From Sinorhizobium terangae (GTDB lineage Bacteria > Pseudomonadota > Alphaproteobacteria > Rhizobiales > Rhizobiaceae): a stretch of 64,000 nt of DNA. The notes beneath the pieces are model-generated. The model was not told the DNA's origin and made no database searches. It saw nothing but the letters and a program-made list of their open reading frames with translations. The translations under genes and the position numbers were made by a program. The stretch covers positions 1-64,000 of the forward strand of contig NZ_WITC01000095.1 in NCBI RefSeq assembly GCF_009601505.1, in the 5' to 3' direction. Of the stretch, positions 1 through 64,000 are shown one piece after another (position 1 is the first letter of the stretch; every line of letters starts with the position of its first letter).

Positions 1-871
1 TATTCGCCGGCCCCCGCGTCTGGTCGGCCGAGCCGGTAAAGTCGAAGCGGATGGTGTCGCCCGCCTTTTCCACCCGGACATGGATGCGCACCGGCTTTGA
101 CAGTTCGACGCCATCGTCGTCGACAAAGCGCTCGGCCTCGAAGACGCCGTCCTTCCAGGTCTTGATAATCGCCCGCATCCGCCGCTCGGCGATGTCACCC
201 AGTTCGTTGAAAGCGGCGACGCATTTCGATGCACCGAACTTTTCCAAAAGGGCCGCAAGCCGGCGCTCGCCGAGACGGGCGGAGCCCAACTGGCCACGAA
301 TGTCGCCGAGCACCAGTTCCGGCGTGCGGCTGTTGGCGGCTATGATCCTCTCGACATCGCCGAAGGGCAGGTAGTTGCGCTGGTAGCGCACCGGCGGCAA
401 TTGCAAGCCTTCATTATAGACTTCACGCGCCTGGCCCGAGCAGCTCCCCGGCACCGGGCCACCGATGTCGCCCTTGTGCGCGATGCTGGCGCAGAACGCT
501 ACCAGCGTATCTTCGAAGAACAGCGGCGTGATCACCGCCATGTCAGGCGCATGAGGGCTGCCACCCTCGTAGGGGTCGTTGATGAGGAACGCGTCGCCAG
601 GCGCGATGTCGCCACCGAACGCTCGCAACACCGCCTCAGTGCAAGCCGGGAAGGCGCCGATGTGCAACGGCAGGACCACGTGCTGGGCGATGACCGCCGC
701 ATTGGCGTCGAGGAGCGCGCAGGAAGCATCCTGCGATTCCCGGATAATGGTTGAAAAACCGGTGCGGAACAGCGAGTTCTGCATCTCCTGCACGATGCCG
801 CCGAGGCTCGCGCGGATCACTTCAAGTTCGACGGCAGTGGGCCTGCCAAGCGAAGCGCTACGCTGCAGCAT
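1..871 (-). CDS. hyuB: Hydantoinase/oxoprolinase B subunit (N-terminal part, cut by window edge)
   Basis: About 290 codons read from ATG at 871 to the window edge with no stop, so the C-terminal half is outside. The protein shows HyuB-family features: an N-terminal segment VELEVIRASLGGIVQEM, then RESQDAS, a NDPYEGGSPHAPDM block and the IAHKGDIGGPVPGS motif. HyuB proteins pair with HyuA in ATP-dependent opening of hydantoin-like or 5-oxoproline rings, and some relatives belong to acetone or acetophenone carboxylases. The start overlaps the hyuA stop by one base (TGATG), implying translational coupling and a cytoplasmic HyuA-HyuB complex. The actual substrate cannot be read from sequence. Confidence 0.9.
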   Translation of the reverse strand, partial: MLQRSASLGRPTAVELEVIRASLGGIVQEMQNSLFRTGFSTIIRESQDASCALLDANAAVIAQHVVLPLHIGAFPACTEAVLRAFGGDIAPGDAFLINDPYEGGSPHAPDMAVITPLFFEDTLVAFCASIAHKGDIGGPVPGSCSGQAREVYNEGLQLPPVRYQRNYLPFGDVERIIAANSRTPELVLGDIRGQLGSARLGERRLAALLEKFGASKCVAAFNELGDIAERRMRAIIKTWKDGVFEAERFVDDDGVELSKPVRIHVRVEKAGDTIRFDFTGSADQTRGPAN

Positions 872-2931
872 CACGCGACCTCCGTTACGATGAGATTCTT
901 GAATTCGTCGACCCGAACCTGCTGACCAGGCAGGATGACCGTGGTGCAGTCGAACTGTTCCACGACGGCCGGGCCGGTGAAGACGAGCCCGACATCCAGG
1001 CGCTCACGCTGGTAAACGGCGCAGTCGAGGTTTTCGCCGTCGAAGCGGACCGGACGGCGCCCGAGAAACGCCTCCGCAAGCGTTCCGCCGCTCGGCTGGT
1101 AGCGCTTGGCGTTGACCGGCGGCACGAGGCCGACAGCCTTGACGCGATAGGAAACGATCTCCACGGATTCGCCTGATGCCTTGTGACCGAACATCACCTC
1201 ATGCTCGGCATCGAAAGCGCTGCGCACGGCATCGATATCCGCGGTATCGGCCAGCGCACCGATCGGAACAGTAAGTTCATACCCCTGCCCGGCATAGCGC
1301 AGATCGAGAGCCCGCTCGATACGGATGCGATCCGCCCGGAAGCCTTCCTCGGCGAGGTCGGCGAGCGCCTGTGCTTCCATGCCGGCGAAAATCGCGTTGA
1401 GTTCGCTTGCCGAGGCGCCGTCGAGCGGTGTCAATCGTGAGCGCACATAGTCATGCGTGACGTCCGACATCACCAGGCCCATGGCCGAGAAGACGCCGGC
1501 ATGCAGCGGCACGACGAGACCGGCCATGCCGAGCTCACGGGCGATGCGGGCGGCATGCAGCGGACCGGCGCCGCCGAAGGGCAGCAACATGAAGTCGCGC
1601 AGATCGTGGCCGCGCATCGTCGAGATGGCCTTGATCGCCTCCTCCATCTTGACGTTGATGATCCGCACGATGCCTTCGGCCGCTTCGAGCACATCCATGC
1701 CGAGCGGACCAGCCACATGGGTTTCCACGGCCAGGCGTGCTTTCTGCGCGTCGAGACGCATCTTGCCACCGAGGAAGTTTTCTTCCGAAAGATGACCGAG
1801 CAACAGGTTGCAGTCGGTGATCGTCGGCTTGGTGCCGCCGCGGCTGTAGCAAGCAGGACCCGGTATAGCGCCGGCGCTTTCCGGCCCGACCTGGAGGACG
1901 CCGAAACGGTCCACTTCGGCGATCGTGCCGCCGCCGGCGCTGACCGTGTTGATATCCATCATCGGCATGGCGATGTCGCGGCCCTCGACCTTGCCGCGGT
2001 TGGCGATCACCGGCGTGCCGTTCTTGATCAGCGCCACGTCGCAGGACGTGCCGCCCATGTCGAAGGTGACGATGTCGTGGTGGCCGGTGGAGCGCGCCAT
2101 CGCGACGCTCGCAGTCACGCCGCCCGCAGGACCGGAAAGTACTGTCGTGACGCCTTTCTTCGCGGTCGCCTCGAAGGTCGCCATGCCTCCGTTCGACTGC
2201 ATGATGTATTTCTGCGGTGTCTTCACGCCCGCCGCTTCCAGCCGGTCGGCGAGCCGGGCGATGTAGCGGGCAAGGACCGGTTGCAGGTAGGCGTTGATCA
2301 CCGTCGTGCTCAGGCGATGGTATTCGCGGATCTGCGGCACGATTTCTGACGAAAGCGAGACTTCGCAGCCTGGCAGTTCCTCGCGGACGATTTCGCGGAT
2401 CCACTCCTCATGGCGCGGATAGAGGAAGGAGAAGAGCAGGCAGACGGCGACGGATTCGACGCCCTGGCCGCGGAGTTCGGCAAGCGTCTCGCGAAGCGCG
2501 GCTTCGTCGAGTTCGGCAAGGACGCTGCCGTCGTGCACCACGCGCTCCGAGACTTCGCCGGTCAGGGACGGCAGCACGATCGGCTGAGGCTTTTCATAGA
2601 GGATATCGAAGATCGCCGGCCCATGCGGACGCGCCTGCTCACCGACTTCGTAGATACCGCGAAAACCTTTGGTCACCAGAAGTCCGGTCTTCGCCCCCTT
2701 GCCTTCCAGAAGCGCGTTCGTCCCGACCGTCGTACCATGGCAGAAATAGCTCACCTCGTCCGGACGCACGCCGCGCCCCAACAGAATATCGATCCCGGAA
2801 AGGATAGCCCGCGACGGGTCGTCTGGTGTCGACGGAACCTTGGAAATCGACGTCTCTCCCGTCGTTTCGTCGAGATAGACAAAGTCCGAAAACGTCCCGC
2901 CGGTGTCGACGGTCACGCGATAGCCTCCCAT
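871..2931 (-). CDS. hyuA: Hydantoinase/oxoprolinase A subunit
   Basis: 686 residues, the usual HyuA length. The actin-like ATPase fold is visible as DTGGTFSD at residues 9-16, HGTTVGTNALLE near 64, a second phosphate loop DMGGTSCD near 290, and the conserved GGGTIAEVD and SAGAIPGPACYSRGG segments after it. HyuA supplies ATP-dependent activation of the lactam in hydantoin/5-oxoproline hydrolysis; acetone carboxylase beta subunits share the fold. The ATG at 2931 follows a GGGAGG ribosome site at 7-base spacing. Two LysR genes lie just upstream on the same strand and hyuB overlaps its end, so the four genes probably form one regulated locus. Substrate unknown. Confidence 0.92.
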   Translation of the reverse strand: MGGYRVTVDTGGTFSDFVYLDETTGETSISKVPSTPDDPSRAILSGIDILLGRGVRPDEVSYFCHGTTVGTNALLEGKGAKTGLLVTKGFRGIYEVGEQARPHGPAIFDILYEKPQPIVLPSLTGEVSERVVHDGSVLAELDEAALRETLAELRGQGVESVAVCLLFSFLYPRHEEWIREIVREELPGCEVSLSSEIVPQIREYHRLSTTVINAYLQPVLARYIARLADRLEAAGVKTPQKYIMQSNGGMATFEATAKKGVTTVLSGPAGGVTASVAMARSTGHHDIVTFDMGGTSCDVALIKNGTPVIANRGKVEGRDIAMPMMDINTVSAGGGTIAEVDRFGVLQVGPESAGAIPGPACYSRGGTKPTITDCNLLLGHLSEENFLGGKMRLDAQKARLAVETHVAGPLGMDVLEAAEGIVRIINVKMEEAIKAISTMRGHDLRDFMLLPFGGAGPLHAARIARELGMAGLVVPLHAGVFSAMGLVMSDVTHDYVRSRLTPLDGASASELNAIFAGMEAQALADLAEEGFRADRIRIERALDLRYAGQGYELTVPIGALADTADIDAVRSAFDAEHEVMFGHKASGESVEIVSYRVKAVGLVPPVNAKRYQPSGGTLAEAFLGRRPVRFDGENLDCAVYQRERLDVGLVFTGPAVVEQFDCTTVILPGQQVRVDEFKNLIVTEVA

Positions 2932-3108
2932 GCGGCAGCCTCCCTGATGCGCTCCCTGCGGCCTGCCATTCAGGCCGCCCGGCGCTCTCTCCTGACCGCG
3001 CCGGACTTGATGTATGGCAAGCCTAGTGGCGCGAAGACGGCCTGTCCAAGACCGTTGAAAGCGGCGAGCTATAAGTTTTTCGCTATGGCTGAGGGAGGTC
3101 GCATGGCG

Positions 3109-4059
3109 TCAGGAAGACGTCCCGGCAATGTCGAAGCGCGGATCGACGATGATCGCGTAAGGGGCCGAGGCACGACAGATATGACGAACCACGTCCTTCA
3201 GGAACGGTCCGATGACTTCGTCTTCCAAAGGCGAGCGCTCCTCGCGCCGGCTCACCATGTAGAGCGTGCGGCTCGGCACGGGACGCTCTATCCTGCGGAT
3301 GGCGAAGATGCCGCGGCTGACGCCGTCGGCAACGCTGCCATAGGGCAGAAGGCTGGCGCCGCCCTCGGCGATGCGCGCCCGGATCGCCGGCACCGACTGC
3401 ATGTCCGAAACGATGCGCGGTTCAAGCGACAGTCGCTGGGCCATGCGGCGGACAAGCGTGACGATGCCACGCTCGCCGGCGAAGAAGAGCTCCTCTTGAA
3501 GGGCGTCGGCAAAGCTGATGGGGCTGTCGTCCTGAGCGTTGGCGCGGGCGGTCACGAACAGCAGTTCGTCCTCTATCACAGCTTCGCGCACCAAGCCCGG
3601 ACGCCCCTCGACGTCATAGGCAAAGGCGAGGTCGATCTCCTTCCGCTCGAGCGCAGCGATCAGCGCGAAGCTCAACTCCTCGACCAGCTTCAGCGATGTC
3701 GCCGGCAGTTTCGTCCCCGCCGCGATCAGCACGTCGGCCCCGACAAGGCGCATGTGGCTCGGGACGAGGCCGATCACGAAAGGACGCGGCGCCGGGCTGC
3801 CGGCGGCAGACCGGACGTCCTCAAGCGTCCGCTCCAGAAATCGCTCCAGTTCGTTGTAGCGCTCGTACAAAACCTCGCCGGCCTTCGTCGGCACGACGCC
3901 GCGCGAATGCCGCTCGAACAGGCTGACACCGATCTCGCGTTCGAGGTCGCGAATCTGGATGCTGATCGCGGTCTGGGCAAGCTTCAGCCGGGCGGCGGCG
4001 TGCGACATGCCGCCGGTTTTGACCACCATCGCGAAATAGCGCAGCTGCCGAAGGTTTAT
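3109..4059 (-). CDS. LysR-type regulator, apparent ATA start
   Basis: LysR-type transcription factor of 316 residues: winged HTH at residues 1-60 (NLRQLRYFAMVVKTGG, then AAARLKLAQTAISIQIRDLE) and a substrate-binding effector domain from about residue 90. The family N-terminus (M)NLRQLRYF begins exactly at ATA (4059-4057). The in-frame codons before it are TAA GCC, so no upstream start is possible; the first standard start is ATG at 4029, which would delete ten residues of helix 1. GAGGAGG lies 7 bases before ATA, and ATA overlaps the stop of the preceding LysR gene as ATAA. The protein resembles that upstream regulator, suggesting tandem duplication. Likely controls itself and hyuAB. Confidence 0.85.
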   Translation of the reverse strand: MNLRQLRYFAMVVKTGGMSHAAARLKLAQTAISIQIRDLEREIGVSLFERHSRGVVPTKAGEVLYERYNELERFLERTLEDVRSAAGSPAPRPFVIGLVPSHMRLVGADVLIAAGTKLPATSLKLVEELSFALIAALERKEIDLAFAYDVEGRPGLVREAVIEDELLFVTARANAQDDSPISFADALQEELFFAGERGIVTLVRRMAQRLSLEPRIVSDMQSVPAIRARIAEGGASLLPYGSVADGVSRGIFAIRRIERPVPSRTLYMVSRREERSPLEDEVIGPFLKDVVRHICRASAPYAIIVDPRFDIAGTSS

Positions 4060-5015
4060 GGCTTAGCCTCCTCGTGTCGACGCGGTACAACGTTGCCGAT
4101 GAGATTGCCGTAGGGTCCCATCTTCTCGGCGAGCCGGCCGATCATCCGGTCGAGAAAGGCGAGCAGCGCCGTTTCATGAACGAAAGACGGGGCATCCGAC
4201 ATCCGGTTCAGGAAGAGCGTCCGCTTGATCGACGGCTGGCGGATCGGACAGGCAACGATCAGCCCCTGCTGGATTTCCTCCGCGACCACGCCGTAAGGCA
4301 CCACGCTGGTGGCCGCTCCCCGCGCGACCAGCGTCTTGATCGCCGGCATTGACTGCACCTCGAAGGCGACGTTCACGGAAAGCCCTTGCCGGCCCGCCAC
4401 CTCGTGAACGAGCCGCCAGACGATGTCGCGGTCGCTGACGAGCGCCAGGTCGGTGCGGATCGCCTCCTCGAACGAGATCGATTCCCCAAGCACGCGGGAT
4501 CCGGCGCCGGCGACAAAGAGCAATTCTTCCTCAATGAGCGCGGTGGCCGCGAGCCCCGGACGGTTCTCGAACTCATATGCGAGCGCGACATCGAGCTCGC
4601 GGCGCATAAGCGCGTCGATCAGGATGAAGCTCAGTTCCTCGACCACGCGGAAGGATATGTCCGGGATCTCGTCACGGGCGGCAACAAGTAGTTCCGGGCC
4701 TATCAACGCCTGGATACTGGGCGTGACGCCGAGATTGACCACCTCTCGCCTCGCCGCCCCATGCGCCTTCACCTCCCGGCGCGCCTCCTCGACGGAACTG
4801 AGTATGGCAAGCGCATGCCGGTGCAATACCTCACCGGCCTCGGTCAGCGAAATGCCGCGCGAATGACGAACCAGAAGCCGGACGCCAAGCGATTCCTCCA
4901 AATGCCTGATCTGCTGGCCGAGCGCCGTCTGCGCGACATTCAAGCCCTCCGACGCCCGGGTGATATTCCCGGTCTCGACCACCTTCACGAAATAACGAAG
5001 CTGCCTGAGATTAAT
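4056..5015 (-). CDS. LysR-type regulator, apparent ATT start
   Basis: LysR-type regulator of 319 residues with N-terminal HTH (NLRQLRYFVKVVETGN, then ASEGLNVAQTALGQQIRHLE) and a C-terminal LysR substrate-binding domain. The family-consistent start is ATT at 5015-5013 with GGAGG five bases upstream. The open frame runs back only to a TAG eleven codons earlier and contains no ATG, GTG or TTG. The first standard start is GTG at 4988, which would remove nine N-terminal residues. It shares the VV-TG, AQTA, QIR-LE and RHSRG patterns with the following LysR gene and overlaps it by 4 bases. It probably senses a metabolite linked to the hyuAB substrate; that link is inferred from position only. Confidence 0.85.
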   Translation of the reverse strand: MNLRQLRYFVKVVETGNITRASEGLNVAQTALGQQIRHLEESLGVRLLVRHSRGISLTEAGEVLHRHALAILSSVEEARREVKAHGAARREVVNLGVTPSIQALIGPELLVAARDEIPDISFRVVEELSFILIDALMRRELDVALAYEFENRPGLAATALIEEELLFVAGAGSRVLGESISFEEAIRTDLALVSDRDIVWRLVHEVAGRQGLSVNVAFEVQSMPAIKTLVARGAATSVVPYGVVAEEIQQGLIVACPIRQPSIKRTLFLNRMSDAPSFVHETALLAFLDRMIGRLAEKMGPYGNLIGNVVPRRHEEAKP

Positions 5016-5150
5016 GGTCTCCTCCCAAATCCACGGACCGTGGCGATGCTACTGCTCGCCGTGCCGAACGCGCAATGGCGTTTCTTTCAGGCTTCGACCT
5101 ATCGCCACCAGTGGCCCGCACCTGAGGTCGAGCCAATTAAAGGACAAAAC

Positions 5151-5203
5151 ATGCAGCAATTCAAAGTCAGCGTCCTTTGCGCGTCTGAGACGCGCGGCGC
5201 TGT
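5151..5203. repeat. Mosaic intergenic palindromic repeat, copy 1
   Basis: Begins with ATGCAGCAATTCAAA and continues into an imperfect hairpin built from CAGCG...GCGCGTCT and AGACGCGCGGCGCTG. The same two modules occur at 35337-35537 and 37994-38094. This is a rhizobial interspersed element in noncoding DNA. Confidence 0.7.
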
Positions 5204-5281
5204 AAACGACGCCGACCTCGGGGTTGCCCGCCAGACCGCGGTGGCCGGGGGCGTTGTCGCCGGTGGAGCGGGTGTGGAGAT

Positions 5282-5397
5282 GACGCCTAGAGCATTTTGC
5301 AGTCAGGTGGAATCACCTGACGTCGCACAAACGCGGCAAAAACAAACAGATAGAGCGGTGGCGCGAACGCACGTAAGCGCATCCCGCTCTAGACACC
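5282..5397. repeat. Second repeat mosaic with short palindromes
   Basis: Starts with CATTTTGCAG and the dyad TCAGGTGGAATCACCTGA, and ends with GCGCATCCCGCTCTAG, a tail shared with the GCGGGATG-type repeat at 10769-10815. Noncoding; the middle is less conserved. Confidence 0.5.
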
Positions 5398-5569
5398 GAG
5401 AGTGATGATTGCGCCGGGCCTCACGGCTGGCTTGGCCGGTGTGCCGATCGGGCCGACATACTGCTCCAAAGGCGTCGCCGAGCGCCAGGCGATCTGCGGA
5501 TCCGGTCCTCACTGGGGGTACTGAGTTACTATGGTTCCACCTTAGTAAGCCATTGACTTTGAAGACAAA

Positions 5570-5645
5570 TGGTGGGCCCGGAGGGACTCGAACCCCCAAC
5601 CAAGCGGTTATGAGCCGCCGGCTCTAACCATTGAGCTACAGGCCC
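5570..5645 (-). tRNA. tRNA-Ile2 (anticodon CAU, encoded CCA)
   Basis: A complete 73-nt cloverleaf (5645 to 5573) followed by an encoded CCA. The acceptor stem GGGCCTG pairs with CGGGCCC (one G-U pair), the D arm carries GGTTAGAGC, the anticodon loop is CTCATAA and the T arm GGTTCGAGTCC. The CAU anticodon with the GGCGGCTCATAACCGCTTGG arm matches the isoleucine type (compare E. coli ileX) rather than elongator Met. Such a tRNA needs TilS lysidine modification of C34 to read AUA. Confidence 0.9.
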
Positions 5646-5702
5646 TTGCCGGTCATCTGCCGGTTGACCGCGAACCAATGGTAATTCGCGGGTCGCAATG
5701 GC

Positions 5703-5730
5703 TCTAGCGGAAAACCTTTTTGACGACAAG
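5703..5730 (-). promoter_or_regulatory. Candidate tRNA-Ile2 promoter
   Basis: On the minus strand CTTGTC (5730-5725) and GCTAGA (5708-5703) are spaced by 16 bases, close to the rhizobial housekeeping pattern, about 58 bases before the mature tRNA 5' end. Supported by sequence similarity only. Confidence 0.4.
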
Positions 5731-5798
5731 CCATTGCCGCAATGCCTACACAATCGATAAGCAAGAGTTCGGCATAAAACAACCGGAGAGAAATAACC

Positions 5799-6584
5799 AT
5801 GATTTCTACACGCATTGCCCGCACGGTTCATGTCGCTGCCATGGCCGCTGCCTTTGCCGGCGCTTTTGCCGCCGCCGCTGTGGCGGCCGACGGCAATGAT
5901 ACCAAGAGCGGCGGCAACGGGCGTCCGGAAGGCGTCCGGGGCCGGCAGGCGCTGATCAAGGTCTCCGGTGAAGGCCGCGCAACGGCAGCACCCGACATGG
6001 CGATCGTGCAATTGAGCGTCGTCAAGGATGCGAAGAGCGCGCGCGAGGCGCTCGACGCCAACAACAAGGCGATGGCGGAGGTGCTCTCGGCACTCAAGCA
6101 GGGCGGCATTGCCGAGCGCGATCTGCAGACCAGCGGCTTCGCCATCAATCCGCAATACAACTACCCGCAGGGCAACGACGGCAGCAACCGCCCGCCGGAA
6201 CTCATCGGCTATCAGGTCGTCAACGGTGTTACCGTGCGCGTGCGCGATCTGAGCAATCTCGGCGAGGTCCTGGACAAGTCCGTGACCCTCGGTATCAACC
6301 AGGGCGGCGGCATCGAATTCACCAAGGACAAGCCCGACGAAGTCATCACCGAGGCCCGCAAGGCGGCGGTGGCCGACGCGATTGTCAAGGCGAAGGTGCT
6401 GGCGGAGGCGGCCGGCGTTTCGCTCGGCCGGCTCATCGAGATCTCGGAACAGGCTTCGCGCCCGGAACCGGTTCCGATGGTACGCAGCATGGCCAAGGAA
6501 TTCGCGGCCGATGCCGTTCCGATCGCGACCGGCGAACAAACCTACAATGTCACCGTCAACGTGACCTTCGCCATCGAGCAGTGA
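5799..6584 (+). CDS. SIMPL-domain periplasmic protein (BP26/Omp28-like)
   Basis: 261 residues. A signal peptide covers about residues 1-30 (ending AAAAVAA), then a single SIMPL (DUF541) domain from about residue 48 with the pattern KVSGEGRATAAPDMA, a central DLQTSGFAINPQYNYP and a C-terminal VTVNVTFAIEQ. It resembles the Brucella 26-kDa periplasmic immunogen BP26/Omp28, which assembles into large periplasmic or envelope structures; biochemical function is unclear in the family. The ATG follows GGAGAGAAATAACC. Divergent from the tRNA gene and followed by two back-to-back terminator hairpins, so probably monocistronic. Confidence 0.88.
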   Translation: MISTRIARTVHVAAMAAAFAGAFAAAAVAADGNDTKSGGNGRPEGVRGRQALIKVSGEGRATAAPDMAIVQLSVVKDAKSAREALDANNKAMAEVLSALKQGGIAERDLQTSGFAINPQYNYPQGNDGSNRPPELIGYQVVNGVTVRVRDLSNLGEVLDKSVTLGINQGGGIEFTKDKPDEVITEARKAAVADAIVKAKVLAEAAGVSLGRLIEISEQASRPEPVPMVRSMAKEFAADAVPIATGEQTYNVTVNVTFAIEQ

Positions 6585-6645
6585 GCATTTGGCCCGGCGC
6601 GGCGAAGGAAACCGCACCGCGCCTCTTTTGCGCGATGACCACAGG

Positions 6646-6680
6646 CAAAGCCCCGGCGAATTCATCGCGCGGGGCCTTTC
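6646..6680 (+). terminator. Terminator after the SIMPL gene
   Basis: GCCCCG pairs with CGGGGC, extended by GCG/CGC around a bulge, followed by CTTTC. Lies 62 bases after the stop codon at 6584. Confidence 0.6.
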
Positions 6681-6685
6681 GAATC

Positions 6686-6716
6686 AAAAGCCCCTCACGG
6701 GTTTTCCATGAGGGGC
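6686..6716 (-). terminator. Terminator for the small secreted protein gene
   Basis: Perfect 8-bp arms GCCCCTCA / TGAGGGGC (6690-6697 and 6709-6716), with TTTTG following on the minus strand. It lies 47 bases after the minus-strand gene. Confidence 0.65.
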
Positions 6717-6762
6717 ACATTTCCGCGGCCGGGGAAGACAGACGGTGCGGAAATCCGGCAGG

Positions 6763-7128
6763 TTACCAGCGGCCGACCACCGGGCATCCACGCACATTGG
6801 CGAAGATGATTGCCTGGCGGTAACCATGGCGGCGGCCCTCGACGATGACCTGGCGCCGCGCGACATTGGCGACATGGGCCCGGCGCAGACCGCGATCACG
6901 TGCCTTTTCGACGGCAAGCCAGGGGTCACAACGGCCGCGGCGCTCACCGCCCCAGCGGGGGCGATCCCTGCGCCAGTCGCGATCGTAGTCACGGTACTGG
7001 ACATCGGCGGCACGCGGCGACCCGAACTCGAATATCACCGATTGAGCAGAAGCGGCGGTGGCTGCACCCGCAAGACCGGTCAGCCCGATGACGGCAGCAA
7101 CCGCGGCATTGACGAGGAATTTTCTCAT
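6763..7128 (-). CDS. Small secreted basic protein, unknown function
   Basis: 121 residues from MRKFLVNAAVAAV, an N-terminal signal peptide ending near ATAASAQS (about residue 29). The mature part is rich in Arg, Asp and Trp (YRDYDRDWRRDRPRWGG) and ends with a conserved-looking IFANVRGCPVVGRW tail with one Cys; another Cys is at CDPW. I do not recognise a named domain. I chose the internal ATG at 7128 because it follows CGGAGAAACGCT and starts a proper signal peptide; a frame opening ten codons earlier has no such support. Probably exported to the periplasm; flanked by its own terminator. Confidence 0.7.
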   Translation of the reverse strand: MRKFLVNAAVAAVIGLTGLAGAATAASAQSVIFEFGSPRAADVQYRDYDRDWRRDRPRWGGERRGRCDPWLAVEKARDRGLRRAHVANVARRQVIVEGRRHGYRQAIIFANVRGCPVVGRW

Positions 7129-7367
7129 AGCGTTTCTCCGGTGTGGCGAAGGATTCAAAATTGGCGATTACCGCTCTCGACGATTGCGCCAACCATAGTC
7201 CGGATAAACTGAACGCTACCGGAACCCTCCGTTCATGCACTGTTCAGGTTGATGAACACTGCATGGACGAAACAGCAGGCAACACGATTCGTTCCCGTCG
7301 ACCGCGCCTGCTTCGGCTGATCCAGAGAGAAAACCACACAGAGATTCAGTATGTTACGTGGGGCGGC

Positions 7368-7772
7368 TCAGCTCGCCAGCTCCCGCTCGAAGATGCGGAG
7401 ATTGCGATAGTGGCTGAGGCGCGTGATGGCGCCGTCCTCGATTTCGAAGATGAAAACGCTCGGAATGGCGTAGATCTGGCCCGAGGCCTCGGGAAATCCC
7501 GGCATGGTCTTGCGATAGGTGCCGCGTGCGGTCATGTCGGCCGCAACCCGCTGCCCGAAGGCGTCATGCATCAGCACGATATCGCTGAACGCCTCGTCGA
7601 AATGGCTGAGATAGTTCATGATCCAGGCCCTGAGCGGACCGACGCCCATGGTTCGCTGGCCGGTCAGCGAATCAAGCGCGACGTCCTCATCGACGAGCCG
7701 GGAAAGCGCATCGAAATCACGGTCATTGACGGCCTCGATGAAACGGCTGGCGATGGTTTGCGCGTTTGTCAT
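7368..7772 (-). CDS. SnoaL-like / NTF2-fold protein
   Basis: 134 residues, the normal size for a single NTF2-like domain. It starts MTNAQTIASRFIEAVNDRDFDALSRLVDEDV, the typical helical start of SnoaL/ketosteroid-isomerase-like proteins, and ends with FEIEDGAITRLSHYRNL. Members bind small hydrophobic ligands or catalyse isomerisation or cyclisation, but the substrate cannot be predicted here. The ATG at 7772 follows GGAGACAGACG; an earlier in-frame start seven codons upstream looks weaker. A stand-alone gene between a small secreted protein and yjbQ. Confidence 0.8.
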   Translation of the reverse strand: MTNAQTIASRFIEAVNDRDFDALSRLVDEDVALDSLTGQRTMGVGPLRAWIMNYLSHFDEAFSDIVLMHDAFGQRVAADMTARGTYRKTMPGFPEASGQIYAIPSVFIFEIEDGAITRLSHYRNLRIFERELAS

Positions 7773-7849
7773 CGTCTGTCTCCGAAGCTGCACTGTCGCC
7801 CACTGTACCGCAGATTAGTTGGCCGGAGCAGAACTCAGTAAAGCGCCGT

Positions 7850-8272
7850 TCACGCGCCAAGATGCAGGACGATCTCGCGCCGGTGCGGGCGATCGCGATG
7901 TTCGAACAGATAGAGCCCTTGCCAGGTGCCGAGCATCATGCGGGCATCGCTTATCGGGATGCCGAGCGAGACCTGGGTGAGCGCCGCCTTGATGTGCGCC
8001 GGCATGTCGTCCGGTCCCTCCTGGGTGTGGACGATCCAGCGCATCGTAGGATCGGAGGACGGCGGCACCAGGCGACCGAAGAACTCGGTGAGATCGCGTT
8101 TCACATCCGGGTCGGCGTTTTCCTGGATGAGCAAGGATGCGGACGTATGGCGGACGAACACGGTGAGAAGTCCCTCCGCGATGCCTGATTGCCGCACGAA
8201 ATCGGTGGCAGCATCGGTGAACTCGTAGAGTCCCTGGCCACGGGTGGCGATGGTGATGACAGTCTGCGGCAT
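7850..8272 (-). CDS. yjbQ: YjbQ / UPF0047 family protein
   Basis: 140 residues, full length for the family. The conserved centre is present: RHTSASLLIQENADPDVKRD at residues 41-60, SDPTMRW, HIKAALT and GTWQGLYLFEHRD near the C-terminus. YjbQ forms a trimer with a metal-like site and has weak thiamine-phosphate synthase activity in E. coli; its true role is unsettled. It begins MPQTVITIATRGQGLYEFTD, a standard start. The DUF1428 gene lies 22 bases upstream on the same strand, so the two may be cotranscribed. Confidence 0.88.
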   Translation of the reverse strand: MPQTVITIATRGQGLYEFTDAATDFVRQSGIAEGLLTVFVRHTSASLLIQENADPDVKRDLTEFFGRLVPPSSDPTMRWIVHTQEGPDDMPAHIKAALTQVSLGIPISDARMMLGTWQGLYLFEHRDRPHRREIVLHLGA

Positions 8273-8294
8273 TTGAAGCGCGGCCCTCTGCCCG

Positions 8295-8648
8295 CTACAG
8301 CTCTAAGAACGGTTCGAAGCCTCCATAAATCAACCGCTTGCCGTCGAAGATCGACTTCCACTCATCACCCTGAAGCCGCGGATCGGCCATGACCTTGGCA
8401 ATGATCGCATCGCGATCCTGACGCGACGCATAGAGGACCCAGGAGAAGACCACCGTCTCGTCCTCCTTCGCCTGCACTGCACGCGGAAAGGACGTCAGTT
8501 CTCCATAAGGTGCGTCGTCGGCCAGGCACTCGACGTAGTTGAGCGCACCGTGTTCCTTCCAGACATCGCCGGCCCGGCGCGCGAGCGCCTTGTAGTCCTC
8601 GACCTTCGCCTTCGGCACCGCGACGAGAAAACCATCGACATAGGCCAT
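8295..8648 (-). CDS. DUF1428 family protein
   Basis: 117 residues matching DUF1428 (a dimeric alpha-beta barrel, YbaA-like fold): MAYVDGFLVAVPKAKVEDY at the start, WKEHGALNYVECLADD, then VVFSWVLYASRQDRDAI and a C-terminal FDGKRLIYGGFEPFLEL. The family has no established activity. The ATG at 8648 follows GGAGGAGATGAAC. The gene sits just upstream of yjbQ on the same strand. A much longer reading through the preceding transglycosylase region in this frame is spurious. Confidence 0.85.
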   Translation of the reverse strand: MAYVDGFLVAVPKAKVEDYKALARRAGDVWKEHGALNYVECLADDAPYGELTSFPRAVQAKEDETVVFSWVLYASRQDRDAIIAKVMADPRLQGDEWKSIFDGKRLIYGGFEPFLEL

Positions 8649-8797
8649 GTTCATCTCCTCCTGTTTGGCTGAACAGGCAAAGGACGATCGAAGCGGAAAG
8701 GTTCCGACAGCCGATAATGATTTTTTCGTCATCCCATCCACGAGGAGGAGGCCGCTCTTGCTGCAGTGTCGGCGAACGGCGCAGAATGCGCTGCACG

Positions 8798-9367
8798 TTA
8801 TGAACCGCAGCCGCGCAGTTGCTGCGCATAGAGCGCCGCCATGCCGGAGGCGCGCTTTGCGCCTGTCTGAGCCGTTTGGCTCCAGTTCCCGCGGGCGTAA
8901 CCGCCATGGCCATGATAGTAGGCAATGTAGAGCCGGTAAGGGTCGTTGAGCGCGATGCCGTTCTGCTGGTGGCTTTGGTTGTGGTACCAGGCGATGAAGC
9001 GGATCGCGTCGGCAAAATCCGTCCGACGCGCCGTCCAGCGTCCGGTTTCGGCCTGATAACGCGCCCAGGTGCCGTCGAGCGCCTGCGAGTATCCATAGGC
9101 GGAGGAGACGCGCGTCCAGGGAATGAAGCCGAAGAGCTTGGTGCGCGGTGGCCTTGCGTTGTGCTGGAAACCGGACTCCGTATAGATCGTCGCCATCAGC
9201 ACAGGAACGGGCACGCCGTATTCGCGCTCCGCCGCGTAGGCAGCCCGGCGCCAATTGTTGAAAAGACCATCTCGCTGCTCGAAAACCGCGCAGGCGTTCC
9301 GGGTGTCCTTCGGCACCGTTCCGCAGCCGGCCAGCAACAGGAGGACGACGACAAAAACGCAACGCAT
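8798..9367 (-). CDS. Lytic transglycosylase-like lipoprotein
   Basis: 189 residues with a type II signal peptide: hydrophobic FVVVLLLLAGC with the lipobox cysteine at residue 15. The rest is an SLT/lysozyme-like domain with ATIYTESGFQ (probable catalytic Glu64), a YGYSQALDGTWARYQ block typical of the transglycosylase fold, and a C-terminal YIAYYHGHGGY. It should be anchored in the outer membrane and cleave peptidoglycan glycan strands. The start ATG at 9367 is preceded by GAGAGGTTCCGCG. It is transcribed divergently from the DUF2066 gene. Confidence 0.85.
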   Translation of the reverse strand: MRCVFVVVLLLLAGCGTVPKDTRNACAVFEQRDGLFNNWRRAAYAAEREYGVPVPVLMATIYTESGFQHNARPPRTKLFGFIPWTRVSSAYGYSQALDGTWARYQAETGRWTARRTDFADAIRFIAWYHNQSHQQNGIALNDPYRLYIAYYHGHGGYARGNWSQTAQTGAKRASGMAALYAQQLRGCGS

Positions 9368-9437
9368 CGCGGAACCTCTCGTTTGCGAGAGATTGATAAA
9401 GCGTAAATCTTAAGGATCGGTTTTGAGGCGAAGTTGA

Positions 9438-10265
9438 ATGACCACCAGAATGACAATCGTCTTGCCGTTCCTCGCCATGCTTGCCGGTGTGACCTCTTCC
9501 GGGATAGCGCAGGCCGCCAACGTGCAGAACCTATACGTGAGCCACGCGATCGTCACCGGCACCGGCGAAGAAAACCGGAAACTCGGCTTTCGCGAATGCC
9601 TGGGTGAAGTCCTCGTCAAGGTCTCGGGCGACCAGCGTGTGATTGCCGGAACAGCGTTCGCGCCGCTGATTGAACGCGCCGGCAGCTTCGTCGCGTCCTT
9701 TGCCTATCGTGATCGGCTGGCAGGCATCCCGATTCACGACGAACAGGGTACGCACGACCGGCCGCATGACCTGACCTGTCGTTACGACCCGGCAACGATA
9801 AACCGGCTGCTCGACGCGCTCGGAAGCAGGCCCTGGCCGCAACCGCGCCCGAGGATTGCCGTCCTTCTCGCCGTCCACGACCAAAAGCGCAAGTTCATGC
9901 TGACAAGCGACGGCGAAGAAAGCCCCTACATGGCCGAGTCGCTCGCCGCCGCGACCGTGCCTCTCGCGCTTGAGACATGGCTGCCGGAGCGGAAAACGCT
10001 TGCCCAGGAAAAACTCGACCTCGATATGCTGTCGAGCGAACCGACGGCGCAGTTGGAACGGCTGGCAAAGAAGATTGGCGGCGATGTCGCGCTCGTCGGT
10101 ACGATTTCCTGGAACGACGAGGCGCTTGGCTGGATTGCCGACTGGCAACTCGATAGCGCCGGGAAGACGCACCGTTGGCAAATCCGCGGCGTCAGCTTCG
10201 ACGATGCCTTTCGCAACGCGATCCGCGGCGCCGCGCAAGTCCTGTCGGGCAACGGCGAACCTTGA
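9438..10265 (+). CDS. DUF2066 periplasmic protein
   Basis: 275 residues with an N-terminal signal peptide ending GIAQAAN near residue 28. The DUF2066 pattern follows: LGFRECLGEVLVKVSGDQRV, then RPHDLTCRYDPATINRLLDALG, and later IGGDVALVGTISWNDEALGWIADWQL. DUF2066 proteins are exported and widespread in proteobacteria, with no defined function. It is divergent from the lytic transglycosylase with a 70-base shared promoter region, and its 3' end faces the GYD gene across a perfect hairpin. Confidence 0.85.
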   Translation: MTTRMTIVLPFLAMLAGVTSSGIAQAANVQNLYVSHAIVTGTGEENRKLGFRECLGEVLVKVSGDQRVIAGTAFAPLIERAGSFVASFAYRDRLAGIPIHDEQGTHDRPHDLTCRYDPATINRLLDALGSRPWPQPRPRIAVLLAVHDQKRKFMLTSDGEESPYMAESLAAATVPLALETWLPERKTLAQEKLDLDMLSSEPTAQLERLAKKIGGDVALVGTISWNDEALGWIADWQLDSAGKTHRWQIRGVSFDDAFRNAIRGAAQVLSGNGEP

Positions 10266-10346
10266 CGCAAATCACCCTTCCACGCATCGACGGCATGTCA
10301 GTCCGCCGCGAGATGAAGTCACCACCCCTTTGAGGATCGCCTTCGA

Positions 10347-10383
10347 GATCATCTCGCTGTTTCGTTGAAACAGCGAGATGATC
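10347..10383. terminator. Perfect 17-bp bidirectional hairpin
   Basis: Arms 10347-10363 and 10367-10383 are exact inverse complements around a GTT loop (core ATCTCGCTGTTTC / GAAACAGCGAGAT). It sits midway between two convergent genes (DUF2066 ending at 10265 and GYD ending at 10405). No long T tract flanks it, so it may terminate weakly or act as an RNA 3'-end stabiliser. Confidence 0.6.
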
Positions 10384-10404
10384 CAACTTCGAACCCATGC
10401 AATC

Positions 10405-10698
10405 TTAGCCGAGCGTGCCGATCAGTTCACGATAGGCGGCTTCCGGAAATGCCTTCAATGTGCGGGTGCGCACGTTGCCATTCATCCCGAGAGTCAACGC
10501 GAACCGTGCGGCAACCGCGTCGTCGGGCGCTTCGCAGACTGCGACCATGTCGTATTCGCCCATGGTCAGATAGAAATCCTTGAAGGACCCGCCCATGTCG
10601 GAGAGCACCTTCCGAGCGGCATCCAGCCGCTTCGGAGACTCGCGTACGTTCCTGATACCCTGCTCGGTCCAATTGAGAAGCACGACATAAGTGGTCAT
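10405..10698 (-). CDS. GYD-domain protein
   Basis: 97 residues, the full GYD domain: MTTYVVLLNWTEQGIRNVRE, a central LTMGEYDMVAVCEAPDD (the family's G-E/Y-D motif) and LGMNGNVRTRTLKAFPEAAY. GYD proteins are small ferredoxin-like-fold proteins of unknown function. I placed the start at ATG 10698 after GGGGAGGTGTGAG rather than 21 codons upstream, because the domain begins there. Confidence 0.82.
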   Translation of the reverse strand: MTTYVVLLNWTEQGIRNVRESPKRLDAARKVLSDMGGSFKDFYLTMGEYDMVAVCEAPDDAVAARFALTLGMNGNVRTRTLKAFPEAAYRELIGTLG

Positions 10699-10768
10699 CT
10701 CACACCTCCCCACAGAGCATCCCGCCTTCGGATGAAAGCGAACAAAATGCCCTGGAATCAAAGGACTA

Positions 10769-10815
10769 GCGGGATGAGGAAAAGTGTACGTGGTGTTCCG
10801 CCCGCATCCCGCTCC
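10769..10815. repeat. GCGGGATG-type palindromic repeat, copy 1
   Basis: Outer arms GCGGGATG / CATCCCGC with AGGAAAAGTGTACG and GTTCCGCCCG between them. A diverged copy occurs at 50592-50632 and a partial one near 5390. Noncoding, upstream of the GYD gene. Confidence 0.65.
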
Positions 10816-10991
10816 AACTCATTCGCGGGCCCATGATGCGTTCATCGCATGGGCGCTTTCGGTTCGCACCCGCGGTGCGTCCTCCCCGGCGTCGCGGGCT
10901 CGCTGCAAGCCCCAAAGTATAATCCCGTGGTCATGGGCGAACAAGCGCCGCAGGAACAAGGTGCGCCCGCAAAAACCAGAAAGGGCAGCAC

Positions 10992-11020
10992 AAAAAAAGC
11001 CGGGCGCAAAGCCCGGCTTT
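10992..11020 (-). terminator. rpoD terminator
   Basis: On the minus strand AAAGCCGGGC-TTTGC-GCCCGGCTTTTTTT, a GC-rich stem followed by a 7-T tract, 25 bases after the rpoD stop. A textbook intrinsic terminator. Confidence 0.85.
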
Positions 11021-11044
11021 CTCGACGTTTCTGTAACGCTTAGC

Positions 11045-13105
11045 TTAGCTGTCGAGAAACGAGCGCAGCTTGCGCGAACGGCTCGGGTGCTTGAGCTTTC
11101 TCAGCGCCTTCGCTTCGATCTGACGGATACGTTCGCGGGTGACCGAGAACTGCTGGCCGACCTCTTCGAGCGTGTGGTCCGTGTTCATGCCGATGCCGAA
11201 GCGCATGCGCAGCACACGCTCTTCGCGCGGCGTCAGCGAAGCGAGAACGCGGGTCGTCGTTTCACGCAGGTTCGCCTGAATGGCGGCGTCGATCGGCAAG
11301 AGCGCGTTCTTGTCCTCGATGAAATCGCCGAGATGTGAATCTTCCTCGTCACCGACCGGCGTTTCGAGCGAGATCGGTTCCTTGGCAATCTTCAGCACCT
11401 TGCGCACCTTCTCGAGCGGCATGGCAAGCTTTTCGGCCAATTCCTCCGGCGTCGGCTCGCGGCCGATCTCGTGCAGCATCTGGCGCGAGGTACGAACGAT
11501 CTTGTTGATCGTCTCGATCATGTGCACCGGAATGCGGATCGTGCGTGCCTGGTCGGCGATCGAACGGGTGATCGCCTGCCGGATCCACCAGGTGGCATAG
11601 GTCGAGAACTTGTAGCCGCGGCGGTACTCGAACTTGTCGACCGCCTTCATCAGGCCGATGTTGCCTTCCTGGATGAGGTCCAGGAACTGCAGGCCGCGGT
11701 TCGTGTACTTCTTGGCGATCGAAATGACGAGACGCAGGTTGGCCTCGACCATCTCCTTCTTGGCGATGCGCGCTTCGCGCTCGCCCTTCTGGACCATGGA
11801 AACGATGCGGCGGAACTCGGCGATGGAAATGCCGGTTTCGGTCGCGAGATTCTGGATCTCCTGGCGGATATCCCGGATCGTCTGGTTCTCGGCCTTGGCA
11901 AACTCCTTCCAGCCCTTGCCGGCGAGATTGCTGATCGACTTCATCCAGTTCGGGTCGAGCTCGGCGCCCGAATACTGTTCCAGGAACGAGTCGCGCTTGA
12001 CGCCGTAGGATTCGGCAAGGCGCAACAGCCGGCCCTCGTTCTGCATCAGGCGCTTCGAAATGTCGTAAAGCTGCTCGACCAGCGCATCGATGCGGTTCTG
12101 GTTGAGCGACAGCGACTTCACCGCCTTGATCAGCTCGTCCTTCAGCTCCTTGTAGCGGCGCTCCTGCGCCGGCGACAGCGTGCCCGTCGCGGCAAGGCGT
12201 GCTTCCACCTGCTGGTCCTGCAGCTTGCGGAGCTTCTTGTAGGTCTCGGCTATGATGTCGAGCGTTTCCATCACCTGCGGGCGCAGTTCCGCTTCCATCG
12301 CGGCGAGCGAGAGGTTCGATTCGTCATCGTCCTCTTCCTCTTCCTCGGGCGGCTGGCCATCGCCGCCGACATTGGTGATGTCGTCGTCATTAGCCGCGGC
12401 CGCGCGCGTCTTGCGCACCTTTTCCTTCTCTTCGGCGGCCTTCCGGTCAGCCTCGATCTTTTCCGGGCTCTGGAACTGTGGGGCAGCCTTCGCCTCGGGA
12501 CCGGAATAGGTCGTTTCGAGATCGATGATCTCGCGCAGAAGCGTCTGGCCTTCGTTCAGTTCGTCGCGCCAGATGATCAGTGCCTGGAAGGTAAGCGGGC
12601 TCTCACAGAGACCGGCAATCATCGTCTCGCGGCCGGCTTCGATGCGCTTGGCGATCGCAATTTCGCCTTCGCGGGAGAGAAGCTCGACCGAACCCATCTC
12701 GCGCAGATACATGCGCACCGGATCGTCGGTGCGATCGGTCGGTTCCTTCTTCTTGCCGGTCGCAAGCGCGGTGCCGCTGGAGGTGGTGAGTTCACCGCCC
12801 TCGCCGTCACCCTCGTCGCCGCTGTCTTCGTCGTCGCCGCCGGCGGCGGCTTCCTCGGCTTCTTCATCCTCGATGACGTTGATGCCCATGTCGGAGAGCA
12901 TGGCCATCGTGTCTTCGATCTGTTCGGAGGTGACTTCCTCTGACGGCAGGACCGAGTTCAATTCGTCCATCGTCACGTAGCCGCGCTTCTTGGCGGCCTT
13001 GATCATCTTCTTGACAGCGTCGTCGGAAAGATCGAGAAGCGGGCCGTCAGGAGCGCCTTCGCGTTCTACGTCTGCTTCTTCGTTTTCTTTGACTTTAGTT
13101 GCCAT
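11045..13105 (-). CDS. rpoD: RNA polymerase primary sigma factor (sigma-70 / SigA)
   Basis: 686 residues, the size of alphaproteobacterial SigA. Visible in order: region 1.1, an acidic linker ([20 protein letters not shown]), region 1.2 ([21 protein letters not shown]), the long non-conserved region, region 2 ([23 protein letters not shown] and [10 protein letters not shown], the -10 contacting helix), region 3, and region 4.2 ([19 protein letters not shown], the -35 HTH). It directs RNA polymerase to housekeeping promoters. It has its own intrinsic terminator and a 520-base upstream region, and is followed in transcription order by the unrelated GYD gene, so it is monocistronic. Confidence 0.98.
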
Positions 13106-13627
13106 TTATTCGTCGCTTTCCTTGTCGCAACCAGCGTGCGCCTGGTGCCAATGCCGCTTCGTGGTTCGGGCGCCGCGCACCCGCCACCGAATCATTTCCC
13201 CTGACGTAACGGGATGATGTTTAATTCCTGATTAACCACGACAGCGATCGCGGTTGAGCGGGCAAGCCTCGACAGCCTTGCCACTGAAACATCTCAGGCA
13301 TGATTTTCCTATCCGCCGTCCGTATCGCCATTTCTGCTTGAAATGGTGATTCCCAGAATTTTTGATCCCGTCAAGCATTTCCGGTGAAAAACCGCGTAAA
13401 TCGGCAAAAAACGCTTCGTCGCGGGTTTTTGCGCTGTTTATCAGCTTTCGCTCAAGATGTAGGAGCGGTCGAAAAAAAGACAAGGGTGGCGCTGGTTTTC
13501 CGGCGATTGGAGCCAGGAAGTCGGCCGCCGGAGCAGCCTGCGGACGGCTTACTTCGAGATCGAGATCAGGTTCGGACCTGCAAACGACCGTCCCCCGGGG
13601 TGCCACTTCACCGCGGGCTCGCGATCG
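13106..13627. other. Gene-free stretch between tdh and rpoD
   Basis: 522 bases without a convincing gene. A 124-codon frame at 13232-13606 lacks a recognisable domain, ribosome site and natural composition. The stretch should hold the rpoD promoter; several T/A-rich patches occur near 13200-13240 and 13360-13450, but I cannot assign hexamers with confidence. Confidence 0.55.
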
Positions 13628-14662
13628 CTACCAGTCCATCACAACCTTGCCGGAATTGCCCGACCGCATCGCCTCGAACCCCTCGCGGAAATCGTCGATG
13701 CCGATCCGGTGGGTGATGACCGGCGAAAGATCCAGCCCGCCCTGGACAAAGGCGATCATCTTGTACCAGGTCTCGAACATTTCGCGGCCGTAGATGCCCT
13801 TCAGGTTGAGCATCTTGAAGATGACCTTGTTCCAGTCGATCTCGAAGCCCGCCGGAGCGATGCCGAGTATGGCGATCTTGCCGCCGTTGTTCATCTTGTC
13901 GATCATGTCGCGAAATGCCGGCGCCGCACCCGACATTTCGAGACCGACATCGAAACCTTCGGTCATGCCGATCGATCGCATCACGTCGGCGAGGTTTTCC
14001 TTGGACGCATCGACGACGTAGTCGATGCCGACCTTGCGGGCGAGTTCGAGGCGCGTCGGGTTGATATCGGTGATCACCACCTTGCGCGCGCCCGAGCGCT
14101 TGGCGACGAGCGCGCCCATGATGCCGATCGGTCCCGCCCCGGTAACGAGCACGTCCTCGCCGACGAGATCGAAGGAAAGCGCCGTGTGCACGGCATTGCC
14201 GAAGGGATCGAAGATCGCGGCGATCTCATCCGGCACGTCGTCGGGGATCGACACGACATTATATTCCGGGATGCAGACGAACTCGCCGAAGGAGCCCGGA
14301 CGATTGACGCCGACGCCAAGCGTGTTGCGGCAAAGGTGCCCCCTGCCCGCCCGGCAATTGCGGCACTTGCCACAGACGATGTGGCCTTCGCCGGAGACGC
14401 GCTCGCCCACGTGATACTTGGTGACGGCCGAGCCGACTTCGGCGATCTCGCCCATGAACTCGTGGCCGACGACCATCGGCACGGGGATCGTCTTCTGCGC
14501 CCACTGGTCCCAGTTCCAGATGTGAACGTCGGTACCGCAGATCGCCGACTTCTTCACCCGGATTAAGACATCGTTCGGGCCTACCTCCGGCACCGGTACC
14601 CGCTCCATCCAGAGCCCGACTTCCGGCTTCGTCTTGACCAGTGCCTTCATCATGTTGGTCAT
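13628..14662 (-). CDS. tdh: L-threonine 3-dehydrogenase
   Basis: 344 residues, zinc-dependent medium-chain dehydrogenase. Catalytic zinc ligands are Cys42 ([16 protein letters not shown]) with GHEF at 67-70; structural zinc cysteines are 97, 100, 103 and 111 ([15 protein letters not shown]). The Rossmann loop [17 protein letters not shown] binds NAD+. It oxidises L-threonine to 2-amino-3-ketobutyrate, which the product of kbl, 33 bases upstream on the same strand, cleaves with CoA to glycine and acetyl-CoA. The [11 protein letters not shown] signature separates Tdh from sorbitol dehydrogenases. Confidence 0.96.
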
Positions 14663-14695
14663 TGCAGGTTCCTCACTCGCCCCTCACCTAACTCT

Positions 14696-15883
14696 TCAAA
14701 TCACGCCGAGTTCGCGACCGACCTCTTCGAAGACCGCGATCGCGCGCCGGACATCCCGCTCGCTGTGGGCGGCCGACATCTGGGTTCGGATGCGCGCCTG
14801 CCCCCGCGGCACGACCGGGAAGGAGAAGCCGATGACATAGACGCCCTTCTCGAGCATCCGCGCGGCCATGTCCTGCGCGAGCGCCGCGTCGCCGAGCATG
14901 ACAGGAATGATCGGATGCCCTTCGCCGGCAAGCGTGAAACCAAGCTTCGACATTTCGGCACGGAACAGCGCGGCGTTCGTGTAAAGCCGTTCGCGCAGCT
15001 TGTCGCCGTTCTCGATTAGGTCGAAGACCCTGAGCGAAGCGGCGGCGATGACGGGCGCCAGCGTGTTGGAGAAAAGATAGGGCCGCGAGCGCTGCCGCAG
15101 CCATTCGACGACTTCGGCCTTGGCCGAGGTGTAGCCGCCCGAGGCGCCGCCGAGCGCCTTGCCGAGCGTGCCGGTGATGATATCGATCCTGCCCTCGACG
15201 CCGCAATGCTCGGCGGAGCCGCGACCGTGCTTGCCGACGAAACCGACCGCATGGCTGTCGTCGACCATGACCATCGCGCCATATTTTTCCGCGAGGTCGC
15301 AGACGCCCTTGAGGTTGGCGATGATGCCGTCCATTGAGAACACGCCGTCGGTGGCGATCAGCTTGAAGCGGCTGCCTTCGGCCTTCTTCAACTCCTCCTC
15401 AAGCGCGGCCATGTCGTTGTTGGCATAGCGGAAGCGCTTCGCCTTCGAGAGCCGCACGCCGTCGATGATCGAAGCATGGTTCAGCGCATCGGAGATGATC
15501 GCGTCTTCCTCCCCGAGCAATGTCTCGAACAGCCCGCCATTGGCATCGAAGCACGAGGAATAAAGGATCGTATCCTCCATTCCGAGGAACGAGGAGATGC
15601 GCGCTTCGAGCTCCTTGTGCTCTTCCTGCGTGCCGCAGATGAAGCGCACGGAGGCCATGCCGTAGCCGTAGCGGTCGAGCGCCTTCTTGCCGGCCTCGGC
15701 AAGCTCTTCGTTATCCGCGAGGCCGAGATAGTTGTTGGCGCAGAAGTTCAGCACGCGATCGCCGGACGCCACCTCGATTTCACCCGCCTGCTTCGAGGTG
15801 ATGACTCGCTCGGACTTATAGAGGCCGGCCAATTTCAGGCCTTCGAGTTCGGAACGAAGATGGGACAGAAAGGCTGAGGTCAT
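14696..15883 (-). CDS. kbl: 2-amino-3-ketobutyrate CoA ligase (glycine C-acetyltransferase)
   Basis: 395 residues, PLP-dependent alpha-oxoamine synthase. The PLP lysine is Lys242 in [25 protein letters not shown] at 208-217 and NNYLGLADN near 50 are family hallmarks. It converts 2-amino-3-ketobutyrate plus CoA to glycine and acetyl-CoA, completing threonine degradation after Tdh. kbl is the first gene of a kbl-tdh operon with a 33-base gap. The start [17 protein letters not shown] is standard. Confidence 0.96.
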
Positions 15884-16135
15884 GGCTGGCCACTCGCGTT
15901 AAGAAGGATGTTTCGCACCCGGGCGCCGCGCGTGGGCGCACGCTAGACGACTAGCACGACGGGCCGACTCTTGCAGCAATTTCCAGCGCCTCGGGAAGGT
16001 CGGAACGCATCGATCGATGAAAACGATAGGGGCTTTCGTGACGGACACCGCGCACAGACGCTTTCTGTCCCCTATCGCGCCTTAGGCGACATTTTCATTC
16101 GCGAAGGCAAATGCTGAGGCACCGACTACGGTCGA

Positions 16136-18001
16136 CTACCCATCGAAATAGCCGTCGATGACCGCCAGGAACGCCTCGCCATAGCGCTCGCGCTTGCTCT
16201 CGCCGATGCCGGGAATATCGAGCAGATCGTCGAAGTCGCGCGGACGTTGCTTCGCCAACGCAATCAACGTCGTATCCGGGAAAACGACATAGGGCGGGAC
16301 GTTCAATTCCTTGGCGATCGAGAACCGCTCGGCGCGCAGGCGTTCGAAAAGTTCAAGATCGGAGCCGGCGAGATCGGCTCGCTCGCGCGGAGTGCCGGAC
16401 TTCGCCACCCGGGCGGCCTTGCCCGAGGTCGGCCTGTCCTTGCGGAAGAACACCTGGCGCTCGCGTTTGAAGACGGCGCGCGCCTCCGGCTCGAGCTGCA
16501 GCGCCCCGAAGGCGGAATGATCAACCCGGACGAGGCCAGCGGCGAGCAGCTGCCGGAACACCGATTGCCACGTTCGTGGCAGCAGATCCTTGCCGGCACC
16601 GAAGACAGGCATATCGACATGGCCAAAGCGCTCGGTTTTCTCGTTGACCGTGCCCATAAGCACATCGATCACGTGGCCGGCGCCGAAGCGCTCGCCGGTC
16701 CGATAGACGGCCGCCAGCGCCTTGATCGCCGCTTCGGTACCGTCCCAGGTCTCGACCGGCTTCAGGCAGGTATCGCAATGGCCGCAGCGTCCGGGATGCG
16801 CCTCGCCGAAATGCGCAAGGATCGCCTGCCGCCGGCAACCCGCGGTCTCGCAGATCGCAAGCAGCGCATTGAGCTTCGCCCGCTCGATGCGCTTGATCTC
16901 CTCCGCGGCGCCGCCCTCGTCGATCATCCTCCGACGCTGGATGACATCGGCCATGCCATAGGCCATCCAGACTTCGGAGGGCAGCCCGTCGCGACCCGCC
17001 CGGCCGGTCTCTTGGTAATAGGCCTCGACCGAGCCCGGCAGATCGAGGTGGGCGACATAGCGGACATCCGGCTTGTCGATTCCCATGCCGAAGGCGACCG
17101 TCGCGACGAGGCAAAGGTCTTCCTCCTTAAGGAAAGCGTCCTGATGGGCGTCCCGCAGGACGCGATCCATGCCGGCGTGATAGGGAAGCGCGCGCACGCC
17201 TTGCGCGTTCAGCCATTCCGCCGTGTCTTCGACCTTGGCACGTGAGAGGCAATAGACGATGCCGCTCGATCCCTTGAAGCGGGAGAGGAAGCGAAGGAGC
17301 TGCTGGCGCGGCTGGTCACGCTCGACGATCTCATAGGCAATGTTCGGCCGATCGAAGCTGGTCGTGAAGACCTTCGCTCCGGTGAGCGCCAGCCGCTCGA
17401 TGATGTCGTCGCGCGTGTGCGGATCCGCGGTCGCGGTGAGTGCGACGCGTGGCACGCCGGGAAAGCGCGACGCGAGGCAATCCAGGCCGCGATATTCAGG
17501 CCGGAAATCATGGCCCCACTGCGAGACGCAATGCGCCTCGTCGATCGCGAACAGCGCAATGTCGACCTCGTCGATCATCTCGGCGAAACCGTCGGTGACG
17601 GCGCGCTCCGGCGTGACGTAGAGCAGGTCGAGCGCGCCCGCCGAAAGCGCGCGGCGAACCGCAATCGCCTCGTCGCGTGTCAGTGAGGAATTGAGCGCGG
17701 CGGCGCGAATGCCGAGCTGCTTCAACGCCTCGACCTGATCGCGCATCAAGGCGATCAATGGGGATACGACGATGCCGACGCCGTTTCGGCAAAGCGCGGG
17801 AATTTGAAAACAGAGCGATTTGCCCGCTCCCGTCGGGAAGAGCACCACCGCATCGCCGCCCGCTATCACATGTTCGACCACGTCCTGCTGCTGACCGCGG
17901 AAGGCGGAATAGCCATAGACGCGTTTCAGGACTTCGAGAGGATTGGCCACGCCTTCGCTTTCGAACAGGCGCGCGGCGGAAGCATCGTCGTTGTGAGGCA
18001 T
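16136..18001 (-). CDS. recQ: ATP-dependent DNA helicase RecQ
   Basis: 621 residues from [12 protein letters not shown]. The superfamily-2 helicase core carries the Walker A motif PTGAGKS (Lys61) and the DEAH box ([17 protein letters not shown]). The RecQ C-terminal zinc module follows (CETAGCRR...[12 protein letters not shown]) with a winged helix and a C-terminal HRDC domain ([28 protein letters not shown]). It unwinds DNA in RecF-pathway recombination and fork repair. The frame is open 28 codons further upstream, but the residues before MPHNDD look non-native, so I chose 18001. It lies between kbl and dnaG on the same strand; a RIME-like repeat separates it from dnaG. Confidence 0.95.
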
Positions 18002-18106
18002 GGAATCGCTTTCGTCGGGCGGCTGACTATGGGGTTTGGGCAGGTGGGATGTAAACCTGTTAAAGACTCGCAAAAGGGGGAGCATCGCCGCGCTCCGCAG
18101 CTAACG

Positions 18107-18260
18107 CCCCCTCACCCTGCCCTCTCCCCGCAAGCGGGGCGAGGGTACGTCGCATCGGTGGCTCGCGTCGTGCACCAACTGCAAGAAGCCTTGCCGAGCT
18201 GGCGCGGCATGTCCCTTCTCCCCGCCCGCGGGGAGAAGGTGCCGGCAGGCGGATGAGGGG
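18107..18260. repeat. RIME-like double-palindrome repeat, copy 1
   Basis: Two GC-rich palindromic modules: CCTCTCCCCGCAAGCGGGG and CTTCTCCCCGC...GCGGGGAGAAG followed by GCCGGCAGGCGGATGAGGGG. The same two modules in the same order occur at 63599-63728. This matches the general form of rhizobial intergenic mosaic elements (RIME). Confidence 0.75.
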
Positions 18261-18277
18261 CAGCGCATGCGACGACG

Positions 18278-20260
18278 CTACCGCGCGGCCGGCCCCTTAA
18301 CTCGGCCGGAAAGTACGCCGAAGCCTTCGATGATGGCTTCCTGGTTCTCAAGTCGCGTCACTTCGAGCTGGACCTCCTGGAGCGTCCTGAGCAACTGTGG
18401 TACGACCTCGAGGTCCCCCTCCTCGGTGGCGTGGGCCAGTTCACGCTCCAGTTCGCGCCGCTGCCAATGGAGGGCCTTGCTGCGCCTGTGGAGGGCAAGC
18501 GCCTGAAGGTAACCTTCGCGCGCATCCTCCGGCGCCGCCGCAACCGTCGCCGTCCACAGCCGCGCATAGCGGACCTGCTGATCGAGTGCCAAGATCAGGG
18601 CGCCGAATCCCTCCGCTTCCAATTGCTCGATGAGGATCTCGCGCGTCAAACGCGGCCCGCTTGCCGCCGCTGCGTTCAGAACCGTGGCCCAGCAGCGCTG
18701 CAGATCGCGGTGGTCGAACTCGATCGTCGAGATCTCGTCATATTCGTCGAAGAGCAATTGCGGGTGATTGACGATGGTGAGTGCCAGCACGCTCTCGCGC
18801 AACAGCGGCACCGCCTGTTGGCCGCTGACGAGGGAAGAGCGCGCGAGGCGATCGGAGATCGCGGTCGGGCCGGCGGCAATATTCCGGGCGCCTGCGCCGC
18901 CACGCGGGCCACCACCTTGGCGCCCGCCCCGCTCGAACGGCCGCCGTTCACTCCTGAACGGCGCGCTGCCCTGCAGAAAGGCGTTGAGGCGGTCGCGCAT
19001 GTCCTGGCCATAGTGGCGGCGCACGCTTTCGTCGGCGATGACGGACGTCACCTGCCTCAGCCGCGCTTCGAGTTCGGCGCGTTTTTCCGGCGTGTCGAAT
19101 GCGCCGCCCTGGACTTCGCGCAGCCACACCATTTCGGCGAGCGAGCGGGCATTGGCGAGCACCTTGTCGAAAGGCTCGCGTCCGTCATGGCGGACGAGAT
19201 CGTCCGGGTCCTTGCCGTCCGGCAGCATGGCGAAGCGGACTGATTGTCCGGGCTTCAGATGGGGGAGCGCCAGATCGACGGCGCGATTGGCGGCGCGGAG
19301 GCCAGCGCCATCGCCATCGAAGCAGAGCACCGGCTGCGGCGTCATCTTCCAGAGAAGATCGAGTTGGTTCTCTGTGAGCGCGGTTCCGAGCGGCGCCACG
19401 GCATTCTCGATGCCGGCCTGATGGAGCGCGATCACGTCCATGTAGCCTTCGACGGCGATGATCGTGCCGGCGCCATCAGCGCCCTGCGAAGCTCGCCGGG
19501 CGCGCGCGAAATTGAAGAGCACATTGCCCTTGTGGAAGAGCTCTGTTTCATTCGAATTCAGATATTTGGCCGGCGCATCGGGTGACATGGCGCGGCCACC
19601 GAAGGCGATGACCTTCTCGCGCGCCGAAAGGATCGGAAACATGATGCGGTCGCGGAAACGGTCGTAGGAGACGGGCACGTCGGGCCCATGCACGACGAGA
19701 CCGCAGGCTTCGATCTGCTCCTTGCCGACGCCCTTGCCGGCCAGAAACTCCTTGAGCGCATTGCGGCTGTCAGGCGCAAAGCCCAGCCGAAACGTCTCGA
19801 TCGTACGCCCGGTCAGTCCCCGCTCGCGGAGGTACGCCCGTGCCTTGGCACCGTTCGCCGTCTGGAGCTGGTCCTGGAAGAACTGCGTCGCCATTTCCAT
19901 GACGTCGAGCAGGCTGGTCCTTTCCTTCTCGCGCCGCTCAGCCTGCGGGTCGGGCTGCGGCATGGAGACGCCGGCCATGTCGGCAATCTGCTGCACCGCT
20001 TCAGGGAAGCTCAGGCCCTCAAGATCGGTCAGGAAGCGGAAGTGGTCGCCGGAAACACCGCAGCCGAAGCAATGATAGCGGCCCTTGCGGTCCTCGCAAT
20101 GGAAGCTCGGCGACTTTTCGCCGTGAAAGGGGCAACAGGCCCAGTAGTCACCGCGCGAAACGTTGGTCTTGCGCCGGTCCCAGGTGACGCGCTTGCCGAC
20201 CACGTCCGAAATCGGAACGCGATCGCGTATCTCGTCGAGGAAGGACTGTGAAAAGCGCAT
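18278..20260 (-). CDS. dnaG: DNA primase
   Basis: 660 residues. The N-terminal CHC2 zinc finger has Cys43, His46, Cys64 and Cys67 (CCPFHGEKSPSFHC, then YHCFGCGVSGD). The TOPRIM catalytic core follows (IIAVEGYMDVIALHQAG and PVLCFDGDGAGLRAANRAVD), then a C-terminal helicase-binding domain. It makes RNA primers for replication at the fork with DnaB. The Gly/Arg-rich linker near residues 440-460 (ERGGRQGGGPRGGAGA) is a flexible hinge. Downstream of the YqeY-like gene on the same strand with a 177-base gap. Confidence 0.97.
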   Translation of the reverse strand: MRFSQSFLDEIRDRVPISDVVGKRVTWDRRKTNVSRGDYWACCPFHGEKSPSFHCEDRKGRYHCFGCGVSGDHFRFLTDLEGLSFPEAVQQIADMAGVSMPQPDPQAERREKERTSLLDVMEMATQFFQDQLQTANGAKARAYLRERGLTGRTIETFRLGFAPDSRNALKEFLAGKGVGKEQIEACGLVVHGPDVPVSYDRFRDRIMFPILSAREKVIAFGGRAMSPDAPAKYLNSNETELFHKGNVLFNFARARRASQGADGAGTIIAVEGYMDVIALHQAGIENAVAPLGTALTENQLDLLWKMTPQPVLCFDGDGAGLRAANRAVDLALPHLKPGQSVRFAMLPDGKDPDDLVRHDGREPFDKVLANARSLAEMVWLREVQGGAFDTPEKRAELEARLRQVTSVIADESVRRHYGQDMRDRLNAFLQGSAPFRSERRPFERGGRQGGGPRGGAGARNIAAGPTAISDRLARSSLVSGQQAVPLLRESVLALTIVNHPQLLFDEYDEISTIEFDHRDLQRCWATVLNAAAASGPRLTREILIEQLEAEGFGALILALDQQVRYARLWTATVAAAPEDAREGYLQALALHRRSKALHWQRRELERELAHATEEGDLEVVPQLLRTLQEVQLEVTRLENQEAIIEGFGVLSGRVKGPAAR

Positions 20261-20437
20261 GGATAGCCGATACCCCTAGCCGGCCTCCCATACAAGCAGT
20301 ATGGACAGGGGAACTCCTGGCCACGATCGGCAGTGCCCGCAATTCACAGGGTAGATACCGCGCGCCGAGGCTCGAAGACGAGGCCGATCGGCGCCGGCAT
20401 GGAAGGCGATACGCCCGCTGCAAAGCGGGCGTAGGGC

Positions 20438-20887
20438 TTACTTCAGCAGTTCCTTGACGAGACCGGAGGCCTTGGCGAAGTCCATCTGGCCAGGGTAGCG
20501 CTCCTTCAGCGCGTTCATGCACTTGCCCATGTCGCGAAGACCGTGGGCGCCCGTCTCCTGGACGATCGCGGCACAGGCCTGCTTCACCTTGTCCTCGGAA
20601 AGCTGTTCGGGCAGGAACTGGTTGATGACGGCAATTTCCTGGCGCTCCTGCTCGGCGAGCTCGGGGCGGCCGCCCTCGTCGTAAATGCGGGCGGACTCTT
20701 CCCGCTGTTTGATCATCTTGGCGAGGATCTGCATGATCTCGTCATCGCCAACCGGGTCCTTGCCCTGGCCGCGATTGGCAATGTCGCGGTCCTTGATCGC
20801 CGCCTGGATCAACCGGACGGTCGAAGTGCGCCGTGCGTCCTTGGCTTTGAGGGCTTCTTTCAATGCGTTCGCGAGTTGGTCGCGCAT
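20438..20887 (-). CDS. GatB/YqeY domain protein
   Basis: 149 residues, the normal length of free-standing YqeY proteins. It starts MRDQLANALKEALKAKDARRTSTVRLIQAAIK and ends DMGKCMNALKERYPGQMDFAKASGLVKELLK, the signature of the GatB tail-like tRNA-binding helical domain. A role in tRNA-related processes is presumed for the family but not defined. I placed the start at 20887 after GGAGTAAGGAC; 39 upstream codons in the frame have no family similarity. It commonly neighbours dnaG in proteobacteria, as here. Confidence 0.9.
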   Translation of the reverse strand: MRDQLANALKEALKAKDARRTSTVRLIQAAIKDRDIANRGQGKDPVGDDEIMQILAKMIKQREESARIYDEGGRPELAEQERQEIAVINQFLPEQLSEDKVKQACAAIVQETGAHGLRDMGKCMNALKERYPGQMDFAKASGLVKELLK

Positions 20888-21213
20888 GTCCTTACTCCAT
20901 GTCGAAACCGGCCCGCGGAGCTCATGCCCGCAACCGGTTCGATTACGTCGTTGTTGTCGTCGTCTTAAACCAGTGCGGCAGGTGCAATCAAACGGATTAC
21001 GCAACCACTTGAATTATAAGGAACTTTATTTCCTTGCAATTCATGGCGGCCGGTTGACCCGGCCAAGGCCTTTCGTTATTTTCCGGCACCTGCACGAACA
21101 TCGGCATGAACCTTTTCTCGCGGGGTTTCCGCGCGCCATGCCGTATGCGATTTGAAATGGCGCTGAACCGACCGGCTTTCAAGCCTCGCTTCCGCCGCAA
21201 CGGGATAGGAACG

Positions 21214-22419
21214 ATGACCGCGACACCCGCATGGACAACCCAGAAACCCACCGCCCTTCTCGTTCTGGCCGACGGCACGGTGATCGAAGGCAAGGGCATC
21301 GGCGCGACCGGCAAGGTTCAGGCCGAAGTCTGTTTCAACACGGCGCTCACCGGATACCAGGAGATCCTGACCGACCCCTCCTATCTCGGCCAGATCGTCA
21401 CCTTCACCTTCCCGCATATCGGCAACATCGGTACCAATGACGAGGATGTCGAGGACCTGACCCCCGCCGCCCGCCACGGCGCCGTCGGCGTCATTTTCAA
21501 GGCCGACATCACCGAGCCATCCAACTACCGCGCCGCCAAGCACCTCGACGCCTGGCTGAAGGCGCGTGGCATCATCGGCCTTTGCGGCATCGACACGCGC
21601 GCGCTGACCGCCTGGATCCGCGAAAACGGCATGCCGAACGCCGTCATCGCCCACGACCCCGCCGGCGTCTTCGACATCGATCAGCTGAAGGCTGAGGCCA
21701 AGGCCTGGAGCGGTCTTGAAGGTCTCGACCTCGCCAAGGTCGCCACCTCCGGCCAGTCGTCCCGCTGGAACGAAATGCCCTGGGTGTGGGACAAGGGCTA
21801 TTCGATGCTCGGCGAAACCGACGCCGCGTATCATGTCGTAGCCCTCGACTACGGCGTCAAGCGCAACATCCTGCGGCTCTTCGCCGGTCTCAACTGCCGG
21901 GTCACGGTCGTCCCCGCACAGACCAGCGCAGAAGAAGTTCTGGCACTGCAACCGGACGGCATCTTTCTCTCCAACGGCCCCGGCGATCCCGCCGCAACCG
22001 GCGAATACGCCGTTCCGGTGATCCAGGATCTCCTGGAGACCGAAATTCCGGTCTTCGGCATCTGCCTCGGCCACCAGATGCTGGCGCTGGCACTCGGCGC
22101 CAAGACCGAGAAGATGCACCAGGGACACCACGGCGCCAACCATCCGGTCAAGGATCACACCACCGGCAAAGTCGAGATCGTCTCGATGAACCACGGCTTC
22201 GCGGTCGATTCGAAGTCGCTGCCGGAAGGCATTGAAGAGACTCACATTTCGCTCTTCGACGGCACCAACTGCGGCCTGCGCGTGAGCGGCAAACCGGTCT
22301 TTTCGGTCCAGCACCATCCGGAAGCCTCGCCGGGTCCGCAGGACAGCCACTATCTCTTCCGCCGCTTCCTCAATCTCATCCGCGAGAAGAAGGGCGAACC
22401 GGCGCTTGCCGAGCGCTGA
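21214..22419 (+). CDS. carA: Carbamoyl-phosphate synthase small subunit
   Basis: 401 residues. The N-terminal CarA-specific domain (LVLADGTVIEGKGIGATG, FNTALTGYQEILTDPSY) is followed by a class I glutamine amidotransferase domain with the triad Cys284 (FGICLGHQ), His368 and Glu370 (HHPEASPGP). It releases ammonia from glutamine and channels it to CarB to make carbamoyl phosphate for arginine and pyrimidines. The start MTATPAWTTQKPTALLV at 21214 follows GGGATAGGAACG; 36 upstream codons in frame look non-native. carB is not adjacent, as is usual in rhizobia. An intrinsic terminator follows, so carA is a single-gene unit. Confidence 0.97.
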   Translation: MTATPAWTTQKPTALLVLADGTVIEGKGIGATGKVQAEVCFNTALTGYQEILTDPSYLGQIVTFTFPHIGNIGTNDEDVEDLTPAARHGAVGVIFKADITEPSNYRAAKHLDAWLKARGIIGLCGIDTRALTAWIRENGMPNAVIAHDPAGVFDIDQLKAEAKAWSGLEGLDLAKVATSGQSSRWNEMPWVWDKGYSMLGETDAAYHVVALDYGVKRNILRLFAGLNCRVTVVPAQTSAEEVLALQPDGIFLSNGPGDPAATGEYAVPVIQDLLETEIPVFGICLGHQMLALALGAKTEKMHQGHHGANHPVKDHTTGKVEIVSMNHGFAVDSKSLPEGIEETHISLFDGTNCGLRVSGKPVFSVQHHPEASPGPQDSHYLFRRFLNLIREKKGEPALAER

Positions 22420-22439
22420 GAGCCACCATCCGCGTTTAC

Positions 22440-22466
22440 AAAGGCCCGCTCGCTGCGGGCCTTTTG
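22440..22466 (+). terminator. carA terminator
   Basis: AAAGGCCCGC-TCGCT-GCGGGCCTTT with perfect 10-bp arms, 20 bases after the carA stop and followed by TGCTTTCC. Confidence 0.8.
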
Positions 22467-22490
22467 CTTTCCCGCTATCGGCTTTGCCGA

Positions 22491-23381
22491 TCAGGCTTCG
22501 GCAAGGCGCGCCGCGATGAAATCGACGGTGGCACGCACAGATGGCAACTGCCCGCGCCGGTGCGGCATCAGGATCGTCGTTGTCACAGACCCCGCGGTCC
22601 ACTGGGGCAGCACGCGAACGAGCACGCCACGGGCGATCTCGTTGCGGCAAAGCTTGCCAGGCAGGGCGGTTATGCCAAGCCCTGCCACCGCGGCCTCGCG
22701 CAAGACATGCGATTCATCCGCCACAAATCGCGGCTTGGACGACACGCTGACAACCGTTCCGTCCAGGTGCTCCAGCGTCCAACTCTCCGAAGTCAGCGAT
22801 GTCAGCAGGCCCTCGTGATGTTCTAAATCTTCAGGATACTCCGGCACATTGCGCTTATCGAGATAGGCCGGCGACGCCACCAGCCAGCTGGCCTCGGAGG
22901 CGACGCGACGCTGTACGAGGCCGGAATCCGGAAGCGGTGCAAAGTGGTCGCGCACGGCGATGTCGAAACCCTCCTGGATGAGATCGACGAACCGGTCGGT
23001 CGCATGCACCACAAGGCGGATTTTCGGGAAGGCGATCGCCAGCCGTGGCAACAGAGGCGCGAGCGAAAGCTGCGCCGTCGGAACGGATGCCGTGATTCTG
23101 ACAGTGCCGCTTGGCTCGGCTAGCCTCCCCTTGACCACATTCTCGGCAGCTTCCGCTTCGATCAGCATTGCCGCTGCGTGACGGTAGAAATCCTCCCCCG
23201 TCTCGGTCACCGCGAAACGGCGCGAGGTGCGGTTGATGAGCCGAACGCCCAACGCTTTTTCGAGTTCCGCCACACGCTTACTGAGCGTCGACTTCGGGAC
23301 ATTCAGCGCGCGTGCCGCCGGGGCAAATCCCGCGTGATCCACGACGTGGACGAAGAGCATGAAGTCATTGAGGTTCGCCAT
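22491..23381 (-). CDS. LysR-type regulator (divergent from SDR)
   Basis: 296 residues, full-length LTTR. The HTH is MANLNDFMLFVHVVDHAGF...NVPKSTLSKRVAELEKALG, the form seen in the AaeR/DmlR-like subgroup; the effector domain carries VRDHFAPLPDSGLVQRRV and ends DFIAARLAEA. It is divergent from an SDR and an imine-reductase-like gene across a 119-base intergenic region containing a small palindrome, so it probably regulates those genes. The inducer is unknown. Confidence 0.9.
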   Translation of the reverse strand: MANLNDFMLFVHVVDHAGFAPAARALNVPKSTLSKRVAELEKALGVRLINRTSRRFAVTETGEDFYRHAAAMLIEAEAAENVVKGRLAEPSGTVRITASVPTAQLSLAPLLPRLAIAFPKIRLVVHATDRFVDLIQEGFDIAVRDHFAPLPDSGLVQRRVASEASWLVASPAYLDKRNVPEYPEDLEHHEGLLTSLTSESWTLEHLDGTVVSVSSKPRFVADESHVLREAAVAGLGITALPGKLCRNEIARGVLVRVLPQWTAGSVTTTILMPHRRGQLPSVRATVDFIAARLAEA

Positions 23382-23402
23382 TTAGTCGGATCCATTGTCC
23401 AT

Positions 23403-23412
23403 ATCTGCAGAT
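23403..23412. promoter_or_regulatory. Candidate LysR operator in divergent region
   Basis: The palindrome ATCTGCAGAT lies 22-31 bases upstream of the LysR start and about 90 bases upstream of the SDR start, where LTTR boxes usually lie. It is only 10 bp, so support is weak. Confidence 0.3.
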
Positions 23413-23500
23413 GATAAGTCCACATTAGCCCGGCTAGCGCAAGCTCGTCCACAAATGCATCTCTTCCTCACCCCCTATTGGAACCGAAGAGGAAGACATC

Positions 23501-24262
23501 ATGACTATCTACGAAGGTAAGAAAGCCGTTGTGATCGGCGGCACCCATGGCATGGGGCTGGCGACCGTCGCACGCTTGGTCGATGGCGGCGCGGAAGTGC
23601 TCCTGACCGGAAACAACGAGGACAACCTCGCAAAAGTGAGGGAGCAGTTCGGCACGCGTGCCCACGCGCTGCGCTCCGACATCGCCGATCTCAACGACAT
23701 TGCAGCGCTCGGCGCCGCCACCGGTCAGAAGATGGGCGCGATCGATCTTCTCCACATTAACGCCGGCATTTCGGAACTTGAGCCTTTCGATCAGGTGACG
23801 GAGGCATCCTTTGACCGCCAGTTCGCGGTCAACACCAAGGGCGCGTTCTTCACCGCGCAGCGGTTGGCCCCACTGATCCGCAAGGACGGTTCCATCGTCT
23901 TCACTTCCTCCGTTGCGGATGAAGGCGGTTATCCGGGCATGAGCGTCTACAGCGCCACCAAGGCGGCACTCGTCTCGTTCGCCTCCGTGCTTGCGACCGA
24001 GCTCCTGCCGCGCGGCATCCGCGTCAATACTGTCTCTCCTGGTTTCATCGACACGCCGACCAAGGGCATTGCCGGCATCACCGATGCTGAGCGCGCCAAT
24101 TTCAAGGCGCTGGGCGATGCGGTTACTCCGATGAAGCGCAACGGTACGGCCGACGAGGTGGCGCGCGCCGTGCTGTTCCTTGGCTTCGAGGCAACCTTCA
24201 CGACCGGCGCAAAGTTCGCCGTCGATGGCGGTCTCGGCCAGAAGCTTTCGACCGCCTTCTGA
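23501..24262 (+). CDS. Short-chain dehydrogenase/reductase
   Basis: 253 residues, classical SDR. The cofactor loop is GGTHGMG at residues 13-19 (a variant of TGxxxGxG), HINAG is the NNAG-type motif, and the catalytic set is Ser137, Tyr150 and Lys154 (YSATK). The C-terminal part FATGA-like [15 protein letters not shown] follows family form. NAD(P)-dependent oxidoreductase of unknown substrate. The ribosome site GAAGAGGAAGACATC precedes the ATG. It is 23 bases upstream of a second NADP-type oxidoreductase and divergent from a LysR gene, indicating a small regulated redox operon. Confidence 0.92.
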
Positions 24263-24285
24263 CACGAACCAGGAAAGGAAGAAGG

Positions 24286-25152
24286 ATGAGCAGGATTTCT
24301 GTTCTTGGCCTCGGTGCCATGGGTACAGCACTCGCTGCGACCCTCGTCCGGAAAGGCCATTCCGTAACTGTCTGGAACCGCACGCAGTCGCGCGCCAAGC
24401 CGCTTGTGAGCGCTGGAGCAATGATTGCTGCGACTCCCGCGGAAGCCGTCGCGGCAAGCGAACTCACGATCCTCTGCGTCGTCGACTATGCCGCCGCCGG
24501 CGCGGTGCTGGCTGAGGCGCAGGATGCACTCCGCGGCCGCGATCTCGTCAACCTGACGAACGGCACGCCGCGCGAGGCGAAAGATCTCGCCGACTGGGCC
24601 GAGACGAAGGGGGCGGCCTATCTCGACGGAGGCATCATGGCCATTCCGCCGATGATCGGCGACCGTGGCGCCTTGATCCTTTATAGCGGCTCGAACGCGC
24701 TCTTCGAACGACACAAGCCGTCGCTCGATGCGCTTGCCGAAAGCCGTCATCTTGGCGAGGATCCAAGCCTCGCAGCGCTTTATGACCTCGCGCTGCTTTC
24801 CGGCATGTATGGCCTCTTCTCGGGTTTTCTGCATGCCGGCGCGCTAGTGGCAAGCAGTGGCGGCAAGGTCACCGATTTCCTGCCGCTTCTCCTTCCGTGG
24901 ATCACGGCGATGAGCGGCACACTCCCGGACCTTGCCAACAAGGTCGACAGCGGCCTGCACGATCGCTCCGTGGTTTCGAATCTCGCCATGCAGAGGGTAG
25001 CACTCGAGAACATCGCCAGGGCGAGCAGGGAGCAAGGTATCGCGCCGGACTTCATCGAACCGATGCTTCGGCTCGCCACCCGCCGGATTGCGGAAGGTCA
25101 TGGCAGCGACGACATCTCGGGCGTGATCGAGACAATCCGGAGACAAACGTGA
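24286..25152 (+). CDS. NAD(P)-binding imine-reductase / beta-hydroxyacid-dehydrogenase-like protein
   Basis: 288 residues. The N-terminal Rossmann domain begins RISVLGLGAMGTALAATLV (GLGAMG at 8-13) with the NADP-type NRTQSRAK segment after beta 2, as in 6-phosphogluconate dehydrogenase-like enzymes. The C-terminal helical domain (LYDLALLSGMYGLFSGFLHAGAL, LPWITAMSG) resembles imine reductases rather than beta-hydroxyacid dehydrogenases, where a catalytic Lys would be expected. Likely NADPH-dependent reduction of an imine or keto group. Probably cotranscribed with the SDR gene 23 bases upstream. Confidence 0.85.
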   Translation: MSRISVLGLGAMGTALAATLVRKGHSVTVWNRTQSRAKPLVSAGAMIAATPAEAVAASELTILCVVDYAAAGAVLAEAQDALRGRDLVNLTNGTPREAKDLADWAETKGAAYLDGGIMAIPPMIGDRGALILYSGSNALFERHKPSLDALAESRHLGEDPSLAALYDLALLSGMYGLFSGFLHAGALVASSGGKVTDFLPLLLPWITAMSGTLPDLANKVDSGLHDRSVVSNLAMQRVALENIARASREQGIAPDFIEPMLRLATRRIAEGHGSDDISGVIETIRRQT

Positions 25153-25162
25153 ATCGGATCTC

Positions 25163-25220
25163 AGAACCGCCGCCCGAATCCGGACTGGCAAGTCGTTGAA
25201 TCGCCTGTGGGCGACAGCAG
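25163..25220. repeat. 58-bp direct repeat, left copy (before gst)
   Basis: Begins AGAACCGCCGCCCGAATC and includes TGGCAAGTCGTTGAATCGCC. About 45 of 58 positions match the copy at 26087-26144 in the same orientation, 924 bases away. The pair brackets the GST gene. Confidence 0.75.
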
Positions 25221-25387
25221 GCCTGAGCGCAGGCCTGCACGCGTTCCTGCAGCGCCGCGCGTTTTATCAGGCGTGCAAAGGGCACTGCGGTAGCGATAGA
25301 ATGCACCGGTACAATGCTGCGGAAAATCCGATGCGAAGTGACCGCGTTGGTCGGGGCTTCCGCGAAATACTCTATCGGGAGCAGACA

Positions 25388-26026
25388 ATGGCAAAGCCTC
25401 TCGTCTTTGGAGCGGATTACAGCGTTTACGTCAGAACTGTTCGGTTGACGCTGGAAGAAAAAGGCATCGGTTACGACCTCGTGCCGATCGACGTCTTCGC
25501 TGAAGGCGGCCCGCCTTCCGACTATCTTCAACGACACCCGTTCGGCCGCATTCCGGCCTTCGAACACGACGGCTTTCAGTTGTATGAGACGGGCGCGATA
25601 ACGCGCTATATCGATGAGACCTTTGAAGGGCCCGCCCTTCAGCCTTCCGACCTGCAACGGCGCGCCCGCGTCAATCAGGTCATCAGTATCATGGACAGCT
25701 ATGCCTACCGGATTTTGGTTTGGGGCATTTACGTCGAGCGGGTATCGAAGCCTTCCAAAGTCGGCTTTGCCGATGAAGCACGCATTGCCGAAAATCTCCC
25801 CAAGGCGGCAACGTGCCTCAAAGCGGTGAGCGATCTCATGAAGGATGCGCTTTGGCTCACCGGCGACAGCTTGACGTTAGCCGATCTGCATGCCGCTTCG
25901 ATGTTCGGCTATTTCCTGATGGCTCCGGAAGGACGCACCCTGATCAAGGATTATCCTAACCTCGTATCGTGGTGGACACGAATGGCGGACAGACCGAGCA
26001 TGCGGGCGACAAGACCCACGACGTGA
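25388..26026 (+). CDS. Glutathione S-transferase family protein
   Basis: 212 residues. The N-terminal thioredoxin-like domain reads MAKPLVFGADYSVYVRTVRLTLEEKG, with the conserved HPFGRIPAFEHDG and YETGAITRYIDE (glutathione gamma-Glu binding) segments; the C-terminal helical domain includes WLTGDSLTLADLHAASMFGY, a normal GST N-capping box. It probably conjugates or reduces electrophiles with glutathione. The ATG at 25388 follows GGGAGCAGACA; the frame is open 64 codons upstream through repeat DNA and is not coding there. The gene is bracketed by 58-bp direct repeats. Confidence 0.9.
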   Translation: MAKPLVFGADYSVYVRTVRLTLEEKGIGYDLVPIDVFAEGGPPSDYLQRHPFGRIPAFEHDGFQLYETGAITRYIDETFEGPALQPSDLQRRARVNQVISIMDSYAYRILVWGIYVERVSKPSKVGFADEARIAENLPKAATCLKAVSDLMKDALWLTGDSLTLADLHAASMFGYFLMAPEGRTLIKDYPNLVSWWTRMADRPSMRATRPTT

Positions 26027-26086
26027 CCGCACGCGTTGTCGCCAAAGCTGCCCCCGCGCTGAAATTGATCCCGATTTCAGTGAGAT

Positions 26087-26144
26087 AGAACCGTCGCCTG
26101 AATCGGATTGGCAAGGCGTTGAATCGCCCTTTGAGCGGCAGCAA
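26087..26144. repeat. 58-bp direct repeat, right copy (after gst)
   Basis: Begins AGAACCGTCGCCTGAATC and includes TTGGCAAGGCGTTGAATCGCC. Partner of 25163-25220. It abuts the aatA terminator at 26143. Confidence 0.75.
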
Positions 26145-26169
26145 AAAGCCCGCCGACGCACCGGCGGGC
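26143..26169 (-). terminator. aatA terminator
   Basis: Perfect 8-bp arms GCCCGCCG / CGGCGGGC around ACGCAC, followed on the minus strand by TTTTTGC. It lies 26 bases after the aatA stop. Confidence 0.8.
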
Positions 26170-26194
26170 TCCTCGTTTGCGGTAAAGGCCGTTC

Positions 26195-27857
<1,663 letters not shown>

Positions 27858-30194
27858 ATGTTTTTCGACGACGAAATCGCCACTGCGCGCACCCGGCACA
27901 ACGAGGCGCGCTGGGGCTTTTATCTGGCGCTCGCGGCACTTGCGGCCTGCATCGTGATGATCCTCGGCCTGTTGGCGCAGGCTTCAGCTCAAGCGGCCGA
28001 ACCCAGGCCGCAGCGGCTGGCCGGCTATGTCCGCCCCAATGACATGGGGACCGGCACACTGCTCTTTCCTTCCAGGGAACCTGGCTATTTCGTCGAGGCG
28101 CCACGGCTGGCAACCGACGTCGAGATAAACGTCAACGGTCCCATCATGCGGACCCGTGTCACCCAGCGCTTCGAAAACCCGAGCAAGGGCTGGGTCGAGG
28201 GCACCTACGTCTTTCCGCTCCCCGAGGACTCCGCCGTCGATACGCTGAAGATGCAGATCGGCGATCGCTTCATCGAGGGAAAGATCAAGCGGCGGGCCGA
28301 GGCCAAGGAAATCTACGAACAGGCCAAGGCCGAGGGCAAAAAGGCCGCGCTTCTCGAGCAGCAGCGACCAAACATCTTCACCAACCAGGTCGCCAATATC
28401 GGTCCAGGCGAAACCATCGTCGTGCAGATCGAGTATCAGAGCGGCGTTCGCCAGTCGAACGGGGTCTTTTCCTTCCGCTTCCCGATGGTCGTCGCGCCCC
28501 GTTACAATCCGCAGCCGATCGTCAACACGGTCGATATCGACGGCCGCAGCGGCTATGCCGTGAGCGAGCCGGTTCCGGATCGGGAGAAGATCGAGGCGCC
28601 GGTGCTCGATCCGAAAGAAAACGCCAAGGTCAACCCGGTAACGCTCACGGTCAACCTCAAGGCCGGTTTCCCGATCGCAAGCGTTAGCTCGCCCTATCAC
28701 GAGGTCGAAATCGCATCACTCGACGAACTCAGCCGCCGGATCACGCTCAAAAACGGCAGCGTTCCGGCCGACAAGGATTTCGAACTGAGCTGGAAGGCGA
28801 TCGAAGGCAAGAGCCCCTATGCCGGTCTCTTCCGCGAGACGGTGGGCGGCAAGACCTATCTGCTTGCCTTCGTGACGCCGCCATCTGCCGTCGAGGCCGG
28901 CAAGGCAGTCAAGCGCGAGGTCGTTTTCGTCATCGACAATTCCGGCTCGATGGCCGGCCCATCGATGGAACAGGCCAAGGAGAGCCTTGCGCTGGCGATT
29001 TCACGACTGAACAACGATGACCGCTTCAACGTCATCCGCTTCGACGACACGATGACCGTGCACTTTCCCGAACTCGTTGCCGCCACGCCCGACAAGCGCG
29101 AGGATGCCATCGCGTTCGTGCGCGCGCTCACCGCTGAGGGTGGCACGGAAATGTTGCCGGCGCTGGAGGCGGCCCTTCGCACCCAGGGACCGGTGCAACC
29201 CGGCGCCTTGCGCCAGGTGATTTTCCTTACCGACGGCGCTATCGGCAACGAGAGCCAGCTTTTCGACGAGATCCGCAACAGTCGCGGCGATGCCCGTGTC
29301 TTTACCGTCGGTATCGGTTCCGCTCCCAACAGCCATTTCATGACCAAGGCCGCCGAGTATGGCCGTGGCACCTTCACCCTGATCGGCTCGGAGAGCGAGG
29401 TCGCCTCCCGCATGGTTGAGCTTTTCGAGAAACTCGAAAACCCGGTCATGACCGAAATTTCAGCTGCGTTTGACGGTATTGCCGCAGCGGACATCACCCC
29501 CGACCCTATGCCCGACCTCTACCGCGGCGAACCGGTGGTGCTGACGGCGGAGCTTGCCGGCGCAGCGCCGGAAGGCAAGCTCAGGATCGTCGGCAAGGCG
29601 GGAGACCAACCCTGGCGGGTCGAGATGGACATCGCCAAGGCGGCACCTGGCGAGGGCATCGCCAAGCTCTGGGCGCGCCGCAAGATCGATGATCTCGAGG
29701 CGAGCGCCGCGGCAATCGCGGATCCGGCTGAACTCGATCGGCAGATCGAGACCGTCGCGCTGGCTCATCATCTCGTGTCACGCGTCACCAGCCTTGTCGC
29801 GGTCGACGTCACCCCTTCCCGCCCGGCCGGAGAGCCGCTCGCCGGCGCCAAGGTTCCGTTGAACCTTCCGGAAGGATGGGATTTCGGCAAGGTCTTTGGC
29901 GAGAACCCGGCCGACCCGGGCAAGATCGATGAGCGTGAGGCAGCGGGCGACCGGAGCGAACGCGCCATGCTGGTTGCCGACCGCATGGCCGCAGCACCGA
30001 CGGCGCGCGCCGCAACCCTGATCGCCGAGGCGAACAACCAGGTGAACCTGCCGCAGACGGCAACCGAGGCCGACAGGCAGATACTGATCGGTCTGATGCT
30101 GCTTGCGATCGCGCTCCTGGCCGGCACCACCTTCGCTTTCTGGCGGGAGCAGATCGCCGCGTTCATTGTCGAAAGGGTTCACCGCCATGGCTGA
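27858..30194 (+). CDS. VIT/vWA-domain sortase substrate protein
   Basis: 778 residues from ATG at 27858 after GGGGGTATGCA. Order: short cytoplasmic start, N-terminal membrane or signal segment (residues 18-40, LALAALAACIVMILGLLAQA), VIT domain (about 60-190, with RTRVTQRFENPSKGWVEGTY), and a vWA domain from about 290 with the MIDAS motif DNSGSMAGPS. The C-terminal sorting signal is LPQTA about 48 residues from the end, then a hydrophobic helix (GLMLLAIALLAGTTFAF) and a basic tail (VERVHRHG). This is the architecture of the marine-proteobacterial sortase target family. The sortase gene overlaps its end by 8 bases. It should be exported and cleaved or anchored by that sortase. Role possibly adhesive or metal-dependent protein binding. 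Confidence 0.9.
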   Translation: MFFDDEIATARTRHNEARWGFYLALAALAACIVMILGLLAQASAQAAEPRPQRLAGYVRPNDMGTGTLLFPSREPGYFVEAPRLATDVEINVNGPIMRTRVTQRFENPSKGWVEGTYVFPLPEDSAVDTLKMQIGDRFIEGKIKRRAEAKEIYEQAKAEGKKAALLEQQRPNIFTNQVANIGPGETIVVQIEYQSGVRQSNGVFSFRFPMVVAPRYNPQPIVNTVDIDGRSGYAVSEPVPDREKIEAPVLDPKENAKVNPVTLTVNLKAGFPIASVSSPYHEVEIASLDELSRRITLKNGSVPADKDFELSWKAIEGKSPYAGLFRETVGGKTYLLAFVTPPSAVEAGKAVKREVVFVIDNSGSMAGPSMEQAKESLALAISRLNNDDRFNVIRFDDTMTVHFPELVAATPDKREDAIAFVRALTAEGGTEMLPALEAALRTQGPVQPGALRQVIFLTDGAIGNESQLFDEIRNSRGDARVFTVGIGSAPNSHFMTKAAEYGRGTFTLIGSESEVASRMVELFEKLENPVMTEISAAFDGIAAADITPDPMPDLYRGEPVVLTAELAGAAPEGKLRIVGKAGDQPWRVEMDIAKAAPGEGIAKLWARRKIDDLEASAAAIADPAELDRQIETVALAHHLVSRVTSLVAVDVTPSRPAGEPLAGAKVPLNLPEGWDFGKVFGENPADPGKIDEREAAGDRSERAMLVADRMAAAPTARAATLIAEANNQVNLPQTATEADRQILIGLMLLAIALLAGTTFAFWREQIAAFIVERVHRHG

Positions 30195-30855
30195 CGACGA
30201 TGATTTCTCCGGGCAGCGTGCCGGCTTTCTTGCCAGACTGTCGGCGATCGAAACGATCGTCGTGGCGATCATCGCCCTCGTTGCGCTTGCCGGCCTGCTG
30301 CTGATCGGCAAGGGCTTCTACATGAAGGCCAAGGCCGAGGTTTCGCAGGTCCTGTTGCGAAAGAGTTTCGAAGAACAGCTTCGCGGCAACGCCGACGGCA
30401 GGCCCTGGCCTTGGGCGGATTTCGAGACCGAGGCGGAAATCTCCGCACCCCGCATCAATCGCTCGGCAATCGTCCTTGCCGGAGCAAGCGGCGAGGCTCT
30501 TGCCTTTGGCCCCGCCTGGCTCGCCAACACGCCACTACCAGGCGATGAAGGAACATCCGTGATCGCCGCCCATCGCGACACGCATTTCCGCTGGCTGAAG
30601 GACGTGAGCCCCGGTGACCTCCTGGTGCTGACGCGCAAGGATGGCCGCCGCTTCATTTTCCGCGCCGGCGAAGGCCGTGTCGCCCGCTGGGACGAAAGCG
30701 GCATCAACGCGTCTGCCAGCGGACACCACCTTGCGCTCGCCACGTGCTGGCCCTTCGATGCCGTCGAACAGGGGCCGATGCGCTATATCGTCAATGCTGA
30801 ACTCGTCGGCGAGCAGCGCGCCGTTCCGCTCACCACGGGCTCGATCTCCCGATAA
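30187..30855 (+). CDS. Gram-negative (marine proteobacterial type) sortase
   Basis: 222 residues. An N-terminal membrane helix (about 22-44, VVAIIALVALAGLLLIGKGF) anchors a class-C/D-like sortase domain. Catalytic residues are visible: His in VIAAHRDTHF, Cys in LALATCWPFDA, and an Arg downstream in GPMRYIVNAEL. Sortases cleave LPxT-like motifs by transpeptidation. The gene overlaps the VIT/vWA gene by 8 bases and that protein ends with LPQTA plus a membrane helix, so this is a dedicated one-enzyme one-substrate pair. What the substrate is attached to in a Gram-negative cell is not known. Confidence 0.92.
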   Translation: MADDDDFSGQRAGFLARLSAIETIVVAIIALVALAGLLLIGKGFYMKAKAEVSQVLLRKSFEEQLRGNADGRPWPWADFETEAEISAPRINRSAIVLAGASGEALAFGPAWLANTPLPGDEGTSVIAAHRDTHFRWLKDVSPGDLLVLTRKDGRRFIFRAGEGRVARWDESGINASASGHHLALATCWPFDAVEQGPMRYIVNAELVGEQRAVPLTTGSISR

Positions 30856-30938
30856 AGCCGTTTTGATCCGATTTGACTTGAAAGACAGGCGCCTGCGCCC
30901 CAGCTTACCTCAACCGAAGGCACAATCCGGAGAATGGC

Positions 30939-32129
30939 ATGCGGCGCTCGCTCTTGAGGGCAGGTTTGACGAACCTCCCGGCCCTGTTGACGCGGCCTGC
31001 GGCCCTTTGTCTTTCCGGCTTTCTCTGCCTCCTTGCCCCGCCGGTCGCGACCGCACAAGGGGCGCAGGAATTTTCCACCCAGACCGGCACAGTTCTCGTC
31101 GAAACGCTCGCAACCGGGCTCCGCCACCCCTGGGCTATCGAGGTGATGCCGGACGGCGGCCTCGTCGTCACCGAGCGCCCGGGACGGCTGCGCATCCTGC
31201 GCGACGGCGAGCTATCCGCCCCGATCGATGGCGTGCCCGATGTGGCCGCTCGCGGCCAGGGCGGATTGCTCGATGTGGCCCTCGATCCGCAATTCGCCAC
31301 CAACCGCGTGCTTTACCTGACCTACTCCGCCAGTGACGGCGACGGCTATGGCACGGTGCTTGTGCGAGCGGCTCTCTCCGACGACCAACGGCGCTTGAGT
31401 GACATCAAGGAACTGTTCCGGATGAGCAAGTTCACCGGCGGGGGCCAGCATTTCGGCTCGCGCATCGCCATCGACAAGGACGGCAGCCTGTTCTTCGGCA
31501 TTGGTGATCGCGGTCAAGGTGACCGGGCGCAGGACCCGCGCGACCACGCCGGCGCCATTCTGCACATCAACCCCGACGGCAGCATTCCGGCTTCCAACCC
31601 CTATCGCGGCGGCACCGAAGGTCTCGCCGAGATCTGGTCGAAAGGACACCGCAATCCGCAAGGCATCACCTTCGACCGGGGTGACGGCAAGCTCTTGACC
31701 GTCGAGCATGGTGCGCGCGGCGGTGATGAAGTGAACAACCCGCAGCCGGGCAAGAACTACGGCTGGCCGGTGATCACCTACGGCAAAGACTACTCCGGCG
31801 CAGAAATCGGCGAAGGCACGGCCAAGGAGGGCCTTGAACAGCCTCTCTACTATTGGGATCCGTCGATCGCCCCGGGGGCGCTCGCTGTTTACCGCGGCAG
31901 CATGTTCCCGGAATGGGACGGCGACCTCTTGGTCGCGGCGCTGAAATACCAATTGCTCGTCCGCCTGGAGAGAGACGAAAACGGCGCGATCACCTCCGAG
32001 GAACGACTGTTCGACGGCGAATTCGGCCGCATCCGGGATGTGATCGTGGCGCCGGACGGCGCGCTGCTGATGGTGACCGACGAAGACAATGGCGCCGTTC
32101 TCCGAGTCTCCAAGGCTCCGACCCAGTAA
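30939..32129 (+). CDS. PQQ-dependent soluble aldose dehydrogenase (YliI/Asd-like)
   Basis: 396 residues with a signal peptide ending PPVATAQG near residue 40. The glucose/sorbosone dehydrogenase beta-propeller is clear: LRHPWAIEVMPDGGLVVTERPG, GQGGLLDVALDPQF, GGQHFGSRIAIDKDG (the GGQHFGSR His is the catalytic base in relatives), GHRNPQGITFD, VEHGARGGDEVN and NYGWPVITYG. It oxidises aldose sugars in the periplasm with PQQ, passing electrons to the respiratory chain. It lies 83 bases after the sortase on the same strand and could be read through, although the functions are unrelated. Confidence 0.92.
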   Translation: MRRSLLRAGLTNLPALLTRPAALCLSGFLCLLAPPVATAQGAQEFSTQTGTVLVETLATGLRHPWAIEVMPDGGLVVTERPGRLRILRDGELSAPIDGVPDVAARGQGGLLDVALDPQFATNRVLYLTYSASDGDGYGTVLVRAALSDDQRRLSDIKELFRMSKFTGGGQHFGSRIAIDKDGSLFFGIGDRGQGDRAQDPRDHAGAILHINPDGSIPASNPYRGGTEGLAEIWSKGHRNPQGITFDRGDGKLLTVEHGARGGDEVNNPQPGKNYGWPVITYGKDYSGAEIGEGTAKEGLEQPLYYWDPSIAPGALAVYRGSMFPEWDGDLLVAALKYQLLVRLERDENGAITSEERLFDGEFGRIRDVIVAPDGALLMVTDEDNGAVLRVSKAPTQ

Positions 32130-32183
32130 CGGCGTTCAGTGCACATCCAGAAAAAGTGACGGCTTTCCATCCGGAATTGGGTT

Positions 32184-32621
32184 TCAGCCCGTTCGAAGCG
32201 ATGCCCGCACCTCCTTGCGAAACATGAATTTTAGCCCCGACCAGACCGGGTCGATGGCGCAGACCTTCACATCCACGAGATCGAGCGGCAGAAATATCTC
32301 GCGCAAATCATTCTCGGTCAGGTCCGTCGCAACGCCCGAGGACCGGTTCGGCCACGAGACCCAGAACATTCCGTCCGCCCTAAGCCACGCCGGGAGCGCA
32401 TCGGCCCGACTTTCGAGCGCGGTCCGGTCGGTTTCGAAGACATGGATGTAGTCATAGCGGCGTGAGACGGTCCGGCCGATCGAAGTGTCGGCAAGTGCGA
32501 AACCGGGAAAGGCAGCAATTTCAGGAAGGGTGGACGGAACGGCAAGAATGAGCGCGGTCTGCCCGTCGCGCAGGCCGAGCTTTTTTATCAGTGGTGTTCC
32601 GGAATAGCCTGCGTCGCTCAT
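32184..32621 (-). CDS. DUF3052 family protein
   Basis: 145 residues. It starts MSDAGYSGTPLIKKLGLRDGQTALIL, the typical DUF3052 opening, followed by YDYIHVFETDR and MFWVSWPNRSSGVATDLTENDLRE, the second conserved block. The family is small, cytoplasmic and uncharacterised. It is convergent with the sugar dehydrogenase and overlaps only non-coding upstream sequence of the EamA gene on the other strand. Confidence 0.8.
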   Translation of the reverse strand: MSDAGYSGTPLIKKLGLRDGQTALILAVPSTLPEIAAFPGFALADTSIGRTVSRRYDYIHVFETDRTALESRADALPAWLRADGMFWVSWPNRSSGVATDLTENDLREIFLPLDLVDVKVCAIDPVWSGLKFMFRKEVRASLRTG

Positions 32622-32806
32622 CGGATCACGTCAGGTCCCTACGGCGGGAGTCGCCATCGTCACATCACCGGTTTTTCCCCATCGAGGAGGCGAAGGATGA
32701 GGCTTGCCCCGCAAAAACGCAACTGATAGAGCGGCTTTGCAATCACCGGAGCGGCATGGCTTTGGATTGCCTCGATCCAGAACCGTCACGATCCGGGAGC
32801 ACAGCC

Positions 32807-33706
32807 GTGACTCGCCTCCAGGCCAATCTATTCCTGCTGTTTTCCGGTGCGATCTGGGGGGCCGGTTTTGTCGCTCAATCGACTGCGATGGAGGCAATCG
32901 GTCCGCTCTGGTTCATCGGCCTGCGTTTCGCGATCGCGACGATCGTCGCGCTGCCGCTGGCGGTTGTCGAAGGAAAAATTGCCAAGAAGCCGCTTCCGCA
33001 AAAATCGATCCGCAACTTCATTGTCATCGGCCTGGCGCTCTTCGGCGGCGCGGTGACGCAGCAGTTCGGGCTTCTGACGACGAGCGTGACCAATTCCGGC
33101 TTTCTGACGGGGCTCTACGTCGTCTTCGTACCGATATTGACCGTCGTGTTCCTGCGCCGCAGGCCGCATTGGGTCATCTGGCCGGGCGCCCTGCTTGCGA
33201 CCTTCGGCATCTTCCTTCTGAGCGGTGGGGCACTTTCGAGCCTGACCGGCGGAGATCTCCTGACGATCGTCTGTGCGCTCTTCTGGGCAATCCAGATGCT
33301 GCTCGTCGGCATCTTCGCCTCCGATACCGGTCGCCCGATGCTGCTATCGATGGTGCAATTCGCCGTCTGCGCCGTGCTTGGTTGCGTACTCGCAGCCTTC
33401 ACCGAACCGCTAAGCCTCGAGGTGATCGAGAACGCCCTGCCCCAGATCCTTTACGCCGGCGTGTTTTCAAGCGGCGTCGCCTTCATCTGCCAGGTTGTCG
33501 GCCAGCGCTACACGACGGCACCGCAGGCGGCGATCTTCCTGTCAAGCGAGGCTCTTTTCGCCGCTCTTTTCGGGGGGCTGCTGCTTGGCGAAGTCATCAC
33601 GCCAATCGGTTACCTTGGCTGCGCCGTCATTTTCGTGGCGATGCTGGCGGTGGAACTCATTCCTGAACTGGCGAAACGGCGCCAGGAGGCAGAAGCAGCC
33701 GCTTGA
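32807..33706 (+). CDS. EamA/DMT-family transporter
   Basis: 299 residues if started at GTG 32807 (VTRLQANLFLLFSGAIWGAGFVAQ), which follows GGGAGCACAGCC; an in-frame ATG at 32756 after GGAGCGGC would add 17 residues. About ten membrane helices are seen, in two EamA repeats (first SGAIWGAGFVAQSTAM, second CALFWAIQMLLVGIFAS). DMT carriers export small metabolites such as amino acids, purines or drugs; substrate not predictable. The last helices end VAMLAVELIPELAKRRQE. Divergent from the DUF3052 gene. Confidence 0.88.
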   Translation: MTRLQANLFLLFSGAIWGAGFVAQSTAMEAIGPLWFIGLRFAIATIVALPLAVVEGKIAKKPLPQKSIRNFIVIGLALFGGAVTQQFGLLTTSVTNSGFLTGLYVVFVPILTVVFLRRRPHWVIWPGALLATFGIFLLSGGALSSLTGGDLLTIVCALFWAIQMLLVGIFASDTGRPMLLSMVQFAVCAVLGCVLAAFTEPLSLEVIENALPQILYAGVFSSGVAFICQVVGQRYTTAPQAAIFLSSEALFAALFGGLLLGEVITPIGYLGCAVIFVAMLAVELIPELAKRRQEAEAAA

Positions 33707-34483
33707 TGCGACTCAACCTACAGCGCCCGGCGTCCGATCAGACGGCTCGCTGTAGACTTTGAAATCCTGCATGATTTTGTCCTTAAACCGATTCCGATTT
33801 TAGGAATCATGCCTTAGGCAAGAATTCTCTGTACAGCGGGCAAGCTGAACTTACGGTATTACTTATTACTGTCCAGTAGCGCCAATTTTGCTTCGGAATG
33901 AGACAAGCCAAGCACCACCGCGGGCGAAGTTTGCTGTATTCCTTGCAGATTTTCTGCAAAGATTTGCGACAGAGCTTTGCCGCTTCCGGAACATGAGACA
34001 TATCAGGCGCTTGCGATTTTCGAACGAAACCGCGCGAAGCCGCGGCATGATCGAGAGCGACAAAATATGACGCAAATCGTCCAGTCCAGCCGCACGCGTG
34101 TTCAAAAAGCTGTGATTTCAACAGCTTGCGATGCGTTCATAATATCCCGCGCCGCGACGGCAACTGATCGATTTTTGAGCAATGGCAAGCTGCAATACCT
34201 CGTCAGAAAAGTTTTGCTTGCCAATTCAAAATAAACCCATCACTCTTACTGTGTTCGGGCAATCTGCGAACACGGGAAGATCTTGAATTATAAGCGGGCC
34301 GGAGACGCAAGCCACTCCGGGCGGCCAGATCGGGGGGGAGGCTTGTTTTCCCTTCTTATGGCTGGTCGCGATAACAGGACCCTTTCCTCAAATTTCGAGA
34401 ACTGCCTGCCCCCACGCCCATTTTGGGCAAAACTGCAATGCTGCCCGCGCCGTCAAGCGGGTGGAGAGAAAAGGACCTGACGC
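33707..34483. other. Long gene-poor stretch before the cold-shock gene
   Basis: 777 bases. The first part (33718-33813) is a mosaic repeat. From about 33830 to 34260 the sequence is visibly richer in A/T than the neighbourhood and has no gene with a good start or domain; a 104-codon minus frame at 33807-34121 is unlikely to be real. From about 34280 to 34483 lies the leader of the cold-shock gene, with hairpin potential (CCGGAG / CTCCGG near 34300 and GCCCATTTTGGGC near 34418). Confidence 0.5.
33718..33813. repeat. Mosaic intergenic palindromic repeat, copy 2
   Basis: Two modules: a hairpin with CTACAGCG ... CGCTGTAG arms (33718-33755) and a second with TGCATGATT ... GGAATCATGC (33769-33813). 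Both modules recur in other copies, such as 37994-38094 in reverse order. Confidence 0.75.
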
Positions 34484-34699
34484 ATGGCCGAAACTGGCAC
34501 TGTAAAATTCTTCAACACCGACAAGGGCTTTGGTTTCATCAAGCCTGACAATGGTGGTGCAGACATCTTCGTACATATTTCAGCCGTGCAGGCTTCGGGC
34601 CTGAGCGGCCTTACGGAAAATCAGAAGGTAAGCTTCGACACCGAACCGGATCGCCGCGGCAAAGGCCCGAAGGCGGTCAACCTGCAGATCGCCGGCTGA
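34484..34699 (+). CDS. Cold-shock domain protein
   Basis: 71 residues, a single cold-shock domain. RNP1 is KGFGFIKP at 14-21 and RNP2 is DIFVHISAV at 27-35. It binds single-stranded RNA or DNA and acts as an RNA chaperone. The start follows AAAAGGACCTGACGC. The gene is preceded by a long leader that may be transcribed, as is common for csp genes, and ends in a clear terminator. Its paralogue number in the genome is not visible here. Confidence 0.95.
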   Translation: MAETGTVKFFNTDKGFGFIKPDNGGADIFVHISAVQASGLSGLTENQKVSFDTEPDRRGKGPKAVNLQIAG

Positions 34700-34734
34700 T
34701 ACGGCCTCTGCTGACATTTAAGTTTAAGTTGCAG

Positions 34735-34758
34735 CCCGGCAAACTTGCCGGGTTTTTT
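34735..34758 (+). terminator. Cold-shock gene terminator
   Basis: Perfect 8-bp arms CCCGGCAA / TTGCCGGG followed by TTTTTT, 36 bases after the stop. Confidence 0.85.
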
Positions 34759-34848
34759 CATTCAGGCTGCGTTCAGTTTGGACGCCATAGAGTCCGTTCA
34801 TGATGAAAACCGGAACTGATTCCGGCCCCATGCATAGGATTGAAGCCC

Positions 34849-35277
34849 ATGAACAAATTCATCAAAGCCGCTGTTCTCTCCGTTGCCGCAGCTGCGGTGG
34901 TCCTCCCGACCTTCGGTACCGCCCAAGCAGGAGATCACGATGATGCATGGGCCGCGGGCGCCGTGGGCCTAGTCACAGGCACGCTCATCGGAGGCGCGAT
35001 CGCCTCGCAGCCGCGCTACTACAGCGAGCCGGTCTATAGCCAGCGCGTCTATGTCGATCCGGAACCCGAATATTACGAGCCCCGCCCGGTCTACCAGCCG
35101 CGTCCGGTTTACCAGGCTCGCCCGGTCTATCGCCGCGTCGCTGTGGAGAGCTACGGCCTCGAACCGTGGACACCGGCCTGGTATCGCTATTGCTCGCAGC
35201 GCTACCGCTCGTTCGATCCGGACAGCGGCACCTTCGTCGGTTATGACGGCCGCAGCCATTTCTGCACCGCCGGCTGA
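34849..35277 (+). CDS. BA14K-family secreted protein
   Basis: 142 residues. A signal peptide (MNKFIKAAVLSVAAAAVVLP...AQA, about 1-27) leads into a Gly/Ala segment (GAVGLVTGTLIGGAIAS), then a Tyr/Pro-rich low-complexity region with RPVYQ-type repeats (RPVYQPRPVYQARPVYRR), and a C-terminal BA14K module WYRYCSQRYRSFDPDSGTF ... HFC. BA14K proteins are small immunoreactive, possibly lectin-like envelope proteins of Brucella and rhizobia. The ATG at 34849 follows AGGATTGAAGCCC. It has its own terminator. Confidence 0.88.
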   Translation: MNKFIKAAVLSVAAAAVVLPTFGTAQAGDHDDAWAAGAVGLVTGTLIGGAIASQPRYYSEPVYSQRVYVDPEPEYYEPRPVYQPRPVYQARPVYRRVAVESYGLEPWTPAWYRYCSQRYRSFDPDSGTFVGYDGRSHFCTAG

Positions 35278-35298
35278 TAGAAGCGCGGCAGTCTGAAC

Positions 35299-35336
35299 GA
35301 TGGCACACGCCTTTGTACGAGGCGTGTGCCATTTTG
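35299..35336 (+). terminator. Terminator after the BA14K gene
   Basis: 13-bp arms ATGGCACACGCCT / AGGCGTGTGCCAT around TTGTACG, followed by TTTTG. Lies 22 bases after the stop at 35277. Confidence 0.85.
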
Positions 35337-35537
35337 ATTCATGCAGCGTTTCAAGGTGCTGTAGCGCCCTTTGCGCGTCTCCAAAGACGCGCGGCGCTGC
35401 AGGACGAGCTTAATCCTTCGGCTGGCCGAAGGATTAGTGCATCGGCCCGAAAATCGGACCCGATTTTCGGAAAGCACGATGCGTGGAATCAAAGAGTTAC
35501 AGCGTCGTTCGTCCTAAAGGACGCACGGCGCTGTAAT
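35337..35537. repeat. Mosaic intergenic palindromic repeat, copy 3 (longest)
   Basis: About 200 bases built from at least four consecutive hairpins: CTGTAGCGCC.../...GGCGCTGCAG (35359-35401), TAATCCTTCGG / CCGAAGGATTA (35411-35436), CCGAAAATCGG / CGATTTTCGG (35448-35470) and TTACAGCG.../...CGCTGTAA (35497-35536). It fills the gap between convergent genes. Confidence 0.8.
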
Positions 35538-35546
35538 GCCGCAATG

Positions 35547-36188
35547 TCAGAGCCCCCTGAGATAGGGATTGCTGCGGCGTTCCTCGCCGATCTGCCCGCC
35601 GGGCCCGTGGCCGCAGATGAAACCGACGTGATCGCCAAGCGGCAGGATCTTGTCGCGAATCGAGGCAAGCAACTGCTGATGATTGCCGCCGGGCAAGTCG
35701 GTGCGCCCGATCGAACCGTGAAAGAGCACGTCACCCACATGGGCGAAGTTCTGCGCCCTGTTGAAATAGACCACGTGGCCCGGCGCATGGCCCGGACAAT
35801 GCAGCACCTCGAAGACATGATCGCCGAAGGAGACGGTATCACCGTCTTCGAGCCACCGGTCGGGCAAGACGTTCTGCACCTTCATCGTCAAGCCGAAGCG
35901 CTCCGCCTGGCTTTCCAATCGCTCAAGCAGGGGCTGGTCGTCCTTGTGCGGACCGATGATCTCGAGCCCTAGCGCCTCCTTCAATTCCTTGGCGCCGCCG
36001 GCATGATCGATATGGCCGTGCGTGAGCCAAATCGCTTTCAGCGCGATGCCGTTCTCCCGAATCGTCTGCAGGATGATGTCGACGTCACCGCCCGGATCGA
36101 CGACCACGCCCTTCTTGGTTTCACTATCGAACAGGATCGTGCAGTTCTGTTCGAAATGCGTAACCGGGATAATGCCCGCCTGTAACAT
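35547..36188 (-). CDS. MBL-fold hydrolase (YcbL/glyoxalase II-like)
   Basis: 213 residues, a complete small metallo-beta-lactamase domain. Metal ligands: HGHIDH at 57-62 (with His57, His59, Asp61, His62), His134 (CPGHAPGH), Asp153 (VGDVLFHGSIGRTD) and His in the C-terminal FICGHGPGG. This layout is that of the glyoxalase II-like YcbL group, which lacks the glyoxalase II substrate-binding tail. Likely a thioester or related hydrolase in the cytoplasm. It starts MLQAGIIPVTHFEQN and appears monocistronic. Confidence 0.9.
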   Translation of the reverse strand: MLQAGIIPVTHFEQNCTILFDSETKKGVVVDPGGDVDIILQTIRENGIALKAIWLTHGHIDHAGGAKELKEALGLEIIGPHKDDQPLLERLESQAERFGLTMKVQNVLPDRWLEDGDTVSFGDHVFEVLHCPGHAPGHVVYFNRAQNFAHVGDVLFHGSIGRTDLPGGNHQQLLASIRDKILPLGDHVGFICGHGPGGQIGEERRSNPYLRGL

Positions 36189-36311
36189 GCGACCTCGCTT
36201 TGCTTATGGGTCCTCGGTTGAAATGTGGGGGGTGACCCCGCGCATACCAACCCGAACTCGTTCCGTTCCGCGGCCACCTATAGCGACAGAAGGGCGGGAT
36301 GACAGCCCCGT

Positions 36312-36473
36312 TCACCGCAACGAGGCGATTTCCGGTGCCGGAGCTGGCGAAGGCAACTGCACTGTCGTCAGCAGTAAGGCCGATACCGCCAGCTTCGACA
36401 CCACGACGACAATCACCAGCGGGCGAAGCCTCTGGGCCGTCGTCCTGCCTTCATAGATGAGTTCGTGCTCCAT
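36312..36473 (-). CDS. Small single-span membrane protein, unknown
   Basis: 53 residues from an ATG at 36473 after GAGGGTAATGAA. A charged start (MEHELIYEGRTTAQRLRP) precedes one hydrophobic helix (LVIVVVVSKLAVSALLLTT, about 19-38) and a Pro-rich tail. I do not recognise a family. The ribosome site and typical single-helix layout make it plausible, but it is short and could be a chance frame. Confidence 0.45.
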   Translation of the reverse strand: MEHELIYEGRTTAQRLRPLVIVVVVSKLAVSALLLTTVQLPSPAPAPEIASLR

Positions 36474-36687
36474 TTCATTACCCTCGGATTGCAGCAGACC
36501 GCCCCTTCCGGGGACGGGAAAATATCGAAGTTTCACGCGGCCTTTCGACACTCGGGACGGCCGGCCACATCGCTTCGATCGCCGGCGCCGGGACAATGTC
36601 TCTCATCCTCACATTTCGTGATGTCACGGGGGGAACATCCCGGTTCCGCGAGGCGTTTCGCATCCATCACGCAATAGGAGCAAGACG

Positions 36688-37317
36688 ATGAAGACCCCCT
36701 CCACCCATCTGTTTCGAGCGGTTGCGGCAGCGGGTTTGATGCTCGCCGCTGGCGCGTCGACGGGTTATGCCGCGATGAGCGCAACCGCGGTGACGGATCT
36801 CAACGTCCGCGCGGGCCCTGGCCCGCAATATCCGACAGTGGGCCTTGCAACGCGCGGCAGCCCCGCGGTCCTCGATGGATGCATTCAGGGCAGCAACTGG
36901 TGCCGCATCAGCGTCAACGGAATTCGCGGCTGGGCCTATGCCCGATATCTCGCAACCGATCTCGGCGGGTCCTCCGTTGTGATCGAGCAGCGTCGCACTG
37001 ACCTCGCAATTCCTTCCGTGACCTATCAGGTACAGCCGGGCGATCCGACGATCGCGACCACCGCGGAACCGCTGGAACTGATCGGCCCGGTCGAAGAGGT
37101 TGACGCCATCACGCCACCTCCGGCAGTAAGCACCTATATCACCGAAAATCCCGCCGATACGGTTTATCTCGAAGGCGAGCCCGTTATCGGCGCGGCATTG
37201 CCGAGTACAGTCGCCGTCCGCGAGATTCCGGACTACGGCTATGATTATGTCACCATCAACGGACAGCCCGTGCTGGTAGAACCGGCGACACGGCGCATTG
37301 TTTACGTCTATCGCTGA
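36688..37317 (+). CDS. SH3-domain secreted protein with DUF1236-like tail
   Basis: 209 residues. The signal peptide ends near STGYAAMS (residue 30). A bacterial SH3 domain follows at about 33-92 (TDLNVRAGPGPQYPTVG, then GSNWCRISVNGIRGWAYARYL). The C-terminal part contains VAVREIPDYGYDYVTINGQPVLVEP, matching the DUF1236 form. Such proteins are exported and may bind peptidoglycan. The start follows GGAGCAAGACG. Confidence 0.87.
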   Translation: MKTPSTHLFRAVAAAGLMLAAGASTGYAAMSATAVTDLNVRAGPGPQYPTVGLATRGSPAVLDGCIQGSNWCRISVNGIRGWAYARYLATDLGGSSVVIEQRRTDLAIPSVTYQVQPGDPTIATTAEPLELIGPVEEVDAITPPPAVSTYITENPADTVYLEGEPVIGAALPSTVAVREIPDYGYDYVTINGQPVLVEPATRRIVYVYR

Positions 37318-37718
37318 CATAATCGTGGATACGGCCTGCTCTTCTCTCCCAACATGAAGCAGCGCGCTTGGGTCAGCGCGCTGCAGAGAGGATGATTCGC
37401 CGAATCACGCGCACATATGCGCGTCCTGCTAAAGAAAACGCTTGCCGCCCGCACGGAATTACTCGGCTTTCTTCTGCCAAAAGCACCTTCTACTATTCGC
37501 CAGATCCTTCCCTGAGCACCGAGCGCCAAGGAAAATAACAATATGGATCAAGGCATTATAGTAATTCCAGCGCCTCTTCCGAAGCACCAGTCATCGCCGC
37601 AGCTTCCGCACAACCTCAACGTCGAAATTGACAGTTTCCGCTTTCGGTCTCAACCTCTCCGTGCCGGATCATCGGCGCATCGCGGGCTCTTGGACGGGGG
37701 CCGCAGACGGAGGGTTCA
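37318..37718. other. Gene-free stretch
   Basis: 401 bases with no convincing gene. Several short frames lack ribosome sites. The promoter and GGAGGG ribosome site of the small glycine-rich gene are at its end. Confidence 0.5.
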
Positions 37719-37985
37719 ATGGAAGCATTAATGCCTATCATTACCCAATTGACCGCGGGGGCAGCGGGTGGCAACGCAGCCAGCGCAATGCTGAAGCAGC
37801 AGGCATTCGGGGTTGTGGCGCGAACGATCGTAGGCGCCATCGGCGGTCTCGGCGGCGGGTTCCTGATCCAGATGTTTGGCGGGGAAGCAGCAGCTACCGG
37901 TCTTGTCATGCAGGCAATTGGCGGCGTTGTCGGCGGCGGCGTGCTGAGCGGCATCGTCGGACAGTTCCTCGGCAAGACGGCATGA
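37719..37985 (+). CDS. Small glycine-zipper hydrophobic protein
   Basis: 88 residues, mostly Gly, Ala and hydrophobic: TIVGAIGGLGGGFLIQMFGG and VMQAIGGVVGGGVLSGIVGQFLG form two glycine-zipper-like helices. No signal peptidase site or charged domain. Similar small proteins occur in rhizobia without a known function; membrane association is likely. The ATG follows GGAGGGTTCA. A mosaic repeat starts 9 bases after its stop. Confidence 0.7.
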   Translation: MEALMPIITQLTAGAAGGNAASAMLKQQAFGVVARTIVGAIGGLGGGFLIQMFGGEAAATGLVMQAIGGVVGGGVLSGIVGQFLGKTA

Positions 37986-37993
37986 CGTCTCCC

Positions 37994-38094
37994 TCCTGCA
38001 TGATTCCTCAAATCGGAATCGTTTGAGGATAAGGTCATGCAGCAATTCAACGTGCTACAACGCCGCGCGTCTCGTAAGACGCGCGGCGTTGTAG
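37994..38094. repeat. Mosaic intergenic palindromic repeat, copy 4
   Basis: Left module TGCATGATTCCTCAAATCGG with its partner TTGAGG...CATGCAGC, then a perfect 18-bp stem: CTACAACGCCGCGCGTCT at 38055-38072 and its inverse complement at 38077-38094 around CGTA. This is the cleanest copy of the element in the window. Confidence 0.8.
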
Positions 38095-38112
38095 CGATAT
38101 CCACACGAACAC

Positions 38113-38137
38113 AAAAGGCGGCCGCAGGTCGCCTTTT
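38113..38137. terminator. Bidirectional terminator before ilvE end
   Basis: AAAAGGCG / CGCCTTTT arms around 9 bases, A tract on one side and T tract on the other. It can terminate ilvE from the minus strand, or the plus-strand small gene. Confidence 0.7.
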
Positions 38138-38192
38138 ACTGAATCCTGTGTCGAACGCCTCCGATTCTGCGGAGGCGGAGGAGCTGTTGTGA

Positions 38193-39083
38193 TTATTCTG
38201 CTGCCGCTGCGACTGGATTAACTTCCTTCGTATAGTCATTCATCAGCGTTTCGCTGATCGCGGCGGGCGCGAAGCGATAGGGGCCGATCTCCGATACCGG
38301 AGTGACCTCGGCAGCCGAGCCGGTCAGGAAGCATTCCGAAAAGCCGGAAAGCTCTTCCGGCATGATTGCTCGTTCGACCACCTCGTAGCCCCGGCGCTTG
38401 GCAAGTTCGATGACCGTCCGACGTGTGATTCCGTCCAGGAAACAGTCCGGAACAGGCGTATGCAGAACGCCGTCCTTTACGAAGAAGACGTTGGCGCCGG
38501 TCGCCTCGGCCACCTGGCCACGCCAATCGAGCATCAGAGCGTCCGCATAGCCCTTGGCTTCGGCCGCGTGCTTCGAGATCGTGCAGATCATGTAGAGGCC
38601 CGCGGCCTTGGACTTCGACGGAGCGGTCCGCGGATCGGGACGACGATACTCCGCGATATCAAGGCGAATGCCCTTCAACTTCTCTGCCGGATTGAAATAG
38701 CTGCCCCATTGCCAGATGGCGATGGAGACGTTGATGCGGCTGTTCTGGGCGGAGACGCCCATCTGCTCGCTGCCGCGCCAGGCGATCGGTCGGACATAGG
38801 CCTCGGAAAAACCCTGGCGCTTCAGCAACTCGTTGCTGGCACTGTCGAGTTCCTCCACCGAATAGGGAATCTTGAAGCCCAGAATGGCCGCAGATTGGTG
38901 GAGCCGCTGATTGTGTTCCGTAAGCTTGAAGATGCGCCCGCCATAGGCGCGTTCGCCTTCGAAAACCGCGCTCGCGTAGTGCAGCCCATGCGTCAGCACA
39001 TGTATCTTTGCATCCTTCCAGGGCACGAACTCGCCGTTGAACCAGATTTCACCGTCCAACTGATCAAAGGGAATAGCTGCCAT
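38193..39083 (-). CDS. ilvE: Branched-chain amino acid aminotransferase
   Basis: 296 residues, class IV PLP aminotransferase. The PLP lysine is Lys159 (SKSKAAGLYM); THGLHYASAVFEG near 31-43, ALMLDWRGQVAEATGANVFFVKDG-type signature residues at 182-205, and ITRRTVIELA are all present. It makes leucine, isoleucine and valine from the 2-oxo acids with glutamate. It could alternatively be a D-amino acid aminotransferase relative, but the YM/ATGAN pattern suits IlvE. It is divergent from a MarR gene with a strong dyad between them. Confidence 0.93.
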   Translation of the reverse strand: MAAIPFDQLDGEIWFNGEFVPWKDAKIHVLTHGLHYASAVFEGERAYGGRIFKLTEHNQRLHQSAAILGFKIPYSVEELDSASNELLKRQGFSEAYVRPIAWRGSEQMGVSAQNSRINVSIAIWQWGSYFNPAEKLKGIRLDIAEYRRPDPRTAPSKSKAAGLYMICTISKHAAEAKGYADALMLDWRGQVAEATGANVFFVKDGVLHTPVPDCFLDGITRRTVIELAKRRGYEVVERAIMPEELSGFSECFLTGSAAEVTPVSEIGPYRFAPAAISETLMNDYTKEVNPVAAAAE

Positions 39084-39260
39084 GGTATTATCCTCCGGCG
39101 CGTAAGCACCATATCTACTGTTGATTATCTTGCTGTTTCCAGTTTATCGGCAAACAGACTGGGGGAGAATTCAATTTCATGATTTTGGATTTGCGAACGG
39201 AAACGCGCGGCCCATCCTCCAACGGCGACATCGGGCCCGATGTTTCGCCCGACGAGCCGA

Positions 39261-39289
39261 TCGCTATCAATGGCGTAAAAATATGTCAA
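39261..39289 (-). promoter_or_regulatory. Candidate ilvE promoter
   Basis: On the minus strand TTGACA (39289-39284) and TAGCGA (39266-39261) are 17 bases apart. The -35 hexamer lies inside the left arm of the dyad at 39278-39306. The -10 hexamer is poor, so this is tentative. Confidence 0.35.
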
Positions 39290-39306
39290 CAAAACTGACA
39301 TATTTT
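39278..39306. promoter_or_regulatory. Perfect dyad operator upstream of the MarR gene
   Basis: Arms AAAATATGTCA (39278-39288) and TGACATATTTT (39296-39306) are exact inverse complements around ACAAAAC. It lies 47 bases before the MarR start and 195 bases before ilvE. Size and AT-rich core fit a MarR-family dimer site, implying autoregulation. Confidence 0.7.
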
Positions 39307-39352
39307 GCGATATATTTCGTGAACTGCAATTTGGTTGAAAGGAAATGACTGC

Positions 39353-39835
39353 GTGCCCGGCCGACCTAAGGACAACACCGAGTACCTGACCGAAGTTGCC
39401 GGTCAGGAGGAGGACACGATAGATTTCGAGATCATCGAGCTGCTCTTCTTTGCCTATCGCGACTTCACCGGTGATCCGGACGCCATACTCGAAAAGAGCG
39501 GCTTCGGCCGAGCACATCACCGCGTCGTGCATTTCGTCAATCGCGAGCCCGGGATGACAGTCGCCGACCTTCTCGAGACGTTGAAGATCACCAAGCAGAG
39601 CCTTGCTCGCGTTTTGAAGCAGCTTATCGATTCCGGCTATATTCGGCAGGTGACCGGCCCTGAGGACAGACGGCAGCGAATGCTTTACACCACAGAGGAA
39701 GGCAAGGCGCTGGCCCGGGCGCTTGCTGAGCCACAGTCCCGCCGCATAGCAAAGGCATTGGCAAAAACGGGTCCCGGCGCGCGTGAAACCGTGAAGCGTT
39801 TTCTCGCCAACATGAAGAATGCCGCCGCGGACTGA
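39353..39835 (+). CDS. MarR-family regulator (PetP-like)
   Basis: 160 residues from a GTG at 39353 (VPGRPKDNTEYLTEV) after AAAGGAAATGACTGC. The winged helix is clear: HRVVHFVNREPGMTVADLLE, then ITKQSLARVLKQLIDSGYIRQ as recognition helix region and DRRQRMLYTTEEG as the wing. A response regulator and histidine kinase follow on the same strand, an order that recalls the petP-petR pair of Rhodobacter capsulatus; that homology is suggested, not shown. A perfect dyad upstream is its likely operator. Confidence 0.88.
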   Translation: MPGRPKDNTEYLTEVAGQEEDTIDFEIIELLFFAYRDFTGDPDAILEKSGFGRAHHRVVHFVNREPGMTVADLLETLKITKQSLARVLKQLIDSGYIRQVTGPEDRRQRMLYTTEEGKALARALAEPQSRRIAKALAKTGPGARETVKRFLANMKNAAAD

Positions 39836-39974
39836 TGTTCATGGGACCTCTGTCTTGAGCTTCATTCGAGTGAGGCGGACAGATCCGTGGAATCGGGGAA
39901 TTGGGCGGCCGCCGCGCATCTGCTTGAATGCGTGATCCGGCCGGCCGGCTTGCGGAAGATGAGGGTGTCGAGCA

Positions 39975-40676
39975 ATGACAGTAAAAGCGAAAGTCTCCGA
40001 CGATGCGGCGCATCTTCTGATCGTCGATGACGACCGACGGATTCGAGACCTGCTCAACCGCTACCTGGTCGAGCAGGGTTTCCGGGTGACGACGGCTGGC
40101 GATGCCGACGAGGCGCGGCGCAAGCTGATCGGCATTGATTTCGATCTCCTGATCGTCGATGTAATGATGCCCGGTGAGAGCGGCATTCAACTGACGCAGA
40201 GCCTGAGGCATATCAAAACGGTGCCGATTATCATGCTGACGGCGCTGGCGGAATCGAATTCGCGCATCGAAGGCCTTGAGGCAGGTGCGGACGACTATCT
40301 GCCGAAGCCTTTCGAGCCGCGCGAACTCGTGCTCCGCATCAACAACATCCTGCGCCGCAACCAGCCGACACAGGCGCCCAAGGTCGATCAGGTCATTTTC
40401 GGCCCCTACACCTTCTCCGTGGTGCGCAAGGAGCTCCGTCGCGGTGCCGATCATATCCGTCTCACCGACCGCGAACAGGAGATCATGACCCTGTTTTCCC
40501 AACGCGCTGGGGAGACCATTCCCCGGCATGAACTGATCGGAGACGATGCCGAGGTCGGCGAACGGACGATCGACGTGCAAATCAACCGGCTAAGGCGCAA
40601 GATCGAGGACGACCCGTCCAACCCCATCTGGCTTCAAACGGTGCGCGGCATCGGTTACCGGCTGAGTGTGGACTAA
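39975..40676 (+). CDS. OmpR-family response regulator (PetR-like)
   Basis: 233 residues. The receiver domain has the acidic pair Asp18/Asp19 (LLIVDDDRRIRD), phosphoacceptor Asp62 (LLIVDVMMPGESG), the switch Thr (IIMLTALAES) and Lys (DYLPKPFEPRE). The C-terminal winged-helix DNA-binding domain reads RLTDREQEIMTLFSQRAGE and IDVQINRLRRKIEDDPSNP. It is a transcription factor, probably activated by the kinase encoded immediately downstream. The 139-base gap to the MarR gene could contain its own promoter. Confidence 0.95.
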   Translation: MTVKAKVSDDAAHLLIVDDDRRIRDLLNRYLVEQGFRVTTAGDADEARRKLIGIDFDLLIVDVMMPGESGIQLTQSLRHIKTVPIIMLTALAESNSRIEGLEAGADDYLPKPFEPRELVLRINNILRRNQPTQAPKVDQVIFGPYTFSVVRKELRRGADHIRLTDREQEIMTLFSQRAGETIPRHELIGDDAEVGERTIDVQINRLRRKIEDDPSNPIWLQTVRGIGYRLSVD

Positions 40677-40689
40677 ATGCGGGAGAGTC

Positions 40690-42072
40690 ATGGCAAGCTT
40701 TGACAGCATCAGGCGCGAAGGAACGGGCCCCGCCGACGGGGCCTGGAAACGCCTGACGCGGTGGTTGCGCCGCCGCCTGCCGATCGGCCTTTACGCGCGC
40801 TCGCTGCTGATCGTCATCATTCCAATGGTGCTGCTGCAGTCGGTCGTCGCCTTCGTCTTCATGGAGCGCCACTGGCAGCTCGTGACGCAACGCCTCTCGG
40901 CCGCTGTGACCAGCGACATAGCCTCGATCGTCGATCTGATCACGACCTTTCCGCGCGATGGCGATATCGACCAGATCGTGCGCATTGCCCGTGAACAACT
41001 CAATCTGAACATCGCCGTCGAGCCTGGCGGTGATTTGCCGCCGCCACGCCCCAAGCCCTTCTTCGAAATCCTCGACCAGATCCTCAGCGAGGAGATTTCG
41101 AACCAGATCCGCCGCCCCTTCTGGATCGACACCGTCGGCAATTCGAAGATCGTCGAGATCCGCATCAAGCTCGATGATGGCCGCATCCTCAGGGTCTATG
41201 CGCGGCGCAACCAGGCCTATGCTTCCAACACCCATATCTTCCTGGTCTGGATGGTCGGCGCCTCGCTCGTGCTGCTGACGATTGCGATCCTCTTCCTGCG
41301 CGGGCAGATCAAGCCGATCCTGGCGCTGGCAAGCGCTGCGGAAAGCTTCGGCAAGGGCCAGAAGATCGACGACTTCGCGCCGCGCGGCGCCGAGGAAATC
41401 CGCCGCGCCGGTCTTGCCTTCATCCTCATGCGCGAACGCATCGAGCGCCAGATCGAGCAGCGCACCGCAATGCTGACCGGCGTCAGCCACGATCTGCGCA
41501 CGATCCTCACACGCTTCAAGCTGCAACTCGCACTCGCCGGCAACAACCCGGACCTCGAAAGCCTCAACAACGATGTCGAGGACATGCAGAACATGCTGGA
41601 AGGCTACCTAGCCTTCGCGCGGGGCGAGGCGGAAGAGGATGTCGGTGAGTTGAAACTCAGCGACCTCATGACCCGCCTTGCGGCCGAGGCGGAGCTATAC
41701 GGCAAGACGCTGACGACCTCGATCGAAGGAGAAGACGATATCCGGGTAAGGCCCGCCGCCTTCACCCGCCTCGTCGCCAATCTTGCATCGAATGCTTATC
41801 GCTACGCCAATTCGGTGCGGATCGAGGCGCGCCACAGTGCGAAGTGGCTGACGATTACGGTCGACGACGACGGGCCCGGCATTCCGGAGAGATCGAGAGA
41901 GGACGTGTTCAAGCCGTTCTTCCGCCTCGACGAGGCCCGCAACCTCGACAGTTCTGGCACGGGGCTCGGGCTCGCGATCGCCCGCGATATCGCGCGAAGC
42001 CACGGAGGGAACGTCACCCTCGGCGACAGCCCACTCGGCGGTTTGCGCGCAACAGTGCGCGTGCCGACGTGA
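40690..42072 (+). CDS. EnvZ-type sensor histidine kinase
   Basis: 460 residues from ATG 40690 after GGGAGAGTC. Two membrane helices (about 37-58 and 183-204) enclose a 120-residue periplasmic sensor domain, followed by HAMP (FLRGQIKPILALASAAE), the phosphoacceptor His267 (LTGVSHDLRTILTRFKLQLAL) and an HATPase domain with DDDGPGIPE, FKPFF and SSGTGLGLAIARDIA boxes. It phosphorylates the response regulator 13 bases upstream. The gene ends 15 bases before the convergent tyrosine phosphatase gene. Signal unknown. Confidence 0.94.
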   Translation: MASFDSIRREGTGPADGAWKRLTRWLRRRLPIGLYARSLLIVIIPMVLLQSVVAFVFMERHWQLVTQRLSAAVTSDIASIVDLITTFPRDGDIDQIVRIAREQLNLNIAVEPGGDLPPPRPKPFFEILDQILSEEISNQIRRPFWIDTVGNSKIVEIRIKLDDGRILRVYARRNQAYASNTHIFLVWMVGASLVLLTIAILFLRGQIKPILALASAAESFGKGQKIDDFAPRGAEEIRRAGLAFILMRERIERQIEQRTAMLTGVSHDLRTILTRFKLQLALAGNNPDLESLNNDVEDMQNMLEGYLAFARGEAEEDVGELKLSDLMTRLAAEAELYGKTLTTSIEGEDDIRVRPAAFTRLVANLASNAYRYANSVRIEARHSAKWLTITVDDDGPGIPERSREDVFKPFFRLDEARNLDSSGTGLGLAIARDIARSHGGNVTLGDSPLGGLRATVRVPT

Positions 42073-42087
42073 TCGCGGAGCTCTTCG

Positions 42088-42660
42088 TTATCGCGAATAG
42101 GCAGCGGTAAGGCCGCGCCGGAGATTGAAGCGGTGCCACGCGTCGATCCGGCGCGGATAGCGAGCGCGCATTGCGTCGAGCGGGGCAAGCAGCCTGCCCT
42201 CGCGGCCGAGGGAGGCATCGAGGATTTCGACGATCCGGCGGTTTGGCCAGGGCTTGCGGGTGATCGTCAGCAGCGCCGCGAAGGCCTCGTCCTCTCTGCC
42301 CTTTCCAAATTGATGGGCGATCAGCCCGTAGGCGAAAGCCGTCGAACGGCTGACGCCGGCATGGCAATGGACCAGGATACGGCTCGATTGATCGTCGGCG
42401 ACCGGCCTCATGGCCTCGAAAACATCCAGGACGAGATCAGGGAAATGCTGCGTCGCGCCGGCATTTTCCTGATCGCGCATGCGCACCACGCGGTGCGCGA
42501 CATCGGCGATGGAGGGCACGTCCGTTTCCGGCAATTCCGGATCGAGAAGGGAGAGCACATGGCTCGCCCGCCATTCCCGCGCAACTTCCGCCGCGCGCCA
42601 GAGGCAGGAAACCTTGACGCGTTCGCAGACAACGTCGCGGCTAATCGTCATAACGCTCAC
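42088..42660 (-). CDS. Dual-specificity/tyrosine phosphatase-like protein
   Basis: 190 residues. The phosphatase loop HCHAGVSRST gives the CX5R motif with Cys99 and Arg105. Upstream DQENAGATQHFPDLVLDVFEAM and downstream PWPNRRIVEILDASLGREG complete the fold. It hydrolyses phosphotyrosine or another phosphoester in the cytoplasm. The GTG start at 42660 lies in a 4-base GTGA overlap with the csaA-like gene, so translation is coupled; an ATG three codons later is an alternative. Confidence 0.85.
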   Translation of the reverse strand: MSVMTISRDVVCERVKVSCLWRAAEVAREWRASHVLSLLDPELPETDVPSIADVAHRVVRMRDQENAGATQHFPDLVLDVFEAMRPVADDQSSRILVHCHAGVSRSTAFAYGLIAHQFGKGREDEAFAALLTITRKPWPNRRIVEILDASLGREGRLLAPLDAMRARYPRRIDAWHRFNLRRGLTAAYSR

Positions 42661-42998
42661 ATCAACTTCTTGCCGTTCGGCACCGGCTTGTCGGTCGCCG
42701 CCAGCACGATTGCACCGGCCTCATCCTCGAAACCGAGGGTCAGCACCTCGGAACGCACTGGGCCGATCTGGCGTGGCGGAAAGTTAACCACGCCCAGCAC
42801 CTGTCGTCCGACGAGATCCTCCGGCTTATAGTGCACAGTAATTTGCGCCGATGACCGCTTTATGCCGATTTCGGAACCGAAATCGATTTTCAGCTTGAGT
42901 GCGGGCTTGCGTGCCTCCGGGAAGGGCTCGGCTTCGATGATCGTTCCGACGCGAATGTCGACGCGCTCGAAATCGGCGAAGGAAATGGTCTCGGCCAT
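42657..42998 (-). CDS. csaA: CsaA-like tRNA-binding protein
   Basis: 113 residues, a single OB-fold tRNA-binding domain: MAETISFADFERVDIRVGTIIEAEPFPEARKP at the start, KIDFGSEIGIKRSSAQIT and VGVVNFPPRQIGPVRSEVL-like (LGVVNFPPRQIG) in the middle. CsaA binds tRNA and acts as a chaperone for secretion in Bacillus. It lies between proC (26-base gap) and the phosphatase (4-base overlap). Confidence 0.92.
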   Translation of the reverse strand: MAETISFADFERVDIRVGTIIEAEPFPEARKPALKLKIDFGSEIGIKRSSAQITVHYKPEDLVGRQVLGVVNFPPRQIGPVRSEVLTLGFEDEAGAIVLAATDKPVPNGKKLM

Positions 42999-43024
42999 GA
43001 TCGTGCTCTTGAAATTGCGGTGAT

Positions 43025-43843
43025 TTATCCGGCCAGTTCCTCGGCGCGCTTGCGCGCGGCTGCGATGGCCTTGTTGAAGAGCGGCTGCATTCCGTCGTCG
43101 GCCATTAGAATGGCAAGTGCCGCGGCCGTCGTGCCGCCGGGAGAAGTTACATTCTGGCGCAACTGCGCGGCATCGTCGGGGGACTGATGCAGGAGTTCAC
43201 CAGCCCCCGCGACGGTTTCCCGAGCGAGACGCATGGCGAGGTCCGCCTTGAGGCCGGCCCTGCGCCCGGCCTCCGCCATGCACTCGACGAGATAGAAGAC
43301 ATAGGCCGGTCCACTGCCGGAAACGGCCGTCACGGCATCGATATCGGCTTCGGTCTCGACCCATTCGACCGGACCGCTGACCTTCAGAAGGTTATGAACC
43401 AGAGCGCGCTGCGCCTCTGTTACGCGCGCATTCGCATAGGCGCCGGTAACGCCGCGGCCGATCATCGCCGGAGTATTCGGCATGGCACGCACGGTTGCAG
43501 CTTCGCCAAGATGGCTTTCAATGGACCGGAGCGTCTTGCCTGCGGCGACGGAAACAATGACCGTCTGCGGACCGACGAGCCCTTTGAGCGGCGGCAATAC
43601 GGCGTCCATGATCTGGGGCTTGACCGCCAGGAAGAGCACGCCCGCCTTGACGCCGTCCGGTGCGGATGTGGCATGGCTGACGCCATTGTCGGCAATCAGC
43701 TTCGCCATCGCCGGCGGCGGACCCGGATCGATGACGAGGACGTCGCCACCCTTGACGCCGCTCTTCAACCAGCCGCCAAGCATCGCACCGCCCATATTGC
43801 CGGCACCGATGAGGACGATTGGACCAGACACGGCTACAGCCAT
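43025..43843 (-). CDS. proC: Pyrroline-5-carboxylate reductase
   Basis: 272 residues. The Rossmann start GPIVLIGAGNMGGAMLGGWL binds NAD(P)H; AVKPQIMDAVLPPL, MPNTPAMIGRG and the P5CR signature LRQNVTSPGGTTAAALAIL at the C-terminus define ProC. It reduces 1-pyrroline-5-carboxylate to proline. I placed the start at ATG 43843, one base after the stop of the YbjN gene (TGA-G-ATG); the frame is open upstream but unlike the family. Coupled to ybjN and followed by csaA, forming a four-gene unit. Confidence 0.95.
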   Translation of the reverse strand: MAVAVSGPIVLIGAGNMGGAMLGGWLKSGVKGGDVLVIDPGPPPAMAKLIADNGVSHATSAPDGVKAGVLFLAVKPQIMDAVLPPLKGLVGPQTVIVSVAAGKTLRSIESHLGEAATVRAMPNTPAMIGRGVTGAYANARVTEAQRALVHNLLKVSGPVEWVETEADIDAVTAVSGSGPAYVFYLVECMAEAGRRAGLKADLAMRLARETVAGAGELLHQSPDDAAQLRQNVTSPGGTTAAALAILMADDGMQPLFNKAIAAARKRAEELAG

Positions 43844-43844
43844 C

Positions 43845-44345
43845 TCACGCCTCCCCGACGGTTTCGAACAGCACCGCATCGACTGCACGTTGCGCGTCCA
43901 TTCCGGACCAAACGACAAACTGGAACGCCTGGAAATAGGACTCGCAAGCATCGAGCGCACTCGACAACAGCACCTCGACCTGCTGATTCGTCGGTTCCGC
44001 GCCGCCCGCGAGCAAGAGAGATTGGCGGAAGATGATGACTTCTTCTTGGCGCCAGAGGTCGAAATGCCCCATCAGCACCTGGCCGTTGATATGGGAAAGC
44101 AGGCGGATCACCTCGTTGACGCGGCTTTCCGGCACCTTGATATCGAAGGCGCAAGCCAGATGCAGCGCCTCGAACTCCTCCATCCAGGAGAAGGAAACGT
44201 GATAGTCCGCCCATTTGCCTTCGACCGTCATGGCGATCTCGTCTTCACCGGAGCGCTCGAAAGACCAGTCATTGTTGGCGGCCACGAACTCGATCATATC
44301 GACCGGGTTGGACTGGCGTTCGACTTCCATTTCCAAAAGGCTCAT
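43845..44345 (-). CDS. YbjN-domain protein
   Basis: 166 residues, cytoplasmic. YbjN features: MSLLEMEVERQSNPVDMIEFVAANNDW at the start, IAMTVEGKWADYHVSFSWMEE and the central HINGQVLMGHFDLWRQEEVIIFRQSL. YbjN-like proteins have a tetratricopeptide-partner-like alpha/beta fold and an unclear role in stress and chaperoning. It is the first gene of ybjN-proC-csaA-phosphatase, all with overlaps or gaps under 30 bases. Confidence 0.88.
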   Translation of the reverse strand: MSLLEMEVERQSNPVDMIEFVAANNDWSFERSGEDEIAMTVEGKWADYHVSFSWMEEFEALHLACAFDIKVPESRVNEVIRLLSHINGQVLMGHFDLWRQEEVIIFRQSLLLAGGAEPTNQQVEVLLSSALDACESYFQAFQFVVWSGMDAQRAVDAVLFETVGEA

Positions 44346-44890
44346 GCATCACCCTTACGGCGCGGCACAGGCGCGCAAGATCGCGTTCACAAGACGCAAC
44401 GCTGCAAACCCAATACCAGATACGGACACACTATGATTGCTGGACGCACGGCCATCCTGGCTTACTTACCCTGCCCGGAGCTTACGTGATCCGTTTCGAA
44501 TCATCATTTAAAATCAGTGTATAACGGCAGAGTCAGCCTGCCAGCCCCTCGGGCGAAAAATTGCGGCGAAGAATGACGCCCGCGTTGCAGTTTTGATTCA
44601 GCACCGATGCTTAAGCGACTCTGCCATAAGGACTTTTTGGCAGTGTCCACAGGTGGAAAACTTTTCAGATTTTATTAACTCTAAGGCGCCGCACGTCTCT
44701 TCCGACAAACAAGATCGCCTAGCACTTTGAATTGCCGCATGATTCCTCAATTCGGAGTCCGATTTGAGGAATCATGCGGCACGCGCGATCGTATAGACAC
44801 GCAGCAGTCTTCTACCCGCAGGCCCGCAGGAAACGCGATGAACCTCGCTCGCTCCGAGAACAGAGACGGAGCGGCAAGGCCAATAGGTCG
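44346..44890. other. Gene-free stretch
   Basis: 545 bases. Apart from the mosaic repeat at 44724-44780 and the presumed ybjN promoter at its left end I see no gene, RNA or terminator that I can support. Confidence 0.5.
44724..44780. repeat. Mosaic intergenic palindromic repeat, copy 5
   Basis: ACTTTGAATT, then perfect 17-bp arms: GCCGCATGATTCCTCAA (44734-44750) and its inverse complement (44764-44780), with TCGGA / TCCGA nested inside. Confidence 0.8.
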
Positions 44891-45157
44891 TTACTTCTTC
44901 TTTCCGGTCTCTGCGAGGCGTGCTTCGAGCGCTTCGATGCGGGCAAGCAGCGCGTCGTTTTCGTCGCGCGCCTTGACGGCCATTTCCTTGATCGCCTCGA
45001 ATTCCTCGCGCTTGACCACATCGAGCGAATTCAGCCAGCTTTCGGCCTGCGCGCGGAAAGCCGTCTCGACCTCGCGTCGCACGCCCTGGGCAGCGCCCGC
45101 CGCATCGGTCATCAGCTTGGCAAAATCGTCCAGAATGCGGTTGGCTCCAGTGCTCAT
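44891..45157 (-). CDS. UbiK/BMFP-like accessory factor
   Basis: 88 residues, nearly all helical. It starts MSTGANRILDDFAKLMTDAAGAAQGVRREVE and ends with a coiled coil (DENDALLARIEALEARLAET) plus a KKK tail, the layout of the UbiK/YqiC membrane-fusogenic family, which assists ubiquinone biosynthesis in E. coli. I chose ATG 45157 after GGAGATCTGGACA; ten earlier in-frame codons are unlike the family. It is divergent from lgt. Confidence 0.85.
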   Translation of the reverse strand: MSTGANRILDDFAKLMTDAAGAAQGVRREVETAFRAQAESWLNSLDVVKREEFEAIKEMAVKARDENDALLARIEALEARLAETGKKK

Positions 45158-45339
45158 TGTCCAGATCTCCATTTCAGCGTCGCGCAACAGCGCGGTCTTG
45201 AAATTGAGGTAGGGTCACCGGCGAAAGGATGCAAGGAAAATAAGATGGCGCTGGGGTGACGGCCGCCTCCGGCGGCTTGACCCGCCCGGATTCGATCGCC
45301 ATGTTCCGCCAAAACAACCGGCCGGCACGAGACAAGACC

Positions 45340-46182
45340 TTGGAAACAATCGCCACCCGCCTCGCCATCCTCCCCTTCCCGGAAATCGACCCCGTCATCT
45401 TCACGATCGGGCCGCTTGCCATTCACTGGTACGGCCTCGCCTATGTCGCAGGCATCCTCATCGGCTGGTTCTATGCGCGCCGCATCGTCCAGAACACCGC
45501 GCTCTGGCGCAACGGGACCCCCGCATTCAACCTGACGCAACTCGACGATTTCCTGCTCTGGGTTGCCGCCGGCATCGTCCTTGGCGGACGCATCGGATAC
45601 ATCCTTTTCTACGATCTGAGCTCCGTCCTGCAAAATCCGATCCGCGCGATCGAGATCTGGAACGGCGGCATGTCGTTCCATGGCGGCTTGCTCGGCACGA
45701 CGCTCGCGATGATCATTTTCGCGCGGCGCAACGCTATTGCCGTCTGGAGCCTGTTCGACGTCGTCGCCGCCGTGGTGCCGATCGGCCTCTTTTTCGGCCG
45801 CATCGCCAACTTCATCAACGGCGAACTTTGGGGACGTTTGTCGTCCATGCCCTGGGCGATCGTCTTTCCGACGGGCGGTCCCTTTCCCCGCCACCCGAGC
45901 CAGCTCTATGAGGCGGCGCTCGAAGGCATTCTGCTCCTCCTGGTGCTTGCCTATTTCGTCTACCGTCGCAAAGCATTGAAGGTCCCCGGCCTGGTCTGCG
46001 GCATATTCGTCTGCGGCTATGCCGCGAGCCGCATTTTTGTCGAATTCTTCCGCGAACCGGACGCTCAGATCGGCTATCTGGCCGGCGGCTGGCTGACCAT
46101 GGGCATGGTGCTGTCGCTGCCGATGGCGCTCGCAGGCATATGGGCGATCGCGCGCGCACGCCGGGCAGCAGCGACCGCATAA
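45340..46182 (+). CDS. lgt: Prolipoprotein diacylglyceryl transferase
   Basis: 280 residues if started at TTG 45340 ([20 protein letters not shown]), the family-like N-terminus; ATG at 45301 and GTG at 45256 would add 13 or 28 residues. Seven membrane helices. Motifs: [51 protein letters not shown] (Lgt signature) and HPSQLYEA. It transfers diacylglycerol from phosphatidylglycerol to the lipobox cysteine of prolipoproteins, in the inner membrane. Followed after 12 bases by the MidA-like gene. Confidence 0.95.
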
Positions 46183-46194
46183 CTGGACGGGTGC

Positions 46195-47298
46195 ATGACG
46201 AATCCTCTTGCCGACAAGATCAAGGCGCTGATCAAGACCAACGGGCCGATCAGCGTCACCGACTACTTTTCGCTCTGCCTCGCCGATCCGCAGCACGGCT
46301 ACTACCGGGTCCGCGAGCCCTTCGGCCGCGCCGGCGATTTCACCACCGCGCCGGAGATCAGTCAGCTTTTCGGCGAAATGATCGGCATATTCCTGGTGCA
46401 TGCGTGGCAGGAGCACGGCCGCCCTGAGCCTGCGATCATCGCCGAGATCGGCCCGGGCCGAGGCACGATGATGTCCGATACGCTGCGCGTCATCGCTCGG
46501 CTGGCGCCCGATCTCTATCGGTCGGCGAGCGTCCACCTCGTAGAGACGAGCGAGCGGTTGCAGAAGGTGCAGGCCGAAACGCTTGCGGGACACGAGGGCA
46601 AGGTCCATTGGCACGCGAGCTTCGAAACCTTGCCCGCAGGCTTTCTCCTGCTCGCGGCAAACGAGCTTTTCGACGCAATTCCCATCCGGCAATTCGTTCG
46701 CACCGCGCAGGGGTTCCGCGAGCGGATGGTCGGTCTCGACGCCGATGGCGAATTGATCTTCGCGGCCGGCGTTGCGGGCATCGACCCGTCGCTTCTGCCC
46801 TCGCCGGCGCAATCGGTCGCAGAAGGCACGATCTTCGAGATCGCCCCTGCACGCGACGCAGTAATGGCCGCGTTTTGCGAGCGTCTTCGCGCCGGCGGCG
46901 GTACGGCAATCATCATCGACTACGGACATCTGGCGACCGGCTACGGAGACACACTGCAAGCGGTGCGCGAGCATCGCTACGATCCTCCGCTCGCCAGCCC
47001 CGGGCGGGCGGATCTCACGAGCCATGTCGATTTCGAGCAGCTTGCCCGCCGCGCGAAGGCGGAAGGGCTGCAGGTCAACGGACTTGCCCATCAGGGTGAC
47101 TTCCTCGTCGGCCTCGGCCTGCTCGAGAGGGCAGCCGCACTCGGCCGCGGCAAGGACACGCCGACACAGGAAGGCATTCGCGCCGCCGTCGAACGGCTCG
47201 CCGGCTCGGGAGCAGGAAAGATGGGCGAACTGTTCAAGGTGCTGGCGGTCAGCAGTCCCGAAGTCACGCTGGCGCCGTTCCAGAAAAAGGCACAGTAA
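46195..47298 (+). CDS. MidA/NDUFAF7-like SAM-dependent methyltransferase
   Basis: 367 residues. ISVTDYFSLCLADPQHGYY near the start and GRAGDFTTAPEISQLFGEMIG are the class hallmarks, followed by the SAM loop IAEIGPGRGTMMSD and AANELFDAIPIRQFV. The human relative NDUFAF7 methylates an arginine of a complex I subunit; a comparable role in bacteria is inferred. It follows lgt by 12 bases in an operon. Confidence 0.92.
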   Translation: MTNPLADKIKALIKTNGPISVTDYFSLCLADPQHGYYRVREPFGRAGDFTTAPEISQLFGEMIGIFLVHAWQEHGRPEPAIIAEIGPGRGTMMSDTLRVIARLAPDLYRSASVHLVETSERLQKVQAETLAGHEGKVHWHASFETLPAGFLLLAANELFDAIPIRQFVRTAQGFRERMVGLDADGELIFAAGVAGIDPSLLPSPAQSVAEGTIFEIAPARDAVMAAFCERLRAGGGTAIIIDYGHLATGYGDTLQAVREHRYDPPLASPGRADLTSHVDFEQLARRAKAEGLQVNGLAHQGDFLVGLGLLERAAALGRGKDTPTQEGIRAAVERLAGSGAGKMGELFKVLAVSSPEVTLAPFQKKAQ

Positions 47299-47544
47299 CG
47301 ATCAACTGTCTACACCGTTGAGCGTCTTCTCACAGACACGGCCGCCGCCGTACCCCATTGAATTGTTGCATGTTTTACCCTCAAATCGATTGCGGTTCAG
47401 CAAACCCTGCAGCGGGCTGGCGGCGGTTGGGCGATTGACAGTGCCAGCATGCCGCGTCAACATCGCGCCGCAAATCAGCCGCAAGTCACCGGGCCGCGAC
47501 GCGCCCCCAATTCCTATGAAACCTCAAGATAGCAAGGGCTACCG
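47299..47544. repeat. Degenerate mosaic repeat before pgeF
   Basis: Around 47355-47405 the words TTGAATTGTTGCATGTTTTACCCTC appear in part (kept core TTGAATTG, GCATG, CTCAAATCGATTGCGG), a worn copy of the mosaic element. The rest of the gap has no gene. Confidence 0.5.
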
Positions 47545-48339
47545 ATGCAGGACGACGCCTCGCTTTCCCCGGTTCAGAGTCCGCTCTTCAGTACAAAGGC
47601 GGGACCGGCGATCGCACACGGCTATTTCACCCGCAAGGGCGGCGTTTCCGAAGGCATCTATCGCGGCCTGAATGTCGGCCTCGGTTCGAAGGACGACCGC
47701 GAACGCGTCGGCGAAAACCGGGCGCGCGTCGCGCGCTGGTTCGATGCCGAGCCGCGGCGCCTTGCAACCGTCCACCAGATCCACTCGCCGGACGCCGTCG
47801 TCGTCGACGGCAGCTATGACGGCGCGCGCCCCGATGCCGATGCGCTCGTGACTGCGACCCCGGGTATCGTGCTCGGCGTTCTTTCAGCCGATTGCGGGCC
47901 GGTGCTCTTTACCGATCCGCAAGCCGGCGTGATCGGCGCGGCCCATGCCGGTTGGAAAGGCGCGCTCGGCGGGATTCTGGAAAGCACCATCGAGGCGATG
48001 ATCTCGCTCGGCGCGCGCCGCGAGCGGATCATCGCCTGCCTTGGCCCTTCGATCAGCCGCACGCACTACGAGGTCGGGGCCGAATTCGTCGAACGGTTCA
48101 TTGCCACCGACGAGGACTATGCATCTTTCTTCAGCCCGTCCGGACAGAACGGCCATGCCATGTTCGACCTGCCGGGGCTGACAATCCGGCGACTGACGGA
48201 AGCCGGCGTGACGGCGGAAAATCTCGACATCTGCACCTACGCGGACGAGGACCGTTTCTTTTCCTACCGCCGCACGACGCACAGACAGGAGCCAGACTAC
48301 GGCCGGCAGATGTCGGCGATCTGCATACGGGAGATTTGA
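47545..48339 (+). CDS. pgeF: PgeF/YfiH family purine nucleoside phosphorylase-like protein
   Basis: 264 residues, one Cu-oxidase_4 (YfiH) domain. Zinc-binding residues are His80 (VHQIHSPDAV), Cys117 (LSADCGPVLF) and His134 (GAAHAGWKGALGG). Relatives act on nucleosides (adenosine deaminase/phosphorylase) or remove misincorporated L-Ser from muropeptide precursors (PgeF); the older laccase label is doubtful. One base separates it from the M24-fold gene, so the two are probably an operon. Confidence 0.92.
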   Translation: MQDDASLSPVQSPLFSTKAGPAIAHGYFTRKGGVSEGIYRGLNVGLGSKDDRERVGENRARVARWFDAEPRRLATVHQIHSPDAVVVDGSYDGARPDADALVTATPGIVLGVLSADCGPVLFTDPQAGVIGAAHAGWKGALGGILESTIEAMISLGARRERIIACLGPSISRTHYEVGAEFVERFIATDEDYASFFSPSGQNGHAMFDLPGLTIRRLTEAGVTAENLDICTYADEDRFFSYRRTTHRQEPDYGRQMSAICIREI

Positions 48340-48340
48340 A

Positions 48341-49492
48341 ATGGCGCTTCAGTTTGCCGCAGAGGAATACGCAGCCCGCCTTGCGCGGCTGACGGCCAAA
48401 ATGCAGGAAGAGAAGCTCGACGCCCTGCTGCTCTTTGCGCAGGAGAGCATGTACTGGCTGACCGGTTACGATACGTTCGGCTACTGCTTCTTTCAGACGC
48501 TGGTCGTCACGAAAGACGGATCGATGGTGCTCCTGACGCGCTCGGCCGACCTGCGCCAGGCGCGTCACACGTCCAATATCGAGCGCATTGAAATCTGGGT
48601 GGATCGGGTCAATGCCGATCCGGCGGTGGACCTCAAGAACCTGCTCAACGAACTCGACCTGCTCGGCTGCCGGATCGGCGTCGAATACGACACGCACGGC
48701 ATGACCGGCAGAACGGCACGACTGGTCGACCACCAACTCGCCAACTTCGGCGAAATGATCGACGCCTCGCTCCTTGTGAGCCGCCTTCGCCTGATCAAGA
48801 GCCCCGCCGAAATCGCCCATGTCGAAAAGGCAGCCAGCCTCGCCGACGACGCGCTCGAAGCGGCCCTGCCACTGATCCGCCCGGGTGGCAGCGAGGCCGC
48901 CATTCTCGCGGCCATGCAGGGCGCGGTCTTTGCCGGCGGTGGCGACTATCCGGCCAACGAATTCATCATCGGCTCCGGCGCCGACGCCCTGCTCTGCCGC
49001 TACAAGTCCGGCCGGCGCACGCTCGACGCCAACGACCAGCTGACCCTCGAATGGGCAGGCGTCAGCGCCCATTACCATGCGGCAATGATGCGCACCGTCG
49101 TGATCGGAGAGCCGACCGCCCGCCACCGCGAGCTCTACAGCGCCTGCCGCGAGACGATCCAGGCGATCGAAATGGTGCTCCGCCCCGGCAACACCTTCGG
49201 CACCGTCTTCGACGTCCATGCCAAGATCATGGACGAACGCGGCCTCGCCCGCCACCGGCTGAACGCCTGCGGCTATTCTCTTGGTGCGCGCTTCTCCCCA
49301 TCCTGGATGGAGCACCAGATGTTCCATGTCGGCAACCCTGAGGAGATCGAGCCGGACATGTCGCTCTTCGTGCACATGATCATCATGGATTCCGACAGCG
49401 GAACAGCCATGACCCTCGGCCAGACCTACCTCACGACACCCGAGAAGCCACGCGCGCTCTCACGTTACGGGCTGGACTTCATTTCTGCGTAA
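48341..49492 (+). CDS. M24-fold (creatinase/Xaa-Pro peptidase-like) protein without metal ligands
   Basis: 383 residues: creatinase N-terminal domain (1-150) and pita-bread M24 domain. The five metal ligands of peptidases appear replaced: the first Asp is Glu237 (LTLEWAGV), the second Ala248 (YHAAMMRT), the His is Tyr (CGYSLGA), and the two Glu positions are His (LFVHMII) and Leu or Gly (AMTLGQTY). This resembles creatinase and the ectoine-hydrolase (DoeA/EutD) group, metal-independent amidohydrolases. His residues in SAHYH may be catalytic. So likely an amidohydrolase rather than a peptidase; alignment by eye. Confidence 0.85.
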   Translation: MALQFAAEEYAARLARLTAKMQEEKLDALLLFAQESMYWLTGYDTFGYCFFQTLVVTKDGSMVLLTRSADLRQARHTSNIERIEIWVDRVNADPAVDLKNLLNELDLLGCRIGVEYDTHGMTGRTARLVDHQLANFGEMIDASLLVSRLRLIKSPAEIAHVEKAASLADDALEAALPLIRPGGSEAAILAAMQGAVFAGGGDYPANEFIIGSGADALLCRYKSGRRTLDANDQLTLEWAGVSAHYHAAMMRTVVIGEPTARHRELYSACRETIQAIEMVLRPGNTFGTVFDVHAKIMDERGLARHRLNACGYSLGARFSPSWMEHQMFHVGNPEEIEPDMSLFVHMIIMDSDSGTAMTLGQTYLTTPEKPRALSRYGLDFISA

Positions 49493-49535
49493 GGAAATCC
49501 GCCTATGATTTCCGACCGAGACGGAAGGCAGCTTC

Positions 49536-49579
49536 CTGGAGCATCCCTTGTGCGTTCATTTCAACGCACGGCGCTCTAG
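49536..49579. repeat. Short repeat fragment
   Basis: CTTGTGCGTTCATTTCAACGC followed by ACGGCGCTCTAG resembles the hairpin half of the mosaic repeats (GTGCGTTC...AACGCAC, 49550-49570). Low-copy fragment. Confidence 0.4.
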
Positions 49580-49669
49580 AAGCTGTCGGGAAGCGGAACG
49601 GGATCAGGGCGTGCGAAGCTCCCCTCCCGCTCCGACTGTTAGAGTCGAGACGGACGGACGGTGGGAACG

Positions 49670-50602
49670 ATGCGCAAGCTGATCATGCCTATCGCAAGCC
49701 TTGGTCTTGCAACTGCACTTACAGGCTGCAACAGCACGGATGTGCTGATACCGCAGGTGGATGTGGGCGCCGGGAACTTCCGTTCCCCGCCCGTGACGCA
49801 GTCCGATCTCGACACCATGTCGACGCAAACGGCCATCGTTCCGGTGCAAACCGTGCCACCAAGCAGCACGGCCGCCTTCTCGGCGCAGCCGAACATCTCC
49901 AGCCCGCCGACGCAATATGCCACGGGCGATGCCACCTATACGGATCCTGCCGGCACGCTCGACGCCCAGGCAAACCGCCTTGCCGAAGGCACGGTGCCGA
50001 TCCAGTCAAGGCAGGCCCAGACCGTACAAGACGAGGCCGAACAAGGCGAGACGGGCCCAGACGAGACTGGACAAGACGAGGTCGGGCAAGTTGAGGTAAG
50101 GAAGGTCCAGACCACGCGCATACAAAGCCCCGCCCCTCAGCAGGAGCCGGCCCCGCAGCAATCCGCGACGGAACCAGCAGCCAGCGCGCCCCAACAAGAA
50201 GTAGACCAGACCGCCGCCCTGCCAGCGGCAAGCGGCTCGGGCGGCATTCGCTTCCTGCCGATCATCGGTGCACCGGTCGAGGCGGTGACCCCGCTTTCGA
50301 AACAACTCGGCGCCGACGCCCGCGCGCAGGGGCTGGCGATCAAGGGCTCTGCGGACAAGACGAGCGAGCATATCCTCAAGGGCTATTTTTCGGCGCTCAA
50401 CGACGGCGGCAAGACGACGGTCGTCTATGTCTGGGACATTCTCGACGGCAGCGGCAACCGCCTGCACCGCATCCAGGGCCAGGACACCGTGGGCAGCACG
50501 GCCGCCGAGCCCTGGAGCGCGGTCCCGCCGGAAACAATGCAGGCGATCGCCACCAAGACGATCAAAGCCTACCTCGATTGGCGTCAGTCGAGAGCAGGAT
50601 GA
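49670..50602 (+). CDS. Lipoprotein with short tandem charged repeats
   Basis: 310 residues from ATG 49670. Type II signal peptide with ATALTGCNS (lipobox Cys near residue 20). The middle (about 120-190) is low complexity: five-residue units QDEAE, QGETG, PDETG, QDEVG, QVEV, then Pro/Gln/Ala-rich sequence. The C-terminal 110 residues (GGIRFLPIIGAPVEAVTPLSK ... ETMQAIATKTIKAYLDW) look like a folded domain, with KGYFSALNDGGKTTVVYVWDILD in the middle. No named family recognised. Its last codons and stop lie inside a GCGGGATG-type repeat. Confidence 0.82.
   Translation: MRKLIMPIASLGLATALTGCNSTDVLIPQVDVGAGNFRSPPVTQSDLDTMSTQTAIVPVQTVPPSSTAAFSAQPNISSPPTQYATGDATYTDPAGTLDAQANRLAEGTVPIQSRQAQTVQDEAEQGETGPDETGQDEVGQVEVRKVQTTRIQSPAPQQEPAPQQSATEPAASAPQQEVDQTAALPAASGSGGIRFLPIIGAPVEAVTPLSKQLGADARAQGLAIKGSADKTSEHILKGYFSALNDGGKTTVVYVWDILDGSGNRLHRIQGQDTVGSTAAEPWSAVPPETMQAIATKTIKAYLDWRQSRAG
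50028..50102 (+). repeat. Imperfect 15-bp tandem repeats inside the lipoprotein gene
   Basis: Five consecutive units of the form ACAAGACGAGGCCGA, in frame with the coding sequence, encode Q-D-E-(A/V)-(E/G)-like pentapeptides. Copy number could vary between strains by slippage. Confidence 0.7.
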
Positions 50603-50632
50603 GAAAAAGCGTGCGGTTTTCCGCCCGTATGC
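50592..50632. repeat. GCGGGATG-type palindromic repeat, diverged copy 2
   Basis: AGCAGGATGAGAAAAAGCG ... GGTTTTCCGCCCGTATGCTC, a diverged copy of the element at 10769-10815. It supplies the last codons and the TGA stop of the lipoprotein gene. Confidence 0.6.
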
Positions 50633-50874
50633 TCGCGACCCAAATCGTCGTGAACTTGGCCAGCTGACGCAAAGTTTTTAGGGTAATGGCCTTTGCGCCG
50701 CAGCATTCCCCCTTGCATTCAGGTTCAGGGACGCTAAAAAGCGGCCGATCAGCTCTGAACAGCGGCCATCCGTAAAGATTGCCCGCGATCGGAATGGCTC
50801 ACGGATTTTGCGCGGAGAAAACCGCCCCGGACTGCACCCGGACGGAGGCCGCGCCAGCTCAAGGCGGACCGTCA

Positions 50875-51807
<933 letters not shown>

Positions 51808-51850
51808 AGTCGTTCGGTTCGACGAAGGTCACTGCAGCAGGAATGTGTTA

Positions 51851-51878
51851 ACGCCGGCGCCCTAGCGCCGGCGTTCTT
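51851..51878 (+). terminator. prs terminator
   Basis: Perfect 10-bp arms ACGCCGGCGC / GCGCCGGCGT around CCTA, followed by TCTTCTT, 43 bases after the prs stop. Confidence 0.8.
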
Positions 51879-51886
51879 CTTAGAGC

Positions 51887-52921
51887 TTATCGACCTTTAC
51901 CCAGGACCTGCGCCACCGGCTGGTCGGCTAGATTGTCGATGAACCAGTTCGGATAGACCGGCGCCGGCACGGTCTCTGCATCGAGCGCCGAAATTTCACC
52001 TTCCGTCAGGGTGAGCTCCGCAGCTCCGAGGTTGTCTGCCAACTGGTGCGGCTTGGAGGCCCCGAGCAACACGCTTGTTACTGCCTTCTTGGCGAGCAAC
52101 CAGGCGATCGCTACTTGTGCCACGCTCGCCCCATGCGCGTCGGCGATGGTGCGCATGCGTTCCACGAGCCGGAACCCCTGTTCCTTGTCGAACGGCAGGA
52201 TGTCGAAGCCCGAATAGCGGTTGTCCGGATCGCCGAGATTCTCGCGAGTGTATTTGCCGGAAAGGAAGCCCGAGGCGAGCGGGCTCCAGACGGTGAGCCC
52301 CAGCCCATAACGCTGCATCATCGGGATGACATCTCGCTCCACGTCGCGGCCAAGCAACGAATAATGCATCTGGCCATGGGTGAAGGGCGCAAGGCCATTG
52401 GCCTTCTGTATTTCGAGCGCCGCCGCGACCTTCCACGCCGACCAGTTCGAGAAGCCGATATAGCGCGCCTTGCCGGAGCGGATGACCTCGTCGAGCGCCG
52501 ACAGCGTCTCTTCCAGCGGCGTGTAGGGATCCTCCTTGTGGACGATGTAGACGTCGATCCAGTCGGTGCCGAGCCGTTTCAGGCTCTGGTCCACGGACCA
52601 GAGAATGTGGCGGCGGGAGAGACCGGCCTGCGTCAGCGGCGTCCCGGTGCGAAAACCGACCTTCGTGGCGATCACCACCTCGTCGCGACGCGTCCTCAGC
52701 GCCTCGCCGAGAATGCGCTCCGACTGACCGGATGCGTATGCGTCGGCCGTATCGAAAAAATTGATGCCGGCATCCAGCGCTTTCCCGACGAGGGCGGCCG
52801 CCGCCTCGGCATCCGTCTTGTAGACTGCACCGATGCTGCGGTCGCCGGCCGTGAAGGTCATGGCGCCGAAAGCAAGACGCGAAACCACGAGACCGGTATT
52901 GCCGAGTGTTGTGTACTGCAT
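51887..52921 (-). CDS. Aldo/keto reductase
   Basis: 344 residues, NADPH-dependent AKR fold. The catalytic set is Asp57, Tyr62 (DTADAYASGQSE), Lys87 (ATKVGF) and His128 (YIVHKED); FSNWSAWKVAAALEIQ, YSLLGRDVERD, VWSPLASGFLSGKY and GASKPHQLADNLGA are typical of the YajO/voltage-channel-like subgroup. It reduces aldehydes or sugars with NADPH. Divergent from a LysR gene that carries a frameshift; the dyad between them is intact. Confidence 0.93.
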   Translation of the reverse strand: MQYTTLGNTGLVVSRLAFGAMTFTAGDRSIGAVYKTDAEAAAALVGKALDAGINFFDTADAYASGQSERILGEALRTRRDEVVIATKVGFRTGTPLTQAGLSRRHILWSVDQSLKRLGTDWIDVYIVHKEDPYTPLEETLSALDEVIRSGKARYIGFSNWSAWKVAAALEIQKANGLAPFTHGQMHYSLLGRDVERDVIPMMQRYGLGLTVWSPLASGFLSGKYTRENLGDPDNRYSGFDILPFDKEQGFRLVERMRTIADAHGASVAQVAIAWLLAKKAVTSVLLGASKPHQLADNLGAAELTLTEGEISALDAETVPAPVYPNWFIDNLADQPVAQVLGKGR

Positions 52922-53015
52922 GTTTTCCTCCGTTCTGCCCGATGGGCCACATTAGCGGTTGGCGGCGATCATGCCAAAACGGATTATTGTGAAAAATAGG
53001 ATGTCTCTGTAAAGG

Positions 53016-53036
53016 TTATGAAGAATAACTTCATAA
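53016..53036. promoter_or_regulatory. LysR-type operator dyad
   Basis: Perfect 8-bp arms TTATGAAG (53016-53023) and CTTCATAA (53029-53036) around AATAA, a T-N11-A style LTTR box. It lies just upstream of the LysR GTG (53047) and 95 bases upstream of the aldo/keto reductase start. Confidence 0.65.
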
Positions 53037-53046
53037 TGGCGCGACA

Positions 53047-53968
53047 GTGGCAACCGACCCCTTCAGCGGATTGATGGAATTCCTGGCGGTGGCGGAGCAT
53101 CGCAGCTTCACCGCCGCCGCAGCCACGCTCGGCGTTACGCCGAATGCCGTCAGCCAGACGATCAAGGCGCTCGAGACTCGGCTTGGCGTTCAGCTCTTCG
53201 TCCGCACCACGCGCCGCGTGGCCTTGACGGAAGCTGGTAGCGCATTGCTGCTGCGCGCGCGCCCGGCGGCATCCGAGATCGCTGAGGCCTATGATCTGCT
53301 TGGCGGCTTTCGCGACCGTCCGATCGGCAACCTCCGGCTAACCGTCCCGCGCATGGCGATCCCGCTCGTTCTGACCCCGCTGCTGCCGCGCTTTCGGCAG
53401 GCCTATTCGGACGTGTCCGTGGAAGTCTCGATCGATGACGCGGCCATCGATATCACCGAACGCGGCTTCGACGCCGGCATCCGCATCGGCGAGGCCGTCG
53501 AAAAGGATTATGGTCGCTGTCAGGCTGACGCCCGACATTGGCTGGGCAGTCGTCGGCGCACCCGCCTATTTCGCCCGACGCGGCCGACCGGCGACGCCAG
53601 AGGAACTGACCCGGCACGAATCGATCCGCTATCGCTATCCCACTTCCGGCACGATCTATCGCTGGGAGTTCGAGCGGGAGGGGCGCGATTTCTCCGTCGA
53701 CGCTCCGGGCGGGTTGACCGTCAACGACTTCCTGCTGCTCATCGAACTGGCGCAAGCGGGGATGGGACTCGCCTATCTGCCGGAGCCGTCGGTGCGCGAG
53801 GCTGTCGCAGCCGGGCGTCTCGAACGCGTGCTCCACGCCTATCTGCCGACATCGCCGGGCCTCTTCATCTATTTTCCTGCCAAGGCCCAGACGCAGCCCA
53901 AACTGCGGGCGTTTCTCGATCTGGCAACGAGGATCGGACGCGAGAAAACATCGGCAACGGGACACTGA
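53047..53968 (+). pseudogene. LysR-type regulator with a one-base frameshift
   Basis: GTG 53047 opens a normal LTTR: HTH (FSGLMEFLAVAEHRSFTAAA, GVTPNAVSQTIKALETRLG) and the start of the effector domain up to GIRIGEAVEKD near residue 154. Near 53508 one extra T (GGATTATGG where GGATATGG would keep frame) shifts the frame; the expected continuation MVAVRLTPDIGWAVVGAPAY runs on in the next frame to a stop at 53966-53968. The two halves join into a normal LTTR of about 306 residues. So this is a recent frameshift or a sequencing error; the HTH alone may still be made. Divergent partner of the aldo/keto reductase. Confidence 0.85.
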
Positions 53969-53986
53969 CTGCGGCAAAGCGTGCGC

Positions 53987-54580
53987 CTACGCGGCGAATG
54001 GCTTTGCCAGTTCGTCCGGCTTTGGCTGACTGTTTTCGAGAAGGGCCGACACGGGTTCCGCACCATCGAGTACCAGAACTTTCACGACTTGCGACAACGC
54101 ATTCAGCTTGACGGCTGCGGGATCTGGGGACACTTTTGCGGCAGCGATTTCCGCGTCAAACGCAGCCTGCTTTTCCGCAATCTGCTCTTTGAAGATTTCG
54201 CCCTTCATCGCAGCCACAGACGGAATGGTCGTCGTGATCGATGCTCCATCCGGCAGATCGGTGTGTATCGTGAACTCTTCTGGCGGAAAGCTCTGGCGAT
54301 GCTTAATGATCAAATCGGCGAGCGCAATGTGCTTGGCGTTGTCTGGGTGGATTCCGCCCAGCGTCGCGCCGCGTTTCATCGCGGCATCATAAGAATCCAA
54401 AAACTCTTTCTGAAAGTCGCTATTTCCCGCAATGGCATTGAAAATAGCTGCTGCAACCGCATCCGAGCTGGCCTTGAACACTGATGAGAGGAGGAAATCG
54501 ACAGCCGACACGCCGGCCCGCGAACCGGATCGCAGGATGGCCAGAGCAGCAGAATTGCCCACGGACGAAATCGTTGTCAT
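53987..54580 (-). CDS. Hypothetical protein
   Basis: 197 residues from MTTISSVGNSAALAIL (ATG 54580 after GAGGGAGCAGTTTC). Low-complexity Ser/Ala start, then amphipathic helical sequence (VFKASSDAVAAAIFNAIAGNSDFQKEFLDSYDAAMKRG) and a C-terminal half with coiled-coil character (FKEQIAEKQAAFDAEIAAAKV). No signal peptide or known domain. The codon use and ribosome site look genuine. Its role is unknown; it lies between the LysR pseudogene and the aldehyde dehydrogenase genes. Confidence 0.75.
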   Translation of the reverse strand: MTTISSVGNSAALAILRSGSRAGVSAVDFLLSSVFKASSDAVAAAIFNAIAGNSDFQKEFLDSYDAAMKRGATLGGIHPDNAKHIALADLIIKHRQSFPPEEFTIHTDLPDGASITTTIPSVAAMKGEIFKEQIAEKQAAFDAEIAAAKVSPDPAAVKLNALSQVVKVLVLDGAEPVSALLENSQPKPDELAKPFAA

Positions 54581-54736
54581 GAAACTGCTCCCTCGCAAAT
54601 TTCAACGCCCGCATCGGCATCGAAATCAATCAGCATCTGCGGCTTCATGCCTGGCAACAAAAGAGTGGAAAAACTGCAGCAACTACTATAGATTGCAAAC
54701 GTTTAAGAAGGCCTAACGCGACCGGCGCAGCCGGCA

Positions 54737-55126
54737 CTAACTGCCGCCACAAGCCAGGGGTTGTACCGTGCAAACCTCGCCTCCACCGAACAGACGCGAC
54801 CGCGTCAAAAAACGCTTCTCCCGACCATTATCGAGCGAGAACATCCCGCCCCTTCCCGGAACGACATCGATGATCAGTTGCGTGTGCTTCCAGACTTCAA
54901 ACTGGCTGGCGCTGATATAGACCGGCACGCCGTCGATCTCGCCGAGCCTCACGTCATTGTCGCCGACGATGTAGTCATCCGCCGGATAGCACATCGGCGA
55001 CGAGCCGTCGCAGCAGCCGCCCGACTGATGAAAGAGAATGTCCGGATGATCGCGCCGGATCTCGCGGATGAGTTCGATTGCCGCATCGGTCGCAAGCACC
55101 CGCGGCTCGCTATTTGTTTCCGTCAT
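54737..55126 (-). CDS. DUF779 protein (aldehyde-dehydrogenase associated)
   Basis: 129 residues. Conserved cysteines in FHQSGGCCDGSSPMCYP and the C-terminal VCTVQPLACGG, plus PVYISASQFEVWKHTQLIIDVVPGRGGMFSLD, are DUF779 signatures. Genes of this family are usually next to NAD-dependent acetaldehyde or alcohol-derived aldehyde dehydrogenases, as here, where it follows the dehydrogenase gene by 101 bases. Function unknown; the Cys pattern suggests metal or redox chemistry. The start is ATG 55126 after GGGAGAAAATC. Confidence 0.9.
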   Translation of the reverse strand: MTETNSEPRVLATDAAIELIREIRRDHPDILFHQSGGCCDGSSPMCYPADDYIVGDNDVRLGEIDGVPVYISASQFEVWKHTQLIIDVVPGRGGMFSLDNGREKRFLTRSRLFGGGEVCTVQPLACGGS

Positions 55127-55227
55127 GATTTTCTCCCTTCCCGCACGACCGACAGGCCCCCGATGAAATACCGGAAGCCCGCCGGGAGGATCACTGGCGG
55201 ATCGCCGCCGGGATCGAACTGTGAGGA

Positions 55228-56736
55228 TCAGAAGAAGCCGAGCGCCTTCGGGCTGTAGCTCACCAGCATGTTCTTGGTCTGCTGGTAATGGTCGAGCATC
55301 ATCTTGTGCGTCTCGCGGCCGATGCCGGACTGCTTGTAGCCACCGAAAGCGGCATGCGCCGGATAGGCGTGGTAGCAATTGGTCCAGACGCGGCCGGCCT
55401 GGATGGCACGGCCGAAGTGGTAGCACCGGTTGGCATCCCGGCTCCACACACCGGCACCGAGGCCATAGAGCGTGTCGTTGGCAATCTCCAGCGCCTCGGC
55501 CTCGGTCTTGAAGGTCGTCACCGAAACGACGGGCCCAAAAATCTCCTCCTGGAAGATGCGCATCCTGTTGTGGCCGCGGAAGACCGTCGGCTTGACGTAG
55601 TAGCCGCCGGAGAGCTCGCCTTCGAGCACGTTGCGCCCGCCGCCGGTCAGCACCTCGGCCCCTTCCTCCTTGCCGATCTCGATATAGGCGAGGATCTTTT
55701 CGAGCTGCTCGCTCGACGCCTGTGCGCCGATCATCGTCGCCTGGTCGAGCGGGTTGCCCTGACGGATCGCTTCGACTCGCTTCAGCGCCCGCTCCATAAA
55801 ACGGTCATAGATGCTCTCCTGGACCAGCGCGCGGCTTGGGCAAGTGCAGACCTCGCCTTGGTTGAGCGCGAACATCGCAAAGCCCTCAAGTGCCTTGTCG
55901 AAATAGTCGTCGTCCTCGCTCACCACATCGGCGAAGAAAATATTCGGCGATTTGCCGCCGAGTTCGAGCGTAACCGGTATAAGGTTCTGGCTGGCATATT
56001 GCATGATCAGCCGCCCGGTCGTCGTCTCGCCGGTGAATGCGATCTTGGCGATGCGGGGGCTGGTGGCGAGCGGCTTGCCCGCTTCAAGGCCGAAGCCGTT
56101 GACGATGTTCAAGACGCCCGGCGGCAGGAGGTCGCCTACGAGTTCTGCCCAGACGAGAATGGAGGCCGGCGTCTGCTCGGCCGGCTTCAGCACGACGCAG
56201 TTTCCGGCGGCGAGCGCCGGCGCCAACTTCCACGCGGCCATCAGGATCGGGAAGTTCCAGGGGATGATCTGGCCGACGACCCCGAGAGGCTCATGGAAGT
56301 GATAGGCCACCGTGTCGTGGTCGATCTCGCCGATCGAGCCCTCCTGAGCGCGGATGCAAGCGGCGAAATAACGGAAATGATCGATCGCCAGCGGAATGTC
56401 GGCAGCCATGGTCTCGCGGATCGGCTTGCCGTTGTCGAAGGTTTCCGCCCGCGCCAGAAGCTCCAGATTGGCTTCCATGCGGTCAGCGATCTTCATCAGA
56501 ATGTTGGAGCGCTCCGTCGTCGACGTCCGCCCCCATTTTTCTCGCGCCGCATGCGCAGCATCGAGCGCGGCCTCGATATCGGCCGCATCGGAACGGGCGA
56601 CCTGGCAAAGCGTGCCACCGGTGACCGGCGTCGTATTGTCGAAATAGCGGCCCGCAACCGGCTCCCGCCATTCGCCGCCAATGAAGTTTCCATATTTCTG
56701 CTTGTACGGGGTCTCGACAATCTTCTGGTGCAGCAT
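55228..56736 (-). CDS. NAD-dependent aldehyde dehydrogenase (acetaldehyde type)
   Basis: 502 residues, ALDH fold. Catalytic Cys297 ([11 protein letters not shown]; equivalent of ALDH2 Cys302) and general base Glu258 ([10 protein letters not shown]); cofactor loop [33 protein letters not shown] near 157-179. ExaC/AdhB-type acetaldehyde dehydrogenases look like this, and the adjoining DUF779 gene supports that subclass. It oxidises aldehydes from alcohols or aromatic/amine breakdown to acids. Start ATG 56736 after GGGAGGAAGCC. A GAF-Fis regulator gene lies just upstream on the same strand. Confidence 0.93.
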
Positions 56737-56834
56737 GGCTTCCTCCCTTCGAACAGCAGTCCTTTGCTGTGCGAAGAAGGGTGAGGCCGAATATCGAACT
56801 GCGATAGAGAGGCACAGCACTCGACAGTGCCATC

Positions 56835-56852
56835 TGTTTCAGAATTGAGACA
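56835..56852. promoter_or_regulatory. Dyad upstream of the aldehyde dehydrogenase
   Basis: TGTTTCA-GAAT-TGAGACA: arms match at 6 of 7 positions. It lies 99 bases upstream of the aldehyde dehydrogenase start on the minus strand and is a candidate site for the adjacent GAF-Fis regulator. Confidence 0.45.
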
Positions 56853-56890
56853 GGCAGGACCGGCTCGGCGTGCTGCAGCGCAGCAATCGC

Positions 56891-57847
56891 TCAGTTCAGC
56901 GAAAGCCGCTTCATCTTGCGGTAAAGCGTGGCGCGGCTGATTCCGAGAAGGTCGGCGGCCATCGAGACGTTGCCGTTCGCACGCGACAGAACGCGGCGAA
57001 GTGCAGCTCGCTCAGCATCCGGCAGTTCCCCTCCGTCGCCGGGCGGCTCTTCCTGGAGCAGGTCGGAAGCGGGAACGCCCGCTGCAATCCGCCTGTCGTC
57101 GAGGCCGAGCCGCTGGCGCGCGGCGCGGGTTGCACCAAGGACGAGGTCGTCGCGGTCGACCGCAAGTAAGGCCGGCCCTGCCCTGTCTACCTGTACGAGC
57201 ACGATGCGCGCCCCAGCGCAGGCCCGCCGGAAAAGATTGGCCTCGATGCGGTAGGCGGCGTCGCGCACGGCCTGGGAGAGGATCGACACCGTTGCCTCGG
57301 ACGCGTCGTCGCGGCAGGTGGAAATGTCAATCGCCCCCGCAAGGTGTCCCGCCTCGTCCCGGATCGGCGCCGTCGCGCAACTCAGTCCGATATTGCGGCT
57401 CAGGAAATGCTGGTCACGCTGGATGACGACAGCGCGCTCGTCGGCGATGGCAGTGCCAATGCCATTTGTGCCGACGCTTGCCTCGCTCCACACGGTTCCC
57501 GACCACAGGCCGACATCGCGAAATTCGGCATCATCTCCGACCGCGCCGCGGCGTTCGAGCGCGACGCCCTTGTCGTCGGTCAACAGAAGGCAGCAGCCGG
57601 CCTTGCCGATGACTGCGAACAGCCGATCGAGTTCTCCGGCCGCCTCGGCAACCAATACGCCGGAACGCTCGTGCGCCTGCCTGAATTCGTTGTCCGTGAG
57701 CCGTAAGGGCGAACGGGCCTCCTCCGGTGTCAATCCATGCAAGGTCATGCAGCGGCGCCACGATGCCGCAACCGGCGAACTCGCCGCAGCCGACGATTGA
57801 TGCGCGATCCTGTAGACGTGTTCGGAATGATCCCTGACGGCAGGCAT
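56891..57847 (-). CDS. GAF-domain/Fis-type HTH regulator lacking the AAA+ domain
   Basis: 318 residues from MPAVRDHSEHVYRIA (ATG 57847 after GGAGGGAGCGG). The N-terminal part is AcoR-like (SWRRCMTLHGLTPEEARSP, then a GAF domain at about 85-215 with GTNGIGTAIADERAVVIQRDQHF and APIRDEAGHLAGAIDIST), then a short PAS-like linker and a C-terminal Fis HTH (LRRVLSRANGNVSMAADLLGISRATLYRKMKRLSL). There is no Walker A/GAFTGA sigma-54 AAA+ module. So it binds DNA as a plain ligand-responsive factor, presumably controlling the aldehyde dehydrogenase and DUF779 genes downstream. Confidence 0.87.
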   Translation of the reverse strand: MPAVRDHSEHVYRIAHQSSAAASSPVAASWRRCMTLHGLTPEEARSPLRLTDNEFRQAHERSGVLVAEAAGELDRLFAVIGKAGCCLLLTDDKGVALERRGAVGDDAEFRDVGLWSGTVWSEASVGTNGIGTAIADERAVVIQRDQHFLSRNIGLSCATAPIRDEAGHLAGAIDISTCRDDASEATVSILSQAVRDAAYRIEANLFRRACAGARIVLVQVDRAGPALLAVDRDDLVLGATRAARQRLGLDDRRIAAGVPASDLLQEEPPGDGGELPDAERAALRRVLSRANGNVSMAADLLGISRATLYRKMKRLSLN

Positions 57848-58049
57848 CCGCTCCCTCCCTGAAAGCGTCCTTCGGCGCGAACAGGTCCGCCGATCTCCCG
57901 CTCGGCATACCCACGCCGCAGCACTATAGGCATCGATTGCGCGGCCGGTCCAGCCAGACGAAGGTCGCGCAATCAATCGCCTTCGTGGATATATCAAGTG
58001 ACACAGTGCACCGAGCCGCGTGTTTTCAGACGCGCAACGGACAGTGTAG

Positions 58050-58090
58050 CGCTTTGAATTGCCGGATGTTTTTATCCTTAAATTGGGCAT
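58050..58090. repeat. Degenerate mosaic repeat before benE
   Basis: GCGCTTTGAATTGCCGGATG followed by TTTTTATCCTTAAATTGGGC, the same word order as copy 5 (44724-44780) but worn. Confidence 0.55.
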
Positions 58091-58152
58091 TGGGATATGC
58101 TACTCGATGCCGTCATTTCACGCCCCGCTCCCGCAACATCCGGTTGTTCGCC

Positions 58153-59334
58153 ATGCTTCGCGACTTTTCCCTTCAAAGCCTGTTCATGGGCCTGCTGATC
58201 GCCTTTGTCGGCTTTGCAAGCTCATTCGCCGTCATCCTGAACGGCCTTGCCGGCGTGGGCGCAACGGACGCCCAGGCCGCCTCCGGCCTGATGGCGCTGT
58301 CGATTTCGATGGGGGTATGCGCAATCGTCATCAGCACAGTCACGCGGCTGCCAATCAGCATCGCGTGGTCGACCCCTGGCGCCGCATTGCTCGCAAGCTC
58401 GACCGCCGTCGCAGGCGGCTTCAATGCCGCGGTCGGCGCCTTTCTCGTTTGCGGCCTGCTGATCGTCATCGCCGGGCTTTGGAAACCGCTCGGCAAGATG
58501 GTTTCCTCGATCCCCTCGGCCTTGGCGAACGCAATGCTCGCCGGCGTGCTCATCGGCCTGTGCTTCGCGCCGGTCAAGGCAATCGCCTTCAACCCCCTCT
58601 TCGGCCTGCCTATCGTTCTCGCCTGGGCGCTGGTCGGCAGCATCAACAAGCTCTATGCCGGCCCGGCCGCCCTCCTCGCCTTCGTCCTCGTCATCGCCTT
58701 CGGCATCGAAATGCCTGACGGCATCTTGGCAAGGCTCAGCTCGGCGCTGATACCCCAAGCCGAATTCGTCTTCCCCGTATTCAACACTGCGGCCTTGGTT
58801 AGCATCGCCCTGCCGCTCTTCATCGTGACGATGGCGTCGCAGAACATTCCCGGCATCGCCGTTCTGAAGGTCAACGACTACCACCCGAATCCGGGCCCAC
58901 TCTTTGCAACCACGGGTCTCTTCTCGATGCTGAGCGCGCCGTTCGGCGGCCATGCGGTCAATCTGGCAGCAATCACCGCGGCCATGTGCGCCGGCGTCGA
59001 TTCCCATCCCGACCGCGCCCGCCGCTACTGGTCGGCAATTAACGCCGGCATTGCCTACATCCTCTTTGGTCTGCTCGCCGGCGCCGTTACCACCTTCGTC
59101 AGTCTCGCACCTCCGGTGCTGATCGAGGCCGTCGCCGGGCTTGCGCTTGTTGGCGCCTTTGCAAGCTCGGCCTTGGCCGCCTTCAGCGAAAGTCAGACGC
59201 GGGAAGCCGCCGCCATCACCTTTTTGGTAACCGCATCAGGCGTCAGCTTCGGCGGCGTTTCCGGCGCCTTCTGGGGTCTGATCGCCGGCGGCCTCATGCT
59301 CGCACTCGCCCGCTTGACCAAGCGGAGGGCGTGA
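58153..59334 (+). CDS. benE: BenE-family benzoate/H+ symporter
   Basis: 393 residues, about twelve membrane helices throughout. BenE features: FSLQSLFMGLLIAFVGFASSFAVILNGL, SIAWSTPGAALLAS, TMASQNIPGIAVLKVNDYHP and FGGHAVNLAAITAAMCAGVDSHPD in the second half. It imports benzoate or similar aromatic acids with protons. The start MLRDFSLQ at ATG 58153; earlier in-frame codons include repeat DNA. No benzoate catabolic genes are nearby, so the substrate is uncertain. It is divergent from the GAF-Fis regulator. Confidence 0.92.
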   Translation: MLRDFSLQSLFMGLLIAFVGFASSFAVILNGLAGVGATDAQAASGLMALSISMGVCAIVISTVTRLPISIAWSTPGAALLASSTAVAGGFNAAVGAFLVCGLLIVIAGLWKPLGKMVSSIPSALANAMLAGVLIGLCFAPVKAIAFNPLFGLPIVLAWALVGSINKLYAGPAALLAFVLVIAFGIEMPDGILARLSSALIPQAEFVFPVFNTAALVSIALPLFIVTMASQNIPGIAVLKVNDYHPNPGPLFATTGLFSMLSAPFGGHAVNLAAITAAMCAGVDSHPDRARRYWSAINAGIAYILFGLLAGAVTTFVSLAPPVLIEAVAGLALVGAFASSALAAFSESQTREAAAITFLVTASGVSFGGVSGAFWGLIAGGLMLALARLTKRRA

Positions 59335-59349
59335 ACCATAGCGCCGCGC

Positions 59350-59378
59350 CTTGCATTTCCGCCCGATCTCCGCTATGG
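59350..59378 (+). promoter_or_regulatory. Candidate rplY promoter
   Basis: CTTGCA (59350-59355) and CTATGG (59373-59378) are 17 bases apart, close to the rhizobial CTTGAC/CTATAT consensus, 116 bases before the rplY start. Confidence 0.45.
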
Positions 59379-59493
59379 ACCGCGCGTCCGCGCAGACACC
59401 CTTGGAGGCAACGCGGATGAAGCTGCCCGTCAGCTTCAGGTTTTTCCGCTTCTTTGACGGACGAACTCTCCAAATAACCAGAAAGGTCTACCC

Positions 59494-60111
59494 ATGAGCC
59501 AGACTTACGAGCTCAAGGCCGAGACGCGCGAACGGGTTGGTAAGGGGTCCTCCCGTGAACTTCGCCGCAACGGTCTTATCCCGGCTGTCATCTATGGTGA
59601 CAAGCAGGCCCCCCTTTCCATCGCGCTCTCCACCAAGGAAGTGACGATGAAGATCCACGCCGGCGGTTTCATGACCACCGTCGCGATCATCAACGTCAAC
59701 GGCGAGAAGATTCGTGTCCTGCCGAAGGACTATCAGCTCGACCCGGTCCGCGATTTCACGATGCATGTCGACTTCCTGCGCGTCTCGAAGGACAGCCAGG
59801 TTTCCGTCCAGGTCCCGGTTCACTTCGAGAACGAAGAGAAGTCTCCGGGTCTCAAGCGCGGCGGCGCCCTGAACATCGTTCGCCATGAAGTCGAGCTGAA
59901 CGTTTCGGCCGACAACATTCCGGAGTTCCTGACCGTTGACCTCACCGGCCTGAACATCGGCGACACCGTCCACATCTCGGACATCAAGCTTCCGGCAGGC
60001 GCGACCCCGGTTATCGCTGATCGCGACTTCACGGTCGCCACGATCGCCGGCCGCGTGATGGAAGCCGAAGAAGAAGCAGCAGAAGAGGCTGAGGGCGAAG
60101 CAGAAGAATAA
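59494..60111 (+). CDS. rplY: 50S ribosomal protein L25 (Ctc type)
   Basis: 205 residues, the long Ctc/TL5 form: N-terminal L25 domain ([31 protein letters not shown]), C-terminal TL5 domain ([39 protein letters not shown]) and an acidic tail ([14 protein letters not shown]). It binds 5S rRNA. Good ribosome site upstream (AGAAAGGTCTACCC). A terminator follows, so it is separated from the c-di-GMP genes. Confidence 0.97.
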
Positions 60112-60155
60112 TCTGCATTTCGCATCTCGCCAGCCCGCTCAAGGCTGACAAGACA

Positions 60156-60187
60156 AACCCGCTCCATGTCGCATGGGGCGGGTTTTT
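60156..60187 (+). terminator. rplY terminator
   Basis: AACCCGCTCCATG / CATGGGGCGGGTT arms around TCG with one mismatched pair, followed by TTTTTCG, 45 bases after the rplY stop. Confidence 0.8.
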
Positions 60188-60408
60188 CGTTTCCGGACGG
60201 GCGTGAGGCCGCCCGGGCTTGGCTTTTGCCAAGCATCATCATCCGCTAATGCAAGCACAGCGTCTCGGCTTCGCCCCCATGAAATCTCGGCGTGCAACTT
60301 CAGCAACATTTAAGGTTTGGATGATGTTCTGCCGGCGGGAGACGTCGGTGGCAATCCAAGAGAACCAGCAATGATTAAAGTGGCAGCAACTGCCGAGGGG
60401 AGCGCGCG

Positions 60409-62778
60409 ATGATGCACTCGGTGGAAAACCGGTTTGTTGCGATCATCTGCGGCGCGATGTTTGTATTCGTCGCCCCATTGCTCGCACTCTTCCTCACCAT
60501 ATCGAGCGAACGTGTCGCACGCGAGCGCCTGCAGAATATCGAGCTTCTGATGGAAGCTAGCGGCGAAGCGCTCGGCAAGCCGATCTGGGATTTCGACCAG
60601 CAAGGCATCGAACGGATCGCCCGCTCCCTGATGAACGCCACCGATATTCGGGCCGTCGCCATTCACGATGCGGGTGGAAATATCCTTGCACAATTGCCGA
60701 AGGGTATTGGCGGCACGGCCGCCAGCCGCTCGCTGAAGACCGCGATCGCCTTTGATAGCGTCGAGGGCATCAAACAGGTCGGGACGCTCGAGGTCGTCGT
60801 CCCGACGCCCGGCATCCTTTCACGCTTCAGCAAGGACGAATGGACCGTCCTCGCCATTCTGCTTTTTGCGGTCGCGATCGTCTTCGCGGCCGCCCTCGTC
60901 GGCAATCGCTTCACGGTGATCCGCCCGCTGATGCGGCTGACCGCCGCGATCGAGGCGACACGCCGGCTGGGATCCCGCCACCGGGTCGACTGGATTTCGG
61001 ACGACGAGATGGGCACGCTCGCCGCAAACTTCAACGAGATGCAGGATCGCCTGGAACGCGAGGAAACCGAACTCAAGATCGCGCACGAGCGCGCAACCGA
61101 GACCTATAACCTGACTCCGGCCATGCTCTTCTCGCTCGACGCGGCAAACAGGCTGAGCGCCGTCAGTGATTACTGGCTGCTTGCGACCGGCTATGCCCGC
61201 GAAGACGTCATCGGCCGCAACTTCACCGATTTCATTGATCCCGTGTGGCACGAAGCCTATCGCCTTCGCGCAAAGACGACCGCGGTCGACAACGACAACA
61301 TCAGCGAAGTGACACTGCCCTTCCGCAAGGCCGACGGCGAATTCATGACCGTCCTGATCCTGGAATCGGAAATGGCTCATGGCGGCGATCTCTCGCTATC
61401 CGTCATGACCGATGTCACCGCGCTCAAGCAGGCAGAGAGTCGCAACCATGCCCAGGCGATCACCGATCACCTGACCGGACTGCTCAATCGCCAGGGCTTC
61501 GAAAGCGCCCTCGACGACGCAATCCGCAACGCCGACGCGTGCGGCATGCAGCTTGCCTGCCTGTTCATCGACCTCGACCGGTTCAAGTGGATCAACGACA
61601 GCTTCGGCCACGCCGCCGGCGACGCCGTCCTGCGCCGTACCGTCGAACTGGTCCGCGCAACGCTTGCCGCGGATGACGTAATGTCGAGGCTCGGCGGCGA
61701 CGAGTTCGCCATTCTCGTTGCGGCAACGGATGTCGCCGCACTCGCCGCCGAGATTGGCGAGTGCATCTGCGCCGCACTGCGCGAGCCGATGCCGATTGCC
61801 GGCAACGAACTGTCGGTCAGCGCCAGCGTCGGCGTTTCCGTCTACCCGACGCATGCGACAAGCGCTTCAGACCTTCTGCTGAAGGCGGACATGGCGATGT
61901 ATGCGCGCAAGCGCGACGGCAAGAACGGCCTGCGGATTTTCGACGCGAGCATGCTCGACACCGCGCGCGAGCGCCACGAGATCGAGCAATGCATCGAAAC
62001 CGGCCTGAAGGAGGATTGGTTTGAAGCCTGGCTGCAGCCTATCGTCGGACTCGGCGACGGCCAGATCGTCGGTTTCGAAGCGCTGATGCGCCTCGATCAT
62101 CCGGAAAAGGGACTGATGCCGCCCGGCAAGATCATCGGCATTGCCGAGGAGACAGGCACGATCGGCCGTATCGGCGACCGCGTGCTCGAGAAGGCGATCC
62201 GCCACCTCGCCGCGATCTCCGCGCTCGATGGAACGCAGAATACCTATCTGGCAGTCAACTTCTCGCCGCTGCAGTTCGAGTTGACACTGCCCCACAAGCT
62301 GGCTGCGCTGCTCCTCAAGCACCACATTTCGCCGCAGAGGATCGTCATCGAGATCACCGAGGCGGTGCTGATGCTGGACAATCCCGAAGTTCACGCCGTC
62401 CTCAAACAACTCAACGAGTTCGGCTGCCGCATCGCGCTCGACGATTTCGGCACCGGCTACTCGTCGCTCAGCTATCTCAATCGGTTCCCTGTCGACATCG
62501 TCAAGGTCGACCAGTCCTTCACCCGGTCGCTGAGCTCCGGTACAGCCGACGTCAGGCGCAAGAGTCGCATGCTCATCAAGGGTATTCGCACCATTTCGCA
62601 TCAGATGGGATGCACGGTCGTCGCCGAAGGCATCGAAACGAAGGAGCAGTGGCAGCTTCTGCGCAAGCTCGGCGTGGATAATGGCCAGGGTTATCTCTTC
62701 AGCCGGCCCATGCCGATCGACGGTATGCTGGCCCTCCTGGAGAACGAATCCGAAGCCAAGGCGGCCAATCCGGCATAG
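60409..62778 (+). CDS. Membrane GGDEF-EAL protein (c-di-GMP turnover)
   Basis: 789 residues. An N-terminal membrane helix (9-31), a periplasmic sensor segment (32-140), a second helix (about 146-165), HAMP (about 165-220), a PAS domain (about 230-340), GGDEF with the intact RLGGDEF at 427-433, and EAL with EALMR at 557-561, DDFGTGYSS at 678-686 and AEGIETKEQ near 745. Both active sites look competent, so it may make and break c-di-GMP. Next on the same strand, 19 bases away, is a solitary periplasmic binding protein, suggesting ligand input to the periplasmic segment. Confidence 0.95.
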   Translation: MMHSVENRFVAIICGAMFVFVAPLLALFLTISSERVARERLQNIELLMEASGEALGKPIWDFDQQGIERIARSLMNATDIRAVAIHDAGGNILAQLPKGIGGTAASRSLKTAIAFDSVEGIKQVGTLEVVVPTPGILSRFSKDEWTVLAILLFAVAIVFAAALVGNRFTVIRPLMRLTAAIEATRRLGSRHRVDWISDDEMGTLAANFNEMQDRLEREETELKIAHERATETYNLTPAMLFSLDAANRLSAVSDYWLLATGYAREDVIGRNFTDFIDPVWHEAYRLRAKTTAVDNDNISEVTLPFRKADGEFMTVLILESEMAHGGDLSLSVMTDVTALKQAESRNHAQAITDHLTGLLNRQGFESALDDAIRNADACGMQLACLFIDLDRFKWINDSFGHAAGDAVLRRTVELVRATLAADDVMSRLGGDEFAILVAATDVAALAAEIGECICAALREPMPIAGNELSVSASVGVSVYPTHATSASDLLLKADMAMYARKRDGKNGLRIFDASMLDTARERHEIEQCIETGLKEDWFEAWLQPIVGLGDGQIVGFEALMRLDHPEKGLMPPGKIIGIAEETGTIGRIGDRVLEKAIRHLAAISALDGTQNTYLAVNFSPLQFELTLPHKLAALLLKHHISPQRIVIEITEAVLMLDNPEVHAVLKQLNEFGCRIALDDFGTGYSSLSYLNRFPVDIVKVDQSFTRSLSSGTADVRRKSRMLIKGIRTISHQMGCTVVAEGIETKEQWQLLRKLGVDNGQGYLFSRPMPIDGMLALLENESEAKAANPA

Positions 62779-62797
62779 CGCACATCGAAAAGGAGAA

Positions 62798-63538
62798 ATG
62801 GGCGTGAAGCATCTGATCCTGGCGTTCCTGCTCGGTCTTTCCGCCACCGCTCACGCCGAGACGATCCATTTCGTCACCGAGGAGTATCCGCCCTATAACT
62901 TCTCGACCGCGAACGGCGTGAACGGCTCGTCGGTCGAACAGGTTGCATTGATCATGAGGGCCATCAATCTCCCTTACGAGACCGAGGTCCTGCCTTGGGC
63001 GCGCGCCTTCGCGCTTGCCGAAAACCAGCCTTTCCACTGTGTTTTCACCACGGGCCACGACGCCGAGCGGGACAGGAATTTCAAATGGGTTGAACCGCTG
63101 CTCGTCGATCACATGATCATGGTGCGGCGCAAGGGTGCGGCGATCGCGCCGCAGACGATCGATGAAGCCAAAGAGTTCGTCGTCGGAACACAGCGCGGAG
63201 ACTTCTCCGCAGCCTATTTGAAGGCGCATGGTTTCGACAAGATCGACTATGCCGCCAACCTCGACTCCACGATGAAGAAGCTCGCCGCCGGTCGCATCGA
63301 TCTGCTCATGACGTCGGAAAAAACCTTCGAGACCATGCGGGCCGATGGCATACCGGTCGAAGCGGTATTGGTGCTGGAAGGCAAGCAATATGGCATCGCT
63401 TGCCACCGGGACATGCCCGATGAGACCATTGCCCGCATGCAGGCCGAACTCAACCGCCTGATCGCCAGCGGTACGCAGGACCGGATCTTCGAACGCTACG
63501 GCCTGCGCCCGAACCGTATCGAACAGGCGGCGAAATAG
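62798..63538 (+). CDS. Solitary periplasmic solute-binding protein (SBP_bac_3-like)
   Basis: 246 residues with signal peptide MGVKHLILAFLLGLSATAHA (cleavage near residue 20). The mature protein is an SBP_bac_3-type bilobal domain: TIHFVTEEYPPYNF at the start, VEQVALIMRAINLPYETEVLPWARAF, VVGTQRGDFSAAYLKAHG and LMTSEKTFETMRADG. No permease or ATPase gene is adjacent. It starts at ATG 62798 after AGGAGAA. Coupled to the GGDEF-EAL gene, so it may present a ligand to that sensor rather than feed a transporter. Confidence 0.9.
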   Translation: MGVKHLILAFLLGLSATAHAETIHFVTEEYPPYNFSTANGVNGSSVEQVALIMRAINLPYETEVLPWARAFALAENQPFHCVFTTGHDAERDRNFKWVEPLLVDHMIMVRRKGAAIAPQTIDEAKEFVVGTQRGDFSAAYLKAHGFDKIDYAANLDSTMKKLAAGRIDLLMTSEKTFETMRADGIPVEAVLVLEGKQYGIACHRDMPDETIARMQAELNRLIASGTQDRIFERYGLRPNRIEQAAK

Positions 63539-63598
63539 GCGTTGACTTTGGCCGGGCCGCGATGATTTTGGGTTGAAACAGCGGGACGTGGCGGAACT

Positions 63599-63728
63599 GC
63601 CCCTCTCCTCGGGTTCAACCCGAGGACTAGCCCTCTCCCCGCAAGCGGAGAGGGGGACAAGAACGGCACAGCGAGTCCCCTTCGCCCCGCTTGCGGGGAG
63701 AAGGTGGCCGGCAGGCCGGATGAGGGGC
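63599..63728. repeat. RIME-like double-palindrome repeat, copy 2
   Basis: GCCCTCTCCCCGCAAGCGG and GCCCCGCTTGCGGGGAGAAGG, then GGCCGGATGAGGGGC, in the same order as 18107-18260. It fills the gap between the binding-protein gene and pth. Confidence 0.75.
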
Positions 63729-63773
63729 GAGCCACCCTCCGCGCCAAGCAGGAAGCATCAGGAGTACGGCGAC

Positions 63774-64000
63774 ATGCTGATTATCGCGGGACTTGGCAAT
63801 CCGGGTGCGAAGTATGCCGGGAACCGCCACAATATCGGCTTCATGGCGGTCGAGGCGATTCAGCGTCGCACGAGCTTTTCCTCGTGGTCGAAGAAGTTCA
63901 AGTCGGAAGTCTCCGAAGGCGAAATCGCCGGTGAACGCGTGCTCCTGATGAAACCGCAGACCTACATGAATCTGTCAGGAGAGGCGGTCGGCGAAGCCAT
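63774..64000 (+). CDS. pth: Peptidyl-tRNA hydrolase (N-terminal part, cut by window edge)
   Basis: 75 codons from ATG 63774 ([23 protein letters not shown]) to the window edge without a stop. GLGNPG with Asn8, RHNIGF with His19 as the catalytic His, and [16 protein letters not shown] fix the family. It releases peptides from stalled peptidyl-tRNA. In related genomes pth follows rplY closely; here two c-di-GMP-related genes and a RIME-like repeat lie between. Confidence 0.93.

Follow-up and report, generated by a model that had tools for sequence, protein, structure and literature searches.

Two adjacent LysR-type regulator genes of Sinorhizobium terangae raise the question of where their translation begins, and with what consequence: where the family N-terminus is expected, the first reads ATT and the second ATA. 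The window analysed here is the whole stretch of 64,000 nucleotides (contig NZ_WITC01000095.1, positions 1 to 64,000), and its minus-strand order is LysR1 and LysR2, head to tail, then hyuA and hyuB. The preferred reading, held to be probable, is that these are genuine weak AUH starts (AUU, AUC or AUA) behind strong Shine-Dalgarno sequences, which hold synthesis of the regulators low, with LysR2 coupled through an AUAA junction. The features concerned are the following.

4056..5015, minus strand: LysR1, LysR-type transcriptional regulator, 319 aa, read as ATT-initiated (PF00126 81.1 bits, PF03466 106.4 bits)
5013..5015, minus strand: LysR1 start codon ATT, where the family N-terminus falls; the frame has no NTG after its TAG and before GTG 4988
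5019..5026, minus strand: LysR1 Shine-Dalgarno GGGAGGAG; anti-Shine-Dalgarno duplex -10.2 kcal/mol
3109..4059, minus strand: LysR2, LysR-type regulator, 316 aa, read as ATA-initiated (PF00126 77.1 bits, PF03466 67.1 bits)
4057..4059, minus strand: LysR2 start codon ATA; frame TAA-GCC-ATA, with no ATG, GTG or TTG before ATG 4029
4056..4059, minus strand: ATAA overlap of the LysR2 start with the LysR1 stop, read directly
4067..4073, minus strand: LysR2 Shine-Dalgarno GAGGAGG, within the LysR1 3' end; -11.6 kcal/mol
871..2931, minus strand: hyuA-like gene, hydantoinase/oxoprolinase, 686 aa (PF01968, PF05378, PF19278); probable target operon
1..871, minus strand: hyuB-like gene, 5' part, cut at the window end; annotated as hydantoinase B in Ensifer adhaerens (L202)

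Start codons and the family N-terminus

The assignment of the LysR1 start to ATT and of the LysR2 start to ATA is well supported by the sequence. The earlier note had held that the LysR1 frame offers only ATT 5015 between an in-frame TAG and a later GTG, with a GGAGG ribosome site before it, and that LysR2 starts at ATA 4059, preceded by GCC and TAA, in a 4-base ATAA overlap with LysR1; on direct reading all of this stands, coordinates included. Upstream of LysR1, the in-frame TAG ends at 5049 and is followed by eleven codons (CAT CGC CAC GGT CCG TGG ATT TGG GAG GAG ACC) and then by ATT at 5015-5013. From there the gene reads ATT AAT CTC AGG CAG CTT CGT TAT TTC GTG, of which the GTG at 4988 (codon 10) is the first ATG, GTG or TTG after the TAG. 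The ribosome site is read as GGGAGGAG at 5026-5019, and the end of its GGAGG lies 5 nt from the ATT. The LysR2 frame runs TAA (4065-4063), GCC, ATA (4059-4057), with the earliest ATG at 4029 (codon 11) and a spacing of 7 nt between GGAGG and ATA. The TAA stop of LysR1 occupies 4058-4056 and has two bases in common with the LysR2 ATA, which places the overlap at 4059-4056.

Both proteins pass the cut-offs for HTH_1 (PF00126, 26.6 bits) and LysR_substrate (PF03466, 28 bits). In each, HTH_1 position 1 aligns to residue 3, the domain spanning residues 3-62, and the NCBIfam LysR model NF008410 matches from residue 1 and from model position 1; the family N-terminus therefore sits at the AUH codons. 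Translation from GTG 4988 and ATG 4029 would instead yield proteins without the first HTH helix, or two isoforms. These are the earliest canonical codons, and the open reading frame listing gives exactly these, but no GGAGG-like sequence directly precedes GTG 4988, and together with the comparisons described below this makes a downstream start very improbable.

Among the LysR genes of this genome the pair is exceptional. There are 81 HTH_1 matches, of which 79 were checked for upstream starts; the two omitted, on contigs C23 and C41, have a score equal to that on C9. An in-frame NTG lies upstream of HTH_1 position 1 in 77 of the 79 matches, LysR1 and LysR2 being the only exceptions. The matches outnumber the genes, as two on C52 fall in a single frame and some contigs occur more than once. 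For four of the 77 (L134, L148, L184 and L185) one has to go 14-39 codons upstream to reach an NTG, and their starts are uncertain. The 52%-identical paralogue on contig C59 starts at ATG. As a positive control, the infC gene of the same genome (L142, contig C29) starts at ATT behind GAGGAG. LysR genes of the same score recur on contigs C32/C33 and C9/C23/C41, which suggests repeated or doubly assembled stretches of the draft. No special RNA structure was found at the start, the four regions folded being no more stable than their shuffles (z 0.69, 1.59, 1.94 and 1.79).

Relatives of the pair and the wider subfamily

The pair is carried by 7 of 33 genomes of the genus: its own, one of the same species (S. 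terangae CB3126) and five others (S. mexicanum, S. chiapasense, S. psoraleae, Sinorhizobium sp. 6-70 and Ensifer sp. IC3342). At E <= 1e-60, a 52-53% paralogue is all that three further genomes contain, and the remaining 23 lack the pair and the paralogue alike. In all seven carriers LysR1 begins with ATT, LysR2 with ATA, and the ATAA overlap is present; GGGAGG precedes LysR1 and GGAGG precedes LysR2 in every one, and the bases around these cores vary. Ensifer adhaerens (L202), whose LysR1 is 75% identical, also keeps ATT, ATA and the ATAA overlap. The comparison of orthologous N-termini that the earlier note had proposed thus finds ATT and ATA retained in the seven genus carriers and in E. 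adhaerens. Among 394 genomes of the family, only two, this genome and another of its species, gave LysR1 at E <= 1e-100, and the same held for LysR2 at E <= 1e-90.

AUH codons lie outside those that gene callers usually accept, and callers limited to ATG, GTG and TTG would misplace such starts, damaging the DNA-binding domain. The earlier note had expected annotation pipelines to truncate both genes. In the one annotated pair examined, that of E. adhaerens (L202:5983-7922, NZ_CP083351.1), both starts are misplaced: LysR2 is annotated late, at a CTG two codons downstream, and LysR1 early, at a TTG six codons upstream.

Sequence change within the pair argues further against a downstream start. 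In Rhizobium sp. P32RR-XVIII (L035) the start codon of LysR1 is ATC, and the later GTG is replaced by GTC. The LysR2 of this strain has ATA without the overlap, a weak Shine-Dalgarno sequence and an ATG five codons upstream. Codons 2-9 would be untranslated if the later GTG or ATG were used, yet they vary mainly at third positions, which speaks for the AUH starts: variable sites at codon positions one, two and three number 1, 1 and 5 in LysR1, with amino-acid changes in two of the eight codons, and 1, 0 and 4 in LysR2, with no amino-acid change (among six sequences, of which four are closely related). Against three relatives, LysR1 has a dN/dS of 0.09-0.14 and LysR2 one of 0.03-0.07, and because these values are low both genes are judged to be alive and under purifying selection. 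Sequencing error or dead genes, for which no point in favour was found, would require seven agreeing genomes and dN/dS of 0.03-0.14 to mislead together; the idea is refuted by these data, and its likelihood is negligible.

A third relative, present in four genus genomes (L026-L029), has ATA behind GGGAGG in all four. No NTG is available to it in S. terangae, and in the other three there is a GTG 15 codons upstream. In S. terangae it sits on a 2.1-Mb plasmid.

The trait extends beyond the case in the earlier note. Genome contigs were searched with a LysR1 profile, a method that picks matches by two peptides irrespective of their start codon; 154 relatives came out, and the 80 best were retained. 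The start-codon table drawn from this and other searches holds 59 rows above 225 bits, 44 of them non-redundant, and in these the family-start codon is ATG in 15, ATC in 13, ATA in 6, ATT in 5, CTG in 2, GTG in 2 and CTT in 1. AUH thus occupies the family start in 24 of 44 rows, and 21 remain once three with an ATG directly before it (L196-L198) are set aside. These three read Met-Ile-Lys, and may represent a transition from one kind of start to the other. The 21 include Sinorhizobium, Ensifer and Rhizobium, Bosea and kin, Ancylobacter, Aquamicrobium and Rhodobacter, and, among the beta-proteobacteria, Castellaniella and Azohydromonas; judged by aligned codons, AUH starts reappear in a LysR subfamily that spans alpha- and beta-proteobacteria. 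Members of this subfamily were detected, at E <= 1e-85, in 7 of 397 genomes of the order, 1 of 385 of the class and 2 of 369 of the phylum, each count including the own genome.

Twelve of the 21 AUH rows lack any NTG between the in-frame stop and the AUH codon. In nine of these 12 the next NTG falls inside HTH_1, at codon 24-56, and a start there would therefore truncate the HTH or leave little of it, which again weighs against downstream initiation. The exceptions are LysR1 (GTG at codon 10), LysR2 (TTG at codon 6 in row L033, ATG at codon 11 in the window) and L195 (TTG at codon 6). The other nine AUH rows have an upstream NTG, for example L202 (TTG -6), L043 (ATG -6) and L107 (ATG -12), and for this reason a longer form is possible in them; the near-copy L032 likewise has an upstream GTG at -6. 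In L064 a GTG lies two codons before the family-start codon. The two CTG family starts (L037:4001-4003 and L057:4001-4003) have GGAGG 5 or 9 nt upstream, and an in-frame NTG further upstream. Twenty-eight Pseudomonas relatives (L083-L106 and L108-L111), with Tyr at the family-start place and ATG three codons before it, were omitted from the start table and from a 67-row tree, and L065-L082 are also absent from the start table.

It might be argued that the Ile codon is internal, and that translation starts further upstream and reaches it by frameshift, readthrough or a LysR1-LysR2 fusion. ATT, ATC and ATA are all Ile codons, and L196-L198 do have Met-Ile at this place. However, the aligned codon is ATG in 15, GTG in two and CTG in two of the 44 rows; 18 of the 21 AUH rows carry an SD-like motif of at least 4 bases at a distance of 3-9 nt upstream of the codon; and the codons further upstream differ among E. 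adhaerens, Rhizobium and Sinorhizobium. An internal Ile is accordingly hard to credit. Weak Shine-Dalgarno sequences among the AUH rows are those of L051, L036, both L035 genes and L200.

The median anti-Shine-Dalgarno duplex is -10.2 kcal/mol in AUH rows (n=21) vs -4.2 kcal/mol in NTG rows (n=17), with p=0.005 when kinship is not removed. With kinship removed, five independent pairs are left, of which on average 2.1 point in the same direction and 0.3 in the opposite one; significance is unreachable with so few. The proposal that a strong Shine-Dalgarno sequence compensates for the weak codon was therefore set aside, five kinship-free pairs being unable to give significance despite the raw p value.

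On a tree of 52 rows (30 AUH, 20 NTG and 2 CTG; seven of the 59 were dropped, six for being near-copies and one, L107 minus, for being distant), the AUH label changes nine times, or eight with the CTG rows disregarded, and at least six changes are forced by well-supported branches. Shuffled labels give 17 changes vs the 9 observed, and none of 500 shuffles is as low, a clustering that near-copies help. In the earlier 67-row tree, with most Pseudomonas relatives left out, all AUH rows fall in one 47-row group (96/94). The number of changes fits either gain or loss: AUH may be old in the subfamily and repeatedly lost, or it may have arisen repeatedly there, although nothing similar is seen in 77 of the 79 LysR matches of the own genome.

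These patterns bear on the suggestion that AUH starts are nearly neutral accidents, tolerated since LysR proteins are needed in small amounts and serving no regulation. The nine changes on the tree are in its favour, as are the coexistence of AUH and ATG rows and the variation of neighbour genes between clades. However, only 2 of the 79 own-genome LysR matches have the trait, though the others should tolerate low output too, compared with 21 of 44 rows in the subfamily, and the label is clustered on the tree beyond what any shuffle gave. Neutral accident is rather unlikely, though by no means far-fetched.

Proposed weak starts and regulator level

An AUU or AUA codon matches the initiator tRNA in its first two bases but not in its third. 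If the AUH codons are genuine weak starts, the strong Shine-Dalgarno sequence would recruit the 30S subunit, IF3 would reject most of the complexes, and regulator output would be a small fraction of the AUG rate. Low output and dependence on IF3 are argued here from the codon class and from published cases. Ribosomes finishing LysR1 would restart on the AUA of AUAA, and the synthesis of the two regulators would be both linked and low, perhaps also growth-dependent. The purpose is likely to be a supply of few copies of the regulators for the adjacent hydantoinase-like operon.

Restart of LysR2 after termination is suggested by the ATAA overlap together with a Shine-Dalgarno sequence inside LysR1, and it is from this arrangement that we infer coupling by re-initiation. 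ATGA-type overlaps are 4-base stop-start overlaps with an internal Shine-Dalgarno sequence; the present junction differs in that the restart codon is AUA. The path from a common ATGA pair would be an easy one, because a single G-to-A change gives ATAA and retains the stop.

The known AUH genes offer several comparisons. E. coli pcnB encodes an enzyme and not a regulator. The likeness of the LysR pair to infC, which has an AUU or AUA start and is autoregulated by its product IF3, lies in an AUH start with a Shine-Dalgarno sequence, as also seen in the ATT and GAGGAG of infC in this genome; the difference is that the infC product reads the codon and closes a feedback loop, which a LysR protein cannot itself do. 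IF3 acts against the AUU of its own gene, and pcnB is the other AUU gene of E. coli (PMC9410913). It is similar to LysR1 in its start codon and different in being a single case.

The nearest precedent is the pair of genes ccpN (AUA) and cvfC1 (AUU) of Staphylococcus and Bacillus, which resemble the LysR genes in having a conserved non-canonical start and a strong Shine-Dalgarno sequence. In S. aureus these starts are conserved behind an extended Shine-Dalgarno sequence; on poor medium they yielded roughly a tenth (10%) of what AUG gives, and on rich medium ccpN reached 30% (PMC13009471). CcpN is a metabolic transcription regulator, and the loss of output relative to AUG was measured for ccpN and cvfC1 (PMC13009471). 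The precedents differ in being single genes of other families in Firmicutes, whereas the LysR genes form a tandem pair with an AUAA overlap in a proteobacterial subfamily. It is because the anatomy is as in ccpN and cvfC1, with a strong Shine-Dalgarno sequence, an AUH codon and a regulator beside catabolic genes, that low synthesis is taken here as the function. The GTG of lacI in Enterobacteriaceae is similar in that a catabolic regulator has its effect reduced by a start codon other than ATG (PMC11445065). It is different in that GTG is an ordinary alternative start and AUH is weaker.

In the literature searched, published AUH starts are those of single genes: infC, pcnB, ccpN, cvfC1 and citZ. 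No report of AUH starts in LysR genes was found in the open-licence literature among the matches listed. One paper that mentions both LysR and an ATA start codon was discarded, as its ATA belongs to a mutant of Bdellovibrio bd0108 in which ATG had been changed, and no LysR gene is involved; two other matches were likewise irrelevant. What is known already is the AUH device and a regulator that has it (ccpN); its occurrence in a LysR subfamily and in a tandem pair is new, as is the AUAA junction.

AUH starts suggest a built-in way to keep regulators scarce. As they recur across a transcription-factor subfamily, with forced cases in several genera, selection for weak regulator starts becomes testable. 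The trait is not needed for function, since 15 of the 44 rows have ATG and 2 have GTG at the family start, L064 has its upstream GTG, and L196-L198 have ATG before the AUH codon. It may be, as a tentative and rather doubtful extension, that AUU, AUC and AUA form an inherited start signal in the subfamily, through which the regulator level follows the initiation machinery (IF3, initiator tRNA and growth rate) beyond transcription, the AUA restart tying Sinorhizobium LysR2 to LysR1.

Neighbouring genes and an upstream tRNA

The order LysR1-LysR2-hyuA-hyuB also occurs on a plasmid of Ensifer adhaerens (L202, NZ_CP083351.1), and hyuA and hyuB lie downstream in L032-L035 as well; stretches 87-98% identical to the hyuB-like gene are found in L032-L035 and L202. 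It is probable, we infer, that the pair regulates the adjacent hydantoinase-like operon. A tie between AUH starts as such and this operon was rejected, as hyuA is beside the gene in only 5 of 38 loci (L032-L035 and L202), mostly searched over flanks of ~4-6 kb. Ten neighbour proteins were taken from six non-hyu loci, and seven have a Pfam match at E <= 1e-8: six transport proteins and one seryl-tRNA synthetase.

A tRNA gene with anticodon CAT lies at 5570-5645 on the minus strand, ~550 bases upstream of the LysR pair, and a tRNA is likewise upstream in L033 and L034. ARAGORN calls it tRNA-Met, but it is probably an AUA-reading tRNA-Ile2, because the top three among the E. coli matches listed, at 82.9%, carry the annotation tRNA-Ile. 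Rfam at gathering scores gave nothing besides this tRNA in window positions 1-8000. In a scan of 18 loci besides the window, which excluded the other genus carriers because their loci are short, a CAT-anticodon tRNA was present in L033 and L034 and absent from the other 16, and in L032 none was found within 4 kb. Elongator tRNAs are not expected to initiate, and for this reason, together with the rarity of the tRNA at these loci, a role for it in reading the AUA start was dropped. The tRNA is possibly the entry site of an island found in 7 of the 33 genus genomes.
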